IMG/VR virus record: IMGVR_UViG_3300045996_001403
Span: 1 to 59,962 of that record
Source of the DNA: a virus
Strand: one strand, 5' to 3'
DNA length: 59,962 nt
Both the position numbers and the translations under genes were made by a program. The notes beneath the pieces are model-generated. The model was not told where the DNA came from. It ran no database searches and worked only from the letters and a program-made list of their open reading frames with translations. Shown one piece after another: positions 1-59,962 of the stretch (positions are counted from its first letter, which is position 1; each line of letters opens with the position of its first letter).

Positions 1-54
1 CCTCCCTTTTTTCGCTGGTACCACGGGGGCCGTTTTTTGGCGGTAGATGCTTCC
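1..54. other. Left genome end, noncoding
   Basis: No gene. Contains CCTCCCTTTTTT, GGTACC, and CCACGGGGGCC. If the genome is cohesive-ended, the cut lies at or near base 1, continuing from the repeats at 59847-59952. Confidence 0.4.
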
Positions 55-65
55 GGGAGGCTCTG

Positions 66-572
66 ATGCCTCGGACGAAGAAGGCCGCGGGGCAGGCGGT
101 CGATCGGCGCAACGGCCGGCAGGCGGAACTTCAGGTGGCGGAGGCCACGGCGCTGCCGCCAGTTCCGACGGGGTTGAAGCGGGACGAGTCGGTCGCGCTG
201 TGGTCGGCGTACTGGGGCGACGCGATCGCTGGGCTCGTCCAGCCTGCGGAGATCGCGCTGGTCGAGCGATGGGTGCGCAACGTCGATCGCTACCGCGTGC
301 TCATGGACGTGGCGGACGCGGAGCCGCTGGTCGAGGGCTCGATGGGGCAGATGCGGGCGAACCCCGCGTACGACCTGGCGCTCAAGATCGAGGCGGCGAT
401 CACCCGCGACGAGGCGCAGCTCGGGTACGGCCCGAAGAACCGCGCGGCCCTGGGGATCGCCGTGGTCCAGCAGAAAGCCAGTCTCGCGGATCTGAACGAC
501 CGGTACGGAGGTGGCATGGATGGCAGCCACCACGCCGAAGAGGAAGACCCGAGGCTCTCGCTCGCGGAGTGA
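66..572 (+). CDS. terS: Terminase small subunit (P27-like)
   Basis: DNA-recognition subunit of the packaging motor; it should bind the packaging site and load the large subunit. The 168-aa length is typical. A RANPAYD segment (about 97-103) and QLGYGPKNRAALG (118-130) match the C-terminal helical pattern of P27-family small terminases. GGGAGG at 55-60 fixes the ATG at 66. It overlaps the large terminase gene by about 50 bases, so the two are translationally coupled. The HNH gene and repeats at the right edge of the window would lie just upstream if the ends join. Family call is from motif and context. Confidence 0.85.
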   Translation: MPRTKKAAGQAVDRRNGRQAELQVAEATALPPVPTGLKRDESVALWSAYWGDAIAGLVQPAEIALVERWVRNVDRYRVLMDVADAEPLVEGSMGQMRANPAYDLALKIEAAITRDEAQLGYGPKNRAALGIAVVQQKASLADLNDRYGGGMDGSHHAEEEDPRLSLAE

Positions 573-2217
573 GCCGGGTTGCCAGAACTGTGGATGGAAG
601 CCGAAGGCCGGCGCGCTCTGGCCTACCGAAGGGCCGATGGCGGTCCAGTGGATCGAGGACAACCTCGTCTTTGCCGAAGGCGACTGGTACGGCCAGCCGT
701 TCCGTTGCCGTTCGGACCAGAAGCGGTTCCTGTACCGGTGGTACGAGTACTGCGGCGGCTGCGGCCAGTGGCACTACGACGAGGCACTCCGCGGCGCCGC
801 GACGGGCGACGGAAAGACTGCGTTCGTTGCGGCGATCGTCGCCCTGGAGTTCGCGGGTCCGCCGCAACGCAAGGATGCCGACGGCACGGTTCGGGGCATC
901 GCCCCGTCGTCGCCCAACATCCCGATTGCCGCCGCGAGCTTCGAGCAGGCAGACCTGCTCTACGGCGCGTTCGCGCTGATGCTCGGCGGCCGTGACCAGA
1001 TCATGAAGGAAGCCCCGCTGTGCGGCTACTTCGAGGTCTACGACACGGTCACGGAGTTCGGTGACGGCAGGCCCGGCAAGGTCCACCGGGTTGCCGCTGT
1101 CGCAGGCACGAACGAAGGTGGCCTGCCGCACCTGTTCGTGCGCGACGAGCTGCACGAGTGGGGCGATGTCGGGTCGAACAAGGCCCGCGTGGCGACGGTC
1201 ATCGGCAAGTCCACGAAGAAGCGCAAGACGCTGCGTGGTTCCGGCCGGATTCTGTCGCTGTCCACTGCGGGGTTCGACAAGGATCACTCGCTGCTGGGCG
1301 CGATGTACAAGCGCGGCAAGGCGGCGGAGAAAAAGCCGGATCTCGCGCCTCGCTTCCTGTTCGACTGGCAGGAGGCCCCGGACGGTCTCGACTACACCAA
1401 GCGCGAGCACCGGGAGATCGCGGTCAAGGCCGCGTCCGCCGCCGCGGGAAAGCAGTGGTCGATCCCCGACAGGGTGGCGGAGTACGGCAAGCCCGACTGT
1501 CCGCCCCATGAGTGGATTCGCTACTACGCGAACCGCTGGGTTGACATGGTCGAGGAGTCTTGGCTCAAGGACCACCCCGGAGCATGGGGCGCCTGCGAGG
1601 GCGAGTGGGACTCGTCGAACGAGAACCCGTTCGTGCTCGCGGTGGACATGGCGCTCAAGCAAGACTCGGTCGCGGTGGATCGCTGCGAGCTTTTGCCGGA
1701 CGGCAGGATCGCCGTCACCACGAAAGTGTGGCGAGCGCAGGGTACGGCCGATGGTCGGATCAACCATGCCGAGGTGTGGGATTACATCAAGGCGAACGCG
1801 AAAGGGTTGGGGTTCCGCGGCGTCGTCTACGATCCCCGGTTCTTCGAGGTTCCCGCAAGGATGCTGGAGGACGAGGGCATCCTCGCCATCCAGTTCGACC
1901 AGTCCCCGGCGCGCATGACCCCTGCGTGCGGCGAGACGTTCAAGATGATCATCGCCACGCAGATCGTGCACAGCGGCGAGCGGGACTTGACCGACCATGT
2001 TGTCGCCGCGGTGCAACGTCCACAGGAGCGCGGTGGCTTCACCCTGTCCAAGGGGCGCAGCAAGCGCCACATCGACGCGTGTGTGGCCATGTGCATGGGC
2101 GTGTGGGTGCTTCTCGAAGTGCCCGCTCCCGCAGCCCCCTCGCCGGTCACCGTCAACACCGCCGAGGTGTCCACGTCGCACGACATGTTCCGGCCGACCG
2201 AACGACTCAACCTGTAG
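520..2217 (+). CDS. terL: Terminase large subunit (ATPase/nuclease)
   Basis: Packaging motor that pumps DNA into the prohead and cuts it at the end. 565 aa. N-terminal ATPase: Walker A GAATGDGKT (92-100) and Walker B LFVRDE (205-210, catalytic E). C-terminal RNase H-like nuclease: acidic residues in FVLAVDMA (about 371-378), VVYDPRFF (about 432-439) and HIDACVA near the C-terminus. A GTG at 511 is in frame, but the ATG at 520 sits 8 bases after GGAGG (507-511) and is preferred. It begins inside terS, the usual HK97-like arrangement. Confidence 0.95.
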   Translation: MAATTPKRKTRGSRSRSEPGCQNCGWKPKAGALWPTEGPMAVQWIEDNLVFAEGDWYGQPFRCRSDQKRFLYRWYEYCGGCGQWHYDEALRGAATGDGKTAFVAAIVALEFAGPPQRKDADGTVRGIAPSSPNIPIAAASFEQADLLYGAFALMLGGRDQIMKEAPLCGYFEVYDTVTEFGDGRPGKVHRVAAVAGTNEGGLPHLFVRDELHEWGDVGSNKARVATVIGKSTKKRKTLRGSGRILSLSTAGFDKDHSLLGAMYKRGKAAEKKPDLAPRFLFDWQEAPDGLDYTKREHREIAVKAASAAAGKQWSIPDRVAEYGKPDCPPHEWIRYYANRWVDMVEESWLKDHPGAWGACEGEWDSSNENPFVLAVDMALKQDSVAVDRCELLPDGRIAVTTKVWRAQGTADGRINHAEVWDYIKANAKGLGFRGVVYDPRFFEVPARMLEDEGILAIQFDQSPARMTPACGETFKMIIATQIVHSGERDLTDHVVAAVQRPQERGGFTLSKGRSKRHIDACVAMCMGVWVLLEVPAPAAPSPVTVNTAEVSTSHDMFRPTERLNL

Positions 2218-2227
2218 GAGCCCCGCC

Positions 2228-2437
2228 GTGCTCGTGCGCATACCCGCCCCGTCCAGCGCGCTGTTGGCCAATCTGCTCGGGCTGTTCGGCCTAATCGGCA
2301 TCGCCGTGTCCGTTGGCGGACTCACCGGCAACTGGTGGTGGTCAGCCCTGGCCGGCTCCGCTTTCGCCGTCGGTTTGTCGGTCATCGCCTTCACCCACAC
2401 CGCGGTGGAACCACCTCACCCCCCGGCTCGTACCTGA
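2228..2437 (+). CDS. Small two-helix membrane protein
   Basis: 69 aa, GTG start, with GGAG at 2217-2220 overlapping the terL stop. Two hydrophobic helices (about 10-32 and 38-57) are separated by a short GNWWW turn, with a short proline-rich tail. Position between terminase and portal suggests late expression. It could be an accessory lysis or entry protein, but no family is recognised. Confidence 0.7.
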   Translation: MLVRIPAPSSALLANLLGLFGLIGIAVSVGGLTGNWWWSALAGSAFAVGLSVIAFTHTAVEPPHPPART

Positions 2438-2469
2438 ACCTGACGTACCCGATCGGATGGGGGTGACCC

Positions 2470-3909
2470 GTGCGATCGTGGCTCGTCCCCGCCCGCAGGG
2501 CGACCGAAGCATCACCGGCTCAAGTCGCGGCTACCGGCGCGGCGGGTGGCACGTGGGGTGGCGACCCGATCGACCCGGGTGAGGCCGGTTGGCGCCCGGC
2601 GGGAACCTCGGGCCGCGAGGTTCCGCCGTGGACACAGGAGAAGTCGCGCATCTACAGCGTGGCGGCCTACCGGTCCAACCCGATGGCACGAGCCATCATC
2701 GACACCTACACCTCGTTCTGCGTCGGGGACACCGGTGTCACCTACGAGGTGCGCAACCCGAAGGTGCGCGAGGTGGTCGACGAGTTCTGGACTGACCCCC
2801 GCAACAACCTCAAGGCCATCCAGGCGCCGCTGATGCGGGATCAGTTGCTGGTGGGCGAGACCCTACTGGAGATGATGGTCGGCCCCCGGTCGGGCGCCAC
2901 GCGGTTCTCCCCGGTGGATACAGCGCTGATCAAGGACGTCAGGCTTCTGCACGGCAATCCACTGTGGCCGGACAGGGTGGTGTTCAACGCCCCGTTCGAG
3001 ATCGAGGTGTCCTCCCGCGTGGTGGCGGTGGACGACTCCACCGGCCTGCGCGATGGCGAGGTGATGTTCTGGGCCCCGTTTAAGAGTCTGATCACCGACA
3101 GACGGGGGATGCCGTTCCTCGCCCCCGTGCTGGACTGGCTCGACTCCTACGACACCGTGTTGTCCAACCTGATCGACCGCACCGCACTGGCCCGATACCT
3201 GGTCTGGGACGTCACGGTCGAGGGCGGACAGGAAGAGGTCGACGCATTCGTCAAACAGCGCGGCGGTGTCCACGTGCCGCGCTCCGGCTCGATCGAGGTG
3301 CACAACCAGTCGGTGTCGTGGGAGGCCAAGCACGTCCAGACCGGCGCCTATGAGGACTCCGCTGCGGCGAAGTCTGTGTTGACCCTGGTGGCCGGCGGGT
3401 CAGGGCTGGCGAAGACGTGGCTTGCCGATCCCGAGGACGCCAACCGCGCCACCTCGCTGACGATGGCCGAACCCGTCCGTCGTCGCGTGCAGGGCGTGCA
3501 GGACACGTGGCTGGGATACCAGGCGGAGCTGACCCGCTTCGCCATCGATCGTGCCGTGGCCGCGAAGCGTCTTCAGGCCAAGGTCGAGGCGACCGACCCG
3601 CGCACCGGGGCGAAGTACGAGATTCCCGCGAGCCAGGCGGTCACGATCTCCGGTCCCGAGGTCGCCGCGGCCGACGCGCAGATCACCGCCCAGGTGCTGC
3701 TGAATCTCTCCACTGGCCTGGAGAAGCTGAAGACGATCGGAGCCCTCACGCCTGACGCCGCCGCCGTTGCGGCGCGCAAGGCGTGGGAGGACTACATGGG
3801 GGTTCCCTACTCCGCGGACCTCGGCAAGCCCGATGCAGACCCGGACGACATCGCAACCGCCGTGGACGACGCGGAGAGCACGCGCCTGCGGTCGGTCAAG
3901 AACCCCTGA
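2470..3909 (+). CDS. Portal protein
   Basis: Dodecameric channel at the head vertex through which DNA enters and leaves. 479 aa, the normal siphovirus size. Assigned from position directly after terL and from portal-like features: an N-terminal helical segment around SVAAYRSNPMARAIIDTYTS, a central wing, the IDRTALARYLVWDV segment, and a long C-terminal helical crown with SGLAKTWLADPEDANRATSLTM, which resembles the SPP1/actinophage portal 'P-x-A-x-R-A-T' region. GTG start at 2470. Confidence 0.85.
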   Translation: MRSWLVPARRATEASPAQVAATGAAGGTWGGDPIDPGEAGWRPAGTSGREVPPWTQEKSRIYSVAAYRSNPMARAIIDTYTSFCVGDTGVTYEVRNPKVREVVDEFWTDPRNNLKAIQAPLMRDQLLVGETLLEMMVGPRSGATRFSPVDTALIKDVRLLHGNPLWPDRVVFNAPFEIEVSSRVVAVDDSTGLRDGEVMFWAPFKSLITDRRGMPFLAPVLDWLDSYDTVLSNLIDRTALARYLVWDVTVEGGQEEVDAFVKQRGGVHVPRSGSIEVHNQSVSWEAKHVQTGAYEDSAAAKSVLTLVAGGSGLAKTWLADPEDANRATSLTMAEPVRRRVQGVQDTWLGYQAELTRFAIDRAVAAKRLQAKVEATDPRTGAKYEIPASQAVTISGPEVAAADAQITAQVLLNLSTGLEKLKTIGALTPDAAAVAARKAWEDYMGVPYSADLGKPDADPDDIATAVDDAESTRLRSVKNP

Positions 3910-3921
3910 CCTGGAGGACTC

Positions 3922-4371
3922 ATGGAACGCGCCGATGTCGCGCGCCTGCTCAACGTGGCGGAAGCCGACGTGTGCCACTACACCGAGACCGACGAGTCCG
4001 TGTCGGTGATGCTGATCGGTGACGTGGCGAGGCTGTGGACCCCCGACGGGGTGTTCGCGGTCAACGACTGCCCGGCCAACCGTCAGCTCCGTCCCATCCC
4101 GGACGAGTGGAGGGCGCGCGGCGGAACCGTCACCCCGCAGCTCGTCATCGTGGGCGAGACCGGCCCGGAGATCGTGGACCTCCCCGCGGGGGAGGTGGTC
4201 ACCGTGTCGCCGCCCCCGGTCGACGAGGTTCCCGACGGCACGGCGGAGCAGGTGCTCGCCTGGGTCGACGGCGACCCCGACCGTGCCGCGCGGGCGATCG
4301 ACGCGGAGCAGTCACGCGACAAGCCCCGCTCGGTGCTGCTGGCCAACCTGAGGAAGGTGGCCGGCTCGTGA
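3922..4371 (+). CDS. Head-region protein with GETGPE motif and UBA-like tail
   Basis: 149 aa, ATG preceded by GGAGGAC. Unknown function. The central VIVGETGPEIVDLPAGEVV segment (about 75-93) has the V-G-E-x-G-P-E pattern also found in the C-terminal part of this phage's tape measure protein. The C-terminal 45 residues (EQVLAWVDGDPDRAARAIDA onward) look like a small three-helix module of a kind seen in other phage head-gene clusters. Its stop overlaps the next start (GTGA), so it is co-translated with the capsid protein. Candidate minor head or assembly protein. Confidence 0.6.
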   Translation: MERADVARLLNVAEADVCHYTETDESVSVMLIGDVARLWTPDGVFAVNDCPANRQLRPIPDEWRARGGTVTPQLVIVGETGPEIVDLPAGEVVTVSPPPVDEVPDGTAEQVLAWVDGDPDRAARAIDAEQSRDKPRSVLLANLRKVAGS

Positions 4372-7064
4372 CCGACGTACGCCCACTCTGCGGGGACCCG
4401 ACCTGCGGGCCGTGTGCCGAGAAGCGCATGACCGACGCCTACGCCGCAGTCGTGGGCGATACCGACCCCTGCCCCGATTGCGGGCATGTCTGCCGACAGG
4501 AGGCAGCGGTGCGCGTCACCGAAACCACCGAGGCCGCGGCGAAGCCGGACGTCGAATACGCCGACCCCGGCCTCCAGGAGGACGGCAAGCCCCGACTGCC
4601 GCTCAACAACGAGGCCCGGGTGCGCAAGGCGTGGGACTGGATCAACCAGGCCCGCAACGCCACGCACTACAGCCCGGCCGACTGGAAGAAGATTAAGGCC
4701 CGCGTCAAGGCCGCGATGAAGCGACTCGACATCGCGGTGTCGGAGAACTCCACAGAGGCGGTCATCAACGGCCAGCGTTCGTGGGACGAACTGCGGGATC
4801 TGGTCCGCCGGGCCATCCGCGCCCGCATCGAGGCCGGAACCAACGGCTACTGCTGGGTGTACATCGTCGACATCTCCGACACCGACGTGGTGTTCACCGC
4901 AGACGACGACACCCTGTGGCAGGCGCCCTGGTCCATCGACGGCGACACGGTGGCCGTGGACGAGCCGGTGCAGGTGGTGCGCACCTACGCCCCGGTAGAG
5001 GCCGATGACGAGTCCGAGGGTGCCGCCACCGAGTCCGAGGAGCGCGCCCGCGTCGACATCGACGGGGCCCGCATCCTCGAAGCCAAAGGTGAGGCATCCG
5101 ACGGCGGTCGGATCTTCCGGGTGCAGATCATCGCCTACGGCGACAGCAAAAACGGCAGGCGCTACCCGGAGTCGGTAATGCGCGCCGCAGCCTCCCTCTA
5201 CGAGGGGGCGAAGGCGTTCGACCACCACCGCACCGCCGAGGAGATGTCCACCGGCACCATTCAGGGACTGATCGGCTACTACCGCAACGCCTCCGCAGGC
5301 GCCAATGGAGTGGAGGCCGATCTCCACCTGCTCCCCTCCGCGACCCAGGCGGCCGAAGCGCTCGACGCCGCCCTGTCCCAGGAGAGCGCGGAACCGCTCG
5401 TGGGGATCTCCCACGACGTCTACGCGAAGTTCCGGTCGATCCAGGAGAGCGGCCGATCCATCCAGGAGGCGACCGAGATCACCTCGGTCAACTCCGCCGA
5501 CGTCGTCTCCCACCCCGCCGCCGGCGGCAAGGCCACCCGCGTGGTGGCGGGAGGCATCGACACCCCCCAGGACAGGGCGTCCGAGGGGCAGAGCACGAAG
5601 GAGACCGACGTGGCCCTCAGCCGCGAAGATGTGCTCGCCGCGTTCAAGGAGGCGACGGCGGAGGAACTCGCCGCCGTCGGCCTGACCCGGGCGGGCACCC
5701 CCACCATCGAGGCCACCGAGACGGCGAAGCCGGAGCAGGTGACCGAGACCACCGTGGCGAAGGCCTCGATCCTGGGCCGCCTGACCATCAAGGCCAAGGT
5801 CGAGGACGCCCAGCTCCCCGCCGCGGCGATCGAGTCCATCACCACCATGCTGCCCGACCGGATCAGCGAGTCCGACGTGGACACGCAGATCGGCATCTAC
5901 AAGGGCGCGCTGACGGGCCTGGAGCGCGCAGGCCTGGTGCCGCAGCTCGCCAAGGTCGAGGTGACCCAGGAGGCGCACGACAAGAAGGTCACTGCGCTCG
6001 ACGCCTTCTTCGCCGGGGACTACTCCAAGGGCTACCCCTCGTTCCGCGAGGCGTTCATGGACTTCACCGGCCGCGCCCCGCGGTCGCTTGACGGCGACTT
6101 CAACCGGGTCATCGTCTCCGAGTCGATCCGACCCTACGACTCCGGCGTGCGCGCCCACGAGTCGCTCGACACCGGCTCCTGGGCGCAGGCCCTGGGCGAC
6201 TCGATCACCCGGCGCATGGTCGCGCTGTACGGTCAGCCGGGCCTGCAGTCCTGGCGGTCGATCGTCTCCAGCACCGTGCCGGTGAACGACTTCCGCACCC
6301 AGCGCATCCAGCGCGTCGGCGGCCACGGCCTGCTGCCCACCGTCAACCAGGGCGCCCCCTACCAGCCCCTCACCTCGCCCGGGAACGAGGAGGTGACCTA
6401 CGCGCTGGCCAAGAAGGGCGGCACGGAGGACATCACGCTGGAGATGATCGCCAACGACGACGTGCGCGCCATCCAGCAGATCCCCGCGAAGCTCGGCCTC
6501 GCGGCGGCGCAGACGCTGTTCCGGTTCGTCTGGGACTTCTTCGACACCAACGCCACGATCTACGACGGCAAGGCGTTGTTTCACGCCGACCACGCCAACG
6601 CCGGCAGCACCGCGCTGTCGCAGTCGGCGCTGACCGCGGCCCGTGCGGCGATGCGCAGCCAGGCCGCCTACGGCGACTCCAGCAACATCCTGTCGCTGGT
6701 GCCGAAGAAGCTGATCGTGGTCAACGACCTGGAGGAGCTGGCGTTCCAGCTCTCCACCTCCGCGGTCGCGGTGCCCTCGACCCCGGCCGGGCCGTCGGAC
6801 ACCCCGAACATCCACAAGAACATGGAGACCATCGTCGTCGACTACTGGGCCTCCACCACCAAGTGGCTGCTCGTGGCCGACCCGGCGCTGTGCCCGACGT
6901 TCGAGCTGGGCTTCTACCGCGGCCAGGAGCTGCCGGAGCTGTTCACCCAGTCCGACCCGAACACCGGTTCCACGTTCAACGCCGACAAGGTCACCTACAA
7001 GGTGCGCCACATCTACTCCGGCGCGGTGCTGGACTACCGCGGCTTCTACCGCGGCAACAGCTGA
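4368..7064 (+). CDS. Fused capsid maturation protease and major capsid protein
   Basis: 898-aa polyprotein. The N-terminus has paired cysteines (LCGDPTCGPC, CPDCGHVC), then a DUF6582-like helical segment (about 55-120: DPGLQEDGKPRLPLNNEARV). Residues about 230-400 resemble a prohead serine protease, with His in AFDHHRT and candidate Ser in LVGISHDVY. A Lys/Ala/Glu-rich linker probably acts as scaffold. The C-terminal third is a Mu gpT/HK97-type major head protein (IYDGKALFHADHANAGS, LPELFTQSDPNTGSTF). GTG 4368 overlaps the upstream stop. An in-frame GTG at 4509 behind AGGAGG is a serious alternative start that would remove the Cys-rich part. Confidence 0.85.
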   Translation: MTDVRPLCGDPTCGPCAEKRMTDAYAAVVGDTDPCPDCGHVCRQEAAVRVTETTEAAAKPDVEYADPGLQEDGKPRLPLNNEARVRKAWDWINQARNATHYSPADWKKIKARVKAAMKRLDIAVSENSTEAVINGQRSWDELRDLVRRAIRARIEAGTNGYCWVYIVDISDTDVVFTADDDTLWQAPWSIDGDTVAVDEPVQVVRTYAPVEADDESEGAATESEERARVDIDGARILEAKGEASDGGRIFRVQIIAYGDSKNGRRYPESVMRAAASLYEGAKAFDHHRTAEEMSTGTIQGLIGYYRNASAGANGVEADLHLLPSATQAAEALDAALSQESAEPLVGISHDVYAKFRSIQESGRSIQEATEITSVNSADVVSHPAAGGKATRVVAGGIDTPQDRASEGQSTKETDVALSREDVLAAFKEATAEELAAVGLTRAGTPTIEATETAKPEQVTETTVAKASILGRLTIKAKVEDAQLPAAAIESITTMLPDRISESDVDTQIGIYKGALTGLERAGLVPQLAKVEVTQEAHDKKVTALDAFFAGDYSKGYPSFREAFMDFTGRAPRSLDGDFNRVIVSESIRPYDSGVRAHESLDTGSWAQALGDSITRRMVALYGQPGLQSWRSIVSSTVPVNDFRTQRIQRVGGHGLLPTVNQGAPYQPLTSPGNEEVTYALAKKGGTEDITLEMIANDDVRAIQQIPAKLGLAAAQTLFRFVWDFFDTNATIYDGKALFHADHANAGSTALSQSALTAARAAMRSQAAYGDSSNILSLVPKKLIVVNDLEELAFQLSTSAVAVPSTPAGPSDTPNIHKNMETIVVDYWASTTKWLLVADPALCPTFELGFYRGQELPELFTQSDPNTGSTFNADKVTYKVRHIYSGAVLDYRGFYRGNS

Positions 7065-7124
7065 TCGGTCGTCGCGCCCCCGCTGCCCGGCGGGGGTGCC
7101 CCTCTCCAACTCGCAGGAGTCTCA

Positions 7125-7538
7125 GTGTCAATCCAGGACAAGGAGCTGCGCGGCGACCGGGTCTTCGTCGTCCCGGTGGCCGGCCAGAGCACGGCCGGCA
7201 CCGCCGACGAGTTCACCGCCTTCGTGGCCCCGTTCGCCTGCAAGGTCGTCGCCGTGAAGTGGGTGCCCACCGCGGGCATCACCGCCAACGGCAGCAACTA
7301 CTTCACCCTCACCCTGCGCAACAGGGGCGCGGCCGGCTCCGGCACCGCCCTGCCCGCGCAGCGGGCCTACTCCTCGGGCAACGCGACGGCGTTCGTTGCC
7401 GAGTCGGCCACCCTGTCGGCCACGGCCGCGGACCTCAACGTCGCCGCCGGCGACGTGCTGACCGTCGAGAAGCTCGTCACCGGCACCGGCCTGGCCATGC
7501 CCGACGGCACCATCCAGGTCCACGTTCAGGCGCGCTGA
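7125..7538 (+). CDS. Probable head decoration or head fibre protein
   Basis: 137 aa, GTG start with AGGAG upstream. Beta-rich, with an alternating Val/Thr/Gly pattern (SIQDKELRGDRVFVVPV; SNYFTLTLRNRGAAGSG) and no helices or charged clusters. Position immediately after the capsid gene fits a decoration or head fibre protein that binds the capsid surface. No specific family motif recognised. It overlaps the following gene by ATGA. Confidence 0.55.
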   Translation: MSIQDKELRGDRVFVVPVAGQSTAGTADEFTAFVAPFACKVVAVKWVPTAGITANGSNYFTLTLRNRGAAGSGTALPAQRAYSSGNATAFVAESATLSATAADLNVAAGDVLTVEKLVTGTGLAMPDGTIQVHVQAR

Positions 7539-7813
7539 TGACGGCGCAGGCGACCCCGGTCAACGTCACCGGAACCGGCACCGTCTACGGCACGCCCTGC
7601 ACCTACCGGGGCCTGTCGATCCGTGACACCAGCGGCTCGACGAACACGGTCACCCTCTACGACAACACGTCGGCGGCGGGGACCGTGATCGGCTCGTTCC
7701 AGCTCGCGGCCAACGCCTCCGCGCTAGACAACATCGCAGACGGCGTGCGCTGCGCCAACGGCATCCACCTCGCCTCCACCGGGGCGATCGTCGGCAGCGT
7801 CCGCATCGGCTGA
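7538..7813 (+). CDS. Small beta-rich head-region protein
   Basis: 91 aa, ATG overlapping the previous stop (ATGA). Thr/Ser/Gly-rich beta pattern (GLSIRDTSGSTNTVTLYDNT). Composition resembles the preceding gene, so the two may act as a pair on the capsid surface. Function inferred from position only. Confidence 0.6.
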   Translation: MTAQATPVNVTGTGTVYGTPCTYRGLSIRDTSGSTNTVTLYDNTSAAGTVIGSFQLAANASALDNIADGVRCANGIHLASTGAIVGSVRIG

Positions 7814-7825
7814 CAGGGAGGTCCC

Positions 7826-8791
7826 GTGGCGTACACCCGCGTAGCCAAGACCGCGGCGGCCACACTCACCCACGTGTTCACTGTGGACGAGACGCCAACC
7901 GACTCGACCACGACCGTGACCGTGACCATCGTGGACGCCAACGGGACCTCCGTCGCCAGCGGGAACGCGACATCGGCCGGGGCGGGGACGGGTGGCTACA
8001 CCTATACCCTGCCCGGCCAGTCGCACACCAACATCCTCACCGTGTCCTGGACCGCCACCATCAACGGCGCCACCGTGGTGGAACAGGACACGGTGGAGAT
8101 CGTCGGGGGCTTCTTCTTCAGCCTCGTGGAGGGTCGTGCGTCGGACTCGTCGCTCAACGACACCGGCAAGTACCCCACCGCCCGACTCGCCCTCGCCCGA
8201 CTGGAAACCGAAGTCGAGTGCGAGGAAATCTGCGACCGGGCGTTCACCCCCCGGTACGCCCGGGTAGTGCTCGACGGGTCCGGGACGGACGAGCTGATGC
8301 TCACCGGACACAGCGACCTGCGCTCCATCCGGTCGGTCAAGGTGGCGCCCCGCGTGGGGGAGACGTTCGTCGCGTACACCTCCGCGGAACTCGCCGCACT
8401 CACCATCACCCCCGACCGGGTGTTGCAGCGCACGGACCGGAACGTCTTCACCGAGGGCCGCGGCAACGTGGTGGTCGAGTACGAGTACGGCCTCGACCAC
8501 CCCCCGTCGGACCTGCGCCGCGCGGCGTTCGTGCGGTTCAAGAACTTCGCCACCGTCGAACGCTCCAGCATCCCCGACCGCGCCCTGTCGTGGACCAGCT
8601 CGGACGGCACCACCTACCGCATGAGCATCCCCGACGCCTACCGCACCGGCATCCCCTACGTGGATGGCATCTACGGGCGCTACTCCCTGCGGGCCAACGC
8701 AGGCACCGAAGACGGCAAGGCGGGTCCCGCGTCGCGGCAGCTCAGCTACGACCCCCAGCACCACACCCTGTTCCACGGCGGGAGGCGCTGA
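7826..8791 (+). CDS. Head-tail connector with N-terminal Ig-like domain
   Basis: 321 aa, GTG behind GGGAGG. Residues 1-95 are beta-rich and Ig-like (VTVTIVDANGTSVASGNATS). Residues about 110-321 have the pattern of HK97 gp6-like head-completion adaptors: helical YPTARLALARLETEVECEEI, then DRAFTPR, and the late PPSDLRRAAFVRFKNFATVE helix. Probably forms the ring below the portal. The fused Ig-like module could also decorate the neck. Confidence 0.7.
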   Translation: MAYTRVAKTAAATLTHVFTVDETPTDSTTTVTVTIVDANGTSVASGNATSAGAGTGGYTYTLPGQSHTNILTVSWTATINGATVVEQDTVEIVGGFFFSLVEGRASDSSLNDTGKYPTARLALARLETEVECEEICDRAFTPRYARVVLDGSGTDELMLTGHSDLRSIRSVKVAPRVGETFVAYTSAELAALTITPDRVLQRTDRNVFTEGRGNVVVEYEYGLDHPPSDLRRAAFVRFKNFATVERSSIPDRALSWTSSDGTTYRMSIPDAYRTGIPYVDGIYGRYSLRANAGTEDGKAGPASRQLSYDPQHHTLFHGGRR

Positions 8792-9234
8792 TGGCCGGCA
8801 CCGTCGCGGTCGCGGTGAAGAAGGCCATCATCGACGGTGCCGCGGCCCGCTTCGCGGACACCGACGTCAAGACCTCCTACCACTACCCCGGGGACGATCC
8901 GCAGCGGGAACTCATCCACGGCGACAGCGTCTCCGGGGACCAGGGCTATCCGCTCATGCGCGGCACCGGCCGATGGCCCCGGGACGAGACGCTTTCGGTG
9001 CGGATCTGCATCGTCGTCACGAAGCCCGGCGCCGACCCGTACGACTGTGAACTCCGCGCCGTCGAGATCGGACAAGAGCTGGAGGAGTTCATTGCCGACG
9101 ACCCCGGCATCGCAGGGCTCGACGGGCTGATCTCCATCGGCGTGTCGAACATCGATCTCGACTCGGCGTACGACGACGACCAGGCCGTAGCGGTGCTGGT
9201 CTACGACTTCGCCGTCAAGGCCCGCATCCGCTGA
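8791..9234 (+). CDS. Neck or tail terminator-like protein
   Basis: 147 aa, ATG overlapping the upstream stop. Mixed alpha/beta; a central strand pattern (ETLSVRICIVVTKPG) and a helix (AVEIGQELEEFIADDPG) match the minor-tail/tail-terminator group between connectors and tail tube. Role inferred from order: it should cap the tail tube and join it to the neck. Confidence 0.6.
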   Translation: MAGTVAVAVKKAIIDGAAARFADTDVKTSYHYPGDDPQRELIHGDSVSGDQGYPLMRGTGRWPRDETLSVRICIVVTKPGADPYDCELRAVEIGQELEEFIADDPGIAGLDGLISIGVSNIDLDSAYDDDQAVAVLVYDFAVKARIR

Positions 9235-9249
9235 CCCCACCCCACCCCC

Positions 9250-9268
9250 AGCCCGCGCACCGCGGGCT
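9250..9268 (+). terminator. Hairpin between connector and tail genes
   Basis: Perfect 8-bp inverted repeat AGCCCGCG / CGCGGGCT with a CAC loop, followed by CTTCGTC rather than a T-run. Possible partial terminator or mRNA-processing hairpin lowering read-through from head into tail genes. Confidence 0.5.
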
Positions 9269-9291
9269 CTTCGTCATGCCCAGGAGTCTCT

Positions 9292-9462
9292 GTGCGCGTC
9301 ACCTACACCGGCCCGATCGACGCGGTCGAGCTGCCCCAGACCGGCGCCGTGGTGAAGCGCGGCGAGTCGGTCGACGTCCCCGACGACCTCGGGAAGTCCC
9401 TCATCCAGCAGTCCTGCTGGGAGCCCGCGAAGCCCGCCAAGACGCCCGCGAAGGAGAACTGA
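9292..9462 (+). CDS. Small head-tail region protein
   Basis: 56 aa, GTG with CAGGAG upstream. Begins RVTYTGPIDAVELPQTG, then V-K-R-G-E-S-V-D-V-P-D, ending in a WEPAKPAKTP tail. Short proteins of this pattern are common in actinophages just before the major tail gene. The RGE-V-VP core suggests a small beta fold. Function unknown. Confidence 0.7.
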   Translation: MRVTYTGPIDAVELPQTGAVVKRGESVDVPDDLGKSLIQQSCWEPAKPAKTPAKEN

Positions 9463-9463
9463 C

Positions 9464-10435
9464 GTGGCGATCCCCTCAGGGCTCAGCGCCCAGTTGATGA
9501 CCGCGGAAGAAGTCACGTACGGAACGGTCGTCACGCCCGACCGCGGCTTTGAGCTCCGCAACGAGTCGCTGAAGCTGGAGAGCGAGCGCATCGAGTCCCC
9601 GGCCCTGCGCTCCGGTACCCGGGTGCAGCGCTCCGACCGGTGGGCCACGGGCAAGCGGGCCGTGTCCGGCGACATCACCATGGACCTGATCAACAAGTCC
9701 CAGGGACGGTGGTGGAAGCACGCCTTCGGCGGGGTCGCCACCTCGCAGCCCGATGGCGTCGGCTCGCCCACCGTCTACCTGCACACCTTCACCCCGGGTG
9801 ATCTGCCGGTGGGGCAGACCATCCAGGTGGGACGCCCCAACGTGAACGGCACCACTCAGGCGTTCACCTACCACGGCTGCAAGGTCGCCTCGTGGGAGCT
9901 GGCGTGCGCCGTCGGGGAAATCGCCTCCCTGAAGGTCTCCATCCTCGGAGAGGACGAGGACACCACCACTTCGCTGGCGTCCATCTCGTACCCGACCGGC
10001 ATCGCGATGATGACATTCGTCCACGGCTCTGTCACCGTGGGCGGCAGCCCGGCGAACATCAAGTCCGTCACCGCGTCGGGCAACAACGGCCTCAACGGAG
10101 ACCGGTACTTCCTCGGCGGCGCCCTGCGAAAGAACCCGCTGGAGAACGCGCTGCGCGAGTACACCGGCTCGTTCGAGGCGGAGTTCGAAGACCTCACCGC
10201 CTACAACCGGTTCGTCAACGGAACCGAAGCTGAAGTCGTGCTGCTGTTTCAGGGCGCCATCATCAACGGCTCGTACAGGTACGAAACTAAGATTACCGCG
10301 AACGTTCGTTTCGACGGCGAAACCCCGAACGTCGGAGGCCCGGACATCGTGCCCCTGAACACCCCGTGGAAGGTCGTCGACAACGGAACGACCTCCATCA
10401 AGGTCGAGTACCAGACCACGGACAGCACCCCGTAG
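9464..10435 (+). CDS. Major tail tube protein
   Basis: 323 aa, GTG start one base after the previous stop. Fits Phage_TTP-like tube proteins: N-terminal AEEVTYGTVVTPDRGFE, a beta-rich body, FGGVATSQPDGVGSPTVYLH, TYHGCKVASWELACAVGE and YETKITANVRFDGETP strands. Polymerises as stacked rings around the tape measure. Position before the tail chaperones supports the call. Confidence 0.85.
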   Translation: MAIPSGLSAQLMTAEEVTYGTVVTPDRGFELRNESLKLESERIESPALRSGTRVQRSDRWATGKRAVSGDITMDLINKSQGRWWKHAFGGVATSQPDGVGSPTVYLHTFTPGDLPVGQTIQVGRPNVNGTTQAFTYHGCKVASWELACAVGEIASLKVSILGEDEDTTTSLASISYPTGIAMMTFVHGSVTVGGSPANIKSVTASGNNGLNGDRYFLGGALRKNPLENALREYTGSFEAEFEDLTAYNRFVNGTEAEVVLLFQGAIINGSYRYETKITANVRFDGETPNVGGPDIVPLNTPWKVVDNGTTSIKVEYQTTDSTP

Positions 10436-10444
10436 GAGGCGGCC

Positions 10445-11008
10445 GTGGCCCGCGTGGAGATCGAGGGCACCGCCGACTTCAAGGCGTTGTCCCGAGCACT
10501 AAGGGAAGCGGGCAAGGGGCAGATCGCCAGGGAGATGGCGAAGGGTCTCCGCGAGGGCGCGCAGCCCTTGGTCAAACAAGCCCAGGACAACGTGCGCTCC
10601 CTGAGGGTGTCCGGCGTTCGTGGCGGAGCATCAGCCAGGGCCGCGCGGACACTCAAGGCACTGGGCAAGAAGAAGCGACCGAGCGAGCGGGTCAAACAGA
10701 AAGCGCACCAGGGTTCCGGACTCAGGGCGACAGTCGCACGGGCGACCAACGTCAAACTGTCCACATCGGCGCGTGCCGCGTCCATGCGACTGCGGGCACA
10801 ACAGGCCAAGATGCCGGCTGACCAGCGTCGTCTGCCCGCCTACCTCAACAAGGGTAAATGGCGTCACCCGCTGTTCGGCAACAAGGAGCGCTGGTACGAG
10901 CAGAAGGCTCCGCCTGCCTGGTTCGACGACGCGGCCGAGAAGCGCGGGCCGCAGACCAGGGACAAGGCGGTCGAAGTGGTGGCCAAGTATCTGGAACACA
11001 TCGTGTAG
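10445..11008 (+). CDS. HK97 gp10-like basic tail/neck protein
   Basis: 187 aa, GTG start with GGAGG upstream. Highly basic: KKKRPSERVKQK, RASARA-type helices. The N-terminus (EIEGTADFKALSRALREAGK) and C-terminus (WFDDAAEKRGPQTRDKAVEV) match gp10-like tail-completion proteins. Unusually it follows the tube gene instead of preceding it. Basic charge suggests contact with DNA or the acidic tube lumen. Confidence 0.65.
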   Translation: MARVEIEGTADFKALSRALREAGKGQIAREMAKGLREGAQPLVKQAQDNVRSLRVSGVRGGASARAARTLKALGKKKRPSERVKQKAHQGSGLRATVARATNVKLSTSARAASMRLRAQQAKMPADQRRLPAYLNKGKWRHPLFGNKERWYEQKAPPAWFDDAAEKRGPQTRDKAVEVVAKYLEHIV

Positions 11009-11020
11009 TGAGGGGAAGAA

Positions 11021-11392
11021 ATGCTCAAGTTCATCGTCGAAGGGGTGGGCGAATTCCCCCTCGACACATCAGCGCTGACCCTTCAGGAAGTGATTGACCT
11101 GGAGGACGAGACCGATCGGCTGGTGGACGACCTGCTCGCCAGCTTCAACGGCTGGGGCAAGCTGAACGGTCGCCGCGGGTCTGTCGGCATCGCGGCTTTC
11201 CTGTGGCTCGCCATGCGACGAGCCAACCACATGGTGTCGTTCAAGCGTCTGGTCGCGGAGACCGACATCGCCAAGGTCAATCTCGCCTGGGACGAGGAGC
11301 CGCAGCCGGACCCTACCGACGAGCCTCCGGCGAAGCCCGCGCCCGCAAGTCGGTCGGCGCGAAGGGCGGCGGCAGGCTCGTCGAAGAAGTAG
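11021..11392 (+). CDS. Tail assembly chaperone (G-like)
   Basis: 123 aa, ATG. Small acidic protein with the usual layout for the upstream chaperone: N-terminal strand (MLKFIVEGVGEFPLD), a helical core (LTLQEVIDLEDETDRLVDDL; SVGIAAFLWLAMRRANHMVS), then a disordered Pro/Ala/Lys tail. Located between tube and tape measure genes. It binds tape measure protein during tail assembly. Confidence 0.8.
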   Translation: MLKFIVEGVGEFPLDTSALTLQEVIDLEDETDRLVDDLLASFNGWGKLNGRRGSVGIAAFLWLAMRRANHMVSFKRLVAETDIAKVNLAWDEEPQPDPTDEPPAKPAPASRSARRAAAGSSKK

Positions 11393-11511
11393 GCCGCTAC
11401 TGCGCAGCCTTCTGGGTGCACCTCAACGTCAGGCCGTCCGAGTTGGGGTCCCTTGCGTTGCAGGACTACATCGTCGGACGTGGCGTGATCGATCAGATGT
11501 CCGGGAAGTAG
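11021..11511 (+). CDS. Tail assembly chaperone, -1 frameshift product (GT-like)
   Basis: The frame at -1 relative to the chaperone stays open from before 11392 to 11511 and encodes a sensible C-terminal segment (RLVEEVGRYCAAFWVHLNV, then PSELGSLALQDYIVGRGV) with no start codon of its own. Conserved synteny in long-tailed phages predicts a programmed -1 shift to make the longer chaperone. No canonical X-XXY-YYZ heptamer is visible; slip candidates lie at GCGCGAAGGGCGG (about 11359-11371) or GAAGAAGTAG at the zero-frame stop. The exact fusion point is unresolved. Confidence 0.6.
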
Positions 11512-11521
11512 GTGCGCTGCC

Positions 11522-13849
11522 GTGGCGACCAAGGATCTGAACTTCAACATCTTCGGTCGTGACGTCAACGCGTCGAAGGCGCTCGACAAAGTGGGCGACT
11601 CGGTTGATCGTCTGGCGGGCAGGCTGGACGGGTTCAACACCTACACCATCAAAACGTTCGGCGGGCTGGCCAGTGCGGCGACGGGCGCGGGTCTCGGTGT
11701 CGCGGCCGGGCTGACCATGGCCACCGGCGGGTTCATCGCCTTCGGTGCCGTGGCGCTTCGCGAGAACACCGCGGTCCAGGATAGCTGGCGAAATCTCGGC
11801 AACACGGTCAACGTCGAGTCGGCAAGGATGGCGGAGCCGCTCGAAGGTCATCTCGTCCGCGCGGCGGGCACCCTCCAGCGCACGTTCCTGGACCTGGAGC
11901 CGGCCCTCTCCAGGGGCTTCGAGGCCGCAGGCCCCAGTCTCGATCACCTTGTGGCCGGAGTGGACCAGTTCGCCCGCCGCGCCGTGCCCGGCATGGTGCT
12001 CGCGGTCGAGCGCAGCGAGCCCGTGTTCGTCGGGATGCGCCAGTTCCTCGCGGACACGGGCGACGGGGTCAACGACTTCTTCGTCAACATGTCCGAGGGG
12101 GCCGACTCCTCCGGGCGCATTCTCGCGGAATTCGGCGGCATCTCCCGCGACGCCCTCGGCACCACCGGCTCCCTGCTGGCGACCCTGTCCAATGAGGGTG
12201 CCCCCGCAGTGCACGAGCTGGCGGGAGCGTTCGGCGGTCTCCTGCGTGCGGTAGAGGGCATGTCCACCTCTGGCATGCCGGTGTTGTTCTCCACGGCCAC
12301 AAACCTGCTGGGCGTTTTGGGCAAGATCCTCGACATCGCCGGCCCGCTCGCGCCCGCCTTGGGAACCGTGGTCGGCGTGATGCTGTCCGCCAAGGCCGGC
12401 GCCGCGATCTTCGGCGCAGCAGGCGAGGCGATCGGCAACGTCGGCACCCGCATCGAGCGGGCGGGCGAGCGCAGCGGGAAGGCCGATGGCGCGCTGTCCA
12501 AGCTCGGTCGAACCATGGGGGCGTTCGGCCCGTGGGGCGCAGTCGCCGGCGGCGCCCTGCTCGGCTTGTCCGCGGCGGCCGACGCGGCATGGGGGTCCAC
12601 CGAGAATCTGGCTCAAGGGCTGATGCGAGGCGGCCAGGCTGCCGCAGCGGCCGGCGCGCAGCTTGCGAGCAACGACCTCACGGTGGCCACCTACACCTCC
12701 AGCCTCAGCCTGCTTACCGGCGGCGGCGGACCTCTCGATCTGTTCATCACCACCACCGACGAGGCGAATCGGGCGGTCACGGAGCAGCGCGCCCAGATGA
12801 CCACTCTGGAGCGGGCGCAAGTGGACGCCGCCGCAGCGGCTGCGAACCACTCCCGCGCGGTGGAGACGTACGGCGAGACATCAGACCAGGCCGCCGCCAC
12901 TGCGGCACTTCTCGCGATGAGGCAGCGCGATCTGCGCAACGCGCAGGACGAGGCGGCCCGAGCGACGAAGACGTTGACGGAGAAGCTGCTCGAACAGCAG
13001 CAGATGGCGTTGACGCTGGCCAACGACAACCTCGCCCTGCGGCTCGCCACCCAACAGTACGACGATTCGCTGAAGGCGCTCAACGAAGCGGTTACCACGT
13101 ACGGCGACAAGTCACGTGAGGCGCGCGACGCGGCGATGCAGCACGAGGAGGCGTCGATCCGGTTGGTGGCCGCGGCTGGTGTTGAGGCCGCATCGCACTA
13201 CGCGAACCGGGACTCGGTCGAGGCGCAGACGGCCTCTTTGGATGCCAGCAACCGGAAAGCGCTGGAGTTGGCCGCAAGCATGCAGGGCCCGCTTCCGGCC
13301 GCCCTGCAAATCATGATCGCCAACATGGACGATGCGTCCCTGTCCGCACTGGGCGCTACCCGCACCATCGACGGAACGGGTTCCGCCGTGGTGCGCCTGC
13401 CCGGCGGCAAGACGGTCACGATCAACGCGGCCGATTACGCAACCGCCACCATCAACGGCATTCAGAACAGCATCGACAACATGCGCGGAAAGACCATCCA
13501 GATCCACATTCAGCAACTGGTGTCGACGACCGGGCCGACCATGGCGAATCTCGGCAACCCCGCCGCCGTTCTTCCCCGCGCCAAGGGCGGCCCGGTGATG
13601 GCCGGGCGGCCCTACCTGGTGGGCGAGAAAGGGCCGGAGCTGATCTTCCCCGCGCAAGACGGATTCGTTGCCACCGCCCGCGAGACAGCGGACATCATGC
13701 GCGGTGCACGCACCCAGTCCGTTCGTGCCGTCGGCCAAGGGACGACCACGGCGGGAATCGAAAAGCATTACCACCTCACCGTCTACATGCAGGGCAACGA
13801 TTTGAGCGTGGAGCAACAGTTCCGCCGCATGGAACTACTCGACCGCTAG
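11522..13849 (+). CDS. Tape measure protein
   Basis: 775 aa, GTG. The largest tail gene; it sets tail length and is ejected ahead of DNA. Glycine/alanine-rich hydrophobic segments at about 45-85 and 270-330, a long helical coiled-coil region (about 430-600, ERAQVDAAAAAANHSRAVET), and a C-terminal PYLVGEKGPELIFPAQDGFV motif typical of tape measure proteins. At roughly 0.15 nm per residue a tail of about 115 nm is expected. No lytic domain is seen. Confidence 0.92.
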   Translation: MATKDLNFNIFGRDVNASKALDKVGDSVDRLAGRLDGFNTYTIKTFGGLASAATGAGLGVAAGLTMATGGFIAFGAVALRENTAVQDSWRNLGNTVNVESARMAEPLEGHLVRAAGTLQRTFLDLEPALSRGFEAAGPSLDHLVAGVDQFARRAVPGMVLAVERSEPVFVGMRQFLADTGDGVNDFFVNMSEGADSSGRILAEFGGISRDALGTTGSLLATLSNEGAPAVHELAGAFGGLLRAVEGMSTSGMPVLFSTATNLLGVLGKILDIAGPLAPALGTVVGVMLSAKAGAAIFGAAGEAIGNVGTRIERAGERSGKADGALSKLGRTMGAFGPWGAVAGGALLGLSAAADAAWGSTENLAQGLMRGGQAAAAAGAQLASNDLTVATYTSSLSLLTGGGGPLDLFITTTDEANRAVTEQRAQMTTLERAQVDAAAAAANHSRAVETYGETSDQAAATAALLAMRQRDLRNAQDEAARATKTLTEKLLEQQQMALTLANDNLALRLATQQYDDSLKALNEAVTTYGDKSREARDAAMQHEEASIRLVAAAGVEAASHYANRDSVEAQTASLDASNRKALELAASMQGPLPAALQIMIANMDDASLSALGATRTIDGTGSAVVRLPGGKTVTINAADYATATINGIQNSIDNMRGKTIQIHIQQLVSTTGPTMANLGNPAAVLPRAKGGPVMAGRPYLVGEKGPELIFPAQDGFVATARETADIMRGARTQSVRAVGQGTTTAGIEKHYHLTVYMQGNDLSVEQQFRRMELLDR

Positions 13850-13859
13850 AGGGGGTGCG

Positions 13860-14708
13860 GTGGAGACCGTGGAGTGGATCGACCCCGACGGTGTCAGCAC
13901 CACCCTGGAAGTCGAGTGGGACGTGTCCGGGCGCGGCGCCCCTCCCGTCCGTATGGACGAGGAGGACGTGCCCGGACAGCCCGGCTCGCGCCTGCGGGCG
14001 GTGCGCCACGGTGCCCGGGATTTCGCCCTGCCGCTGTGGATCACGTCCGACACGGAGACGAACCTCCGCACCGAGGTGCGGTCGCTGATCGCGTCGATGG
14101 ACCCCACCCGAGGAGACGGGCGCATCCGCGTCACCGGGCCCGGCGGGGATCAGCGGGAGATCGTCTGCCGCTACCAGGGGGGCCTGGAACTGTCGGAGAC
14201 GCTGGGCGACACCAGTGGCCCACTGCTCCAGCGCGCCCCGGCGATGTTCCGGGCGCACGACCCGTACTGGGCGGATGTCTCGCCCACGGTCACCGAGTGG
14301 GAGCTGGGCCAGGCTCCGGGGAGCTTCTTCCCGATCTTCCCGATCAGACTCAGCAGCTCCGAAGTGTTCGCGCTCGACACGGTCACCAACGCCGGCGACG
14401 TGGACGCCTGGCCGGTGTGGACCATCACCGGTCCCGGCTCCGGGATCCGCATGGCCAACCTCACCACAGGCAAGGCGTGGGGGTTCACGGTCGATCTCGG
14501 CACGGGGGAGTCGCTGACGATCGACACGCGGCCCGGCGTCAAGACCGTGATCCACAGCAGCGGCGCGAACTGGTGGCAGTACCTCAGCTCCACCTCGCGA
14601 CTCTGGTCACTGCGTCGCGGCGTCAACTCGCTGCGCATCGAGATGGGCTCCGCGACCGCCGAATCCCACGTCGCCCTGTCCCGCACCCACAAGTACCTGG
14701 CGGTGTGA
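13860..14708 (+). CDS. Distal tail protein (Dit-like)
   Basis: 282 aa, GTG. N-terminal beta domain (VEWIDPDGVSTTLEV; RAVRHGARDFALPLWIT) followed by a galectin-like C-terminal half (NAGDVDAWPVWTITGPG; GESLTIDTRPGVKTV), the two-part plan of distal tail proteins forming the hub at the tube end. Directly follows the tape measure gene, as expected. Confidence 0.8.
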   Translation: METVEWIDPDGVSTTLEVEWDVSGRGAPPVRMDEEDVPGQPGSRLRAVRHGARDFALPLWITSDTETNLRTEVRSLIASMDPTRGDGRIRVTGPGGDQREIVCRYQGGLELSETLGDTSGPLLQRAPAMFRAHDPYWADVSPTVTEWELGQAPGSFFPIFPIRLSSSEVFALDTVTNAGDVDAWPVWTITGPGSGIRMANLTTGKAWGFTVDLGTGESLTIDTRPGVKTVIHSSGANWWQYLSSTSRLWSLRRGVNSLRIEMGSATAESHVALSRTHKYLAV

Positions 14709-14709
14709 C

Positions 14710-15843
14710 GTGTGGACCGTCTACGTCCGGGATCAGAACCTGCGACGTCAAGGGGAGATCGACGACTACGCGACGCTGGAGGCGGTCCGCCGGCTGAACC
14801 GGGTGGGCACCTGGACGCTGGACCTGCCTGCCACCTCGGACGCGGCGCTGCTGCTAGCCCAACCGGGCTGGGGTGTGCAGGTGGTCGACGAGGACTCCGG
14901 CGACTCACTGACCTCCGGCCCCACGGTGGACGTCGAGAGAAACCGAACGGGCGACAGCGACTCCATCACCGTGTCCGGAGTGGACGACATGATCCACCTC
15001 GAAGACCGCCTCGCCCACCCGCAACCCGCCTCCGCCGCGCCGCCGTACAGCACGAGCGCCTACGACGTGCGCACCGGTACGGCGTCCACGGTGATCAGCC
15101 AGTACGTCAACGTCAATGCGGGCCCCGGTGCGATCGCACAGCGACGAGTTCCGCTGCTGACCCTGGCCACCGACCCGGTGGTGGGCGGCAGCATTACCGG
15201 CCGTGCCCGCTGGCAGAACCTGCGTGAGTTCGCGGAGGAGTTGGCACTGTCTGGCGGAGGCCTGGCCTTTGACGTCACCCAGGTCGGCGGGCCGGGATTG
15301 CAGTTCGCCGTCCGGGCGCCCGTTGATCGCACCTCGACAGTGCGGCTCTCCGTCGACCTCGGCACGCTGGCCGGCTACAAGTACAGCGTCCGCGCCCCGC
15401 AGGTGAGCTACGTCTACTGCGGCGGCGGAGGCGAGGGAACCGCCCGTGCCGTCGCGGAAGGACAGTCACCGGGCGACATCGTCACCTGGTCCCGCCGCGT
15501 CGAGCAGTGGGCGGACCGCCGCGACACCACCGACAGCGCCGAGCTGGCACAGGAGATCGCCAAGCGCCTTGCGGAGGGCCAGGGCGAGTCTGCGGTGACG
15601 TGCAGCCCGGTCGACATCGACGGCGTCCACTACCTCACCGACTACGCACTGGGAGATCGGGTGTCCGTCGAGATCGACGACGCGGTCATCACCGAGCTGA
15701 TCCGCGAGGTGCGGCTCATCGCGCGGCCGGACGAACAGCGAGTGCTGCCGCTCGTCGGCACCCCCGCCGCATCCACCGCGCTGCGCCTGCTCCGGCGTTT
15801 GCGCAGCACCGACACCCGACTGATCAACCTCGAACGGAGGTGA
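14710..15843 (+). CDS. Tail-associated baseplate protein (Gp37-like)
   Basis: 377 aa, GTG. Resembles the siphovirus ReqiPepy6 Gp37-like / tail-hub family: MWTVYVRDQNLRRQGEIDDY, a central LREFAEELALSGGGLAFDV, and a C-terminal DYALGDRVSVEIDDAVITEL segment typical of hub proteins. Probably closes the tail tube and holds the fibres. No peptidase motif seen. Confidence 0.75.
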   Translation: MWTVYVRDQNLRRQGEIDDYATLEAVRRLNRVGTWTLDLPATSDAALLLAQPGWGVQVVDEDSGDSLTSGPTVDVERNRTGDSDSITVSGVDDMIHLEDRLAHPQPASAAPPYSTSAYDVRTGTASTVISQYVNVNAGPGAIAQRRVPLLTLATDPVVGGSITGRARWQNLREFAEELALSGGGLAFDVTQVGGPGLQFAVRAPVDRTSTVRLSVDLGTLAGYKYSVRAPQVSYVYCGGGGEGTARAVAEGQSPGDIVTWSRRVEQWADRRDTTDSAELAQEIAKRLAEGQGESAVTCSPVDIDGVHYLTDYALGDRVSVEIDDAVITELIREVRLIARPDEQRVLPLVGTPAASTALRLLRRLRSTDTRLINLERR

Positions 15844-15848
15844 CCGCC

Positions 15849-16802
15849 ATGGCCGTCACGGCAGACACTTACTACCCGTTCGACAGTGGAGCGGGAGCGG
15901 ACGTCACGGAAGAGGGCTGGCGCCGGTTCATGCGCTACCTGACCGGCCGGGGCAGCATGGCCAACGGCGTCATCCGCGGCGTCGGCAATCAGCACGAGGT
16001 GTACGCCGACTCCTCCGGCATGCAGGTCAAGGTCAGGACCGGCGAAGTCTGGGAACGCGGCCACTGGGGCGAGCTGACAGGGGAGAAGACCCTGCCCATC
16101 GCCGCCGCCGACCCGACCAACCCCCGCAAGGACCGGGTGATCGCCCGCGCCGCGTTCGGTGACAACCGGATCGAGTACGACGTCCTGCAGGGAACCGCGG
16201 CGGTTTCCCCCACCGCGCCGTCGGTGACCCAAAGCGACACCAAGTGGGAGACGTCGCTCGCGGTGGTGGACGTGCCCGCCGCCGCATCCACGATCGCCGC
16301 GTCGAACGTCGCGGACGCGAGGCTTTTCATCGACGACCTCGACATCACCCCTCGGGGGACCGTCGACATCACGGTCAACAACTCGACCACGCTGACGGAC
16401 GCGACCGGCCTGTCCGCACTGCTGTCGGCCGGCGGCCTGTACCTGCTGGACGGGTACGTCGAGTACTCCGCCGCCACCGCCGCGGACGCCAAGCTTGCGC
16501 TGACCGTGCCCGCCTCCACCACGGGCAGGTGGTACGCGCACGCCCTGGACTCGGGCACTACCGGAACCGCGGGCAACCTGTCCGGGGCCAGCAACTCGAC
16601 GGCCTCGACGCTCGTGCTCGGCGGTGCCGCGGCCGGCACCCGGTGTGTGGCCCGCCTGTCCGGCTGGCTTCAGATGCCTTCCGAGGCCGCGGCCGGATCG
16701 CTGATGAACGTCCAGCTCCAGTTCGCCCAGAACACGGCGAACGCGTCGAACGCCGTGCTCTACCTCAACTCCTGGCTGCGGTTCACCCGCTACCGAACCT
16801 GA
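15849..16802 (+). CDS. Minor tail / receptor-binding-type protein
   Basis: 317 aa, ATG behind GGAGG. The N-terminal 150 residues are baseplate-like (FDSGAGADVTEEGWRRFMRY; KVRTGEVWERGHWGEL). The C-terminal half is beta-rich and Ser/Thr/Ala-rich (ASTTGRWYAHALDSGT), suited to a fibre or carbohydrate-binding tip. Position after the hub protein supports a role in adsorption. Specific receptor unknown. Confidence 0.7.
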   Translation: MAVTADTYYPFDSGAGADVTEEGWRRFMRYLTGRGSMANGVIRGVGNQHEVYADSSGMQVKVRTGEVWERGHWGELTGEKTLPIAAADPTNPRKDRVIARAAFGDNRIEYDVLQGTAAVSPTAPSVTQSDTKWETSLAVVDVPAAASTIAASNVADARLFIDDLDITPRGTVDITVNNSTTLTDATGLSALLSAGGLYLLDGYVEYSAATAADAKLALTVPASTTGRWYAHALDSGTTGTAGNLSGASNSTASTLVLGGAAAGTRCVARLSGWLQMPSEAAAGSLMNVQLQFAQNTANASNAVLYLNSWLRFTRYRT

Positions 16803-16822
16803 TTGTCGAACGAGGGGGATTC

Positions 16823-18556
16823 GTGTCTTTGTGGACGTGGCGCACGGCGTGGTCGTGGCGGCACCTGCACCCGGTCACCGCGGTGCTCATCGGCAGCTCC
16901 AACAGCCACGGCGTCTACGGCACGGGCTACCTGTCCAGCGTGGAACGCAACATGGCCTCCGCTCTCTCGAACCGACTGGGCGGCGGGACGAGCTACCTCG
17001 GTGACCATCCCGGGTGGACGCTGACCGGCACCACCAGTGTGGCCAACGTCGGCTTGAGCCGGTTCAGTCGGCAGTTGTCGCCCGGCGCGTCGATGGCCCG
17101 CACGGCTCCGCGATGCGAGCGGTTCAGCGTCCAGTTCAAGCAGGGCGCCGGATCGGGAGTGTTCACCGTCGCCATCGACGGCGGCCCGGCGGTGACGGTC
17201 ACGCCGGACACCTCGGGCACCTCGGAGCGCTACGACGGCACGTGGACCTCCGGCGAACTGGTACCCGGGCCGCACTCCATCAAGATCACCGCTGTCGGTA
17301 CCGCGACCATCATGGGTGTGCAGGCGGAATCCGGCGCGGTGCGGGTGGTGAACGCCGCGCACGGGGGCACGAGCGCGAAGCTCTACGCCGACGTGTCAGC
17401 GGCGATGCGCACCCACAACCGCGCGGTCGGCTCGGTGTCCCCGTCGCTGCTCGTCATGATGGTGGGCAGCAACGACTACGCCGGACTCAACGCCCCGCAG
17501 GACGCGGCAGCCTACGCGGCGAACCTGCGGCGCGCGGTGCAGCGGGCGCGGGCCGCGTGCCCCACTCCTCCGAGCGTGCTGCTCGTGCACCAGCACCGAC
17601 GCTGGGACGTGGCCAACCCGCCGTCCTCTTGGGAGGCGTTCGGTCAGGCCCTGCAACAGGTCGCCGCGGACCTGCCGGACTGCGCCGCCCTCGACGTGTC
17701 GGGCGCGTTCCCGACCGGACCCGAGTGCGACGTGGACCAGCTCGTCGGCCCGGACGGCGTCCACCTCACCGAGAGGGGCGCGGCGCTGCTGGCCGACCTG
17801 ATCGGAGACGCCCTGCTCGGTCACCTGCCCCCGCCCTCCACCGCCCCGGCCCAGCCGGAGCCCGACCCGGCCGCCCTTCCTGGACTGCTCGCGGCATGGC
17901 GCGCCGGTGATCTCACCGGCACGGACGGATCCCCGGTCGTCGCGTGGACCCCGTACGCCGGTACGGAGGCCTCACCTCTGCTGTCGGTCGCCTCACCTGC
18001 GGTGCTGCGCCACCGCGCCCACACCATCCACCGCGCCGTGGACACGGCCGGATCCCGTCCACTTCAGACCGGGCCGTGGTCCACCACCCACACCGGGCCG
18101 ATCACCGTGCTCGCCGTCGCCCGCGCGGGCACCGCGACCGTGAGCGGATCCGGCCACCTGTGGTCCGGTCGCGCCGGAACCTACGTCACCGCGCAGCTCG
18201 CCGCGGACAACATCCTCGCCCTCGGCGCCGGAGGCCTGTCGGCCCCCGCCTCCGCGTGGGTCTACGCGGGGACGCAGGGATGGGCGGTGTACGGCGCGGT
18301 CTACGACGGCGCCAACTCCGCGCTCTACACTCACAACTGCGACCCGGTGAGCGTGTCACTCGCCCACGGGTCCGCTTACGGGCTGCCGGGGTTCACCCTC
18401 GGCGCGGGCTCCAGTGGCAACGGGCAGTTCGCCTCCGCCCAGTACGCGGAGGTCATCGTCTACGGCCGCGCCCTCACCCCGGCGGAAGCCACCTCGGCGG
18501 TCGCCGCGCTGGCCCGCCGCTACGCACTCGACGGCTCCGGCCGTACCTCGACCTGA
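16823..18556 (+). CDS. Tail protein with SGNH/GDSL hydrolase and lectin-like domain
   Basis: 577 aa. GTG 16823 follows GAGGGGGA. Residues about 18-330 fit the SGNH hydrolase fold: block I IGSSNSHG (23-30, nucleophile serine in place of GDS), block II Gly in AHGGTSA (179-185), block III MMVGSNDY (212-219) and block V DGVHL (311-315, Asp/His). Residues about 350-577 form a beta-rich LamG/concanavalin-like domain (LLAAWRAGDLTGTDGSP; EVIVYGRALTPAEAT). Likely deacylates or deacetylates surface polysaccharide during adsorption. Confidence 0.75.
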   Translation: MSLWTWRTAWSWRHLHPVTAVLIGSSNSHGVYGTGYLSSVERNMASALSNRLGGGTSYLGDHPGWTLTGTTSVANVGLSRFSRQLSPGASMARTAPRCERFSVQFKQGAGSGVFTVAIDGGPAVTVTPDTSGTSERYDGTWTSGELVPGPHSIKITAVGTATIMGVQAESGAVRVVNAAHGGTSAKLYADVSAAMRTHNRAVGSVSPSLLVMMVGSNDYAGLNAPQDAAAYAANLRRAVQRARAACPTPPSVLLVHQHRRWDVANPPSSWEAFGQALQQVAADLPDCAALDVSGAFPTGPECDVDQLVGPDGVHLTERGAALLADLIGDALLGHLPPPSTAPAQPEPDPAALPGLLAAWRAGDLTGTDGSPVVAWTPYAGTEASPLLSVASPAVLRHRAHTIHRAVDTAGSRPLQTGPWSTTHTGPITVLAVARAGTATVSGSGHLWSGRAGTYVTAQLAADNILALGAGGLSAPASAWVYAGTQGWAVYGAVYDGANSALYTHNCDPVSVSLAHGSAYGLPGFTLGAGSSGNGQFASAQYAEVIVYGRALTPAEATSAVAALARRYALDGSGRTST

Positions 18557-18568
18557 ACGGAGCCGCCC

Positions 18569-18814
18569 GTGGACAACCTCTCCATCCCCCCGGGCTCGGT
18601 CGTCATCACCCCCACCGAGCTGTACAAGGAAATGCAACTGACGCACCAGGCGGTGACGGAAATGCGCGGCGACCTGAAGAAGGTCACGGAGGTCATGCCC
18701 GACCACGAGACCCGCATCCGCGCCCTGGAGCGCCGGATCTGGCTCGCGGCAGGTGTCGCCGCCGGTGCCGCCGCCGGGATCACCAAGGCCCTCTCCGCAG
18801 TGCTGGGAGGTTGA
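18569..18814 (+). CDS. Coiled-coil plus single-TM membrane protein (XhlA-like)
   Basis: 81 aa, GTG. Residues about 18-55 form a charged helical segment (LYKEMQLTHQAVTEMRGDL; RIRALERRIW), followed by a C-terminal hydrophobic Ala/Gly segment (about 57-76). This layout matches haemolysin XhlA-type proteins that assist holin or endolysin. It sits directly upstream of the endolysin gene. Confidence 0.65.
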   Translation: MDNLSIPPGSVVITPTELYKEMQLTHQAVTEMRGDLKKVTEVMPDHETRIRALERRIWLAAGVAAGAAAGITKALSAVLGG

Positions 18815-18815
18815 C

Positions 18816-19802
18816 GTGATCTACGGCGTAGACGTCAGCGCCTACCAGCCGAACTTCGATTTCGCCGCCTGCCGTCGCGAGGGATACGACTTCGCGATCA
18901 TCAAGGCGACCGAGGGAACCGGCTGGAAGTCTGCCTACTACCGCGCCCAGGTGGAGCGCGCGCGTGCGGCCGGTCTGCTGGTCGCGGCCTACCACTATGT
19001 GCGCGGCTCCGACGTCGCCGGCCAGGTCAACAACATCAAGTCGATGGTGTCGACCGACATGCCGGTGATCCTCGACGTCGAGGACGGCGCCCCGCCGATC
19101 GGGGTGATCCGCCAGCTCAACGCCGCGGTGAACGCGGCGGGCTACCGGACGCCCCTGATCTACATCCCGCGCTGGTACTGGTCCGGCGTCATGGGCAGCC
19201 CAAGCCTGGCTGGCCTGCCGCCGAACTGGCACTCGCGCTACCCGGACAACGCGGTGCGACGCAAGGAAAGCTTCACGCTCGGCGCGGAGTACTGGCCGAC
19301 GTTCGGCGGGCTGCCGACCGTGATCGCTCAGTTCACCAGCTCGCTCGCCGTGGCGAACTACCCGACCGGCCGGATCGACGGCAACGCCTACCGAGGGACC
19401 CGAGAGCAACTCGCCGCCCTCCTGGGCGGACAGGAGGAGAACGACGTGGGACACGTGGACAGCATCAGCGACGAGGCGGCACTGAAGATCGCCAAGACGC
19501 TGCTCAACTTCCCCGCCGAGCTGCCCGGCGGCCGTCGGGTGGGGGACCCCGCGCCCGGCCCGGACGGCAAGCTGCGGCTGCGGCTGGAGGAGAACTTCGG
19601 CCACACCAACCGGGTCGCCAACGCCACTCGTGACGAGGTGATCGCCCTGAGGGTGGCGTTCGACAAGCTGGCCGAAGCGTACGCGGCCGACCGGGACGTA
19701 GAGGCCGAAGACATCAAACGAGCCGTGACCGACGCGCTGCGAGAGAGCGTCGTCAACGTGGACATCAACGTCAAGGGCGCGGACACCAAGCCCGCCGCCT
19801 GA
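18816..19802 (+). CDS. Endolysin, GH25 muramidase
   Basis: 328 aa, GTG one base after the previous stop. Residues 1-205 are a GH25 lysozyme: YGVDVSAYQPNFDF (Asp6), AIIKATEGTGW, VAAYHYVRG and VILDVEDG (catalytic Asp/Glu 87-89), closing with GRIDGNAYRGT. It hydrolyses the MurNAc-GlcNAc bond of peptidoglycan. The C-terminal 120 residues are charged and helical with no known wall-binding repeat. No signal peptide, so release depends on a holin. Confidence 0.9.
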   Translation: MIYGVDVSAYQPNFDFAACRREGYDFAIIKATEGTGWKSAYYRAQVERARAAGLLVAAYHYVRGSDVAGQVNNIKSMVSTDMPVILDVEDGAPPIGVIRQLNAAVNAAGYRTPLIYIPRWYWSGVMGSPSLAGLPPNWHSRYPDNAVRRKESFTLGAEYWPTFGGLPTVIAQFTSSLAVANYPTGRIDGNAYRGTREQLAALLGGQEENDVGHVDSISDEAALKIAKTLLNFPAELPGGRRVGDPAPGPDGKLRLRLEENFGHTNRVANATRDEVIALRVAFDKLAEAYAADRDVEAEDIKRAVTDALRESVVNVDINVKGADTKPAA

Positions 19803-19834
19803 TCGCTCACCAACCGAGAGGAAGCCTCATCACC

Positions 19835-20068
19835 ATGACCGCCCCCGCCCTGTCCGACGCCAAGTCCCGCGCCCTGCGCACCCTCGGGCAGAACCTGCTG
19901 CTGGACGTCGGCGTGGCCGTCGCCACGGTGGCGCTGCCCGCCGTCCAGTCCGAGCACGTCGACTACCGCCTGCTCGGGCTCGCGCTGGCGAAGACCGCCC
20001 TCGTCACCGCGGTCGCGTTCGGCCACCGGAGGCTCAACGAGTTGAAGGCGAAGAACCGCGACATGTGA
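19835..20068 (+). CDS. Holin candidate, two TM helices
   Basis: 77 aa, ATG with AGAGGAAG upstream. Two hydrophobic helices (about 20-37 and 44-60), short N-terminus and a basic C-terminal tail (HRRLNELKAKNRDM), as in class II holins. Last gene of the late operon, next to the endolysin and directly before a strong terminator. The 18569 gene is the alternative or partner. Confidence 0.65.
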   Translation: MTAPALSDAKSRALRTLGQNLLLDVGVAVATVALPAVQSEHVDYRLLGLALAKTALVTAVAFGHRRLNELKAKNRDM

Positions 20069-20121
20069 CCCCTGCCGATCGCCCCGGCAGGCCCCGCCCG
20101 CACCCCCTCCGCGGGCGCGCG

Positions 20122-20165
20122 AACGCCCCCGCTCCCGGCCTTCGGGTCGGCGGAGCGGGGGCGTT
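20122..20165 (+). terminator. Late operon terminator
   Basis: Perfect 14-bp stem AACGCCCCCGCTCC / GGAGCGGGGGCGTT with a 16-base loop, followed by TCGTCG. Lies between the last late gene (+) and the convergent lipoprotein gene (-), so it probably serves both strands. Confidence 0.85.
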
Positions 20166-20173
20166 TCGTCGTG

Positions 20174-20626
20174 TCAGCGTTTGACCCGGTTCATCTCCGC
20201 GATGATGTCCTCGTCGGCCGACATCAGCGGGGCGTAGACCTCAGTCACGCACCGGCTGCGCTCGGGTGACCCGACCCGGGAGGCAATGCAGGTGTCGAGC
20301 CACTCCGAGGCCAGGCGCTCCGTCTCGGCTGTCGCGGACACCACCCCGTCATACTCCGCGCCCGACTCCCGGGCGACCCGGGCAATGTCCGCGGCGGCGA
20401 CGTTCAGCTCCGTGACGGCCCCACCGCAGGCGAGGCTGTAGGCCTCCCCACCCCGGCAGGCGTCGCGCACGCCCAGCTCCGTCAGCCGCTCCGTCCACCG
20501 GGGGATCAGGGCAGCGGCTGCCGGGGTCGATGCGGAAGCCGAGGTCGAGGGGGTCGGCACGTCACCGCCCTCCGTCGAGCAGGAGGTGAGCATGACAACA
20601 GCGGCCATCACGGCGACGATTCGCAT
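20174..20626 (-). CDS. Phage-encoded lipoprotein, candidate superinfection exclusion
   Basis: 150 aa. Lipoprotein signal: basic MR, hydrophobic IVAVMAAVVML, lipobox LTSC with lipid-anchor Cys16, then a Ser/Thr/Pro-rich linker. The mature domain is helical with four further cysteines (DACRGGEAYSLACGG; LDTCIASRVGSPERSRC), likely two disulfides outside the membrane. It lies leftward between the lysis cassette and the int region, where lysogenic-conversion genes accumulate. An exclusion role is inference; family not recognised. Confidence 0.75.
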   Translation of the reverse strand: MRIVAVMAAVVMLTSCSTEGGDVPTPSTSASASTPAAAALIPRWTERLTELGVRDACRGGEAYSLACGGAVTELNVAAADIARVARESGAEYDGVVSATAETERLASEWLDTCIASRVGSPERSRCVTEVYAPLMSADEDIIAEMNRVKR

Positions 20627-20656
20627 GCCGGATATGTCGCCGCACCCCGTCAGGCG

Positions 20657-20944
20657 TTACCGGTCCGCGTGCGAAGCCGATCCGGCGTGCCGGCCTTCGC
20701 GCATGATCTGAGTCTGTTCCCGCAGACTCCGGGCGATGCCGTTCAGGGTGACGATGAACCACACCAGGAAGACGACCGTGCCGACGACGACCGCGAGCCA
20801 CAAGACCACCGGCAGCAGCGCTGCCGGGAGCGACGAGTTCGCGGCGAGGGAAGCCAATGCCACCGCCCCCAGGAACACGATGATCAGCGCGGCGTAGCCG
20901 GCCGCCCTCATGCCGGGCTGTCGGTTGTCCGGTCCGGTGGTCAC
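20657..20944 (-). CDS. Two-TM membrane protein
   Basis: 95 aa. GTG 20944 lies directly after GAGGAGGAG on the minus strand; the upstream in-frame ATG at 20962 has no such site. Two TM segments (about 14-34 and 42-62), then a basic cytosolic tail (IARSLREQTQIMREGRHAG). It lies 30 bases upstream of the lipoprotein gene and is probably co-transcribed with it, suggesting a joint envelope function in the lysogen. Confidence 0.65.
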   Translation of the reverse strand: MTTGPDNRQPGMRAAGYAALIIVFLGAVALASLAANSSLPAALLPVVLWLAVVVGTVVFLVWFIVTLNGIARSLREQTQIMREGRHAGSASHADR

Positions 20945-21013
20945 AGCTCCTCCTCGGGTCATCTGCTGAGTCGCACCTGATCCGATGTGCGTTACACCCG
21001 ACCCGCCCGCGCG

Positions 21014-21052
21014 AAGGCCCCCTCCTCTGGCTACGGCCGGGGAGGGGGCCTT
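21014..21052 (-). terminator. Bidirectional terminator hairpin
   Basis: Perfect 12-bp stem AAGGCCCCCTCC / GGAGGGGGCCTT with a 15-base loop. It lies downstream of the leftward 273-aa gene and upstream of the leftward membrane protein gene. Confidence 0.75.
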
Positions 21053-21076
21053 TCGTCGTGTCCAGGGTTGGGTGGC

Positions 21077-21116
21077 GCGAAGCCCCGCCCTCCGCGAAAG
21101 GGGGGCGGAGCTTCGC
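21077..21116 (-). terminator. Second hairpin after the 273-aa gene
   Basis: Inverted repeat GCGAAGC-CCCGCCC / GGGCGG-A-GCTTCGC with one mismatch, immediately after the stop of the leftward gene at 21140. It forms a double terminator with the hairpin at 21014. Confidence 0.6.
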
Positions 21117-21139
21117 TGAACGTGGGGCTGATCGGCGGT

Positions 21140-21961
21140 TCAGGGGATTTGCCGTGTGACCGTCACCGAGGCGCGGGGGTGGGCCATCGCCATGGTTTGC
21201 GCGGCCGTGAGCGCGTCGAGCACCGGGCGCAGGGCTCGCTTCCGGTGGCCCGGGGCGGCCGGGTCGTCGTACGCCCGGTTCAGCACGCGCAGAACCTCGA
21301 TCGACTCGGACGGCAGCATCTCCGGACTCAACCAGGTCACGCCGGTCAGGGACGCGTGGCCGGACGAGCGCTCCTCGTCCCGGTCGTCGTCCTCCTCGGG
21401 TTCGGCGCTCTCGACCAGGTCGAGCAGCCGGTTGTAGACCCGCTCCAGGTGGTACGCGACGTCAGGGTGGATGCCCGTTCCCGAGGGCATCAGGTCGGCA
21501 ATGGCGAGCAGCGCGTCCGCCAGGTACCCGATCTCGGGCCCCTCCGCGTCGTACTGGACGTGCCGGGCGCGCCCGGCGAGGACCCGCACCTGGTACATGG
21601 ACCGCCACGGCGCCCCGACGTCCCCGCCGTCGCGCGCCTTCTCCTCCAGGTCGCGTTGGGCGCGGACCGTGCCCGTGCCGACGCTCAGCATGATCTCGTA
21701 GAGGCGGGGTCCGATCCGAGCGATGCCGAGCCGCAGTCGGCCGCCCTGGTCCCAGGCCGCCCGGTCGAGCGCCTGGCACCGGGCGTGCGGGTAGCCGGCG
21801 CGGTGCGCGGCTTCGATCCACCGCCACATCAGGGCGATCCGCTCGGCGGTGTCGTAGTCGATGGCAAACGGGTCGTGGTCGGCGGCGAGCGCGTCGTCTT
21901 CGGGCCAGACGTTGACGGTGATCGTGGCAGGGTCGGGTAGCCGATCGGGGTTGATGCGCAT
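21140..21961 (-). CDS. Unknown 273-aa protein of the accessory region
   Basis: 273 aa; ATG 21961 has GAGAGGAA 6 bases upstream. Not recognised. Mostly helical and acidic, with no TM segment or signal. Notable parts: IDYDTAERIALMWRWIEAAH, AAWDQGGRLRLGIARIGPRL, and an acidic low-complexity stretch ESAEPEEDDDRDEERS. Ends VTVTRQIP. It lies downstream of the HTH regulator at 22043 in the same direction, and is followed by two hairpins, so it is probably expressed in the lysogen. Confidence 0.7.
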   Translation of the reverse strand: MRINPDRLPDPATITVNVWPEDDALAADHDPFAIDYDTAERIALMWRWIEAAHRAGYPHARCQALDRAAWDQGGRLRLGIARIGPRLYEIMLSVGTGTVRAQRDLEEKARDGGDVGAPWRSMYQVRVLAGRARHVQYDAEGPEIGYLADALLAIADLMPSGTGIHPDVAYHLERVYNRLLDLVESAEPEEDDDRDEERSSGHASLTGVTWLSPEMLPSESIEVLRVLNRAYDDPAAPGHRKRALRPVLDALTAAQTMAMAHPRASVTVTRQIP

Positions 21962-22007
21962 AGCGTTCCTCTCGGGATGGGTCGAGTCGGTTGGCGGCGA
22001 TTGCCGC

Positions 22008-22103
22008 CAGCCCCACGCGAGTGGGGAACGCCGATATCCACGCTACCGGCTGGTCGTACTGGGTGCGGTATCGGCTGCCTCATCCCCGCGTGAGCGGGGA
22101 ACG
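22008..22103 (-). repeat. Two CRISPR-repeat-like hairpins
   Basis: Two 23-base units at 22008-22030 and 22081-22103, 73 bases apart, share CA-K-CCCC-R-CG-Y-GAG-Y-GGGGAACG. The stems CCCCAC/GTGGGG and CCCCGC/GCGGGG differ by a compensating pair. Read on the minus strand, the second unit resembles a type I-E CRISPR repeat (TTCCCCGC-n4-GCGGGGATGA). The 73-base period is not the usual 61, and no cas gene is present. The second unit lies inside the end of the HTH gene, giving AVPRSRGDEA, a sequence typical of translated CRISPR repeats. Confidence 0.5.
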
Positions 22104-22318
22104 GCGGTGTCCTTCTCGCTCGCGCGCCACCCCTTGCCGGGGGCCTTTGCGGCGGCGTCGATGACGTCGGCGGCCCGGTACCTGTTCGCCCCGGCCCGAC
22201 CGGGTTCGCGGTCGTAGACCTTGACGCCCCAGCGTGTGGCCACCTGCTTGCGGACGTTCCGAGCGGGGATGCCCAGGTACTCCGCGGTCTGGGCGGTGGT
22301 CCAGATTTCGTCGGTCAC
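22043..22318 (-). CDS. HTH DNA-binding protein (MerR/excisionase-like)
   Basis: 91 aa from GTG 22318. The N-terminal 60 residues form a winged-helix-like domain: WTTAQTAEYLGIPARNVRKQ, then a wing with YDREPGRAGANRYRAADV. This matches small excisionase/AlpA-like regulators. The start appears leaderless: CACGGT (22330-22325) with TTGCCC 18 bases upstream. A palindromic operator lies between the two hexamers. The C-terminal about 25 residues run into a CRISPR-like hairpin and may be non-native. Divergent from the 52-aa gene at 22470. Confidence 0.65.
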   Translation of the reverse strand: MTDEIWTTAQTAEYLGIPARNVRKQVATRWGVKVYDREPGRAGANRYRAADVIDAAAKAPGKGWRASEKDTAVPRSRGDEAADTAPSTTSR

Positions 22319-22329
22319 CCCCAAACCGT

Positions 22330-22427
22330 GCCCCACGGTGGGGCCAGGGGGCAAGCCTTCTGGCCGGGGTTGCGCCGTTCGAGTGGATGCCCCACCGTGG
22401 GGCTTGCACGATGCCCCACGGTGGGGC
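22330..22427. promoter_or_regulatory. Triple palindromic operator in a divergent promoter region
   Basis: Three near-identical palindromes GCCCCACSGTGGGGC at 22330-22344, 22389-22403 and 22413-22427. The first lies in the spacer of the leftward promoter (TTGCCC 22354-22349, CACGGT 22330-22325). The third fills the spacer of the rightward promoter (TTGCAC 22404-22409, 17 bases, CATGCT 22427-22432). This geometry would allow one protein to repress both genes. The binding protein is probably the adjacent HTH product, by inference. Confidence 0.7.
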
Positions 22428-22469
22428 ATGCTGGTTGCAGCAGCAAGGAACACCACCGAGGAGGACGAG

Positions 22470-22628
22470 ATGGCCCGCAGCGAAGCCGAGATGACGCCGT
22501 ACGAGGTCGAGATGTTCACGACCCGCCTGGAGCTGGCCGAGGCGGCACTGGAGCGCGGCGACGTCCAGTCGGCCCAGACCCACCTGTTCGACAACATGGC
22601 CGAACAGCCGTGGCTCTGGAAGCGGTGA
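22470..22628 (+). CDS. Small acidic protein under the triple operator
   Basis: 52 aa, ATG behind GAGGAGGAC. Two amphipathic helices (TPYEVEMFTTRLELAEAALE; DVQSAQTHLFDNM) ending EQPWLWKR. No family recognised. Transcribed divergently from the HTH gene from an operator-covered promoter, so it may be kept silent in the lysogen. Confidence 0.6.
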   Translation: MARSEAEMTPYEVEMFTTRLELAEAALERGDVQSAQTHLFDNMAEQPWLWKR

Positions 22629-22704
22629 CCCGACCGCCCGCCCCTCCGGGGGCGGGCCTCCTTCCTGCTCGGACCCCGCACCACCTCACCCCCAGGAGAA
22701 GATC

Positions 22705-22869
22705 ATGGGCAAGAAGCCCGCCCAGCCGGGTGGTTCCGGTCCCAAGCCGCAGCCCGAGGGCTGGCACGTCGAGCGCGTCTACAGCACGAAGCCCGGCCAC
22801 AAGCTGCTGTCCAGCTCCGGCTGCACCTGCTCGCAGGGGCGCGACCACAGCCGGTACGAGAGCCCGTGA
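22705..22869 (+). CDS. Small hypothetical protein
   Basis: 54 aa, ATG with AGGAG upstream. Pro/Gly/Lys-rich N-terminus, then GWHVERVYSTKPGHKLLSSS and a CTCSQG pair of cysteines. Follows the 22470 gene in the same direction and ends before a hairpin terminator. Function unknown. Confidence 0.5.
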   Translation: MGKKPAQPGGSGPKPQPEGWHVERVYSTKPGHKLLSSSGCTCSQGRDHSRYESP

Positions 22870-22907
22870 CGTTCGATCGCCTATGAATACTTCCGGGTGT
22901 TGAACCA

Positions 22908-22948
22908 CGAATGACCCCCTCGCGGACATCGGGCGAGAGGGTCATTCG
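22908..22948 (+). terminator. Terminator hairpin
   Basis: 16-bp inverted repeat (CGAATGACCCCCTCGC / GCGAGAGGGTCATTCG, one mismatch) with a 9-base loop. It follows the two rightward small genes and faces the leftward small genes beyond. Confidence 0.7.
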
Positions 22949-23024
22949 CTTCCCTGCTTGTCGCCACGCCCGCCCTGGTGACGGCCGGTCTAGTGGGCCG
23001 CGCAGTTCGGGTTGCGCATCGCGG

Positions 23025-23126
23025 TCAGGACCGGTTGTCGGACGCGTCGCTACCCGTGGTGGGCTTCGGCTCCGCCGGGGCCGGCCTGGGCTCGTGGCGG
23101 TCGTCGAACGGCTGGGAGTCGGACAT
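23025..23126 (-). CDS. Very small hydrophilic protein
   Basis: 33 aa. ATG 23126 is 6 bases after GAGGAG on the minus strand. Composition is Asp/Pro/Ser-rich with no predicted fold. Last gene of the leftward nest beginning at 24264. Supported mainly by its ribosome-binding site. Confidence 0.4.
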   Translation of the reverse strand: MSDSQPFDDRHEPRPAPAEPKPTTGSDASDNRS

Positions 23127-23274
23127 GGTCATCTCCTCGTGCTGGTTGGTGATGGGGTCCGCGCCCGCCCCGGGGGGAGCCCGCTCGAGGGTGCGAGTGG
23201 TCGGGGCGGGCGCGGGTGCGTGCACCACGCCCAGTGATCGGTGCACGCGCCGGGCCGCATCGGGCGACCCGGAG

Positions 23275-23367
23275 CTAGGTGCCCGCGTGCGTCGGGCAGT
23301 TCGGGTTCGGGATGCGCCTGCCGGTACCCAGCTCGTACCAGCAGGTGTACGAGGCGCGCCCGCTCAC
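23275..23367 (-). CDS. Thirty-residue Cys-containing peptide
   Basis: 30 aa: a short segment with ASYTCWYELGTGRR followed by IPNPNCPTH. GTG 23367 overlaps the stop of the 177-aa gene (GTGA), so translation is coupled. Two cysteines flank a Trp-Tyr turn and could form a disulfide or bind metal. Too short for homology inference. Confidence 0.45.
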   Translation of the reverse strand: MSGRASYTCWYELGTGRRIPNPNCPTHAGT

Positions 23368-23897
23368 TGCGCCGGTCTCCGGACGTGACGGCGGCTCTCC
23401 GCGAGCAGCCGCGGAACCACGCCCCCCACCGGGGGCCGGGCCAGCGCGCCACGGGGCGCGTCGTCGGCATCCGGCGCGGGCAGGGCCAGGGCCTGCTCGA
23501 TCACCCACCGGGCATCCGGATGCCACACATACCACAGCAGAGGGCCGGTCGGGGCGAGCAGGTCGTCCTCGGGTTCGATCGCGACCCGGTAGGCGTAGGC
23601 GCTGGACAGCCGCTCGCCCTCCACCCGTCCGGGCAGCTCGTCGAGGATCTGAACCACGTCCGCCACGCCCTCGCGCAGCCGCAGCCACACCAGTGCGCGG
23701 GGCTCCTCGCGGGAGGGCACGTACAGGGTGGTCCAGGCGTCGTCGCGCAGCGCCCGCACCAGGGTGTCGAGGTCGCGGGGCTCCGGCTCCGGCGGCAGCG
23801 GGCCCAGCCGGGGGATAGCCCGACGCCACTGGACTGCGGCCCAGGCGGACAGCGACGCCACGACCGCGGCGTCCACCAGCAGGGGCCACGCGGTCAC
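23364..23897 (-). CDS. Membrane-anchored protein of the accessory nest
   Basis: 177 aa. GTG 23897 overlaps the stop of the upstream 35-aa gene and is preceded by a G-rich stretch. One N-terminal TM helix (WPLLVDAAVVASLSAWAAVQ), then a cytosolic domain with alternating strands and helices (TTLYVPSREEPRALVWLRLR; GPLLWYVWHPDARWVIEQAL). Not recognised. Coupling to two tiny neighbours suggests a membrane complex working in the lysogen. Confidence 0.6.
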   Translation of the reverse strand: MTAWPLLVDAAVVASLSAWAAVQWRRAIPRLGPLPPEPEPRDLDTLVRALRDDAWTTLYVPSREEPRALVWLRLREGVADVVQILDELPGRVEGERLSSAYAYRVAIEPEDDLLAPTGPLLWYVWHPDARWVIEQALALPAPDADDAPRGALARPPVGGVVPRLLAESRRHVRRPAQ

Positions 23898-24001
23898 CGT
23901 CGCCCCCCTGCCTGCCGGGGCGGGTCGCACTCGGTCGCGGTCAACCAGTAGACGAGGGCCGCGAGGATCAACATCAGGAAGTTCTCGATCAGGCCGTGCA
24001 T
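23894..24001 (-). CDS. Single-TM micropeptide
   Basis: 35 aa, ATG 24001 overlapping the upstream stop as TGATG. Almost entirely one TM helix (IENFLMLILAALVYWLTATE) with a short basic tail. Resembles small membrane subunits or toxins; function unknown. Overlaps both neighbours, so it belongs to a four-gene coupled set. Confidence 0.55.
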   Translation of the reverse strand: MHGLIENFLMLILAALVYWLTATECDPPRQAGGRR

Positions 24002-24264
24002 CACGCCGCCCTGTGCCGGGGGCCGCCATGACTGACGACCCGGAGTCGATGAGGGACCACGACCGGGGCCGGGGGTCGCGCCCCGGTCGTGGCCCGTCCG
24101 CCCTCGTCGGGGGAGGAGAGGGCGGACGCGCGGAGAACCCGGCACCGGGCGCCGATCTCGGCGTACATGGCCCGCCGGGCACGCAGCCGGCGACGGGTCA
24201 CGCGCATGACCAGCAGCACAGCGACCGCGACAACGGCGATCGCTACCGCGCCTGTCCAGTGCAT
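24001..24264 (-). CDS. Membrane protein, first gene of the leftward nest
   Basis: 87 aa, ATG 24264 with GGAGGTG upstream. N-terminal TM helix (GAVAIAVVAVAVLLVM), then a very basic segment (RVTRRRLRARRAM) and a low-complexity tail. It has the only strong ribosome-binding site of the nest and probably leads translation of the three genes behind it. Confidence 0.55.
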   Translation of the reverse strand: MHWTGAVAIAVVAVAVLLVMRVTRRRLRARRAMYAEIGARCRVLRASALSSPDEGGRATTGARPPAPVVVPHRLRVVSHGGPRHRAA

Positions 24265-24567
24265 CGGGCACCTCCGCGAGTAGACGGGGTGCCGGGGCCG
24301 ACCATGTGACCCCGGCACCTTGCCCGACACCCATGCGGCCGGGCATCCCGCCGACGGGGCGACCGACAGCGGGAGATGCGGGACCCGTGCCCCGCGAGAA
24401 GGCCTCGCGGGGCCGGGCCGCCGGACTCGGGCGGGGTGCGTAGGCGGCCTGTCCGAGACCGCTCCCGCCGTTGACCGGCACGGCTGACACTACGACCTGC
24501 ATATGCAGATCGTCCATGCACCGATCGGATGACGCGACGAAACCGCAGGTAGCACTACGCTCTGTGC
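24265..24567. promoter_or_regulatory. Divergent control region of nest and XRE gene
   Basis: About 300 bases without a supported gene. It contains the perfect palindrome CTGCATATGCAG (24497-24508), a candidate operator, and TACGCT (24556-24561) ending 6 bases before GTG 24568, implying a leaderless transcript for the XRE gene. The rest is GC-rich with short inverted repeats (such as CCCCGCGAG/CTCGCGGGG near 24391-24413). No convincing leftward promoter identified. Confidence 0.45.
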
Positions 24568-25413
24568 GTGGCAGTCAAGCGGAAGAGCGTTCTCGGTCGG
24601 GCGTTGAGGGACCTACTGGACAGGGCAGGCAAGACGCCTGCCGATGTCGAGGACCGGCTCGCCTGCTCGCAAGCCAAGGTCAGCCGGATCCTCAATGGTC
24701 GTGTCGGCATCAGACTTGCCGAACTGGAGAGCATCCTTACCCTTTGTAATGCGACAGACGCTGAGATTGCTTCGATCAAGGACAAGTGGCAGGAGGCTCG
24801 GGCCCCGAGCCAGACCGTCACCAGCCTGGCTGACATCCCACCTAAACTTCGATCGCTCGTTCGCCTCCAGTTCGAGGCTTCGGTGATCAGCTACGTACAG
24901 CCGATCGTCATCCCCGGCCTCTTGCAGACCGACAACTTCGCGAGGGCCATTGCCGAAGCTGACGAGTTTGTCGACGGCACGGAGGTAGAGCGGGTGGTCA
25001 CCATCCGAAAACGCAGAGGCGAACTACTGGATCGCCCCAATCCTCCGACCATCCGCGCAGTCATCTCCGAGGGTGCCCTTCGGGATGTCATCGGCGGACC
25101 GGCGGTGATGATTGAGCAACTTGAATGGCTTGCGAAGTTGAGTCGACGCCCCAACGTCGAAATCCGCGTCCGTCCTCATATTGCGGGTGCGCTGGGAACC
25201 ATGAGCGGTGCTGTGACCGTGCTGGAGTTCAGCGACCCGGAGGACTCGCCAAGCGTCTACCTGGAGCACCCCGCCGGTGGCGAATGGGTCGAGGAGGCCG
25301 GTGCGGTTGATCGGTTCAAGCGGGTGTTCGATAAGGCTTCGCAGGGGTCCTTGAGTGCGTCAGGGACTACCGAGTGGATCTCCGCGCGCGTCGCGGAGTT
25401 GAAGAACCTGTGA
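24568..25413 (+). CDS. XRE-family regulator with DUF5753 domain
   Basis: 281 aa, GTG, apparently leaderless. N-terminal HTH (about 8-60: LLDRAGKTPADVEDRLACSQ, then KVSRILNGRVGIRL). C-terminal DUF5753 / Scr1-type domain: YVQPIVIPGLLQTDNFARAI, VTIRKRRGELLDR, PHIAGALGTMSGAVTVLEF, SVYLEHPAGGEWVE. This is a typical actinomycete chromosomal regulator family paired with a DUF397 protein, as here 7 bases downstream. On a phage it looks host-acquired and may regulate host genes or act as an addiction pair. Confidence 0.9.
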   Translation: MAVKRKSVLGRALRDLLDRAGKTPADVEDRLACSQAKVSRILNGRVGIRLAELESILTLCNATDAEIASIKDKWQEARAPSQTVTSLADIPPKLRSLVRLQFEASVISYVQPIVIPGLLQTDNFARAIAEADEFVDGTEVERVVTIRKRRGELLDRPNPPTIRAVISEGALRDVIGGPAVMIEQLEWLAKLSRRPNVEIRVRPHIAGALGTMSGAVTVLEFSDPEDSPSVYLEHPAGGEWVEEAGAVDRFKRVFDKASQGSLSASGTTEWISARVAELKNL

Positions 25414-25420
25414 GGCTGAT

Positions 25421-25618
25421 ATGGACATGTCCGACGCCCGAGCGTGGCGTAAGTCCAGTTACAGCGGCGCCAACAACGACTGCGTCGAGGTCGCCCTCCC
25501 CGAGGAGGGCCTGGCGATCCGTGACACGAAGAATCGTTCCGGCGGGATGGTGACCGTGGGGGCAACCGCCGCGGCGGCCTTCCTCGCGGCGGTCAAGCAG
25601 GGGCGGTTTGACGCCTGA
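25421..25618 (+). CDS. DUF397 protein, partner of XRE regulator
   Basis: 65 aa. Clear DUF397 pattern: ARAWRKSSYSGANNDCVEVA, then LAIRDTKNRSGG and a final AAAFLAAVKQGRFD. In Streptomyces such proteins pair with XRE-DUF5753 proteins (Scr1/Scr2-type, and proposed toxin-antitoxin pairs). The two genes end just before the attP arm repeat, as expected for cargo picked up by imprecise excision or insertion next to attP. Confidence 0.9.
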   Translation: MDMSDARAWRKSSYSGANNDCVEVALPEEGLAIRDTKNRSGGMVTVGATAAAAFLAAVKQGRFDA

Positions 25619-25862
25619 CCTCCGAGCCGGCGGGGTGCCTCGACGTGGCCCCGCCGGTCGCCCCAGTCGCGTCCGTGCGGCGCGCACCTGATCGCCCGTC
25701 AAGCGGAGGCTGCCCCTCGTGGGCGCCGGGAGAAGTGGGGAGAATCTGGGGAGATGATCTTGCCAATCGGACCTCTCCCCACCAACGGGAACCAACGCAT
25801 ACCTACCCCCTGAGCTGCGAAGATGGGCCATAAGTACACCTCAGGGAAGTGCGAAGACGTTA

Positions 25863-25905
25863 CTGGGGGTCAAGGGGTCGCAGGTTCAAATCCTGTCGTC
25901 CCGAC
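25863..25905 (+). other. attP core: 3' half of tRNA-Pro(GGG)
   Basis: Reads as anticodon loop CTGGGGG (anticodon GGG), anticodon stem TCAAG, variable GGGTC, T-arm GCAGG-TTCAAAT-CCTGT, acceptor CGTCCCG, discriminator A. The 5' half of a tRNA is absent, so this is not a gene but the segment that restores the host tRNA-Pro 3' end after integration. Confidence 0.85.
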
Positions 25906-25922
25906 GGTCGAAGTAGCAGGTC

Positions 25923-25959
25923 AGAGGCCCTGCTCTCCAACACGGAGAGCAGGGCCTCT
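25923..25959 (-). terminator. Terminator hairpin between attP core and int
   Basis: Perfect 16-bp stem AGAGGCCCTGCTCTCC / GGAGAGCAGGGCCTCT with a 5-base loop, just after the right end of the core. Placed to stop leftward int transcription before it enters the tRNA core, and after integration to shield the host tRNA. Confidence 0.75.
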
Positions 25960-26001
25960 CCCGTGTGGGGAGAATCTGGGGAGATGATCTTGATCGGGCG
26001 G

Positions 26002-27579
26002 CTAGCGGGCGCGGGCGAACCGCAGCACCTGGCCGCCCCCGCCAGTCGCCTCGGCACGCTCGGCAAGAAGCCGGTCCAACACCGTCACCGCTGACCGCGG
26101 GGACATCCCCAACCGGGCGTCCAACGCGGACTCCCACGCCCCGGTCAGCCCTTCCATCAACCGCTCCCGCATCTCCCGCGTGACGTGGCTGTAGCGCCCC
26201 TGCACCGAGCCGTCCGCGTGTCCGAGGCGTTCGTCCATCAACACGCCGGGCGTGCCCAGCTCCAGCATCAGCGTCTTGTGCGAGTGGCGCAGACCGTGTG
26301 GGGTCAGGCCCGGCGCGAGCGGCACCCAGCAGGCATCGGCCTTGCCGTGCGCGCCCTTGCCCCGCACCGGCACGCCGGGCCACGGTTCTCCCACCACCGG
26401 CACCGGACGCTCCGGGTGCGGCGCCTTCGCCGGGTACAGCCCGGTCGCGGCAGGCTGGAACACCCACGTCGCGAACCCGGACCGACGCCAGTGCGGGGCG
26501 GTCTCGCTCTTCGCGACGCCACGTACGAATCCCGACTCGGACACCGCGACCTCCACCCGCTCGCGCTTCTCCGGAGCGACCTTCTCCGGGTGGTTGAGCA
26601 CGTTGGACACCGTGCCGGTCGACACCCCGGCCAGGCGCGCCACGTCTGCGAGCGTCGCCCCCGAACGACGGGTGGTCTGTCGTGCGGCGTGGGCACCGCG
26701 GAACGCATAGACGTGGCCGTGGCAGTCGCATGTTTCGGGGCGGACGCGGGCGACGTGGTCGGAGAGCAGCCGGTCCAGGAAAGCGGGGGTGTCGATGGTG
26801 CGGTAGGAGTCGTCCTTCGGAGGCACACGGGTCATCACCCCGGTGGAAAGTTCGTACAGCTGCCACTCCACGCGTACCGAGCGCGGTCGGACATACCGGG
26901 TCTCCAGGCCTACGAGTTCTCCCCAGCGCGTCCCCGTGTAGTAGGTCGCGACCAGCAGCGCGAACTCGTCGTCCCGACCGGTGAGCAGTGCCGCCCGTTC
27001 TGCCAGCAGCAGCGCCCCGAGCGGATCCGTGATGGTCTTCTCCGGACTGCGCGCGGCGGACCTTCCTGCAACCTTGCCCCGGCCCCGACGTTTCGCGGCG
27101 GGATTGCGTTCGATCAAGTTGTACGGCGGTTCCGTGGCGTCTTGGAGCATAAGGTGCAAGATCTTGCGCCACTGTCGGACGCTGCTGTCCGCGTAGTCGG
27201 CTCGCCGCTCTTTCGCCTCCCAGGCGGCCACGTCAGACTCTGCGATGGCGTCAAGGTCCATCTCCCCAAAGTGGGGCAGCAAGTGCGCCTCGATGGCAAG
27301 CCGATAGCCCTCCATGGTGGATTCCGCCAGATGTTGAGCGGCATACCATTGAGAGGCAAAGGCATCGAATCGAACTTTGACGTTGACTACGACAGGTCGT
27401 TTGCCGTTGCGGACCTCGGCCTCTTTGTCGTTCGCGGCCTTCTCGGCTTCCCGCTTGGTTCGGAACCTGATTGTCCCGCCGTGCTCATCGGTGACCGTGC
27501 CGTAGTTACCGGGGCCGATCTTGTACCGGCCCCGGTAGTATGCCCCGTCCTTGCCGCCGCGTTTCTCGGCGTACCCCAC
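26002..27579 (-). CDS. int: Tyrosine integrase with inserted LacI-type HTH
   Basis: 525 aa, longer than the usual 370-450. GTG 27579 with GGAGGA upstream. N-terminal arm-binding region (about 1-60), SAM-like core-binding domain (about 70-150), catalytic domain with Arg218 (TGTRWGEL), Lys255 (PPKDDSYR), H428-x-x-R431 (HGLRHS), His454 (LGHAD) and nucleophile Tyr463 (GRYSHV). Between Lys255 and H-x-x-R lies a full LacI-family HTH signature, ADVARLAGVSTGTVSNVLN (311-329), plus the following helix. Residues 283-288 (TCDCHG) could bind metal. Catalyses attP x tRNA-Pro attB recombination. Confidence 0.95.
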   Translation of the reverse strand: MGYAEKRGGKDGAYYRGRYKIGPGNYGTVTDEHGGTIRFRTKREAEKAANDKEAEVRNGKRPVVVNVKVRFDAFASQWYAAQHLAESTMEGYRLAIEAHLLPHFGEMDLDAIAESDVAAWEAKERRADYADSSVRQWRKILHLMLQDATEPPYNLIERNPAAKRRGRGKVAGRSAARSPEKTITDPLGALLLAERAALLTGRDDEFALLVATYYTGTRWGELVGLETRYVRPRSVRVEWQLYELSTGVMTRVPPKDDSYRTIDTPAFLDRLLSDHVARVRPETCDCHGHVYAFRGAHAARQTTRRSGATLADVARLAGVSTGTVSNVLNHPEKVAPEKRERVEVAVSESGFVRGVAKSETAPHWRRSGFATWVFQPAATGLYPAKAPHPERPVPVVGEPWPGVPVRGKGAHGKADACWVPLAPGLTPHGLRHSHKTLMLELGTPGVLMDERLGHADGSVQGRYSHVTREMRERLMEGLTGAWESALDARLGMSPRSAVTVLDRLLAERAEATGGGGQVLRFARAR

Positions 27580-27616
27580 CGATCCTCCGTCATGTCGTCG
27601 GCGGGGAGTTACCCGC

Positions 27617-28321
27617 CTACTCTTCGTCTGTTCGGCGCTTCAGCTCGCGCACCTTCGGGCTCGGCTCGGGTAGCTTCTTCGCCAGTGCATCCATGGCCTT
27701 GCGCAGGTCGGCACCGTTGGCTGTGAACTTTGCGTATCGGTCTTCGGCGGCGTTCTCGCGCTCGCTTACAAGTCGGCCCAGTTCGCCCATGTTCCGCAGC
27801 AGGTCGCGCTGATCCTCGGTGGAGTCGCTGACCTTGCGGTACACCTCGTCCAGCCGCTTACCGTGGTTATTCCATGTCTCGACCATGCCGTCGAGAACCT
27901 TCCGCTGCCTGTCGATCATCTCCGCCGCGAGCCGTCGCTGCTCAGCCAGCATCCCGGCGGCGAACACGGCGTGGCGGTGCTCCGCGTCCTTCGCGTCCTG
28001 CTCGTTTTGCTTGATGATCGCTCCAGCCAGCTCTTCCTGACGCTGGTAAAGCATGCGCACGACGCGAATCACCAGGAAGATTCCCGCGAGTATGACGGTG
28101 CCCAGCGTGGCAGCCGCGGCCCCGGTCCACGCGAGGTTGCTGATGTAGTCCTCGCCCGTGTCGTGGGCTTTCTTCGTGGAGACCCAGAGGGCCCCGGAGG
28201 CGACGGTCCCGATGGCGAGCGTCAGCCACTGACCGCGCGTCCACGTCCTGCCAACCCGGCGCCATGACGCCATCGGACTGCCCTTGTTGACTCCCGGCTG
28301 CTTCTGGTGGCTCGACGTCAC
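27617..28321 (-). CDS. Two-TM protein with long coiled coil in the lysogeny operon
   Basis: 234 aa, GTG 28321 with GGAGAGGG upstream. TM helices at about 34-50 and 66-86, then a continuous charged helical region to the C-terminus (RQEELAGAIIKQNEQDAKDA; RLVSERENAAEDRYAKF) ending in a basic tail. No enzyme motif. It lies between repressor and integrase, on the same strand, so it should be made in the lysogen. A superinfection-exclusion or sensor role is inferred only from this placement and membrane topology. Confidence 0.65.
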   Translation of the reverse strand: MTSSHQKQPGVNKGSPMASWRRVGRTWTRGQWLTLAIGTVASGALWVSTKKAHDTGEDYISNLAWTGAAAATLGTVILAGIFLVIRVVRMLYQRQEELAGAIIKQNEQDAKDAEHRHAVFAAGMLAEQRRLAAEMIDRQRKVLDGMVETWNNHGKRLDEVYRKVSDSTEDQRDLLRNMGELGRLVSERENAAEDRYAKFTANGADLRKAMDALAKKLPEPSPKVRELKRRTDEE

Positions 28322-28414
28322 TGTCCGCCCTCTCCGTCCACGCCCCGCGTGACGGAGTGTAATGACCGCCTATCTGCGGATTCCAGGTGACGCAGAAGGG
28401 ATCATCCGAACGGA

Positions 28415-28876
28415 CTAACTGGCAACCCTCCCGTCATCCGTACGCAACCTAGGGTCCGGCTGCTGCTGCGCCGGTTGAGCGAACAGTCCGTCCATGTAGA
28501 CCCGTGCGACCTGGTCTCCGTGCCGGGCGCGCAGCCGTGCCACCGCGGCGGCGACTTCCGCGAACGGGTCACCCTCCTCCGCGTCTGCCCCCTCCTTGTC
28601 CTCGACGTCAGCCCCCTCGACAGGCTGCGGCTCGGGCATGTTGGCGGGACGCCCTCCGGCGCGGATGGAGTCGATGCTCCCCGGCATCCACCGGAGGGCT
28701 TCCTCTAGAGCTGACTTGGTGGCGCGGTTGGGGCGGCTCGTCGCGCCACTGCGGATGAGGCCTAGTCCTTGGCGCGTGATGCCACTGAAGTCTGCAACGT
28801 CTTGCCACTGCAAGCCGAGCTCTCGGACCCGGTCCTCCATCCAGGAGCCAAGATCTTTGCTGGAGTTTGCTGACAT
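28415..28876 (-). CDS. Immunity repressor
   Basis: 153 aa from ATG 28876. HTH in residues about 9-50 (GSWMEDRVRELGLQWQDVAD, then FSGITRQGLGLIRSG), an acidic middle (GADVEDKEGADAEEGDP) and a helical C-terminus (VAAAVARLRARHGDQVARV) suited to dimerisation. No S24 protease motif, so it is not LexA-type cleavable. The start has no Shine-Dalgarno; TGCCAAAAT (extended -10) ends 7 bases upstream, so probably leaderless. Divergent from the Cro-like gene, with int downstream. Confidence 0.75.
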   Translation of the reverse strand: MSANSSKDLGSWMEDRVRELGLQWQDVADFSGITRQGLGLIRSGATSRPNRATKSALEEALRWMPGSIDSIRAGGRPANMPEPQPVEGADVEDKEGADAEEGDPFAEVAAAVARLRARHGDQVARVYMDGLFAQPAQQQPDPRLRTDDGRVAS

Positions 28877-29053
28877 GGAGCAAATTTTGGCACACGTTCG
28901 GTCACAGCACAGTGTCGGGGACCACAGTTTCCGCAGGTTACGACAATCGGTGTACACGACCGGTTACTACTTGTCACCAACACGACCACTAGTTGACAGC
29001 AAACTTGCTGTTCGAGGGTTGTTCGAGGAAAGAACTTTGCGTACGGTTGCAAC
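28865..29053. promoter_or_regulatory. Lysis-lysogeny control region
   Basis: Between repressor (-) and Cro-like (+) starts. Rightward promoter: TTGTTC (29019-29024), 17 bases, TACGGT (29042-29047), ending 6 bases before ATG 29054 (leaderless). Leftward: extended -10 TGCCAAAAT (28892-28884). Operator candidates: imperfect palindrome ACAGCAA-AC-TTGCTGT (28996-29011), half-site GTTTGCTG at 28865-28872 over the repressor start, direct repeats TGTTCGAGG at 29009 and 29020 (one helical turn apart), and GTGTACAC (28950-28957). Confidence 0.65.
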
Positions 29054-29305
29054 ATGCCAGCCGCCAAGAAGACCAACGGGAAAGCCCTCCGGGCGATCCG
29101 CACGGCCCGCGGCCTGAAGCTCAACCAGCTCGCCGCACGGCTCGACAAGCTCGGCGCCGCAACCGCCAAGCCGTCGCACCTCTGCAACATCGAGACCGGT
29201 CGCAGAGATGCCAGCGATGCCCTCCGCAATGCCATCGCCCTGGTCTTGGGCATCGACGTCGCCGCCATTGAGACCCGGCCGGTGCCCCATGACGCCGCAG
29301 CCTGA
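29054..29305 (+). CDS. Cro-like XRE regulator
   Basis: 83 aa, ATG, apparently leaderless. Single XRE HTH domain: KALRAIRTARGLKLNQLAAR, then AKPSHLCNIETGRRDASDAL and ALVLGIDVAAIE. First gene of the long rightward early operon and divergent from the repressor, the classical cro position. It probably lowers repressor synthesis after induction. Confidence 0.8.
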   Translation: MPAAKKTNGKALRAIRTARGLKLNQLAARLDKLGAATAKPSHLCNIETGRRDASDALRNAIALVLGIDVAAIETRPVPHDAAA

Positions 29306-29600
29306 CCCCGCCGCCAACCTGCCCCGCCTCTACCTGCCGGCCGAACTCGCCACCGCCCTGGGCGTCAGCGAGTGGTGGGTGAAGAACGAGGCCCGCCACC
29401 GCCGCATCCCCTCCGTGAAGATCGCCGGTGCGTGGCGGTTCACCTCCGTCCACTTCGCCCAGATCGTCGCGAAGCACGAGCAGGCACCCGAGGTCGTTCG
29501 GGCCGAGACCACGACCCCCCGCCGCCGGACGGTTCTCGCGAACCCCGACGCCCCCCAGCTCCAGGCGCGCACGCCCCGCCGCCAGCGCCGCACCGCATGA
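29289..29600 (+). CDS. Excisionase-like winged-helix DNA-binding protein
   Basis: 103 aa. ATG 29289 lies inside the end of the Cro-like gene. MerR/AlpA-like HTH: LYLPAELATALGVSEWWVKN, EARHRRIPSVKIAGAWRFT, then a helix and a basic Pro/Arg tail. Small proteins of this type act as recombination directionality factors; being second in the early operon fits expression at induction. One of three such candidates here (also 22043 and 44545). Confidence 0.65.
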   Translation: MTPQPDPAANLPRLYLPAELATALGVSEWWVKNEARHRRIPSVKIAGAWRFTSVHFAQIVAKHEQAPEVVRAETTTPRRRTVLANPDAPQLQARTPRRQRRTA

Positions 29601-29617
29601 ATAGGAGGTGACACCCC

Positions 29618-30424
29618 GTGACTGACGTGACCCTGTTCGGCCAGTCCCCGTTCGACGCGATCCGCCGGGTCGACGAGAACGGCGAGCACTGGACGGGCCG
29701 CGAGTTGATGCCGCTCCTCGGGTACGAGAAGTGGGAGCGGTTCGTGGATGCGATCCACCGCGCCCAAGCTGTAGCCGCCAACGCGGGCGACACCCAGGCT
29801 TTTTCCCGGCTCCGGGAAGAAGACACCGGTGGTCGCCCCCGCCAGAACTGCCGCATGACGCGCTACGGCTGCTACCTGGTCGCCATGAACGGCGACCCCC
29901 GCAAGCCGGAGATCGCCGCCGCCCAGACCTACTTCGCCGTGAAGACCCGTGAGGCGGAGGTCCGGACGTCCCTCCCGGACATCTCCACCCCGACCGGTGT
30001 TCTCGCGATGGCGGAGCAGTTCGCCGCGACCGCCCGGCAGCTCGTCGCCGCCGAGAAGCGCGTGGCGGAGTTGGAGCCCAAGGCCGCCGCAGTGGACCTC
30101 TACATGGACGCCTCCGAGGTGTTCCTCATCCGCGAGGTCGCCAAGACCCTCGGGGTGAAGGAGTCGGTACTCCGTCAGCACTGCTACGACCGCAAGATCC
30201 TGATGTCTCACCCGGCCCGCCGCAACGAGCCGTACGCGGAGCACGTGACCGCCGGCTACTTCGAGGTGAAGGCTCGCCCGGTTGAGGTGCGCGGCGAGCC
30301 CCGCGCCTTCAACACCACGTACGTCACGACCATCGGGGTGGAGTTCCTGCGCCGCTCGCTCACGCGGGCCGGGCTGCTGGGTGACGGTCCTCGTCTGGTC
30401 GCCATCCCCGGAGGTGTCGCGTGA
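29618..30424 (+). CDS. ant: Phage antirepressor (KilAC-type)
   Basis: 268 aa, GTG after AGGAGGTGA. The N-terminal region (about 15-115) resembles BRO-N/DinD-like antirepressor domains ([40 protein letters not shown]). Residues about 165-260 form a KilAC domain with HTH ([20 protein letters not shown]) and a final [14 protein letters not shown]. Probably relieves repression on induction by binding the repressor. Confidence 0.85.
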
Positions 30425-30585
30425 ACCCCATCCGCCGCGTCCTCTCGTACCTCCGTCCTTCGCCGGTGGAGGTCAGCCAGGAAGACGCGTTCATCGACGA
30501 GCTGTCCACCACGGACACCGACCCCTCGGAGCGGCTGGCGTTCCTGCTGGCGGTGGCCTCCGAGAACCTGAAGTGGGTGTCGTGA
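30421..30585 (+). CDS. Small hypothetical protein
   Basis: 54 aa, GTGA overlap with the antirepressor gene. Basic start ([14 protein letters not shown]), then an acidic helical segment ([20 protein letters not shown]). Function unknown; coupled to the next gene by TGATG. Confidence 0.6.
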
Positions 30586-30707
30586 TGGGCCTCATCAAGC
30601 GCCTGTTCGGCTCCAAGCGGGTGTCCGGCAAGGACATGCAGCGCCTGGAGCGGGAGATCGCGGAGGTGCTCCGCGAGGAAGCCCGCAAGCGCGGGGGTGG
30701 CAAGTGA
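30585..30707 (+). CDS. Forty-residue basic helical protein
   Basis: 40 aa, ATG overlapping the previous stop. LIKRLFGSKRVSG followed by one amphipathic charged helix (QRLEREIAEVLREEARKR). The N-terminal pattern could attach peripherally to the membrane. Function unknown. Confidence 0.55.
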   Translation: MGLIKRLFGSKRVSGKDMQRLEREIAEVLREEARKRGGGK

Positions 30708-30805
30708 GCCCCGACGAACTGGCTGCCGCCTACGCCGAAGCCGTCGCCCCGGACGAGCTGGCAGACGAGCAGTGGGACCGCGAGCAGTCCCTCGCCAACG
30801 ACTGA
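30704..30805 (+). CDS. Acidic 33-residue peptide
   Basis: 33 aa, GTGA overlap. Strongly acidic (SPDELAAAYAEAVAPDELAD). Short acidic early phage peptides can mimic DNA or inhibit host enzymes, but here only composition supports that idea. Confidence 0.5.
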   Translation: MSPDELAAAYAEAVAPDELADEQWDREQSLAND

Positions 30806-30822
30806 CTTTCCCCGAGCGCCGT

Positions 30823-30841
30823 GTTTCCCGGGCGGGGAAAC
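30823..30841 (+). terminator. Short hairpin, possible attenuator
   Basis: GTTTCCC / GGGAAAC stem of 7 bp with a 5-base loop in the only sizeable gap of this part of the early operon. There is no T-run, so weak or conditional termination at most. Confidence 0.35.
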
Positions 30842-30925
30842 CGGCCCGACGAAGACAACTTTCGCGGTCTCCCGCGCCCGGACAGACGCGAGAGACCACT
30901 GACCTCAAGGAGATGTGACCTCCTC

Positions 30926-31366
30926 ATGGCTGATACGAAGCGTACCCAACTCACCCGGGACGACGTCATTGTCCACTCGTACGACCTGCCTGGTACATGG
31001 CATGGCGTCGTGTGGCACGTCGAGATCAATGCGAAGCACTACGTGGTGAGCGCCGTGGACCTGCCATCGGTCGCGGCCGGCTACAAGACCTGCGAGACCG
31101 CCGTGTTCCCGGCCAACTCCGACGGCACAGTGGACAACTACCACGACCTCGTGATGTTGGGCGACATCAAGGACCACGAGGCTGCCATCGCGGCTTTGCT
31201 GGAAGACCTCAGCGGCGCTCCGGAACCCAAGCCGACGACGGAGGACTTCCTCCGCTGGCTGGTTCGCATGGACGACCCGACCGACGAGCAGGGCGTCCGG
31301 GACCGCCAGGTCGTGCGGCTCTCCGCGATCATCGACCGCGCCCGCGCGCTGCTCGGGGAGGCGTGA
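30926..31366 (+). CDS. Hypothetical protein
   Basis: 146 aa, ATG 30926. The AGGAG Shine-Dalgarno lies about 13 bases upstream and can pair with CCTCCT just before the ATG, so the start may be partly masked. The N-terminal half is beta-rich (DVIVHSYDLPGTWHGVVWHV; HYVVSAVDLPSVAAGYKTCE), the C-terminal half helical. Not recognised. Confidence 0.65.
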   Translation: MADTKRTQLTRDDVIVHSYDLPGTWHGVVWHVEINAKHYVVSAVDLPSVAAGYKTCETAVFPANSDGTVDNYHDLVMLGDIKDHEAAIAALLEDLSGAPEPKPTTEDFLRWLVRMDDPTDEQGVRDRQVVRLSAIIDRARALLGEA

Positions 31367-31548
31367 TGTCCGAGTCGGTCCGCATCACCGCCAGGCACCG
31401 GGCCCCCGAGCACCGCGCCGAGGACCACGCCCCGCTCGACTACGTGATGACCATGGTCTACCGCATCACCGGGCGCATCCCGGACCGGGATACCGCGCCG
31501 CGGCACTACGCCGACACCTTCACCGGCGACTTGGCGGGGGTGGCGTGA
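31366..31548 (+). CDS. Small hypothetical protein
   Basis: 60 aa, TGATG overlap. His/Arg-rich (ITARHRAPEHRAEDHAP) and then a short helical part (YVMTMVYRITGRIPDRD). Function unknown. Confidence 0.55.
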   Translation: MSESVRITARHRAPEHRAEDHAPLDYVMTMVYRITGRIPDRDTAPRHYADTFTGDLAGVA

Positions 31549-31805
31549 TGTCGCACTGGGACTACACGCTGCGCCTGGATGACGTGTTCCACAACGAGAA
31601 CATGTCGTTCGACGCCCGCCGCGACGAGATCGTGAAGCGCATCCGCACCTCCCCGTTCTACGACAAGACCGACGGTTGGCTCGTGGACTTCGTGGGGGAG
31701 ATGGCGAACTCCGACCACGTGGACGAGTTCGACGAGTGGCGGGACCAGTTCTACGACTGGTGCAACCTCAATCGCGTGTGGGTCCAGACGCGAAAGGCCG
31801 CCTGA
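31548..31805 (+). CDS. Small hypothetical protein
   Basis: 85 aa, TGATG overlap. Aromatic and acidic (DGWLVDFVGEMANSDHVDEF; WRDQFYDWCNLNRVWVQTR), probably a compact helical fold. Function unknown. Confidence 0.6.
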   Translation: MSHWDYTLRLDDVFHNENMSFDARRDEIVKRIRTSPFYDKTDGWLVDFVGEMANSDHVDEFDEWRDQFYDWCNLNRVWVQTRKAA

Positions 31806-32095
31806 TGCTGCACCTCCGCACCCCCGAGCTGCACAACCTGCTCGACGCCGTGGCCAACGGCAGGGTCGTCCACCACTCCGGTGACTGCGGGGCCTGGCCT
31901 ACCGGATGGTCCTGGACCGAGGGCGGGCACATGACCTTCCAGGCCCAGTGCGACCTGGACTACCTGCACCGCCACTGCCTCGTGAGCTGGGAGTGCACCC
32001 GCAACTCGTGCGGCGACTCCGCCTACACCACCACCTCCGGCGAGGAGCTGCTGGAGCAGTGGGACACCGACTACCCGAAGGGGAGTGCCGCGTGA
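31805..32095 (+). CDS. Cys/His-rich small protein
   Basis: 96 aa, TGATG overlap. His and Cys residues (VVHHSGDCGAWPTGW; CDLDYLHRHCLVSWECTRNS) could bind zinc. Function unknown. Confidence 0.6.
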   Translation: MLHLRTPELHNLLDAVANGRVVHHSGDCGAWPTGWSWTEGGHMTFQAQCDLDYLHRHCLVSWECTRNSCGDSAYTTTSGEELLEQWDTDYPKGSAA

Positions 32096-32703
32096 GCGAC
32101 TATCCCGAGATGGCGGAGCGCTTCAAGCGCGACACCGCCGACCACGTGATGACCGTCGCCCACGACGACGGCCTGTACCGGCACCTGAAGTTCCGCAACC
32201 CCAAGCACTCGTGGAACTACTGGTTCGACCTGATCACCGTGCCCGGCGCGCTGATCTTCCAGGGCGCCGGGCAGTCCTTCGTGTTCCGCCGCACCGAGGA
32301 CATGTTCGCGTTCTTTCGTGGGTCGGCGTGGAAGGGTGCGCCGAACTACAGCTACTGGGCGGAGGAGCTCACCGACGGCGGGCGTGACTCGGTCATGCGG
32401 TACAGCGAGGACCTGTTCGTGCGGGAGGTCAAGGAGCGCTTCGTCGAGGACATCCGGGACGGCTCGGTGCCGCCGGGTACCAGCAAGGCCCTGCTGGAGC
32501 ACTTCGAGTGGGTGGACCACTCGTTCGAACAGAACGCCCGCGACGCGCTCGATTCGTTCGAGCACAAAGGCTTCTGCTTCCGCGACACGTGGGAGTGGGA
32601 CTTCCGGGACTACCACTGGTGGTACCTGTGGGCCTGTCAGGCGATCGTGTGGGGCATCAACCGGTACGACGCCGCTCGGCAGCCCGAGGCGGTGGCGTCA
32701 TGA
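32092..32703 (+). CDS. Hypothetical protein
   Basis: 203 aa, GTGA overlap. Aromatic-rich, with a beta-rich first half (LYRHLKFRNPKHSWNYWFDL; ALIFQGAGQSFVFRRTEDMF) and a helical C-terminal half (WEWDFRDYHWWYLWACQAIV). A compact soluble fold conserved in layout among actinophage early regions, from memory; role unknown. Confidence 0.65.
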   Translation: MSDYPEMAERFKRDTADHVMTVAHDDGLYRHLKFRNPKHSWNYWFDLITVPGALIFQGAGQSFVFRRTEDMFAFFRGSAWKGAPNYSYWAEELTDGGRDSVMRYSEDLFVREVKERFVEDIRDGSVPPGTSKALLEHFEWVDHSFEQNARDALDSFEHKGFCFRDTWEWDFRDYHWWYLWACQAIVWGINRYDAARQPEAVAS

Positions 32704-32888
32704 GCGCCTTCGTCACCATCGTCTGCGACTGCACCCCGGCGTGTGGTGAGACCACGATCGTGGACGGGGTCGAGACCCGCTCCCAGGCCCGTGCGATCGC
32801 GGAGGACCGGGGCTGGTACCGGGACACCCTGCCCGGCGGGAACACCTACATCGTGGCCCCGGGTCACAGGTTGGGGCGTGCGTCGTGA
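32700..32888 (+). CDS. Small Cys-containing protein
   Basis: 62 aa, ATGA overlap. N-terminal IVCDCTPACGETT with three cysteines, then a helix (RSQARAIAEDRGW). Resembles small zinc-ribbon-like phage proteins. Function unknown. Confidence 0.6.
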   Translation: MSAFVTIVCDCTPACGETTIVDGVETRSQARAIAEDRGWYRDTLPGGNTYIVAPGHRLGRAS

Positions 32889-33058
32889 CCGAGACGTGGG
32901 CCGTGGGCGACCGGTGCTACTGCCGACGCGCCGACGGGGAGGCCTGCCCGGCGATCGTGGACGAGGTGCACGACACCGTGCTGGTGGTCGGCACCGCGAC
33001 CCGCATCCCCGAGACCTACATCGTCACCCCCGACGAGATTTCCCGGAGGATCCGATGA
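32885..33058 (+). CDS. Small beta-rich protein
   Basis: 57 aa, GTGA overlap. WAVGDRCYCRRADGEACPAI followed by VDEVHDTVLVVGTATRIPET: an SH3-like small-barrel pattern with three cysteines. Function unknown. Confidence 0.55.
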   Translation: MTETWAVGDRCYCRRADGEACPAIVDEVHDTVLVVGTATRIPETYIVTPDEISRRIR

Positions 33059-33252
33059 CCGCCGTGATCCAGCCGCACGTCCGCGAGTCCGCGACACCGA
33101 CTGACCTGCTGGGCGAGCCGTACCCGTCCGGGCTGCTGCTGGCCGACTGCTCCTGCGGCGGCGTCTACATCGCGCCCGCCGGTGGCGAGGAGTTTGCCGC
33201 GCTGGAGAAAGCCCACGCCCGCCACATTGCCGACACCGCCGAGGAGCAGTGA
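33055..33252 (+). CDS. Small hypothetical protein
   Basis: 65 aa, ATGA overlap. LLLADCSCGGVYIAPAGGEE, then a helix with EKAHARHIADTAEEQ. The C-x-C and H-x3-H pattern resembles a C2H2-like phage zinc motif. Function unknown. Confidence 0.55.
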   Translation: MTAVIQPHVRESATPTDLLGEPYPSGLLLADCSCGGVYIAPAGGEEFAALEKAHARHIADTAEEQ

Positions 33253-33815
33253 CCGTGGACCCCATCATCGACACCGCCGGACTGGCCCGGGAGATTTGCG
33301 ACTACCTGGCCGAGGGCTGGGAGATGCCGTACGACGCCCGCCGCCTCCTGGCCGCCGCTGTCCCGCTGCTCGCCTCTCGGACAGCCACGAACGGCGACGC
33401 GCGCAGCACCGCGATCACGTTTGCGCTGGAGACCGTCAAGACCGGCCCCGCGTCTCGCCTCGGACGGGAACTGGTGCGCGTGGTCAACGCCATGCACGAC
33501 GCCGGCCTGCTCCACGCCGCCCCCCCGGACACCGACACCGCCGCACTGCGCGCCGAGGTGGAGGCCGAGCGGCTGCGCGCGGACCAGCTGGGCGAGACCG
33601 CGAACCGGCTCCGCCAGGAACGCAGCGACGCCCGCGCCGAACGGGACAGCATGGTCCGCGACCTGCTGGCCGCGGTCTACCCCGGCGACCCCATGCCCGA
33701 CCGGCCCCTCGACACCGTGTGGGAGCACCTGCTGGAGCAGGTCCGGAAGACGCGCGTGAGGTTGGACCAGGTCAACGAGGCGATCGCCACGGGTGCCCTG
33801 CGAGGTGGGCGGTGA
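33249..33815 (+). CDS. Coiled-coil hypothetical protein
   Basis: 188 aa, GTGA overlap (an in-frame GTG at 33255 is an alternative). Helical N-terminus (GLAREICDYLAEGWEMPYDA), then a coiled coil at about 98-140 (AEVEAERLRADQLGETANRL). Shares layout with the 336-aa gene at 35118 (short domain, coiled coil, helical tail), so the two may be distant relatives. Function unknown. Confidence 0.6.
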   Translation: MTVDPIIDTAGLAREICDYLAEGWEMPYDARRLLAAAVPLLASRTATNGDARSTAITFALETVKTGPASRLGRELVRVVNAMHDAGLLHAAPPDTDTAALRAEVEAERLRADQLGETANRLRQERSDARAERDSMVRDLLAAVYPGDPMPDRPLDTVWEHLLEQVRKTRVRLDQVNEAIATGALRGGR

Positions 33816-34018
33816 GCGACCGCACCGGCTTCGAAAACTTCACGGGCGAGCACCAGCGCGTCACGTACGACCCCGACCGCGCCGCCCAGGGCCTGCCCCC
33901 GTGGGTCAACGAGGACGGCGGCCAGTACTTCCTCGACTCCGAGGTCACCGAGCACACCGAGCAGGAGAAGGCCCGTCTCTCGCTGCTCGACTACATCGCG
34001 GACGGGGGCACGGTGTGA
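33812..34018 (+). CDS. Small protein of duplicated GLPPW family (copy 1)
   Basis: 68 aa, GTGA overlap. Core QGLPPWVNEDGGQYFLDSEV is nearly repeated in the 51-aa protein at 46265 (AGLPPWASEDGGQYFLDSEV), showing an internal paralogue pair 12 kb apart. The rest is hydrophilic. Function unknown. Confidence 0.65.
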   Translation: MSDRTGFENFTGEHQRVTYDPDRAAQGLPPWVNEDGGQYFLDSEVTEHTEQEKARLSLLDYIADGGTV

Positions 34019-34494
34019 GCGACCTCGACCGCGCCATCCGCGACGCCGCTGGCAACGCCAACTGGTTCGGGCTCCACGCCGCCCTGATCGCCGTGTTCGA
34101 CCGGCACAAGCCCCATCCGATCGACGGGGACAAGCCGAACGGCCCGCAGTACTGCGATGCCTGCCTCGGCTCGGACGAGGACTACCTCGGCTACCCGTGC
34201 CCGACCGTGCGGGACATCGCGGACAGGCTGGGCGTGTCGGCCGTGTCCTCCCAGGACACGCCAGCGCCCCGACAGGCACGGTGCGACCGCCGGGCAGGTC
34301 ACCTCGAATCCGGCTCGGGTCTGTGCCTGGTCCGGTGCACCAAGACGCTGGGCTGCACGGACCAGGCCGGACACAGGGGACGGTGCACCACCGGCCTGTG
34401 GGGTCCTCTCGCCCAGGGCTGGGCCGAGAGCGAGTCCACACGGTGTCAGGGGCCCGAGGTGCTGTCCGGGGACGCCACGGGAGACCAGCGATGA
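34015..34494 (+). CDS. Cys-rich protein, probable zinc binder
   Basis: 159 aa, GTGA overlap. N-terminal helices, then YCDACLGSDEDYLGYPCPTV, a pattern frequent in actinophage early proteins, and further Cys/His groups (CDRRAGHLESGSGLCLVRC; CTDQAGHRGRCTTGLW). Two zinc-ribbon-like units are plausible. Function unknown. Confidence 0.65.
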   Translation: MSDLDRAIRDAAGNANWFGLHAALIAVFDRHKPHPIDGDKPNGPQYCDACLGSDEDYLGYPCPTVRDIADRLGVSAVSSQDTPAPRQARCDRRAGHLESGSGLCLVRCTKTLGCTDQAGHRGRCTTGLWGPLAQGWAESESTRCQGPEVLSGDATGDQR

Positions 34495-34802
34495 GAAACG
34501 TACCGATGTTCGAGAAGCCCGCCGAGCAGAAGGTGGAGCTGAGCCGGGCACTGTCCGTGGCGGCGAACCGCCTGGCCGTCGAAGAGGCGGCGAAGTGGAC
34601 GGCCATCAAGGTCAAGGGCGTCCGCCCGTGCCAGGAGTGCGCCTACATGCAGCACGAGACCGGCGGCGCCTTCGGGCCGCGGCGGCAGGCGAAGCACCGG
34701 CGCACCCACCCGCGAGGCGGGGCGATCGAGCTGTGCACCGCGCACGCCGACCTGTGGAAGACCCGCGACGAGAAGGACTCGCACATCAGGAGGTCCGCGT
34801 GA
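34491..34802 (+). CDS. Hypothetical protein with Cys pair
   Basis: 103 aa, ATGA overlap. A helix (ELSRALSVAANRLAVEEAAK), then CQECAYMQHETGGAFGPRRQ and a distal CTAH: a C-x2-C ... C-x2-H zinc site is possible. Function unknown. Confidence 0.6.
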   Translation: MRNVPMFEKPAEQKVELSRALSVAANRLAVEEAAKWTAIKVKGVRPCQECAYMQHETGGAFGPRRQAKHRRTHPRGGAIELCTAHADLWKTRDEKDSHIRRSA

Positions 34803-34867
34803 CCCCGCGCGTCGCACCCCCGGGAGACGGCACCCTGCTCGCCCACCTGTCCACCGCCGCGGCGTGA
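34799..34867 (+). CDS. Possible 22-residue peptide
   Basis: 22 codons from GTG 34799 (GTGA overlap) to TGA 34867, filling the gap between two overlapping genes. Content is Pro/Ala/Leu-rich and undistinguished. It may serve only to keep ribosomes coupled to the next start. Confidence 0.3.
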   Translation: MTPRVAPPGDGTLLAHLSTAAA

Positions 34868-34878
34868 GGAGACCCCCG

Positions 34879-35121
34879 ATGACCGACCAGACCACACCGG
34901 CACCGATTCCCACGACCGACGCCCTTGTGCTGGGCACGCTGCGTGGTGCGGTGACCGCGCTGTTGGACGAGTGCACCGAGACTCAGCGCAACCTGGCCGC
35001 CCGGATCTTCCCGCAGCCCGTCGAACGGCTGGGCGAGACGCAACTGCGGAAGCTCCATGACCTGTGCCGCCGCGCCGTCGAGAAGAACCGCGCTGGCCGG
35101 CTGACGGGGATGGCCCGGTGA
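34879..35121 (+). CDS. Small helical protein
   Basis: 80 aa. ATG 34879 follows GAGGAG and is preferred over an in-frame GTG at 34864. Helical: LGTLRGAVTALLDECTETQR and GETQLRKLHDLCRRAVEKNR. Function unknown. Confidence 0.6.
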   Translation: MTDQTTPAPIPTTDALVLGTLRGAVTALLDECTETQRNLAARIFPQPVERLGETQLRKLHDLCRRAVEKNRAGRLTGMAR

Positions 35122-36128
35122 CCGCCTCTTCCCCGTCGCCGTCCGGGCCGGTGGACACGACCGCCCTCCGTGACCAGATCGCCCGCGCACTGACCACCAG
35201 CCGCGACCCCAACGACGACGCGGCCGTGGACGAGTCGCACCTGCACGCCAACCACGACTACTCGTACGCCTGCCACCTGTGCACGAACAACGTGGACGGC
35301 CTGACGGACGCGCTGCTGTCGGTGGTCGCCCCGCTGCTGGCTACTGCCGCCGAGCGTGAGGAGCGGCTTCGCGCCGACCTGGAGGAGTCCGAGCGGCGAC
35401 ACGCCGACCGCGACGAGATCAACGCCACGTGGGTGGCCTACAAGAACCGCGTCGTCGCCCGGGAGAACGCCTACCGGGACCAGCTCGCCACCGCGCTGGA
35501 CGCGTGGGACGAGCGCGGCACCCGGCCGTGGCTGGAGGCGCTGGTACCGCAGGCGTGCGAGGAGATCACCCGTCTGCGTGCCGGGGTGTCCCGCACCGCA
35601 CCAGCCACACCCGACGACGCCTCGTACCAGATCACGAGCGCGATCGTCCGGCGTCTCCAGCAGGCCGGGTGGCCGCTGACCTCGGAGCAGCAGCAGGCCG
35701 TGGTCCAGATCGTCATGGACAGGGTCCGCTCGTGGCCGTCCGCTCCCGTCTCGGGCCCGGAACCCGCCACCGAGTTCGAGGGCCCCGAGCCCTACTTCGA
35801 GCGCGAGTGCGACGAGTACGTGGACGAGGAGGGGCACGACCGGCCCGAGGTCGAGCACTGCTCCCACATCCGCCAGGTGCCCGCCGAGCCGGCACCCGCC
35901 ACATCGGACGGGCACCGGGTCACGTCGTCGTCAGTCCTCAGTGGCGGTCTCGACAGGAGGAGGGGGGCCCAGCGGGTCGAAGTCGAACCCGAAGGTCACC
36001 CGAGCCCAGTTCTCGATGATCTCGAAGGGGATGCGGTCGGTGTCGTCGTGGATCACGAGACCAGTGTGGCGCGACCGCCAGGTTCGGACACCGGATGTCC
36101 CGAATCTGTCCCGAATCTGTCCACCTGA
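35118..36128 (+). CDS. Coiled-coil protein whose tail overlaps an antisense gene
   Basis: 336 aa, GTGA overlap. Residues 15-95 contain CHLCTNNVDGLTDALLSVV; about 85-130 a coiled coil (EERLRADLEESERRHADRDE); about 170-205 helices; about 215-250 acidic (YFERECDEYVDEEGHDRPEV). The last about 66 residues after 35930 have poor third-position GC and read like antisense of the leftward gene at 35931, so the native end may be an overprinted extension. Function unknown. Confidence 0.6.
   Translation: MTASSPSPSGPVDTTALRDQIARALTTSRDPNDDAAVDESHLHANHDYSYACHLCTNNVDGLTDALLSVVAPLLATAAEREERLRADLEESERRHADRDEINATWVAYKNRVVARENAYRDQLATALDAWDERGTRPWLEALVPQACEEITRLRAGVSRTAPATPDDASYQITSAIVRRLQQAGWPLTSEQQQAVVQIVMDRVRSWPSAPVSGPEPATEFEGPEPYFERECDEYVDEEGHDRPEVEHCSHIRQVPAEPAPATSDGHRVTSSSVLSGGLDRRRGAQRVEVEPEGHPSPVLDDLEGDAVGVVVDHETSVARPPGSDTGCPESVPNLST
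35931..36056 (-). CDS. Antisense small protein inside the early operon
   Basis: 41 aa from GTG 36056: IHDDTDRIPFEIIENWARVT, then FGFDFDPLGPPPP. Third-position GC is high in this frame and low in the overlapping rightward frame, arguing that this one is coded. No Shine-Dalgarno; the transcript may be leaderless. It is one of only two leftward genes in the 29-60 kb region. Phased TGTCC repeats lie upstream. Confidence 0.5.
   Translation of the reverse strand: MIHDDTDRIPFEIIENWARVTFGFDFDPLGPPPPVETATED
36083..36125. promoter_or_regulatory. Phased TGTCCCGAA repeats
   Basis: TGTCCCGAA at 36096-36104 and 36107-36115 and TGTCC at 36118-36122, spaced exactly 11 bases, preceded by the opposite arm TTCGGACA (36083-36090). 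One-helical-turn phasing on one face of DNA suggests cooperative protein binding. Located between the leftward 41-aa gene and the rightward gene at 36209. Confidence 0.5.
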
Positions 36129-36208
36129 CGGAAACGGGACACCGATCCCTGAAACCAAACGCTGCTGCCTCCCGCCGACGGCCCGTCTCTTGAGAGGAAC
36201 ACCAACCC

Positions 36209-36466
36209 ATGAGCCCCCACAGGCCACAAGCCAAAATCGCGCCCAACGACCCGCTGGCGAACCGCCTCATCGAGGATCTGATCCGGACCTGGCTGAAAGT
36301 CAGCCTCGGCTATGCCGATGCCACATCCTCCACGGAGGAGGAACGCCAGGGTGTCCGCAACGCGAGTGCCCACCTGGAAGAGTTCTGGGTCGACCTGGTG
36401 CCGAGCATCGTGGACTCGCTCCAACGGGCCGCCCTGCTGAATCGGGGAGACTCCCGTGACCGCTGA
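36209..36466 (+). CDS. Small helical protein
   Basis: 85 aa, ATG with GAGAGGAA upstream. LANRLIEDLIRTWLKVSLGY and HLEEFWVDLVPSIVDSLQRA form two long helices. Its own ribosome-binding site marks restart of the operon after the phased repeats. Function unknown. Confidence 0.6.
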   Translation: MSPHRPQAKIAPNDPLANRLIEDLIRTWLKVSLGYADATSSTEEERQGVRNASAHLEEFWVDLVPSIVDSLQRAALLNRGDSRDR

Positions 36467-36755
36467 GCCCTCCAACGGCTCCGTCCCTGCCCCTGCCGTG
36501 TCGCAGGCCCCGGCGGAGACACCCGCACCCCCGGCATGGACCGCGCACGAGGTGGACGTGACCGTGCACGACACGGACGACGCCCAGGCGTTCTGCCACA
36601 CCTGCGGCAGCCGGTGGGTTGGTCGGCCGAACGCGGTCAACGACTGGGCCGACGGGCATCGTGCCGACACCACCCGTCGCTCTGGGCCGCTGCGCGGCGA
36701 GGCCTCCGGCGCTCCGTCCAAGACCGCCAACGATCCCGAGAGGGGGGCGAACTGA
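36456..36755 (+). CDS. Zinc-ribbon-like hypothetical protein
   Basis: 99 aa, GTG overlapping the upstream gene. Pro/Ala-rich N-terminus, then VTVHDTDDAQAFCHTCGSRW with a C-x2-C pair and DWADGHRADT. Similar C-x2-C ... H modules are frequent in actinophage early genes. Function unknown. Confidence 0.55.
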   Translation: MTAEPSNGSVPAPAVSQAPAETPAPPAWTAHEVDVTVHDTDDAQAFCHTCGSRWVGRPNAVNDWADGHRADTTRRSGPLRGEASGAPSKTANDPERGAN

Positions 36756-36952
36756 TGGCCCGCGCCAAGACCGCCAAGACCGACCCCAACTCCTTCGCGC
36801 TCCACGGGCTGCCCTGTCCCGTGTGCCAGCGTCCCGCCTCCCGTCACTACCCGCTGCTGGGGTTGACCGAGCACGAGTCGATGTGGATGGCGTGGCCGTG
36901 CCGCACCAAGCCCGCGCAGCGTCCCGTCGAGCAGGAGCGGAGGGCGGCGTGA
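36755..36952 (+). CDS. Small zinc-binding-type protein
   Basis: 65 aa, TGATG overlap. HGLPCPVCQRPASRHYP contains C-x2-C and a nearby His; a later WPCRTKP adds another Cys. Directly precedes the WhiB-like gene. Function unknown. Confidence 0.6.
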   Translation: MARAKTAKTDPNSFALHGLPCPVCQRPASRHYPLLGLTEHESMWMAWPCRTKPAQRPVEQERRAA

Positions 36953-37461
36953 CCCCCAAGTTTCGGCAGGTGACGCTGACCCTGCACGACCCGAATCCGC
37001 GCTGGATGCGGCGGGCGCTCTGCGCCGGCGACGATCCGGAGTTGTGGTTCGACGGCGACACCGAGGAGGGCCGCCGGGTGTGCGCGATCTGCCCTGTGCG
37101 CCGCGACTGCGACTCGTGGGCGCGTGAGAACGGGATGATCGGCGTGTGGGCCGGGCTGTCCGAGCGTGAGCGTGACGGTCGAGACATCCGCCCTCACCGC
37201 GAAGGGGACTGCCGGGATGGTCACCCGCTGGTTCCGTCCAATGTGGCCAGCGACGGTACGTGTCGAACCTGCAACGACTACACCCACGAGATGCGCCAGC
37301 TCGCCAGGGGCGCCACGTTGGCACCGTGCCGGTGTGGCCGGCGGATCGGCCTGCACTCCGGCTACATCACCACCCACAAGGACCGGCAGACCGGGGAGGT
37401 TTGCAGCGGTAGTCGTTTGCTCCCGGGGGATGCGATCAAGAACAAGGAGGTGTCGGTGTGA
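36949..37461 (+). CDS. WhiB-like Fe-S regulator with extra zinc modules
   Basis: 170 aa, GTGA overlap. Residues 20-75 are a WhiB domain: Cys25 (RRALCAGDDPELWF), Cys45, Cys48 and Cys54 (VCAICPVRRDC) for a [4Fe-4S] cluster and the turn GVWAG (65-69). Two appended Cys/His modules follow: CRDGHP...CRTCN (88-109) and PCRCG...H...H...C (126-152). Phage WhiB proteins such as WhiBTM4 interfere with host WhiB2 and septation. The extension makes this longer than the usual 80-130 aa. May redirect host RNA polymerase. Confidence 0.9.
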   Translation: MTPKFRQVTLTLHDPNPRWMRRALCAGDDPELWFDGDTEEGRRVCAICPVRRDCDSWARENGMIGVWAGLSERERDGRDIRPHREGDCRDGHPLVPSNVASDGTCRTCNDYTHEMRQLARGATLAPCRCGRRIGLHSGYITTHKDRQTGEVCSGSRLLPGDAIKNKEVSV

Positions 37462-38033
37462 GCACTGAAGACCTGGCCCTCAAGGTGGGCGCGCTCAAGG
37501 CCATCAAGGACTACGCCACCGCGGCCTACGACCAGGCCCGCGAGGAGATCGCGGAGGCGATGCGCCGCGGTGACCGACTGACCGCCCGCTCCCCGCTGGA
37601 CGACTCGAAGATCGGCTCGGTGTCCATGACGGACCCCAAGCCCGTCGCCCGGGTCAGCGACATGACCGCGCTCACCGCATGGCTGAGCGAGAACTACCCC
37701 GACCTCGTCACCGACTCGTACGAGGTCAACGCCACCACCGACCAGATCACAGCCCTGGTGTTCGAGCACCGACCCGAGTGGCTGCACCGCAAGCAGCGCG
37801 TGGATCCCCGCATCGTCCAGCAGATCCGCGAACGGTCCGCCGCGGTCGGCGCACCCGTGGGTCCGATGGGCGAAGCCGACGTACCCGGCATCGCGGTGGA
37901 GACCTCGGACCCGGTGGTGTCGTGCAAGTCCGCCCCCGGCGCCCTCGACGCGGTGGCGGCCCTGATCCGAGCGGACCGCATCGGCCTCGACGGCGTGGCG
38001 CGTGCCCTCCCGAACGTGAAGGACGAAGCGTGA
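37458..38033 (+). CDS. Protein coupled to Rad52-like recombinase
   Basis: 191 aa, GTGA overlaps on both sides. N-terminal helix (LKAIKDYATAAYDQAREEIA), SKIGSVSMTDPKPVARVSD, then WLHRKQRVDPRIVQQIRERS, and a helical C-terminus. No nuclease motif visible. Its fixed place ahead of the annealing protein suggests a recombination or DNA-protection accessory. Confidence 0.6.
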   Translation: MSTEDLALKVGALKAIKDYATAAYDQAREEIAEAMRRGDRLTARSPLDDSKIGSVSMTDPKPVARVSDMTALTAWLSENYPDLVTDSYEVNATTDQITALVFEHRPEWLHRKQRVDPRIVQQIRERSAAVGAPVGPMGEADVPGIAVETSDPVVSCKSAPGALDAVAALIRADRIGLDGVARALPNVKDEA

Positions 38034-38719
38034 ACGAGAACGTGCAAGCGGCGCTGCGGAAGCCGTTCCCCAAGTCGAAGATCGGCAAGCTGCCCAAGGT
38101 CTGGTGCAACCCGTGTGGCGACCGGAACAAGCAATGTTCCGATCACCAGCGCGAAAAGTGCCGGATCTGCAAGGCGGTCATCACGACCGCACACCTCCAC
38201 GTGAACTTCGTTGGCCACGCCGACGTCACTGATCGCCTGCTAGACGTGGACCCGGAATGGAATTGGGAGCCGATGGCCTTCGATTCCTTCGGCCTGCCCG
38301 CACTCGATGAGCACGGCGGCCTCTGGATCCGCCTCACCATCGCCGGCATCACCCGCCCCGGCTACGGCCACGCCGACGGCAAGCGGGGCGGCAACGCCAT
38401 CAAGGAGTCCATCGGTGACGCCATCCGCAACGCTGCGATGCGGTTCGGCGTGGCGCTGGACCTGTGGCGCAAGGAGACGCCCGAGGCGGACGACGACGTG
38501 CCGGTCCGCGAGGTGGAGCGTCCCGCGCAGACGGTGGAGGAGCGCCGGACGGAACTGCGCGGCCAGATCAACCTGATCGGCACGGCCAAGGGCATGAAGG
38601 TGGACCAGATCGCCGCCGAGTTCACCCAGTGGTCCGGCGAGCAGAAGCTCGACATCCGCGCCGCGGGCCCGGCGACGCTGGCGGAGTACCTGAACTACCT
38701 CCAGCGGGGTACTGCGTGA
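38030..38719 (+). CDS. Rad52-like single-strand annealing protein
   Basis: 229 aa, GTGA overlap. Cys-rich N-terminus (WCNPCGDRNKQC; EKCRICKAVI), then a Rad52/Mgm101-like core: THLxV-type strand AHLHVNFVGHADVTDRLLDV, NWEPMAFDSFGLPALDEHGG, LTIAGITRPGYGHADGKRGG, then the helix IKESIGDAIRNAAMRFGVAL typical of this fold. Anneals complementary strands for phage recombination. Helical C-terminal tail (about 170-229). Confidence 0.8.
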   Translation: MNENVQAALRKPFPKSKIGKLPKVWCNPCGDRNKQCSDHQREKCRICKAVITTAHLHVNFVGHADVTDRLLDVDPEWNWEPMAFDSFGLPALDEHGGLWIRLTIAGITRPGYGHADGKRGGNAIKESIGDAIRNAAMRFGVALDLWRKETPEADDDVPVREVERPAQTVEERRTELRGQINLIGTAKGMKVDQIAAEFTQWSGEQKLDIRAAGPATLAEYLNYLQRGTA

Positions 38720-39072
38720 GCGGCGACGTCCTCAACCCGGTGCAGGTGGAGCAGGCCATCCGCACCTTGGCGAACAGCATCTCCCGTGGCGTGACGGTGG
38801 TGTCCAACGCCGAAGCCTCCGCGCGCAAGGCCCGGCACGCCTACGACCTCGCGTTCGCCCGCGCCTACATGGCGCACCCGGGCCCGGCGCACGAGAAGAA
38901 GTACGCCGCGGAGATCGTCACCGAGCAGGAGCGTGCGGACGTGGACGTGCAGGAAGTGGCGTTCCGACACGCGGAGCGTACCGCTCGCGCCCTGTCGGAG
39001 GAGCTGCGGGCGTGGCAGTCGGTGGGCGCCTCGGTGCGGGCCATGTACTCCACGCCCGGGGGGTCGGTGTGA
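38716..39072 (+). CDS. Helical companion of the annealing protein
   Basis: 118 aa, GTGA overlap. Long helices throughout (VEQAIRTLANSISRGVTVVS; RHAERTARALSEELRAWQSV). Short helical proteins of this type often follow phage recombinases. Function unknown. Confidence 0.6.
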   Translation: MSGDVLNPVQVEQAIRTLANSISRGVTVVSNAEASARKARHAYDLAFARAYMAHPGPAHEKKYAAEIVTEQERADVDVQEVAFRHAERTARALSEELRAWQSVGASVRAMYSTPGGSV

Positions 39073-39254
39073 GCCTGGCGCCCGAGCAGGTGGCCGCGCT
39101 GCGCCACTACTACGACACCACCGACACGAGCGACACGATGGGCGAAGGACAGTGGGAGGGCCCGCGTCCCGCCGGCACGGCCGATCTCGCAGAGGGCACC
39201 GGTATCCCGACCGTCCGGTACGAGGACAACGACAGCACCGAGGAGACCTCGTGA
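39069..39254 (+). CDS. Small acidic protein
   Basis: 61 aa, GTGA overlap. One helix (LAPEQVAALRHYYDTTD), then an acidic disordered tail. Function unknown. Confidence 0.55.
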   Translation: MSLAPEQVAALRHYYDTTDTSDTMGEGQWEGPRPAGTADLAEGTGIPTVRYEDNDSTEETS

Positions 39255-39643
39255 GCACCAAGACCTTCCACATCGGAGACCTGCTCAGCATCTCGTCGGG
39301 ATACCTCGTGTCCCGCGACCACATCGGCGGCGTCTACAACATCCTCAACCACATGACCGGCGACGAGCTGATGACCCACCAGCTCCCGCTCGCCTGCGAC
39401 GCGGTGACGCCGGACCTGCTGGAGCAGCACCCGTGGCTGCGCGAGGTTGCCGACCCGGTCAGGTTGAACGGTGAAGCGGAGTGCATCACGTGGGTGGCGT
39501 CGGTCGCGGACCAGTACGGCGAGTACCACGAGATCCGGTCCTGCCCGCTGTCGTGGGGCAGGCACAACCCGATGGACGACCTCGCCAACCAGTACCCCCA
39601 CATGAAGGTCATCGGGGTCGTGATGCCCGAGGAAACGCCGTGA
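39251..39643 (+). CDS. Conserved-type early phage protein
   Basis: 130 aa, GTGA overlap. Begins FHIGDLLSISSGYLVSRDHI and GGVYNILNHMTGDELMTHQL, a pattern I associate with DUF7736-like proteins of many siphoviruses; then WLREVADPVRLNGEAECITW. Biochemical role unknown. Confidence 0.6.
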   Translation: MSTKTFHIGDLLSISSGYLVSRDHIGGVYNILNHMTGDELMTHQLPLACDAVTPDLLEQHPWLREVADPVRLNGEAECITWVASVADQYGEYHEIRSCPLSWGRHNPMDDLANQYPHMKVIGVVMPEETP

Positions 39644-40155
39644 AGTCCGGCGATCCCCTCAAGCGCAAGACCCCGCTCAACCCCGGCAAAGGCTTGGCTC
39701 GCACCTCCCCTCTCCGCTCCGCAGGGAACGGACGAGAGGGGAAGGCGAAGGCGGCGCCCAAGAAGTCCGCGCGCGACACAGGGCCGACCAAGGCCATGCG
39801 GGACGCCGTCCTCAGGCGCGACGACTTCACGTGCCAGATGTGCGGCAGGGACATCACCGGCCCCCACTCGCTCCAGCACCGACTGCCCCGCGGCCGGGGC
39901 GGCACGAACACCATGTGCAACCTCGTGACCGTGTGCGGCTCCGCCACGACGCCGGACATGTGCCACGACGACATCGAGAACCAGGCTCGCAAGCGCGCCA
40001 CCCGAGAGGGCTTCCTGGTGCCGTCGAGCCCGCTCATCACCCCCGAGAACTGGCCGGTTCTGCGGTTCCGGGACCACTGGTCCATGCCGGGGGAAACCGG
40101 CTGGACGGAGTGCGAGCCCCATCCGGACCAGCTGACCTGGGGACTCGCGGCGTGA
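39640..40155 (+). CDS. HNH endonuclease
   Basis: 171 aa, GTGA overlap. Basic N-terminal 60 residues, then FTCQMCGRDITGPHSLQHRL (65-84, zinc Cys pair and HNH His) and RGRGGTNTMCNLVTVCG, with a second cysteine group. Beta-beta-alpha-metal nuclease. It sits between recombination and replication genes and may be a recombination nuclease or a free-standing homing enzyme. Confidence 0.85.
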   Translation: MKSGDPLKRKTPLNPGKGLARTSPLRSAGNGREGKAKAAPKKSARDTGPTKAMRDAVLRRDDFTCQMCGRDITGPHSLQHRLPRGRGGTNTMCNLVTVCGSATTPDMCHDDIENQARKRATREGFLVPSSPLITPENWPVLRFRDHWSMPGETGWTECEPHPDQLTWGLAA

Positions 40156-40193
40156 CCCTGCCCCACCCATCACCACCAAGCAAGGAGGCGAGC

Positions 40194-40460
40194 ATGGACA
40201 CCGTGCACAGGGCGGCGCCGTCGTCGCTGCCGCCCGTGCCGCGGTCACGCCGCTGGCTGTGGCTCGCCTGCTGGGACGGCCGGCTCCCGGCCGAGATGCT
40301 CCACTCCCGCGACCGCGAGGACCTCGTCTGGCATCTCGTGGCCGCGGGCTGGTCGGACCGTCAGATCGCAGAGCACACCCGCATGACCGACTACACCACC
40401 GCCCGCATCCGGTCCCGACTGGAGCTGCCGGCGAACGACTACTACGAGGAGGCTGCCTGA
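40194..40460 (+). CDS. HTH protein upstream of replication initiator
   Basis: 88 aa. ATG 40194 follows AAGGAGG and is preferred over GTG 40152. C-terminal HTH: LVAAGWSDRQIAEHTRMTDY, then TTARIRSRLEL. Coupled by TGATG to the initiator gene. May control or assist origin use. Confidence 0.65.
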   Translation: MDTVHRAAPSSLPPVPRSRRWLWLACWDGRLPAEMLHSRDREDLVWHLVAAGWSDRQIAEHTRMTDYTTARIRSRLELPANDYYEEAA

Positions 40461-41347
40461 TGGCCCGCATCCGCTCCATCAAGCCGGAGTTGCGGACCTC
40501 CGACCTCGTGGCCTCCTGGCCCATCGAGATGCGCTACTTCTTCGTGCTGCTCTGGGGGTACCTGGACGACAAGGGCAGGGGCCTCGACGCGCCCAAGCAG
40601 ATCGCCGGTGACTGCTTCCCGCACGACGAGAAAATCACCTCGACTCACGTCGACAACTGGCTCGAACAGATGCGGGTTGCACTGCGTGGAACGCAAGGAC
40701 CGATCTGCCGCTACGAAGTGGACGGTCGTCGCTACCTCCACTGCGTGAACTGGGGCGAGCATCAGCGACCCAACCGGCCGACTCCGTCACGCCTCCCACC
40801 TTGCCCTTTGCACGAAACACTCAGTGAGCCACTCACTGAGGAACTCACTGAGTCGCTCACTGAGACCCCGTTGAGGGACTCAGTGCCCGGAGCAGGGGAG
40901 CAGGGGAGCAGGGGAGCAGGGGAGCAGTACAACAACACCGCGCACCGCTCCGCGGCGGAGATGTTCGCCCGCTTCTACGCCGCCTACCCCCGCAAGGCCG
41001 GACGCAAGGCAGCGGAGAAGGCGTGGGCCAAAGCCCTCAAGGACGGAACCGATCCGGAGATGCTCGTCCAGGCCGCCGGCCGCTACGCCGGAGAGCGGGC
41101 AGGGCAGGACCCGAAGTTCACCCCCCATCCGGCGACGTGGCTGAACCAGGGCCGCTGGGACGACGACCCCGAACCTGTCGGCCCTCGCGTGTACAACCAG
41201 CCGCAGACGGGCACCGGCTCCCGGCGGATGGACAAGGTCCTCTCTGCCCTCGACCCGAACGATCCGTTCCTCGCCCAGTACGGCCAGGCACCACCCGACT
41301 CCCCCGCCGAACAGTTCCTGGTCATCGAAGGAGGACGCAGCGCATGA
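40460..41347 (+). CDS. Replication initiator with origin inside the gene
   Basis: 295 aa, TGATG overlap. The N-terminal 115 residues match phage replisome organisers: MARIRSIKPELRTSDLVASW, YFFVLLWGYLDDKGRGLDAP, then a winged-helix region ending HCVNWGEHQRPNRP. A repeat-rich linker (about 120-156) is followed by a helical C-terminal domain (ARFYAAYPRKAGRKAAEKAW; ATWLNQGRWDDDPE) resembling DnaD/helicase-recruiting modules. Binds the iterons in its own gene and recruits host helicase. Confidence 0.8.
   Translation: MARIRSIKPELRTSDLVASWPIEMRYFFVLLWGYLDDKGRGLDAPKQIAGDCFPHDEKITSTHVDNWLEQMRVALRGTQGPICRYEVDGRRYLHCVNWGEHQRPNRPTPSRLPPCPLHETLSEPLTEELTESLTETPLRDSVPGAGEQGSRGAGEQYNNTAHRSAAEMFARFYAAYPRKAGRKAAEKAWAKALKDGTDPEMLVQAAGRYAGERAGQDPKFTPHPATWLNQGRWDDDPEPVGPRVYNQPQTGTGSRRMDKVLSALDPNDPFLAQYGQAPPDSPAEQFLVIEGGRSA
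40819..40927 (+). repeat. Iterons and 8-bp tandem repeat, candidate replication origin
   Basis: Four 12-base-spaced copies of (A/G)CTCA(C/G)TGAG at 40819, 40831, 40843 and 40855, plus ACTCAGTG at 40878. Next, four tandem AGCAGGGG units from 40891 to 40922 with a fifth partial unit. Iterons within the linker of the initiator gene copy the lambda O/ori plan. The 8-bp period is not a multiple of three, so loss or gain of a unit would frameshift the initiator. Confidence 0.7.
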
Positions 41348-41853
41348 ACCCCGCAGAGGCCGGACGCATCCTCGCCGTCGCCATCGGCTTCGACTCCCGG
41401 ATGCCGCAACCCGACCCGCGAGGATTCCTCCGGGGCATCTGGGCCGACGCTCTGGCCGACGTGCCCTACGAGGATGCCTACCGGGTGGTGATCGGCTACT
41501 ACACGTCCGAGCGGTACCTGGACAGGCGCGAGCCGATCTCCCCCGCGGACATCGTCGTCGGCGCCAGGAAGCTCCGCTCCGTCGGCAACGCCCCGGACGT
41601 GAAGTCCCTCCCCGTCGGGGCAGGGTCGTCGGAGGAGGTGCGCGCCTCCGCGATGGCCGCAGCCCGCGAGGTGTTCGCCCGCCTGCCCCAGTTGGCGAAC
41701 GCAGGCCAGATGCCCGCATCGCTGCGCCGGCTGACCCGCAAGGCCCGGAACACCCAGCGGCGAGCAGAGGCGGCAAGCCGCGCGCTGGCCGAACTGGACC
41801 AGCTCGTCCGCGAGACCTCCCCCAACCCCGACACCACCACCGAAGGGGCCTGA
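41344..41853 (+). CDS. Candidate helicase loader / replication accessory
   Basis: 169 aa, ATGA overlap with the initiator gene. Helical: RILAVAIGFDSRMPQPDPRG, FLRGIWADALADVPYEDAYR, then ISPADIVVGARKLR. This N-terminal pattern recurs in actinophage proteins right after initiators and resembles G40P-type helicase loaders in layout. No Walker motif, so it is not a DnaC-type ATPase. Confidence 0.6.
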   Translation: MNPAEAGRILAVAIGFDSRMPQPDPRGFLRGIWADALADVPYEDAYRVVIGYYTSERYLDRREPISPADIVVGARKLRSVGNAPDVKSLPVGAGSSEEVRASAMAAAREVFARLPQLANAGQMPASLRRLTRKARNTQRRAEAASRALAELDQLVRETSPNPDTTTEGA

Positions 41854-41856
41854 CCC

Positions 41857-42303
41857 ATGCCCGGACTGCCCGAAGTCACCATGACCGGCACGCTGACCGC
41901 CGATCCCGAGCTGCGTTTCACCCAGGGCGGGCACGCGGTGGTGTCGTTCACCGTCGCCTGCAACGACCGCAAGTTCGACCGGGACTCGAACAAGTGGATC
42001 GACGGTGACGCCACGTTCGTCCGCTGCAACCTGTGGCGCCAGGCCGCCGAGAACGTGGCGGAGTCCCTGACCCGCGGCAACCGCGTGATCGTGGTGGGCC
42101 AGCTCAAGCAGCGGAAGTACACCCCGAAGGACGGCCCCGAGCGCACCGTGTTCGAGCTGGAGGTGTCCGAGGTCGGGCCGTCGCTGCGGTTCGCCACGGC
42201 GAAGGTCAACAAGGCTGACCGCAACGGTGGTGGGCAGTCGGCCCCGGCCTCCGACCCGTGGGGCAGCGCACCGTCCGCCTTCGACACCCCGCCGCCCTTC
42301 TAG
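41857..42303 (+). CDS. ssb: Single-stranded DNA-binding protein
   Basis: 148 aa, ATG. OB-fold SSB: VTMTGTLTADPELRFTQGGH, VSFTVACNDRKFDRDS, FVRCNLWRQAAENVAESLTR, GNRVIVVGQLKQRKYTPKDG, FELEVSEVGPSLRFATAKV. Gly/Pro-rich linker and a short C-terminal tip (AFDTPPPF) that retains the aromatic end but is less acidic than host SSB. Coats single strands for replication and annealing. Confidence 0.93.
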   Translation: MPGLPEVTMTGTLTADPELRFTQGGHAVVSFTVACNDRKFDRDSNKWIDGDATFVRCNLWRQAAENVAESLTRGNRVIVVGQLKQRKYTPKDGPERTVFELEVSEVGPSLRFATAKVNKADRNGGGQSAPASDPWGSAPSAFDTPPPF

Positions 42304-42306
42304 CCC

Positions 42307-42516
42307 GTGATCCTCTGCACGGAGTGCCGGTGTCCGCTCGATCCCCGTCTCGGGCGGACCCGGCACCCCAACCCCCGATGTGATCCGGGCCCGGCGTGGT
42401 GGTTGCGCCCGGAGTGGCAGGAGTGGCTGAGGCAAGCAACGCAGACACCCTCAAAAACACCGTCACAAAACGCCGTAGGGCCACGAACCCCCTCTGCCGC
42501 TAGCGAGGAGACCTGA
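42307..42516 (+). CDS. Small Cys-containing protein
   Basis: 69 aa, GTG. ILCTECRCPLDPRLGRTRHP and NPRCDPGPAWWLRPEWQ give a CxxCxC...H...C zinc-finger-like module with a Trp-rich middle and a disordered tail. Function unknown. Confidence 0.6.
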   Translation: MILCTECRCPLDPRLGRTRHPNPRCDPGPAWWLRPEWQEWLRQATQTPSKTPSQNAVGPRTPSAASEET

Positions 42517-42520
42517 CGAC

Positions 42521-42841
42521 ATGGATCTGACCGACTACAACGCTCGCTGGAACTACGCCCGCAAGGTCGAGCGCAACGGCCCGATCAAGCCCACGATCGA
42601 CCACCTGACCCTGCTGGCCCGATCCTGCTGGGACTGGAACGGCGACGAGTTCGGCTCGCCCTCCATGGACCCCAAGCGCCCGTTCGGCAACAGCGACGTC
42701 GAGGACGACATGGCCGAGCTGCTGCCGCACCTCTCCGCGAGTGAGCGGCTGAAGCTGTACTGCGAGCTGCCCGCCGTGCTGGCGTACATCACCAACGACG
42801 ACCGCATGGTGCAGGCCATCGCGGTGGAGGCGCAGCGATGA
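42521..42841 (+). CDS. Hypothetical protein
   Basis: 106 aa, ATG with GAGGAG upstream. Helical: IDHLTLLARSCWDWNGDEFG and EDDMAELLPHLSASERLKLY. Function unknown. Confidence 0.6.
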   Translation: MDLTDYNARWNYARKVERNGPIKPTIDHLTLLARSCWDWNGDEFGSPSMDPKRPFGNSDVEDDMAELLPHLSASERLKLYCELPAVLAYITNDDRMVQAIAVEAQR

Positions 42842-43209
42842 GCACCCCCAAGCGCATCCAGCGCAGACGGACCGCCGGGTGGCGGATGCCCGAGGGGGCG
42901 GTGTACGTCGGCCGCCCCTCGCGGTGGGGCAACCCGTTCCGGATCGGCGTGCCGTTCTGCGGGCCTACCATCCGCGAACCGCACTCGCCCACCGAGGTGG
43001 TCGACGCGTTCCGCACGTGGATCGCGCTGGACACTCTTGCCCCGCTGTTCTGGGATCGCGAACTGATTGCGGCCCATGTGCAGATGAAGGCTGGGCTCGC
43101 CCGCGGTGACCTGCTTGGCAGGGACCTCGCGTGCTGGTGCCCACTGGACCAGCCGTGTCACGCGGACGTACTGCTCCGCATCGCCAACGAGGAGGAAGAC
43201 CGTGGCTGA
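42838..43209 (+). CDS. DUF4326 protein
   Basis: 123 aa, ATGA overlap. Strong DUF4326 pattern: RIQRRRTAGWRMPEGAVYVG, RPSRWGNPFRIG, then RGDLLGRDLACWCPLDQPCH. The CWCPLDQPCHADVLL end is characteristic. Found in many actinophages; biochemical function not established. Confidence 0.85.
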   Translation: MSTPKRIQRRRTAGWRMPEGAVYVGRPSRWGNPFRIGVPFCGPTIREPHSPTEVVDAFRTWIALDTLAPLFWDRELIAAHVQMKAGLARGDLLGRDLACWCPLDQPCHADVLLRIANEEEDRG

Positions 43210-43471
43210 CGCCATCACCCCCGCCCAGCTTGCCGCCGCCGTGGAGGCATGCCACGTGCCGATGTTCGCTTTCCGCCACCCGAACCGGCAGATCGACGCC
43301 GTCTTGGAGGCCGCGTGGCCCGAGGTGCACGAGGACGACGTGCCCGCCGAGGCGCACCGCGCAGCCCGTGCCGCCGCCGAGGAGGTGCGCGAGGGTGGCG
43401 CCCCCGCGGTCCTCGCGGCCCTGAACGCCGCCGCCCCGTACATGCCCACCGTCGGGACGACCCGTGGCTGA
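43202..43471 (+). CDS. Small helical protein
   Basis: 89 aa, GTG inside the end of the DUF4326 gene. Ala-rich helices (AHRAARAAAEEVREGGAPAV). Begins ADAITPAQLAAAVEACHVPM. Function unknown. Confidence 0.55.
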   Translation: MADAITPAQLAAAVEACHVPMFAFRHPNRQIDAVLEAAWPEVHEDDVPAEAHRAARAAAEEVREGGAPAVLAALNAAAPYMPTVGTTRG

Positions 43472-43673
43472 CACCCCCACTGCCCGCGTCCTCCTGGACG
43501 CCGCCACCCGAGCGGTGGAGACGGCACACGAGCAGCACCTGACCACCGCCCAGGTTGTGACCGCCGCGGTCCTGCGGGCCCTGTCCGCCGAGCTGGCCTC
43601 CGCCCCCGTGGACTGGCCGGACCCGCTGGACCTGGACGACATGGCGGGCCGGATCGAAAGGGGAGAGGCGTGA
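43464..43673 (+). CDS. Small helical protein
   Basis: 69 aa, GTG overlapping the previous gene. Two helices (ARVLLDAATRAVETAHEQHL; TAQVVTAAVLRALSAELA) and an acidic end. Its N-terminus (T-P-x-A plus helices) is similar in kind to the preceding protein. Function unknown. Confidence 0.55.
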   Translation: MADTPTARVLLDAATRAVETAHEQHLTTAQVVTAAVLRALSAELASAPVDWPDPLDLDDMAGRIERGEA

Positions 43674-43981
43674 GCAACTGCGACGTATGCGGCGAGGAGC
43701 CCTCCGTTGGAGTGGCCAGCGTGCCCGGAATGCCCGTGAGCGTGGCCTACGGCAGGAAGTGCCTACAGGCCAATGCCCACCCGTGGGGGCTATTGGTGGC
43801 GAACACTGCGCTGTGTGGCGGCTTCGATCAGACCGCCGAGTGGTGGCAGGAGATGGTGACGGCCACCTGCGGCCACCTCGGGAGGTCTCTCACCGAGTTC
43901 GAGGCCGACGTTCGAGCCGAGATCATGGAGGAAGGCCGCCGACTTCGCGAGTGGCATGAGACGAGCGAGGACGGCGAGTGA
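43670..43981 (+). CDS. Zinc-ribbon-type small protein
   Basis: 103 aa, GTGA overlap. NCDVCGEEPSVGVASVPGMP with a CxxC pair, then VAYGRKCLQANAHPWG and a helical C-terminus (WWQEMVTATCGHLGRSLTEF). Resembles DksA-like or ribbon proteins common in actinophages. Function unknown. Confidence 0.6.
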   Translation: MSNCDVCGEEPSVGVASVPGMPVSVAYGRKCLQANAHPWGLLVANTALCGGFDQTAEWWQEMVTATCGHLGRSLTEFEADVRAEIMEEGRRLREWHETSEDGE

Positions 43982-44535
43982 CCGCGGTCGTCGGCTTGGA
44001 CCTGAGCCTGACCTCCTCCGGCCTGGCCCGCATCACCTGGGGTCGGGACCGGACGGTGGTGACGGAGACGTGGCACCGCGGGGAGGCGGGGGTGACGACC
44101 CTGCCCGACCCGGCGGACCGCTGCACGGCACTGCACCGGCTCAAAGCGGACATCGTGGAGTGGGCGCACCCGGCGCACTTGGTGGTCGTGGAGAAGCTGG
44201 TGCCCAACCCGGTGAGCAGGTCGACGAACGAGCGGGCCGCGCTGTGGTACCTGACGGTGTCGGCCCTGGTCAGCCGGGGCTCGTCGGTGGTCGAGGTGCA
44301 TCCGGGCACGCTGAAGCGCTACGCCACCGGCCGTGGCGGCGCGCCGAAGCAGGAGATGCGGGCAGCGGCGAAGGCCAACTTCCCCGGGGTCGTCACCGCC
44401 TGCTCGGACGAGGACGACGCGCTGTGGCTCGCCGCCCTCGGGGTCCAGGTTCTCGACGGCCCGCTGGAGCACCTGTGGACCGCCGAGCGTCGGGAGATCA
44501 CTGCGGGCATCCGGGCATCCCCGTTCGCCGCCTGA
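43978..44535 (+). CDS. RuvC-like nuclease (Holliday junction resolvase)
   Basis: 185 aa, GTGA overlap. RNase H-fold RuvC pattern: VVGLDLSLTSSGLARI (Asp8), VVVEKLVP (Glu72), VEVHPGTLKRYATGRGGAPK, and SDEDDALWLAALGVQVLDG (Asp/Glu cluster 144-147). Cuts branched DNA before packaging. Followed by the antisense HTH switch at 44545. Confidence 0.88.
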   Translation: MTAVVGLDLSLTSSGLARITWGRDRTVVTETWHRGEAGVTTLPDPADRCTALHRLKADIVEWAHPAHLVVVEKLVPNPVSRSTNERAALWYLTVSALVSRGSSVVEVHPGTLKRYATGRGGAPKQEMRAAAKANFPGVVTACSDEDDALWLAALGVQVLDGPLEHLWTAERREITAGIRASPFAA

Positions 44536-44544
44536 CCGGGAGGG

Positions 44545-44760
44545 CTACTCGGGGGCGGGGTCGCCCGCGAGGTCGGGGCGGTGCTCCTTGATCCAAGCCT
44601 CGACGTCCTCGACTCGCCATACCGCCCCCATGGCGAGGGTGTCGTAGGGCTCGGGCCAGTCGGGGCGACGGGTGAGTTGGTAGACGCGCTGTCGGCTGAC
44701 GCCGAGACGGTCTTCGATCTCGCGGGCGCCCATGAGGTGTTTCGGCACATCGGTCAACAT
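44545..44760 (-). CDS. AlpA/excisionase-like HTH switch protein
   Basis: 71 aa, ATG 44760. Winged-HTH: HLMGAREIEDRLGVSRQRVY, QLTRRPDWPEPYDTLAMG, AVWRVEDVEAWIKEH. No Shine-Dalgarno; TAGTCT ends 7 bases upstream and TTGTTC lies 17 bases before it, implying a leaderless transcript. It is leftward inside the rightward early operon, with inverted repeats covering its own and the opposing promoter, so an autoregulated switch is likely. Alternative: the recombination directionality factor. Confidence 0.8.
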   Translation of the reverse strand: MLTDVPKHLMGAREIEDRLGVSRQRVYQLTRRPDWPEPYDTLAMGAVWRVEDVEAWIKEHRPDLAGDPAPE

Positions 44761-44767
44761 AGACACC

Positions 44768-44819
44768 AGACTAGTAGGCACTTGCCAACTGAACAATGGA
44801 CTACTAGTCTCGTGCCTAC
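44768..44819. promoter_or_regulatory. Symmetric overlapping divergent promoters with operators
   Basis: Leftward: TTGTTC (44796-44791), 17 bases, TAGTCT (44773-44768). Rightward: TTGCCA (44782-44787), 17 bases, TAGTCT (44805-44810). Both -10 hexamers lie in the inverted repeat AGACTAGTAG (44768-44777) / CTACTAGTCT (44801-44810). A second inverted repeat, GTAGGCAC (44774-44781) / GTGCCTAC (44812-44819), overlaps it. The promoters occlude each other and share operators. Confidence 0.75.
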
Positions 44820-44864
44820 CCCCCCTGGCGGGGGGCACGAGGACCGCCACCTTCGGAGGAAGAC

Positions 44865-45434
44865 ATGACCGCAGCCACCGCCCGTACCGTCACCACCTCG
44901 GTCCGCCGTGCCCTCCGCTCCGCTGGCCTGCTGGACGCGGTGGTCAAGACCGGCACCCGCCAGGACGGAGACACCTGGGTAACCAACGTCGAGACCGTCA
45001 CCAAGGACCAGGCCGCGGTCGTGGCGGACGACCTGCGCGCCACCTTCCCGGCGGTGGAGGTCCGGGGCGGCATGAACTTCTTCGAGGTCCGGATCACCCA
45101 GCCGGTCGCCACCCCCGAGCCCGCGCCGGTCGTCGAGGAGCAGCCCGCAGCCAAGCCGGTCAAGCGGTGGAAGTCCCGCGACGAGATCCAGGCGGAGCGG
45201 GACAGCCTGGACATGGAACAGGTCAACGAGCTGGTGGACTTCCTGTTCACCGCGTGGCGGGGGCACCGGCTCACGAGCGCCGCCAAGGCGGTCCGCCTGG
45301 AGCACGCCCGGGACCAGGTCCTGCTGGAGTGGGTGGACCACTACCTGAGCGAGCGCATCGGCAGCGTCTCGCCGGTCTACCTCGCGCCGATCCCCGGCAC
45401 CCGCAACTACCTGCTCGACAAGGTCTACGCCTGA
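44865..45434 (+). CDS. Hypothetical protein controlled by the HTH switch
   Basis: 189 aa, ATG behind GGAGGAAG. N-terminal alpha/beta part (RRALRSAGLLDAVVKTGTRQ; AAVVADDLRATFPAVEVRGG), a Pro/Glu linker, then a helical part (MEQVNELVDFLFTAWRGHRL). Not recognised. First gene downstream of the rightward switch promoter, with an own leader of about 48 bases. Confidence 0.65.
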   Translation: MTAATARTVTTSVRRALRSAGLLDAVVKTGTRQDGDTWVTNVETVTKDQAAVVADDLRATFPAVEVRGGMNFFEVRITQPVATPEPAPVVEEQPAAKPVKRWKSRDEIQAERDSLDMEQVNELVDFLFTAWRGHRLTSAAKAVRLEHARDQVLLEWVDHYLSERIGSVSPVYLAPIPGTRNYLLDKVYA

Positions 45435-45450
45435 TCAACCTCACGGCGAA

Positions 45451-45490
45451 ACGGGACTCCGGTCCCGTCTCCCGGATTGGCATTCCGGGA
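45451..45490 (+). terminator. Tandem hairpins
   Basis: ACGGGAC-TCCG-GTCCCGT (45451-45468, perfect 7-bp stem with a TCCG tetraloop of the UNCG type) followed by TCCCGGA / TCCGGGA (45470-45490). No T-run. Could terminate or stabilise the switch-promoter transcript. Confidence 0.5.
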
Positions 45491-45521
45491 CTGACGAGCC
45501 TGCCGCACCAGAGGAGACGAC

Positions 45522-46196
45522 ATGACCGCCGCCCTGTTGGACTCGCACATCACCGCCACCGTCCGCCTCGCCGCAACCCACCTCACCAACGGCAAGCTCC
45601 CCGTCCCCGCCCGCATCCGCGAGCAGTTCGCCCCCGACGCCAAGATCCGCGTCGACCTCATCGACGCGTTCGGCGGCTCCCGCAGCCTCGGCACCTTCAC
45701 CGCGCGGCAGACCGGCATCACCCTCACCGGCATCACCTGGCCCGAGGACATGCGCGCCGACGAGCGCGTCGAGCTGAGCGTCATGCGCGGCGGCGACTCC
45801 CGGTGGATCGGCGTCTACATCGACACCACCCCCGCCCCGGCCGAGCCCCCGAAGCCCGAGTCCGTGCAGGGCGCCGTGCAGATCCTGTCCCGCGAGATCG
45901 TCGCCACCGCCCAGATCAACGGCGGCACCCGCGTTGTCGAACTGTCCATCATCGGGAACACCGACGGGCGCCGGACCTGGACCACCTACCGGACCGCCGC
46001 CTACGACTCCAACCACCCCAACCCCTACCCCTCGGTGGGCATCGGCCCCGCCGACACCCCGGAGCAGATCGAGGCCGCCCGCGCCGACGCGAGCACCCTG
46101 CTCGACCCCAGCGGCGACCCGCAGTGCTGCGACTGCTGGTCTGGTTGGGACCCCTACTGCGGCAAGACCGGCTGCTGGGGCGTCTACCGCCCCTGA
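45522..46196 (+). CDS. Hypothetical protein with Cys-rich tail
   Basis: 224 aa, ATG behind GAGGAGA. Beta-rich middle (RVDLIDAFGGSRSLGTFTAR; TGITLTGITWPEDMRADERV) and a C-terminal cysteine cluster CCDCWSGWDPYCGKTGCWG (five Cys) that could bind zinc. Function unknown. Confidence 0.65.
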   Translation: MTAALLDSHITATVRLAATHLTNGKLPVPARIREQFAPDAKIRVDLIDAFGGSRSLGTFTARQTGITLTGITWPEDMRADERVELSVMRGGDSRWIGVYIDTTPAPAEPPKPESVQGAVQILSREIVATAQINGGTRVVELSIIGNTDGRRTWTTYRTAAYDSNHPNPYPSVGIGPADTPEQIEAARADASTLLDPSGDPQCCDCWSGWDPYCGKTGCWGVYRP

Positions 46197-46264
46197 TCCC
46201 CGGCGGGGCGGGCTCCACTTCGCCGCCCGCCCCGCCTCCCGCCTCACCGCCAGAGGAGAACCCC

Positions 46265-46420
46265 GTGCGCACCGGCACCGAGACCTTCACCACCGCCTGC
46301 CTGCCCGTCACCTACGACCAGTCCCGCGCCGACGCCGGCCTGCCGCCGTGGGCCAGCGAGGACGGCGGCCAGTACTTCCTGGACTCCGAGGTCATCGAGA
46401 CCTCCGACCAGGAGGGCTGA
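46265..46420 (+). CDS. Small protein of duplicated GLPPW family (copy 2)
   Basis: 51 aa, GTG behind GAGGAGA. The AGLPPWASEDGGQYFLDSEV core matches the 68-aa protein at 33812. Likely the product of an intragenomic duplication or repeated capture. Function unknown. Confidence 0.6.
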   Translation: MRTGTETFTTACLPVTYDQSRADAGLPPWASEDGGQYFLDSEVIETSDQEG

Positions 46421-46423
46421 CCC

Positions 46424-46639
46424 GTGTCCGCCATGTCCAAACTCGACGCCACCCTCCGCTCCCTCGGTTACCCCGTCCACTTGGACGACGACGGCCGGGG
46501 AGACCCGTGGGTGCAGACCGGTCCCGACGCGTTCCAGTTCGTCATCTTCGGCATGTCCGGGCCGCGTATGGCCCACGGCGCCCTCACCCGTGCGCAGGTG
46601 GAGTCCCACTGCGGCCGGCTCGTGCCGCTCCCCGACTGA
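46424..46639 (+). CDS. Small hypothetical protein
   Basis: 71 aa, GTG three bases after the previous stop. Single small alpha/beta fold (KLDATLRSLGYPVHLDDDGR; DPWVQTGPDAFQFVIFGMSG). Function unknown. Confidence 0.6.
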   Translation: MSAMSKLDATLRSLGYPVHLDDDGRGDPWVQTGPDAFQFVIFGMSGPRMAHGALTRAQVESHCGRLVPLPD

Positions 46640-46653
46640 CAGGAGAATGATCA

Positions 46654-47199
46654 GTGCCTCCGCTCAAGCATCACTCCATCAGTTCGTCCGCCCGATCGCT
46701 GTCCGACCTCGTGCACTCCGTCGACTCCGGCGACCTCGACCTGTCCCCGCCGTACCAGCGCGGCGACGTGTGGACCGACGCGCAGCGCGCCAACCTGATC
46801 AAGTCCATCCTGATCGGCATCCCGATCGCGGCGATCGTGCTGAACCGCCGCGGCGACAACCGGGCATGGGAGCAGCGCACGGGCAGGCTCAAGATGAGCG
46901 AGCCCTACTTCGCTTGCATCGACGGCAAGCAGCGCCTGACCACGGTCGGCCTGTGGCTGAACGACGGACTGTGGGTGCCGGGCGAGTGGTTCGACGGGGT
47001 GTACGGCGCGGCCGTCGTGACCTACCAGATGCTGCCGGTGGTCACCCAGCGGTTCTTCCTCAACCGCGCCGTCATTCCGGTTGCCGAAGCCACGCTGGGC
47101 AGCGTCGAAGAGGAGGCGGAGGTGTACGACCTCATCAACTCCGCTGGCACCGCGCACACCCGGGCCGACCTGGACCGCGCCCGCGCACTGCGGGCCTGA
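46654..47199 (+). CDS. DUF262 (GmrSD N-domain/ParB-like) protein
   Basis: 181 aa, GTG behind AGGAGAA. Characteristic motifs: LSPPYQRGDVWTDAQRANLI (31-50), KSILIGIPIAAIVLNRRGD, and CIDGKQRLTTVGLW (88-101, the DG[Q/K]QR-type NTP-binding signature). In GmrSD type IV restriction systems this domain is the NTPase of a two-part enzyme; here it stands alone, without the DUF1524 nuclease. Role in phage unknown: possible counter-defence decoy, or nucleic-acid enzyme. Confidence 0.85.
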   Translation: MPPLKHHSISSSARSLSDLVHSVDSGDLDLSPPYQRGDVWTDAQRANLIKSILIGIPIAAIVLNRRGDNRAWEQRTGRLKMSEPYFACIDGKQRLTTVGLWLNDGLWVPGEWFDGVYGAAVVTYQMLPVVTQRFFLNRAVIPVAEATLGSVEEEAEVYDLINSAGTAHTRADLDRARALRA

Positions 47200-47284
47200 C
47201 TCCGGAGCGCCGCAGGCCCGCCCCGGAGGGGCCCGGAACACCCCCTGACCACCCTCTCCCTACCAACCTCCAGAAGGGCCCGAC

Positions 47285-47524
47285 ATGAGCATCAGGCAGA
47301 TCCCCGAGCCGACCACCGTCGAGGAGTTGGCGGCCCGCCTCGTCACCACCGCGAAGTCCGCGATGGCGGCAGGATCACCGGAGGAGGTGGTGCGCGAGGT
47401 GCTGATGGGCCTGGCCAGCAGCCGGGTATCGGCACGTCGCGGGCGGAATGCCGACGTCGTGCCGCTGGCCGTGGTCCGCGAGCTGGCCGCCGAGGTCGCG
47501 CGCTCGAAGCACGGCCGGTCCTGA
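47285..47524 (+). CDS. Small helical protein
   Basis: 79 aa, ATG. Ala/Val-rich helices (TVEELAARLVTTAKSAMAAG; VVPLAVVRELAAEVARSKHG). The gap before it (47200-47284) holds no gene. Function unknown. Confidence 0.6.
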   Translation: MSIRQIPEPTTVEELAARLVTTAKSAMAAGSPEEVVREVLMGLASSRVSARRGRNADVVPLAVVRELAAEVARSKHGRS

Positions 47525-47560
47525 CCCCCGTATCCCGCACCAAGCCCCAGGAGGAGAGAA

Positions 47561-47830
47561 GTGGACACCCCGCCCCGGCGCACCGAGGTACGCCACCGCA
47601 TCCTGCACGCCGCGTCCATCGGCAAGGTCCGCCTTGCCCCGAAGGGCAGCGCCCGCGAGTGGGACTTCAAGGTGTACTTCACGACCTACCCGCAGATGGC
47701 CCGCGCGGCGAACACGCTCTGGGAGGCCGGCTTGCTCCAGTTCTCCGACGACTTCGAGGTGCTGCCGACCACCGCGGGCGACAACGAGCTGTACCGGTGG
47801 AACAACCGCTACGGCCGCACGACCTTCTGA
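47561..47830 (+). CDS. Winged-helix-like small protein
   Basis: 89 aa, GTG behind AGGAGAG. RHRILHAASIGKVRLAPKGS, then helix QMARAANTLWEAGLLQFSDD and strands; arrangement is wHTH-like but uncertain. Function unknown. Confidence 0.55.
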   Translation: MDTPPRRTEVRHRILHAASIGKVRLAPKGSAREWDFKVYFTTYPQMARAANTLWEAGLLQFSDDFEVLPTTAGDNELYRWNNRYGRTTF

Positions 47831-47864
47831 CCACCCTCTCCCTCTGTTCCCGGAAGGGGAAGAC

Positions 47865-48125
47865 ATGACCTCCGATGCGGCTCCATCGCGACGTAGGGGG
47901 ACGACCAAGCCAAGACGGTTGCTCACACTTGCGAAGCGCGTTCCCATCGAAGTGGCCCTGATGATGTGGCGTTGGATCGCCGGTCTGCACGAACCGATCG
48001 ACATTGGCCCGCCGACCTACACGTGGTGCTCCTACTGTGCGGTCCCGTGGCCGTGCGATTCGTTCGTGTCGGCCACCGACATGATCGAGAGTCTGACCGG
48101 AGGTGCTACCAGTGACCAACCATGA
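47865..48125 (+). CDS. Small hypothetical protein
   Basis: 86 aa, ATG behind GAAGGGGAAG. Basic N-terminus, an amphipathic helix (PIEVALMMWRWIAGLHEP), then CSYCAVPWPCDSF, a Cys cluster seen in several actinophage proteins. Function unknown. Confidence 0.55.
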   Translation: MTSDAAPSRRRGTTKPRRLLTLAKRVPIEVALMMWRWIAGLHEPIDIGPPTYTWCSYCAVPWPCDSFVSATDMIESLTGGATSDQP

Positions 48126-48378
48126 TCCGGCTACGCCGGGGGCCTCCGGCACTCCGATGGACCTGGTGGGCAAGACCGTGCGGTGGGAGCACGAAGGTCG
48201 CTGGTTCACCGCGAACGTGACGAAGTTCCAGCCCGAGGTCGGGGTGTGGGACTGCGTGGTGGTGGACCCGGGCACGTTCCGGTTCTGGGAGCCGGGTCAC
48301 GAGACCTACTTCGGCGTGCGCGAGCTGGTCACCGTCATCGACTCCGAGCCCTACACCGAAGACGAGGAGTGCGAGTGA
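48112..48378 (+). CDS. SH3-like hypothetical protein
   Basis: 88 aa. GTG 48112 is 8 bases after GGAGG and preferred over GTG 48103. Beta-barrel-like: DLVGKTVRWEHEGRWFTANV, VGVWDCVVVDPGTFRF, YFGVRELVTVIDSE, acidic end. Function unknown. Confidence 0.6.
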   Translation: MTNHDPATPGASGTPMDLVGKTVRWEHEGRWFTANVTKFQPEVGVWDCVVVDPGTFRFWEPGHETYFGVRELVTVIDSEPYTEDEECE

Positions 48379-49049
48379 TCCGCTACACCGATGTCGCGGC
48401 CGTGGACACCACCTGGGCCGTGAGAATCACCCCGTTAATCTCCACCACGCTGTCCACGGTGCGGGAGATGCTGAAGCTGGCTTCCTACAGCGCACCCCTC
48501 ACCGCCTACGCCAGCGGGTCCGAGGACGAGATTTACTCGATCATCCTCGCCCGCGACCCGTCCCGCACTCACGGCACACCCAGCCCGGAGGACTGCGATC
48601 GGGCCGTTCGGGAGATCACGGCTATCAGCCACTGGACCGCCACGTACCGCACCACCGGATCGATGGTGGCCATGGGGTTGAGGGAGGGCTACGACCCGGA
48701 CGCGCACGTGTGGACCATCGACGAGGTCCGTGCCGTCTGCCCCGGCGTGCCCGCTGCCGCGGTGCACCTGCTGTCGGCCCGCCGCACCGGAGACGAGGTC
48801 CAATGGTGGGAGGAGCCGTGCGCCCTCCTCACCCCCGCTGCTGTCGACGTCGAACTGATGGATCACCTGGCGCACGGGATGAGCCAGGACCGCTACACCG
48901 TGACCGACTGGACCGCCGGCCGCACCCACGCCCGCGCGCGAACCCGAGGAGCATCCGTGGAGACCTGCCTGAACTGCTGGCGAGCCGACCAGGGCGACGC
49001 GAGCCACTGCGGCTCCTGCCCCTGCTGCACCCCGACCGAGGAGTCCTGA
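48375..49049 (+). CDS. Hypothetical protein with Cys-rich end
   Basis: 224 aa, GTGA overlap. Helical middle (TLSTVREMLKLASYSAPLTA), then beta/alpha parts and a C-terminal C-x2-C-x9-C-x2-C-x-C cluster (CLNCWRADQGDASHCGSCPC) typical of a zinc ribbon. Function unknown. Confidence 0.65.
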   Translation: MIRYTDVAAVDTTWAVRITPLISTTLSTVREMLKLASYSAPLTAYASGSEDEIYSIILARDPSRTHGTPSPEDCDRAVREITAISHWTATYRTTGSMVAMGLREGYDPDAHVWTIDEVRAVCPGVPAAAVHLLSARRTGDEVQWWEEPCALLTPAAVDVELMDHLAHGMSQDRYTVTDWTAGRTHARARTRGASVETCLNCWRADQGDASHCGSCPCCTPTEES

Positions 49050-49052
49050 CCC

Positions 49053-49559
49053 GTGGACATCGAGACCTACATGCGCGAGGCCCGACGCTTCGACAACCAC
49101 CGCCCGGAGGCCATGCTCGACGCTCTGGTCCACGGGCTCATGGCAGAGGTGGGGGAGGTGTGGGGGTGTCTTCTTGATCGGGACTACGGCCTGGGCGTGC
49201 TCCATGAGATGGGCGACGTGGCGTGGAACGTCGCGCGACTCGCGGACGTCGTTGGTGTGCCGCCAGCCGAACTGGTTCGCGACCAGTGGGAGCCAGCGGT
49301 TGACGACCTTGCGGCAGCTGGCGAGCTGGTGCGCCATGCGGCAGCAGTGGCGGGATTGCTGGAGAAGTCGCATCGTATTGTCAAGTTCCCTTGGGATTTG
49401 CATGACAGAATCGCCCAAGCCTTGCATGAAACTTGGCAGGCCCTTGAGTGTTATGCGGGCTGGCATAGGTATGGCATGGACGTGGTCATGCGGACCAACA
49501 TCGACAAGCTCACCGCCCGGTACGCCGAGCGTGGACTGACCGTCAAGGAGGCGTCGTGA
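49053..49559 (+). CDS. MazG-like nucleotide pyrophosphohydrolase
   Basis: 168 aa, GTG. All-alpha NTP pyrophosphatase pattern: LVHGLMAEVGEVWGCLLDRD (Glu32, Glu35) and LHEMGDVAWNVARLAD (Glu52, Asp55), the E-x2-E ... E-x2-D metal site. Phage MazG proteins may lower (p)ppGpp or modified nucleotides; here the C-terminal 80 residues are an extra helical region. Confidence 0.75.
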   Translation: MDIETYMREARRFDNHRPEAMLDALVHGLMAEVGEVWGCLLDRDYGLGVLHEMGDVAWNVARLADVVGVPPAELVRDQWEPAVDDLAAAGELVRHAAAVAGLLEKSHRIVKFPWDLHDRIAQALHETWQALECYAGWHRYGMDVVMRTNIDKLTARYAERGLTVKEAS

Positions 49560-49963
49560 CCAGCCCGAAGTGGCCAGTCGTCGGAGCCGAGGTCGTCGTG
49601 TGGTGCGAGGTCGACGGTGAGAAGTACCACCATGTGCGAGCCGGTCACGTCTACTGGGTCGGCCCGTCTTCGTTCACCGTCGTCCCCGGGGACGACCTGC
49701 ACTACGCCATTGACACCTGCTCCGCGTGGCAGGGATACGGACGGAACGCGGTGACATGGTGGGTGGTGCCAGCTGGCTCGGGCCGGGCCGCTGCCGCGTG
49801 GGCGGCCCAGGACAACCGGCGTCGCGCCGACAAGGCGGTGTGGGCGGTGTCCGACTGGATCAAGGCCCGGAGCAGGGAGACGCGTGAGCGCGCCATCCAG
49901 GCTCTACAGGCGATCGAGATGGACAGGGAAGACATGCTAATCGAAACCGAGGAGGCGTCGTGA
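49556..49963 (+). CDS. Hypothetical protein
   Basis: 135 aa, GTGA overlap. N-terminal small beta domain (GAEVVVWCEVDGEKYHHVRA; HVYWVGPSSFTVVPGDD) and a helical C-terminus (DKAVWAVSDWIKARSRETRE). Function unknown. Confidence 0.6.
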   Translation: MTSPKWPVVGAEVVVWCEVDGEKYHHVRAGHVYWVGPSSFTVVPGDDLHYAIDTCSAWQGYGRNAVTWWVVPAGSGRAAAAWAAQDNRRRADKAVWAVSDWIKARSRETRERAIQALQAIEMDREDMLIETEEAS

Positions 49964-50400
49964 CCGAGCCCCCTTCCGCTCTCCTGGAAAGAGCGGCGGC
50001 CCTGATCCAGCAGCGGGCGGAGGCGATTCGCTCTCCGGAGTACTGGGACCGCGAGGTGCGCGGCGCGGACATGAGCGAGGCAGGCGCGGCTTGGGCGAAG
50101 TTGACTTCCCCCTCTGTCGCCCCTCCTCTCGTGGAGTGGCTGCGACGGTCGGCCGGTGACATCGAGGTTCACGTTGCCGCATGGCGGTCCACCAACGGGT
50201 ATCACCCGCCGCGCAGCGAGGAGGCGGTGGCACGGCTGGTTGAGCACCACTTCGGCCCCGCTCTCGCCTTCGCCCGCACCATCCTGGGTGAGCATCCCGC
50301 CCACGACTGGGTGTTCCCGTACGACGCCCATCCCGGTGCCCGGGAGTGCCGGACGTGCGGGGCGCACGACGACGCGGCGCCCTGCCGCTACCCGCATTGA
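49960..50400 (+). CDS. Hypothetical protein
   Basis: 146 aa, GTGA overlap. Helical (LLERAAALIQQRAEAIRSPE; PPLVEWLRRSAGDIEVHVAA) with a C-terminal C-x2-C-x-A-H plus C-x3-H-type group (ECRTCGAHDDAAPCRYPH). Shares general style with several Cys-tailed proteins of this operon. Function unknown. Confidence 0.6.
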   Translation: MTEPPSALLERAAALIQQRAEAIRSPEYWDREVRGADMSEAGAAWAKLTSPSVAPPLVEWLRRSAGDIEVHVAAWRSTNGYHPPRSEEAVARLVEHHFGPALAFARTILGEHPAHDWVFPYDAHPGARECRTCGAHDDAAPCRYPH

Positions 50401-50412
50401 ACTGCGAAAACT

Positions 50413-50420
50413 GCTAGAAT
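50413..50420 (+). promoter_or_regulatory. Extended -10 promoter before Acb2-like gene
   Basis: TGC-TAGAAT extended -10 (TAGAAT 50415-50420) in the gap after the 49960 gene. A transcript would start near 50426, giving a short leader with GAGAGG before ATG 50453. No good -35, which extended -10 promoters tolerate. An in-frame leaderless GTG at 50426 is possible. Confidence 0.45.
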
Positions 50421-50452
50421 CCACTGTGTACACCACGACCCGAGAGGCCATC

Positions 50453-50710
50453 ATGCTGAGCGTTCTGGACCGCCACCCCGCCGTGCAGGAGTTCGCGGCC
50501 ATGTTCGACTTCGGGCACCTGCCCGAGGGTCTGCCGCGGCGGGTGAGCGCCACGTTCCACGAGCAGGCGCAGGCCCTGATCGACCTCCTGCCGGACGGCC
50601 CCGGCCTGACGCGGGCCCTGCACCGCCTGTGGGAGTCGAAGAACGAGGCCGTGTTCCTCGCCGTGCGCACGGCGAAGGCCACTGCCACCGTGTCGGACCC
50701 GCGCGACTGA
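50453..50710 (+). CDS. Acb2/Tad1-hairpin-like candidate cyclic-nucleotide sponge
   Basis: 85 aa, ATG behind GAGAGG. Two-helix hairpin layout: about 31-47 (SATFHEQAQALIDLLPDGP) and 51-76 (LTRALHRLWESKNEAVFLAV). The pattern helix-L-P-x-G-P-helix-A-L-x-x-L-x-E-(A/S)-K-x-x-A resembles small phage Acb2/Tad1-hairpin proteins that bind cyclic di- or trinucleotides to block CBASS/Thoeris signalling. Separate extended -10 promoter. Identification rests on remembered family pattern; a generic small helical protein is the alternative. Confidence 0.5.
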   Translation: MLSVLDRHPAVQEFAAMFDFGHLPEGLPRRVSATFHEQAQALIDLLPDGPGLTRALHRLWESKNEAVFLAVRTAKATATVSDPRD

Positions 50711-50743
50711 CCCCCTGTGTACGCCGCCACCTTGGAGGGCTCG

Positions 50744-50923
50744 ATGTTCGACCCTGGCATGCCCTGCACCTGCCCCGGATGTGATGTGGTCGTGGACCTG
50801 AACGACATGGTCCGCGACCCACTCGACCCGACACGGGTCGGCCTGGTGTGCCCCTCGTGCGCAACCGAGCGTCGGCAGGAAGCGGACCCCGCCGCCGCGT
50901 ACATGCCCGGAGGTGAGGGGTGA
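50744..50923 (+). CDS. Zinc-ribbon small protein
   Basis: 59 aa. ATG 50744 is 6 bases after GGAGG. MPCTCPGCDVVVDLNDMV and LVCPSCATERRQEAD: two CxxC knuckles (C-x-C-x2-C and C-x2-C) form a rubredoxin-like zinc site. Function unknown. Confidence 0.65.
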   Translation: MFDPGMPCTCPGCDVVVDLNDMVRDPLDPTRVGLVCPSCATERRQEADPAAAYMPGGEG

Positions 50924-51243
50924 GCCCCGAAGAGATCCTGACCGTCCTCAACGGCCTGGAGCCGGTGAACACGGACGACTGGGTGTTCTGCGTCATCACG
51001 CGCGGCTCCCGCGAGCACTACAACTCCCGTACCGGTCAGATCGAACCGCGCGACGAAGAGTCATGGTGGCCGTTCGAGAAGGGGGAGGTCGTCGTCCTCG
51101 ACGACGAGTACGGTCGTGAGCCGTTTGGAGAGGAGCGCAAGCCTTCGAAGTGGGACCTGGAGGTGGAGCACTTCGACTCGCTGGCGGACGCCGTTGCGTG
51201 TCGGGAGGCCGTGCTGGCGGGCACGTGGAAGGCGGACGGGTGA
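50920..51243 (+). CDS. Hypothetical protein
   Basis: 107 aa, GTGA overlap. Acidic, with strands and Trp/Phe (NTDDWVFCVITRGSREHYNS; ESWWPFEKGEVVVLDDEYG). Function unknown. Confidence 0.6.
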   Translation: MSPEEILTVLNGLEPVNTDDWVFCVITRGSREHYNSRTGQIEPRDEESWWPFEKGEVVVLDDEYGREPFGEERKPSKWDLEVEHFDSLADAVACREAVLAGTWKADG

Positions 51244-51608
51244 GCACCTCTGACCTCTCCTCTCGTCTCCTCGCAGCAATCGAAGAGACGGAACGACTGG
51301 CGGCGATCGCCAAAAGCAACACCGAGGGCGTATGGGGTCCAAGCACGTGGGCCGCGGCTGCGGCGTCGATCGCGCTCTACGACAAGTCCGGCAAGCTCGC
51401 GGTCGGCAGCGTGTCGCACATCGAGCACCACGACCCGGCCTCCGTCCTCCGTCGCTGCGCCGCCGACCGCCGACTCGTGAAGCGCTGCGCCGACGTGCTC
51501 TCCGCGAAGGGCTGGGAGTACGACGACACCCCGGACCTTACCCGGCGGGCTCTTGAGGATTTGGCCTCCGCCTACGGCCTCTCCGACCACCAGGAGGGCG
51601 AGGCATGA
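51240..51608 (+). CDS. DUF6221-like protein
   Basis: 122 aa, GTGA overlap. The pattern DLSSRLLAAIEETERLAAIA, then SVSHIEHHDPASVLRRCAAD and RRLVKRCADVL matches DUF6221 proteins frequent in actinomycetes and their phages. The DHQEGE C-terminus is repeated in the next gene. Function unknown. Confidence 0.75.
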   Translation: MSTSDLSSRLLAAIEETERLAAIAKSNTEGVWGPSTWAAAAASIALYDKSGKLAVGSVSHIEHHDPASVLRRCAADRRLVKRCADVLSAKGWEYDDTPDLTRRALEDLASAYGLSDHQEGEA

Positions 51609-51889
51609 GCACCGTGGACATCGGAGAGTGCCGCGGGGACGAGGGCGACTACATCGCCGTCTACTACCAGCACGACTTTCGTCGTCACCAACATGCCGAG
51701 ACCCTGAACGAGGCTGTCGCTGGCCTGTGGTGGGGGAGTGATCAGAACCTGCTCTACCCGGTGGCCGTGCTCGGTCCGAGCGGAGAGGTTATCCACGGCG
51801 AAGGTACGGGCGACGGCGATGTGTACGACGCGATCGCCGCTTATGACGCCCGCATTGGCCGTCCCGACCACCAGGAGGGCGAAGAGTGA
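51605..51889 (+). CDS. Hypothetical protein with repeated DHQEGE end
   Basis: 94 aa, ATGA overlap. DYIAVYYQHDFRRHQHAETL and YPVAVLGPSGEVIHGEGTGD. The end (GRPDHQEGEE) is the same as in the preceding gene because the 19-base junction CCGACCACCAGGAGGGCGA is repeated (51583-51601 and 51864-51882). Function unknown. Confidence 0.6.
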   Translation: MSTVDIGECRGDEGDYIAVYYQHDFRRHQHAETLNEAVAGLWWGSDQNLLYPVAVLGPSGEVIHGEGTGDGDVYDAIAAYDARIGRPDHQEGEE

Positions 51890-52695
51890 GCGACGCCGAG
51901 GCGACCATCGCGAGACGGGACCACCTCCACCCCGATGTGGAGGCGGAAGGCGCAGGCAAGGCAACGGCGGAGGCGTTGAAGTGCGACGAGGTCTGGACTG
52001 AGTGGCGCTTGGTGGGGCGACCCGAATCCGGCGGGCCAGTGTACGACCGTGTCGCGGTCGAGCCGAACGAGGTCGAGGAAATGCTCGACACCTGGGAGCG
52101 AATCAAGTCCGGCGAACTTGCCTGGCAGAACGCGAGCCTCAGCTCAAGGTTGGCCGTGGCGCTTCGCAGCGACTGGCAGGCCCCGAAGGTCGACCAGTTC
52201 GAACGCTGGCTGCCGATACCCGGGTTCGAAGGGCTCTACGTCGTAAGCGATCTCGGACGGGTCGCCTCCCTCAGACGCCGGTTGGTGATGACGCCGGGAG
52301 AAGTTGCCTATGGGTACGCGATGGGTATCAACCTGACGAAGAACGGCAGGACGGTGACGCACAACGTGCACAAGCTCGTCATGCTCGCGTTCGTGGGGCC
52401 CAGACCTAAGGGTATGCAGATCTGTCACAACGACGGCGACCCGAAGAACAACGCGCTGAGCAACCTGAGGTACGACACCCCTCAGGGGAACGCCGAAGAC
52501 AGCAAGCGACACGGCACGTCGTTCCACCTGAACAAGCGGCACTGCCCCAACGGGCATCTGTACGACGAGGCCAACACCTACATCAACAGCAAGGGTCACC
52601 GCTGTTGCAGGGAGTGCCAACGCACACAGGCGCGCCGTAAGTACCACCGTCGCAAGGCGGAGGGGCGTCCGCGCGTACGTCGTCCAGCAGCATGA
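51886..52695 (+). CDS. NUMOD4-HNH endonuclease fused to a phage gene remnant
   Basis: 269 aa, GTGA overlap. Residues 1-100 resemble an ordinary early protein (EATIARRDHLHPDVEAEGAG; NEVEEMLDTWERIKSGELAW). Residues about 103-235: NUMOD4 (ERWLPIPGFEGLYVVSDLGR), HNH (VHKLVMLAFVGPRPKGMQIC, then HNDGDPKNNALSNLRYDTP) and a C-terminal CPNGH...CCREC zinc part. Homing-type HNH enzymes are mobile; the first 100 residues look like a host gene interrupted near its end. Confidence 0.85.
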   Translation: MSDAEATIARRDHLHPDVEAEGAGKATAEALKCDEVWTEWRLVGRPESGGPVYDRVAVEPNEVEEMLDTWERIKSGELAWQNASLSSRLAVALRSDWQAPKVDQFERWLPIPGFEGLYVVSDLGRVASLRRRLVMTPGEVAYGYAMGINLTKNGRTVTHNVHKLVMLAFVGPRPKGMQICHNDGDPKNNALSNLRYDTPQGNAEDSKRHGTSFHLNKRHCPNGHLYDEANTYINSKGHRCCRECQRTQARRKYHRRKAEGRPRVRRPAA

Positions 52696-52713
52696 AGGCT
52701 CTGACCTGCTGAC

Positions 52714-52741
52714 TTGCTTTAGCTTGTACAGAGGTCATGAT
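52714..52741 (+). promoter_or_regulatory. Promoter of the 309-aa zinc/HTH gene
   Basis: TTGCTT (52714-52719), 16-base spacer, CATGAT (52736-52741), start near 52748. It matches a GTG at 52776 behind GGGAGG. CTCTGACCTGC at 52700-52710 just upstream is the same 11-mer repeated at the right end of the genome. Confidence 0.45.
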
Positions 52742-52775
52742 TACCCGTACAGCCACAGTGGACCGGGAGGCATCC

Positions 52776-53705
52776 GTGCAGGACTTCGTTCCCTCGTGCG
52801 TCGTCTGTGGCGCGGTCTCCGGGCGGCCCCTGTGTGGCAGCGAACGGGCCCTCACCGGGTGCCTCGGGAAGCTCCTCCGCGAGTTGGGCCGCATCACCGA
52901 CCTGGTGGAGGAGCTGGACACCACCATCGCCCGCCTGGACAAGACCGGCGGTGGCTCGGTCGGGTACGTCAGCAACGGCGCCGACGAGAAGCCCTTGCCG
53001 ATCAACATGGCCGCGACCGAGCCCAAGCTTCTCCTGCGCGACCGGCTGATCTCGTGGTGTCGGGACCTGTGGGAGACCAACGCCGCCCGCAACGAGGACG
53101 GCTCGGTGCCCCCGCTGGACCTCCGGTTCGGTGTGGCCCCCGCCGCCCTGTGGCTGCTGCGCCACCCCTCGTGGATCGCCTCCCACGAAGCCGTCTACGA
53201 GCTGTACGACGAAGTCATGGAGACGACCCGCCTCGCGTGGCGCGCAGTGGACACCGCCCCCGACCGGGTCTACATCGGCACCTGCTCCGCCCCGCTCGCC
53301 GCGGAGTCCGGAACGGAGCAGTGTGCGGAGGAGCTGTACGCCCGCGACGGAGACTGGGAGAAGCGCTGCCCGGGATGCGGAACCATCCACGACGTGCGGG
53401 AGCGCCAGGCCGCTCTTGCCGCCGCCGTAGAGCACCAGTACGTGTCCCCGGGCTTCCTGGTGGGCCTCGTCCGCGACCGGGGAGACCGGCTCACCACGGC
53501 CATGCTGCGCAGCCTTCTGCGCCGGGGCAGGATCGCCGCTTTCGTCCACCTCGACGAGAACCACCCGGGCGCGGGGGTGCTGGACCGGCATGGCTGGCTG
53601 GTCCGCCCATGGGTGTCCGGCCAGGACCCGGTCGACGTCCGCCTGTACCGGGTGGGGCAGGTGCTGGACGCGATCACCAACCGGTATTCGAGGCAGGCCG
53701 CGTAA
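52776..53705 (+). CDS. Zinc/HTH DNA-binding protein (actinophage type)
   Basis: 309 aa. GTG 52776 has GGGAGG 5 bases upstream, preferred over ATG 52737. N-terminal Cys ribbon (SCVVCGAVSGRPLCGSERAL; TGCLGKLLRELGRITDLVEE), a central pattern ATEPKLLLRDRLISWCRDLW, a second Cys group (RCPGCGTIHDVRER), and a C-terminal HTH (LTTAMLRSLLRRGRIAAF). Proteins with this two-ribbon plus HTH plan are common in actinophages, usually annotated as DNA binding. Regulatory target unknown. Confidence 0.75.
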   Translation: MQDFVPSCVVCGAVSGRPLCGSERALTGCLGKLLRELGRITDLVEELDTTIARLDKTGGGSVGYVSNGADEKPLPINMAATEPKLLLRDRLISWCRDLWETNAARNEDGSVPPLDLRFGVAPAALWLLRHPSWIASHEAVYELYDEVMETTRLAWRAVDTAPDRVYIGTCSAPLAAESGTEQCAEELYARDGDWEKRCPGCGTIHDVRERQAALAAAVEHQYVSPGFLVGLVRDRGDRLTTAMLRSLLRRGRIAAFVHLDENHPGAGVLDRHGWLVRPWVSGQDPVDVRLYRVGQVLDAITNRYSRQAA

Positions 53706-53713
53706 CCCCCGAG

Positions 53714-53742
53714 TTGACACGGCGAAAGTGAACGCCTAGATT
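53714..53742 (+). promoter_or_regulatory. Near-consensus promoter before RNA island
   Basis: TTGACA (53714-53719), 17-base spacer, TAGATT (53737-53742). Best promoter in the window by consensus match. Starts a transcript near 53749 into a region without supported genes, containing hairpins and a tRNA. Confidence 0.8.
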
Positions 53743-53748
53743 TCCTAG

Positions 53749-53850
53749 TGTCGGGTTTCATGTCGAGCGACACCGCTTGCGAAGCCCGCGTCGGAACCTT
53801 GCAGACGGGAGCCGCCCCCGGGCCGCTCCCGTCTTCGCGTTCCGACCCTT
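53749..53850 (+). ncRNA. Candidate structured small RNA
   Basis: About 100 nt after the consensus promoter. Predicted stems: GTGTCG/CGACAC (53748-53753, 53768-53773), alternative GGGTTTC/GAAGCCC (53753-53759, 53781-53787), and a long bulged hairpin GTCGGAAC/GTTCCGAC (53790-53797, 53839-53846) enclosing AGACGGGAGC/GCTCCCGTCT (53803-53812, 53825-53834). No coding evidence. It ends CCCTTCTC without a strong T-run. Could be a leader of the tRNA transcript or a separate sRNA. Confidence 0.5.
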
Positions 53851-53934
53851 CTCGTCCACTGCCTGCCAGACACACGTCTCCGCGGTCTCCTGACCGACTC
53901 ATGACACACCTGGGCACGCGCAGTGGCACCACCC

Positions 53935-53978
53935 GCTCGACGTGCGGAGGCCCCGGCTTCCGGCGCGCCACGTCGAGC
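53935..53978 (+). other. Hairpin directly before the tRNA
   Basis: Perfect 10-bp inverted repeat GCTCGACGTG (53935-53944) / CACGTCGAGC (53969-53978), ending five bases before the tRNA. May guide 5' processing of the tRNA or be a separate RNA element. Confidence 0.5.
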
Positions 53979-53982
53979 ACAC

Positions 53983-54066
53983 GGAAGATGGCGGCGCTGG
54001 TGCGCCAAACCGGTTGCTAGCCGGTCGCCGGGTTAATGCCCGAGGGTTCGACTCCTTCATCTTCCT
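53983..54066 (+). tRNA. tRNA-Ser(GCT)
   Basis: Acceptor GGAAGAT (53983-53989) / ATCTTCC (54059-54065); D arm GGCGC-TGGT-GCGCC with a shortened loop; anticodon stem ACCGG / CCGGT with loop TTGCTAG (54014-54020), anticodon GCT; long class II variable arm (CGGG-TTAATG-CCCG); T arm GAGGG-TTCGACT-CCTTC. CCA not encoded. The reduced D loop and T discriminator are unusual and leave some doubt about function. Confidence 0.75.
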
Positions 54067-54068
54067 CG

Positions 54069-54181
54069 GAGGCGCGTCCATCACGGGCGCGCCTACCCAA
54101 AACTGCGGGGTGCGAGAGCCCCGCGGATCCGGCCACGACCCCTTGAGCGCTGGCGGCGGCGATGCGCTCGGGGTCGTGGCC
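54069..54181 (+). terminator. Three hairpins after the tRNA
   Basis: AGGCGCG / CGCGCCT (54070-54094), GCGGGG / CCCCGC (54105-54124) and a strong stem GGCCACGACCCC-TT-GAGCGC / GCGCTC-GGGGTCGTGGCC (54131-54181). The third is a probable terminator or processing end of the tRNA transcript and lies 20 bases before the next gene. Confidence 0.6.
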
Positions 54182-54202
54182 CCCTAACGTTCGGGAGGTG
54201 CG

Positions 54203-54463
54203 GTGAGCGCGGCGCGCAAGCGAAGGAAGCTCAGTAAGTCCCACCTCACATGGGAGAACCCATACACGGGCGAGAAGCAGTACACCTCGGGCAAGGGTGC
54301 GGTGTTCGCAGCCCGCTTCGATCGCCTGTGGAACAAGCGCAAGCTGTCCGATCCGTCCTACCTGACGGGACGGTCGTTGGCGAATGCTCCGGTGAAGTAC
54401 TCGCGCTGCCCCACCTGCGCAGGAGCGCCGCATCACCCGCCGTCGTTCTTCATGGCACGCTGA
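54203..54463 (+). CDS. Small basic protein
   Basis: 86 aa, GTG behind GGGAGG. Basic N-terminus (AARKRRKLSKSHLTWENPYT), KGAVFAARFDRLWNKRKLSD and CPTCAG with a Cys pair. Could bind nucleic acid. Function unknown. Confidence 0.6.
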   Translation: MSAARKRRKLSKSHLTWENPYTGEKQYTSGKGAVFAARFDRLWNKRKLSDPSYLTGRSLANAPVKYSRCPTCAGAPHHPPSFFMAR

Positions 54464-54493
54464 GCCTCGCCGCCCGACTCTGAGGGGGTGTCC

Positions 54494-54721
54494 ATGTCCC
54501 TCGCCTCCGCTCTCGGCACGCCCCCGACCCGTCGTCGGGACTGCAAGGTCAAGGACATCGTCGACCAGCTCGCCCCCGAGGACCGCGAGATCCTGAACCG
54601 AGCCTGGAGCACGCACTCCGCCGACGCCATCGCCAAGGCCTTGACCGAGGATGGCCATCCTGTCGCCGCGTCTACTGTGACCCGGCATCGTCTGGGTCGG
54701 TGTAGCTGTGCCGCTCGGTGA
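54494..54721 (+). CDS. HTH-type small protein
   Basis: 75 aa. ATG 54494 follows GAGGGGG, preferred over GTG 54488. HTH-like: DQLAPEDREILNRAWSTHSA, DAIAKALTEDGHPVAASTVT, RHRLGRC. Overlaps the metallophosphoesterase start. A similar small HTH pattern occurs before calcineurin-like phosphoesterases in other actinophages, from memory. Confidence 0.65.
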   Translation: MSLASALGTPPTRRRDCKVKDIVDQLAPEDREILNRAWSTHSADAIAKALTEDGHPVAASTVTRHRLGRCSCAAR

Positions 54722-55904
54722 GCGCCTGGCGCAGCCGGTGCAGCCGGACGCCCGCCGCCCCCGTCGAGGTCATCCTCGCGGTGACGAGCTGGACGTCCGC
54801 TACGACGCCGCCAAGGGCGTGGTGGAAGTCGAAGGCCGCGAGACCGTGGTGCCGATCGGCGCCGAAGAGGCTCAGTGGCGCGCGGACATCACCCGCGTCA
54901 CGGGCTTCGCCATCCCCGACCACCGCCGGGTGGAACTGACCGACGTCCGCCGCTGGGGAGACCCGGCGGAGCCGTACGTGTACTGCCGCTACCGCATCGT
55001 GGACCGCGAGTCCGAGGGCGAGCGGCTGGACGTCGAAGACCTGGTGTGCGCGGTCAAGGCCGTGCGACGCAAGACCGCCCCGGTACCCGTGGGTACCGAG
55101 CGGGCGCTGATCGTCCCCTGGGCCGATCTCCAGGTGGGCAAGGTCGGCTCCCGAGGTGACTCCGAAGACCTCGTGAACCGGGTGCTAGAGAAGCTCGACG
55201 CCCTGGAGGCCCACGCCCGCGCGGTGAAGGCCGACACGGCGTACCTGATCGACGTGGGCGACTGCGTCGAGTCGTTCGAGAACACCCCGCAACAGGGCTT
55301 CACCAACGACCTCAGCTTCCCCGAACAGCTGCGCCTCGCGCGCCGGTTGTTCACCGAGGCCGCTCTCCGCCTGTCGAAGCTCCACTCCCGGGTGGTGTGC
55401 GCCGCGGTGCCGTCCAACCACGGGCGCTGGAGGCGCGGCAAGGACGCCCTCGGCAAGCCGGGGGATGACTACGGCATCGAGACCCTGACGGCGGTGGCGG
55501 ACGCGTTCGCGCTCAACCCCGACGCGCTCGGTCACGTGTCCTTCGTGGTGCCGGGCGTGTGGGAGGAGTCGTTGACGCTGGACGTGTACGGCACCCTGCT
55601 GGGTGTGGTGCACGGCCACCAGGTCAACCGCCCCGAACGCCTCGCCTCCTGGTGGGCGGGACAGGCCCACGGCGGCCAGCCGGTCGCGGACGCGGACATT
55701 CTGCTGAGTGGTCACTTCCACCACCTGTGGGTCACGGCAACGGGCAGGTCGGCGCACACGGGCCGTTCGAAGTGGCTCATGCAGGCGCCCACGCTCGACA
55801 ACGGGTCGGACTGGTACCGGCTCCGCTCGGGCCACGACTCCGACCCGGCCCTGATGGTGTTCACCGTGGACGCCAACGGCTGGGACGGCCTCAAGCTCCT
55901 CTAG
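54708..55904 (+). CDS. Calcineurin-like metallophosphoesterase
   Basis: 398 aa, GTG. Motifs: PWADLQVGK (Asp140 x Gln), YLIDVGDCVE (Asp182, Gly-Asp185), VPSNHGRWRR (N-H 237-238), VVHGHQVNRP and LLSGHFHHLW. The motif I histidine is replaced by Gln. The N-terminal 130 residues are a separate alpha/beta part. Probably a phosphodiesterase on DNA or nucleotides; substrate unknown. Confidence 0.88.
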   Translation: MPLGERLAQPVQPDARRPRRGHPRGDELDVRYDAAKGVVEVEGRETVVPIGAEEAQWRADITRVTGFAIPDHRRVELTDVRRWGDPAEPYVYCRYRIVDRESEGERLDVEDLVCAVKAVRRKTAPVPVGTERALIVPWADLQVGKVGSRGDSEDLVNRVLEKLDALEAHARAVKADTAYLIDVGDCVESFENTPQQGFTNDLSFPEQLRLARRLFTEAALRLSKLHSRVVCAAVPSNHGRWRRGKDALGKPGDDYGIETLTAVADAFALNPDALGHVSFVVPGVWEESLTLDVYGTLLGVVHGHQVNRPERLASWWAGQAHGGQPVADADILLSGHFHHLWVTATGRSAHTGRSKWLMQAPTLDNGSDWYRLRSGHDSDPALMVFTVDANGWDGLKLL

Positions 55905-55920
55905 GACCGGAGGCCCCGCC

Positions 55921-56103
55921 GTGCGCCTGTCCATCAGCCTGCTCGGTACCGAGCTACTGGCCATCGAGTGGGGCGAGCCCGTGCTGGAACTGGTGCAGCC
56001 CGAGGCCGACCACATGGGCGGCTCGTTCGACGTGCCGTTCGGGTTCACCTCGCCGCCTGCGATCGCGCCCCGTCCGGCGTGGTCCCCGACCGAGGAGGAC
56101 TGA
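55921..56103 (+). CDS. Small hypothetical protein
   Basis: 60 aa, GTG. Beta start (RLSISLLGTELLAIEWG), then an acidic/Pro-rich tail. Function unknown. Confidence 0.6.
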   Translation: MRLSISLLGTELLAIEWGEPVLELVQPEADHMGGSFDVPFGFTSPPAIAPRPAWSPTEED

Positions 56104-56432
56104 TGGCCGCCGCCTATCGGTGCGAAGCGTGCGAAAGCATCCCCGATTGGGACTTGGAGCGTTACGGTGACGCCGTCGCCTCCTGGGCCTGCCACGCTCA
56201 CTTGCCTGGCGTGCTGCGCGACTTGCAGCGCAAGTTCGAGATCACCGAGATCTCGGTGAAGCCTTCCCGCCGCTCGATTCGGGTGTACCGGCGCGACGAT
56301 GGGCAGTGGTGCTCGAAGTGCTTCCGCTGCCGTGAGTGGCTCACCAAGGGTGAGTCGACGTGGGCGGCAGCGTCCGTCGTGGCCTATTTCCACGCCGTCC
56401 TGTGGCACGCCACGGTGGAGGTCGCCCGGTGA
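56103..56432 (+). CDS. Zinc-binding-type protein
   Basis: 109 aa, TGATG overlap. YRCEACESIPDWDLERYGDA and CSKCFRCREWLTKGES give two CxxC groups. Middle helix WACHAHLPGVLRDLQRKFEI. Function unknown. Confidence 0.6.
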   Translation: MAAAYRCEACESIPDWDLERYGDAVASWACHAHLPGVLRDLQRKFEITEISVKPSRRSIRVYRRDDGQWCSKCFRCREWLTKGESTWAAASVVAYFHAVLWHATVEVAR

Positions 56433-56632
56433 CCGCCTTCCTCGCCGCCCCCGAGCACCGCGTGGTTCTCTACACCGGCTCCCCGTTCCCCGTGGAGGCC
56501 CGCCCACCCCTGCCTCGCGCCCCGGAGACGTGGTGCGACCACCGGCCATCGTGGGGCGCCCACGGACTGAGGTTCGTCGAGCCGACGAGCGAGGTTCCCG
56601 ATGACGGACTACAGCCTCTGGCCCGACGCTGA
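56429..56632 (+). CDS. Small hypothetical protein
   Basis: 67 aa, GTGA overlap. TAFLAAPEHRVVLYTGSPFP and PETWCDHRPSWGAHGLRFVE. Its end overlaps the start of the next gene by 32 bases in another frame. Function unknown. Confidence 0.55.
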   Translation: MTAFLAAPEHRVVLYTGSPFPVEARPPLPRAPETWCDHRPSWGAHGLRFVEPTSEVPDDGLQPLARR

Positions 56633-57284
56633 CGGTCCCGCGTCCGGCTCTGCTGACGCGTCGGTGGTGTTGGGCACCGAGTTCTACGTCACCGCCCAGG
56701 CGTGGTTGAAGGCGTTGACGTTCTGGCGTGCCGACACGACCATCACCGGCCCTGTGACGGGTCGGGTGTACACGCGTGTCGACGCCCCCGCAACCAATGA
56801 TCCCCTCGCGGGCAGTGACATCAGCTTCGCCCTGTCCGGCACGGGCGAGCAGGTGGCCCTGCTGGACGCTCCGGTGGAGCTGACCGTGAACCAGCGCTAC
56901 GTCGCGGCCTGCCTGTTCCCTTCCGGCTACTCCGCCACGGGCGGCTACTGGCGCAGCGGTGACGGTTCCTCGGGGATCGTGAACGGCCCGCTTCGGGCAC
57001 CATCGGAATCCACCGCCACCGCGAACGCCCAGGGGCTCTACCTGTACACCACCACGCTCACCTTCCCCCTGAACGCCTCTCCGAACGGCGCCAGCTACTG
57101 GGTCGGCGTCATCGTCACCGACGAGGAACCCGGAGAGGGTGGTCCGGAGTCGCCGGAGACGCCGCCGGACGAGACGTTCGCGGCCGGTCCGCTGCGCACG
57201 CCGTGGACCGTGTCCCGCGTCCACTCCACGTGGTCCGCCGGCCCCTTGTCCGCCCCGTGGTCCGCTGGCCGGCTCCGCACCTAG
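56601..57284 (+). CDS. DUF4082-like beta-rich structural protein
   Basis: 227 aa, ATG. Residues 1-175 match DUF4082-type beta domains (SLWPDADGPASGSADASVVL, GTEFYVTAQAWLKALTFWRA; VELTVNQRYVAACLFPSGYS). The C-terminal tail contains a repeated Trp-Pro unit (GPLRTPWTVSRVHSTW, SAGPLSAPWSAGRLRT). Such domains occur in tail-tip or head decoration proteins. Placed upstream of the packaging genes rather than in the tail cluster, so probably an adsorption accessory expressed late. Confidence 0.65.
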   Translation: MTDYSLWPDADGPASGSADASVVLGTEFYVTAQAWLKALTFWRADTTITGPVTGRVYTRVDAPATNDPLAGSDISFALSGTGEQVALLDAPVELTVNQRYVAACLFPSGYSATGGYWRSGDGSSGIVNGPLRAPSESTATANAQGLYLYTTTLTFPLNASPNGASYWVGVIVTDEEPGEGGPESPETPPDETFAAGPLRTPWTVSRVHSTWSAGPLSAPWSAGRLRT

Positions 57285-57293
57285 GAGGCCTCG

Positions 57294-57617
57294 GTGGACG
57301 TTTACGTGGACCGCGACTCCAAGCAGTACATCGGGGTGACGGTGGCCTACTCGTTGCTCTCGGGCGGCACCAGTTCGCCTACGGGCTACACGGTGACCGT
57401 GGCGGTGGTGCCTTCGGGCACGCGCCCCGCTTCCGGCGACTTCAAGACGGCCTCGTGGTCGTCGGGTAGCAACGGCTACGTGGCAGGCCTGCTGGTGGGT
57501 CCTGGTTCGTCCGTGGGCGGCCTGACGGTCGGTGCCCGGTACGACGTGTACGCCAAGGTGTCTGCGGACGCTGAGACGCCTGTCATCAAGAGTCCGGATA
57601 CGCTGGTGGTCCGCTGA
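57294..57617 (+). CDS. Ig-like beta-rich protein
   Basis: 107 aa, GTG. Beta sandwich pattern (VTVAYSLLSGGTSSPTGYTV; SVGGLTVGARYDVYAKVSAD). Partner of the preceding DUF4082-like protein; likely structural. It ends with a TGATG link to the next gene. Confidence 0.6.
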   Translation: MDVYVDRDSKQYIGVTVAYSLLSGGTSSPTGYTVTVAVVPSGTRPASGDFKTASWSSGSNGYVAGLLVGPGSSVGGLTVGARYDVYAKVSADAETPVIKSPDTLVVR

Positions 57618-57808
57618 TGGCTGCGACCTGTCCGGCAACGTTGGCGCACACCCATGGCACCACGACGTGTCGCCTGCCTACTGGTCACGATGGCGGGCCA
57701 CACGAAGGCGTCTGCCACGTTTGCCGCGAAGACGGCGCGGACCCGGAGGACAGCATCCTCACATGGGCCGCCATGCAAGGCGACTGGCTCACCGGGCCGG
57801 CTCGCTGA
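57617..57808 (+). CDS. Cys/His-rich small protein
   Basis: 63 aa, TGATG overlap. TCPATLAHTHGTTTCRLPTG and EGVCHVCREDGADP: Cys4/His pattern suited to zinc. Similar 'C-x-x-x-x-x-x-x-C-x-L-P-x-G-H' proteins are frequent in actinophages. Function unknown. Confidence 0.6.
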   Translation: MAATCPATLAHTHGTTTCRLPTGHDGGPHEGVCHVCREDGADPEDSILTWAAMQGDWLTGPAR

Positions 57809-57840
57809 CCCCGCACACCCCTTCCGCCGAGGAGTGCACG

Positions 57841-58209
57841 ATGGATCTGTTGCAGTTCACCGCCATGGACTACTGGCTGGGCTTCGGGTCGCTCGTCGCG
57901 CTGACGATCGACCGGTGGGCGCGGGGCGACTGGATGCCCGTCCACAGCGAGCACGTTCCCACGGACTTCGCCTCGCTCACCATCAACAACGTCCCCATCG
58001 AAGTGCTGTACGGGCCGGACGCGGTGCGTCACCCGTACAAGCTGAGCGAGCCGGACGAGACCCCACCGGCGCTGCTCGAACAGACAGCGATCTTCACCCC
58101 GCCTCCGGCCGGCTACTTCAACGCCGACCTCGCGCTCTGGAAGGCTGCCGACCGCCTCGCAGCCCGAACCGCCCAGCCCGATCCGCTCCGGATCATCACC
58201 GGCCTCTGA
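57841..58209 (+). CDS. N-terminally anchored hypothetical protein
   Basis: 122 aa, ATG with GAGGAG upstream. N-terminal hydrophobic segment (AMDYWLGFGSLVALTIDRWA), then a mixed domain (FASLTINNVPIEVLYGPDAV). Pairs with the next membrane gene. Function unknown. Confidence 0.6.
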   Translation: MDLLQFTAMDYWLGFGSLVALTIDRWARGDWMPVHSEHVPTDFASLTINNVPIEVLYGPDAVRHPYKLSEPDETPPALLEQTAIFTPPPAGYFNADLALWKAADRLAARTAQPDPLRIITGL

Positions 58210-58223
58210 CGCGGAGGTGGCCC

Positions 58224-58463
58224 ATGTGGGAGCGTCGTTGGTCGGCCTTCCTCGCCGCCTGCACCGTCGGGTTCGCCGTGCTGGAGTGGCTGGGCTTGCG
58301 TTCCCGCAACCGGGGCGGCCCGAACGGCACCCTGACCCACTTCGTGCGCCGGGCGCTCCACATCGACCCCGTGGGGCCGCGCCACCGGGCGGGCAAGGCG
58401 GCGCTGGTGGCCTTCCTCGCCTGGCTGGCCATCCACTTCCTCACCGGTCGCTGGCCGTCGTAA
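58224..58463 (+). CDS. Small membrane protein
   Basis: 79 aa, ATG behind GCGGAGG. Hydrophobic helices at about 7-24 and 58-75 with a basic middle (RSRNRGGPNGTLTHFVRRAL). Holin-like topology but far from the endolysin. Function unknown. Confidence 0.6.
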   Translation: MWERRWSAFLAACTVGFAVLEWLGLRSRNRGGPNGTLTHFVRRALHIDPVGPRHRAGKAALVAFLAWLAIHFLTGRWPS

Positions 58464-58529
58464 CCAAGATCGAACTATCGGTGAACGCGCAGGTCGCACC
58501 CGTACCCGCAAGTAACAAGTGGGGTGGCC

Positions 58530-58700
58530 ATGCTCAGCACCGAGGACCGCATCGCCAACCTCCTCCTCGCCATCGCCAACGCGGACAGCCTCATCACCTG
58601 GGCACTCGACACGGACGACCAAGCGCTGTTCACCGCCCAGGTCGAACGCCGCCGCCAGTGCCGCGCTGTCCTCTCCCGCCTGCAGGAGTCACCGCCGTGA
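58530..58700 (+). CDS. Small helical protein, duplicated module A copy 1
   Basis: 56 aa, ATG. LSTEDRIANLLLAIANADSL and FTAQVERRRQCRAVLSRLQ. The start (L-S-T-E-D-R) is echoed by the gene at 58972. Function unknown. Confidence 0.55.
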   Translation: MLSTEDRIANLLLAIANADSLITWALDTDDQALFTAQVERRRQCRAVLSRLQESPP

Positions 58701-58939
58701 CCGACGCCTTCTTCGGGCTGCCCGCCTGCCGCTGGACGGGCACCAACCGCGACGAGATGCGCGAGTTCACCCTCCTCCCGGGCCGCAACGTCCAGGCCCT
58801 GTTCGCCACCGATGGCGCCCACGGCATCCACACCGCCCGCGGTCCTCAGCCGCTGTGGATCGGGGACGTGGTGGTCCGCAATGAGCGCGACCAATTCCTG
58901 ATCGTCCCGGCCGACGTCGTCGCAGCCGTCAACGCCTGA
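58697..58939 (+). CDS. FFGLPA-type small protein, duplicated module B copy 1
   Basis: 80 aa, GTGA overlap. Starts TDAFFGLPACRWTGTNRDEM, then beta strands (LWIGDVVVRNERDQFLIVPA). A short degraded relative of its first 13 codons is at 59187. Function unknown. Confidence 0.6.
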   Translation: MTDAFFGLPACRWTGTNRDEMREFTLLPGRNVQALFATDGAHGIHTARGPQPLWIGDVVVRNERDQFLIVPADVVAAVNA

Positions 58940-58971
58940 GCCTCTACCTGTTCAACCGTGGAGCCGCCGCC

Positions 58972-59190
58972 ATGAGCACCGAAGACCGGACATCCCGCAA
59001 GCTTCGCATCCGCTCCGACGGGACGGGTCCGGGTACCACGATCGAGGCCGTGCCGCAGGATGGCTCCGCTCCGGTCCGCCTGGACAACGTCCTGTCGGCC
59101 ACCTGGACCGCCCGCTGGGACGAGCTGGCCACCGCAACCCTGACGTTCGTCGATGTCGAGGTGGACGTTACCGGCGAGGAGAAGCAGTGA
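58972..59190 (+). CDS. Small beta-rich protein, duplicated module A copy 2
   Basis: 72 aa, ATG. STEDRTSRKLRIRSDGTGPG, then IEAVPQDGSAPVRLDNVLSA and LATATLTFVDVEVDV. Starts like the 58530 protein (S-T-E-D-R) but then diverges; later part is a common actinophage beta motif. Function unknown. Confidence 0.6.
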   Translation: MSTEDRTSRKLRIRSDGTGPGTTIEAVPQDGSAPVRLDNVLSATWTARWDELATATLTFVDVEVDVTGEEKQ

Positions 59191-59228
59191 GCGGCGTCTT
59201 CTTCGGACTGCCAGCCTTTCGCCGGTAG
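59187..59228 (+). pseudogene. Truncated FFGLPA remnant, duplicated module B copy 2
   Basis: 13 codons from GTG 59187 (GTGA overlap) to TAG: SGVFFGLPAFRR. It aligns with TDAFFGLPACRW at the start of the 80-aa protein at 58697 and then stops. Probably a decayed duplicate, though it is still in a coupled translational position. Confidence 0.5.
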
Positions 59229-59287
59229 GGCGCCGACCACACTGGACCGAGTGCCTTCGTCACCCCACTCGGAACGGAGAGCCCGTG

Positions 59288-59473
59288 ATGCGTCGAAGTG
59301 AACGCCTCTACTTTCGGTACATCAACCCGTGGTGGTTACGGTTCGGGATGCTGCTCAAGCGGATTGGCTGCCGCATCGTGCTGGGCAAGGGGCACAGGCT
59401 GGTCGACCCGCAGCCCTACATGGACGAGGGGCTCCTCGTCTGCCATGGCTGCGGCCACACGGTCCTGTTCTAA
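59288..59473 (+). CDS. Small Cys/aromatic protein
   Basis: 61 aa, ATG 59288 (GTG 59285 adjacent). RSERLYFRYINPWWLRFGML, then KRIGCRIVLGKGHRLV and LLVCHGCGHTVLF with a CxxCxH end. Function unknown; directly before the HNH gene. Confidence 0.55.
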   Translation: MRRSERLYFRYINPWWLRFGMLLKRIGCRIVLGKGHRLVDPQPYMDEGLLVCHGCGHTVLF

Positions 59474-59491
59474 CCTTGACTGGAGGTGCGC

Positions 59492-59830
59492 GTGGTCAAC
59501 CGCCCCTGCCTCGACTGCGGCACCCTCACCCCCAAGACCCGCTGCCCCTCCTGTAGCTCCGCCCACAACCGGGAGCGGGACCAGCGCCGCGGCAGCGCCA
59601 CCGAGCGGGGATACGGCCACGCCTACCGGGTGCGCCGGGCACAGGCCCTGGAAGGCGCCACCCACTGCCGCACCTGCGGTCAACCGTTCAGCGAGTCCAA
59701 CCCTGCGACGGGTGGACACGTCGTCCCCCTGCGGTCCCTGCCGCGACACGAGCGCAGGGCAAGCGCGGCCACTGCACAGGTAGTGCCCGAGTGTCAAGCC
59801 TGCAACTACGGCAATCGGGTGAACTTGTGA
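59492..59830 (+). CDS. HNH endonuclease of the packaging module
   Basis: 112 aa. GTG 59492 follows TGGAGG by 5 bases. Zinc knuckles CLDCG...CPSC (6-22), RRAQALEGATHCRTCGQPF, ATGGHVVPL (HNH His) and VPECQACNYGNRVNL. In many HK97-like phages an HNH protein next to terS stimulates terminase cleavage at cos. Its position at the edge, facing terS across the genome ends, fits this role. Confidence 0.88.
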   Translation: MVNRPCLDCGTLTPKTRCPSCSSAHNRERDQRRGSATERGYGHAYRVRRAQALEGATHCRTCGQPFSESNPATGGHVVPLRSLPRHERRASAATAQVVPECQACNYGNRVNL

Positions 59831-59846
59831 CCCCGGTCGGTAGGGG

Positions 59847-59952
59847 CGCAGTGATCCACTCCGGCGCAAGCCTCTGACCTGCGCAAACGCAGTGATCAAG
59901 CCTCTGACCTGCGGAAATAGGAACCCCCCATCCAAGTCCCCCCTGACCTGCG
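59847..59952 (+). repeat. Triple direct repeats at the genome end
   Basis: CTGACCTGCG occurs at 59874-59883, 59904-59913 and 59943-59952, each followed within 4 bases by AA; the first two lie in a longer repeat CAAGCCTCTGACCTGCG (59867, 59897). CGCAGTGATC occurs at 59847 and 59889. Noncoding, between the HNH gene and terS, so a likely terminase-binding part of cos or pac. Confidence 0.6.
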
Positions 59953-59962
59953 ACAACGGGAC

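Follow-up and report, generated by a model that had tools for sequence, protein, structure and literature searches.

Positions 53714-54202 of the window, i.e., of the whole 59,962-bp virus record that was analysed, probably form a small non-coding transcription unit producing a tRNA-Ser(GCU) that belongs to a class with an 8-bp acceptor stem and a 4-bp T-stem (8/4) and would decode AGC and AGU during infection. This reading builds on direct observation of the promoter sequence, the folding of the region, the membership of the tRNA in its class and the covariation of its pairs. In the transcript that we envisage, a strong housekeeping-type promoter would initiate a folded leader of about 234 nt, followed by one phage tRNA at 53983-54066, while three hairpins separate the tRNA from the next gene, and the RNA would either stop among them or continue past them.

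The non-coding gap and its promoter

The gap at 53706-54202 (497 bases) lies between the ORFs 52737-53705 (phrog_908) and 54203-54463, and is the longest of the genome by the ORF picks made here. The downstream gene (86 aa, + strand) starts with GTG, has GGGAGG ahead of it and lacks a family match. Chance ORFs inside the gap gave no Pfam match, in line with the original prediction that the region holds no supported gene. The same prediction placed the best promoter of the genome here. Indeed, the sigma-70 / HrdB-like promoter TTGACA-17-TAGATT (53714-53742, + strand) is the only site on either strand of the whole 60 kb with at least 10 of 12 matches to TTGACA/TATAAT. Its -35 box (TTGACA, 53714-53719) and its -10 box (TAGATT, 53737-53742) are separated by a 17-nt spacer, with a predicted start near 53748-53750. 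Between 50.0 and 60.0 kb we observed one promoter site passing this threshold, against 0.5 +/- 0.8 in shuffled sequences.

The region from 53745 to 54202 folds at -256 kcal/mol (z -8.2), and none of 100 shuffles folded as well. The gap is also the most structured of the genome when gaps are compared by folding (z -6.8), the runner-up being the attP region (z -4.2). Across 94 intergenic gaps, taken from this genome and from right-arm stretches of related phages, a single one equals it. That gap, on the reverse strand of the related contig L141 (17174-17532; G001, about 2369-2727; z -6.8), had no detected tRNA. The gap had been called striking amid a gene density near 100%. It is the longest and, by a wide margin, the most structured, but the density was overstated, as five other gaps span 380-430 bp (15844-16243, 24183-24567, 25619-26001, 33816-34196 and 38034-38463).

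The serine tRNA and its phage class

The tRNA-Ser(GCT) of the original prediction was called by ARAGORN at 53983-54067, and we place it at 53983-54066 (+ strand, anticodon at 54016-54018). What had been overlooked is that the tRNA itself is the unusual, conserved part of the island. From its 5' end it consists of the acceptor strand GGAAGAU, G8 in place of the absent U8, the linker GC, a tRNA-Sec-like D-arm (GGCGC-UGGU-GCGCC, 53993-54006) with a 5-bp stem and a UGGU tetraloop, an AA joint, the anticodon arm ACCGG-UUGCUAG-CCGGU, a long variable arm (CGGG-UUAAUG-CCCG), the T-loop UUCGACU, the 3' strand of the acceptor and U73, with no encoded CCA. In the 8/4 reading, the 5' strand of the 8-bp acceptor stem is at 53983-53990 and pairs with 54058-54065. 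The best Rfam family is tRNA-Sec (RF01852), at 42.2 bits and thus below the 47-bit cut-off, and the tRNA was not listed at the gathering threshold of the canonical tRNA family RF00005 (29 bits). Ordinary tRNAs elsewhere, including the tRNA-Ser of phiCbK, score 40-71 bits as RF00005.

This tRNA is part of a class of compact serine tRNAs that combines the 8/4 build with a D-stem of 5-7 bp, a GG-containing tetraloop and a long variable arm. In addition, two extra pairs connect the linker between acceptor and D-arm to the base of the variable arm. A first scan of IMG/VR, with a pattern restricted to the D-loop, the anticodon loop and the T-arm, returned 22 contigs: several had ordinary D-arms, and at least 10 had a compact D-arm with perfect stems differing in sequence. 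Two more pattern scans brought the total to 70 distinct compact sequences in the collected loci. The class occurs in many unrelated phages, and its serine anticodons are GCU, UGA, AGA, CGA and GGA. One member queried against named phages led to the phiCbK group, Brevundimonas phage Bajun, Roseobacter phage DSS3P8, Gordonia phages and others, and the named phages with the class also include Gsput1, Yvonnetastic/JonJames and the Streptomyces phages Stella, Dennebes, FlowerPower, WRightOn and Immanuel3. Stella, Dennebes, WRightOn and Immanuel3 carry two compact tRNAs each (AGA and GCU). The tRNA-Ser(GCU) of T5 has a small D-arm that is ordinary, and was therefore excluded.

In phiCbK (JX100813, about 50942-51025; L190, about 596-679), an unannotated compact tRNA-Ser(GCU) directly follows the annotated tRNA-Ser(UCG) and tRNA-Ser(UCC); the annotation of this genome used tRNAscan-SE and Rfam (PMC3556154). 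Compact copies are likewise unannotated in Bajun (L195), DSS3P8 (L193), Gsput1 (L191) and Yvonnetastic (L204). The class is found mainly in phages, and in well-studied genomes such as that of phiCbK it has escaped tRNAscan-SE, ARAGORN or Rfam cut-offs, which shows that published phage genomes undercount serine tRNAs. When 198 actinobacterial genomes were searched with the covariance model R1, the best match was clearly compact in two, Rhizocola hellebori (72.4 bits) and one other genome (52.5 bits), both times within a tRNA gene array. No other best match scored above about 45 bits, and the ones inspected were ordinary tRNAs. The compact form is rare on these actinobacterial chromosomes and common in phage tRNA arrays, in a comparison with uneven sampling, as a pattern was used for viral contigs and a model for genomes. 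Chromosomal tRNA arrays including a compact tRNA-Ser are found at L175 2131-2214 (Rhizocola hellebori) and in L206.

We analysed covariation in a nearly gap-free alignment of nine sequences of the phage tRNA's own subtype. Under the 8/4 structure, 98% of the cells are paired and 17 of the 28 pairs changed on both sides; all five D-stem pairs covary, and positions 8 and 65 are paired in this set too. This covariation was reached by none of 500 shuffles, and sliding the partner by 1-3 columns lowered pairing to 42-52%. The covariance model R2, built from the eight other sequences with the phage tRNA left out, matched it with 69.4 bits (E 2.2e-14), as the sole match in the phage genome.

Taken by itself, the phage tRNA can also be drawn as 7/5 (G49-C65 is possible), so its 8/4 assignment rests on the class. 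Positions 8 and 65 form a Watson-Crick pair in 51 of the 60 compact members without U8 (28 G-C, 21 A-U and 2 C-G). By comparison, these positions are paired in 39 of 330 other class II tRNAs, 290 of which pair 49 with 65 instead. Since no search pattern fixed position 8 or 65, their pairing supports the 8/4 branch independently of the searches. Of the 28 members of the subtype whose linker has 3 nt, 27 pair positions 9-10 with 44-45 (GC/GC in 22, GA/UC in four and CG/CG in one). Because GC and GCC were fixed in the UCN scan, independent examples of this contact are limited to GA/UC, CG/CG and the members from outside that scan. The lone exception is the phage tRNA at 53983-54066, where an inserted C (54026) shifts the contact by one base.

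The phage tRNA resembles the allo-tRNAs of Mukai et al. 2017, whose published hosts are Clostridia, Proteobacteria and Acidobacteria (PMC7609411). They share a 12-bp acceptor branch, which allo-tRNAs have in 8/4 or 9/3 form and which is here compatible with 8/4 (the single sequence also allowing 7/5), a long Sec-like D-stem and the long variable arm of a serine-type tRNA. Unlike most published allo-tRNAs, the phage tRNA has a true serine anticodon; it also differs in being phage-borne, in U73 and in the extra two-pair contact of its linker with the base of the variable arm. The original allo-tRNA set, compared here as reviewed in PMC7609411 and PMC7590224, may already include phage sequences. 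Within the class, the nearest members are the tRNA-Ser(AGA/UGA) of WRightOn, Stella, Dennebes and the IMG/VR contigs L252, L243 and L154, at 73-76% identity. The lengths of the linker and D-arm and the AA joint are alike in the phage tRNA and the Streptomyces phage and IMG/VR members, and its T-arm (GAGGG-UUCGACU-CCUUC) is identical to that of WRightOn. These members mostly lie in arrays of many tRNAs (12-33 for the nearest) and themselves carry UCN anticodons, whereas the present copy is solitary, has a promoter to itself and is flanked by hairpins. The long D-stem, the UGGU tetraloop and the long variable arm are shared with tRNA-Sec (RF01852), but the anticodon is GCU and not UCA, the acceptor branch has 12 pairs and not 13, and the score is below the gathering value. 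Canonical bacterial tRNA-Ser have in common with it the GCU anticodon, the long variable arm and the T-loop; in contrast to them, it lacks U8 and a large D-loop, and the 8-65 pair replaces the canonical core. Code engineering could draw on this class for new natural tRNA frames of the 8/4 type.

U73 is unusual for tRNA-Ser; among the 60 compact members it occurs in 10, and G73 in 42. Together with G8 and the additional C at 54026, which puts the linker contact out of register, it would suit a tRNA-like decoy or a decayed tRNA, one that keeps the fold but is neither charged nor used in translation, and that either titrates a host tRNA nuclease or is a relic. Some published allo-tRNAs are unusable or uncharged in E. 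coli (PMC7609411), which would point the same way. We nevertheless consider such a decoy or relic unlikely, because the acceptor, D, anticodon and T pairs are all intact, the T-loop UUCGACU and the anticodon loop are regular, a dedicated promoter precedes the tRNA, and U73 recurs in other intact members, one of them with CCA in Rhizocola.

We favour a tRNA that works in translation. It would be transcribed, cut from its precursor by RNase P, given its CCA afterwards and charged with serine by SerRS. Allo-tRNAs whose variable arm is long do become charged (PMC7609411), which makes such charging plausible, although U73 leaves doubt. The tRNA would then decode AGC and AGU when the host tRNA-Ser is limiting or destroyed. 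AGC makes up 21.7% and AGU 4.6% of the serine codons of the phage (26% together), so that a GCU tRNA would be useful, but not as an aid for rare codons. Phage tRNAs have long been puzzling, and recent work ties them to escape from tRNA-cleaving defences (PMC10264068). They were proposed to replace host tRNAs cut by nucleases, and mycobacteriophages keep tRNA-Ser(GCU) and avoid the UCN serine tRNAs cleaved by anticodon nucleases (PMC10264068). The present unit would fit this replacement view. More speculatively, the deviant shape may hide the tRNA from host tRNA nucleases, and the class offers a concrete case for asking whether shape protects a tRNA. One could go further and suggest, very tentatively, that phages of many hosts keep a separate class of serine tRNAs, seldom present in host chromosomes and mostly overlooked by annotation, for the sake of a shape that evades tRNA-destroying defences and still permits charging with serine; the present phage would add to this a dedicated promoter and a single copy wrapped in a protective precursor rich in hairpins.

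Hairpins flanking the tRNA

The original prediction counted at least six stable inverted repeats in the gap. Besides the tRNA we found seven hairpins, all on the + strand, with individual folding z-scores from -2.6 to -5.7. In the leader, hairpin A (53750-53789, main stem 53752-53759/53781-53788; z -2.8) is abutted by hairpin B, a long stem with an internal bulge (53790-53846; z -5.7). These are followed by the imperfect hairpin C (53856-53926; z -2.6) and by hairpin D (53935-53978; z -3.1), which stops 4 nt short of the 5' end of the tRNA. The trailer begins 3 nt past the tRNA with hairpin E (54070-54094; z -5.0). It continues with hairpin F (54103-54126; z -3.8), which is terminator-like on the minus strand, and with hairpin G (54131-54181; z -5.7), which has a 12-bp outer stem and an inner stem, lacks a U-tract and lies 21 nt ahead of the GTG of the next gene. 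As had been predicted for about the first 100 nt, two adjacent hairpins form within the first 106 nt, and the second has an internal bulge (z -6.0). An H-type pseudoknot at hairpin A is possible but less stable (-7.4 kcal/mol for stem 1 alone and -10.1 for stem 2 alone, against -19.8 for the nested hairpin), and thus gained no support.

Leader and trailer as wholes have z-scores of -5.7 and -5.9. The upstream flanks of other class members range from -2.9 to 0.5, against -8.3 here; flanks as structured as these are missing from the other members, so the hairpins need more than the tRNA to explain them. The leader matched none of 4227 Rfam families, and an exact scan of IMG/VR for hairpin A gave no match. 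DNA relatives of the whole island were absent from INPHARED phages, PLSDB plasmids and 50 records, mostly of TerL-related phages, in which the best hits were fragments of 13-40 bp. Used as baits, the proteins of the 54203 and 52737 ORFs had no close relatives; the MRE11-like neighbour has relatives, but these are outside the TerL family and lack the island. The compact tRNA is absent from the syntenic right arms of relatives (L132-L151), where the lone tRNAs are ordinary Met and Trp. Among these related phages, L139, L142, L144 and L145 have a single ordinary tRNA, either an initiator-like tRNA-Met(cat) or a tRNA-Trp, near the TerL-proximal or the right genome end. The original prediction had tied its case to conservation and covariation in relatives: as far as could be searched, the leader and trailer have neither, whereas the tRNA clearly has both.

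Leader and trailer may serve in processing or protection, act as attenuators or form a put-like antiterminator. In the last case, hairpins A and B would modify RNA polymerase, leading to readthrough of hairpins E-G into the right-arm genes, with the tRNA as a passenger. The put sites of HK022 have a comparable two-hairpin layout. Here, two abutting hairpins, the second one bulged, lie right at the predicted start, and three strong hairpins and then genes lie downstream. The resemblance is however in layout only, with no sequence relative or Rfam match, and we regard a put-like leader as improbable. The original prediction had also proposed an independent regulatory RNA or an RNA mimic. The exceptional folding of the leader and trailer and the strong promoter would agree with this, yet no relatives allowing a covariation analysis were found and the Rfam search of the leader was negative. 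Of that proposal, the non-coding RNA island and the tRNA-processing leader fit our results; the regulatory RNA or mimic gained no positive evidence and seems doubtful.

The phage genome and its candidate attachment site

The left end of the genome carries genes for TerS, TerL, portal, capsid and tail. An endolysin, a tyrosine integrase (26002-27579), an anti-repressor-like protein and a replication protein follow, and the right arm has HNH and MRE11-like genes. The phage is a temperate siphophage, with a soil actinobacterium as its probable host. TerL has relatives in 75 IMG/VR contigs, with identities of 52-77% and, for a few distant ones, 28-38%, and one in a contig of the Rhizocola hellebori genome (66% identity). 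Many of the contigs with a TerL relative stop 515-620 bp ahead of the TerL match, as does the phage genome; position 1 is therefore probably the physical genome end.

Next to the integrase we identified an attP candidate (25735-25992) bounded by perfect 28-bp direct repeats (25735-25762 and 25965-25992). Over 44-47 bp, its core (25862-25905) shows 100% identity with tRNA-Pro(GGG) genes of many actinobacteria, matching their 3' half. Hence, the phage probably integrates at tRNA-Pro and would rebuild it, and the serine tRNA has another role. The dense inverted repeats of the non-coding gap might suggest a DNA-level site (attP, cos or replication origin), but this is very unlikely, given that attP lies at 25.7-26.0 kb and that the contig ends of the relatives place the physical end at position 1. 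The lone tRNA of a temperate actinophage with a tyrosine integrase (PF00589) is the setting of tRNA-dependent lysogeny (PMC10865867), in which integration would destroy a tRNA-Ser(GCU) gene of the host, to be replaced by the one on the phage. We rejected this scarcely credible option because the attP core is of isotype Pro and not Ser, failing the required match with the attB tRNA, and because a core of 44-47 bp would rebuild the host tRNA, unlike the short, non-rebuilding core that tRNA-dependent lysogeny calls for.

Several other features of the genome were observed. The integrase (- strand) matches PF14659 and PF00589, and between these integrase domain matches, at residues 309-352, lies a LacI-type HTH match (PF00356, E 2e-15). 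Next to attP, at 24568-25618 (+ strand), a DUF5753/HTH_31 protein and a DUF397 protein form an actinobacterial regulator pair. An ORF of 1009 aa (4035-7064, + strand) combines a DUF6582 match with a phage capsid domain, and is perhaps a protease-scaffold-capsid fusion. The tRNA-Gly(gcc) called by ARAGORN at 641-720 lies inside the terL ORF (511-2217) and is very likely a false positive. The protein encoded at 46654-47196 (+ strand) matches the N-terminal domain of the GmrSD restriction endonuclease (PF03235, E 6e-16) and is possibly defence-related. Finally, a type II hammerhead ribozyme (45444-45508, + strand; 42.1 bits, above the Rfam cut-off) lies between the ORFs 44865-45434 and 45522-46196, and both of its catalytic core motifs, CUGACGAG and CGAAAC, are present.
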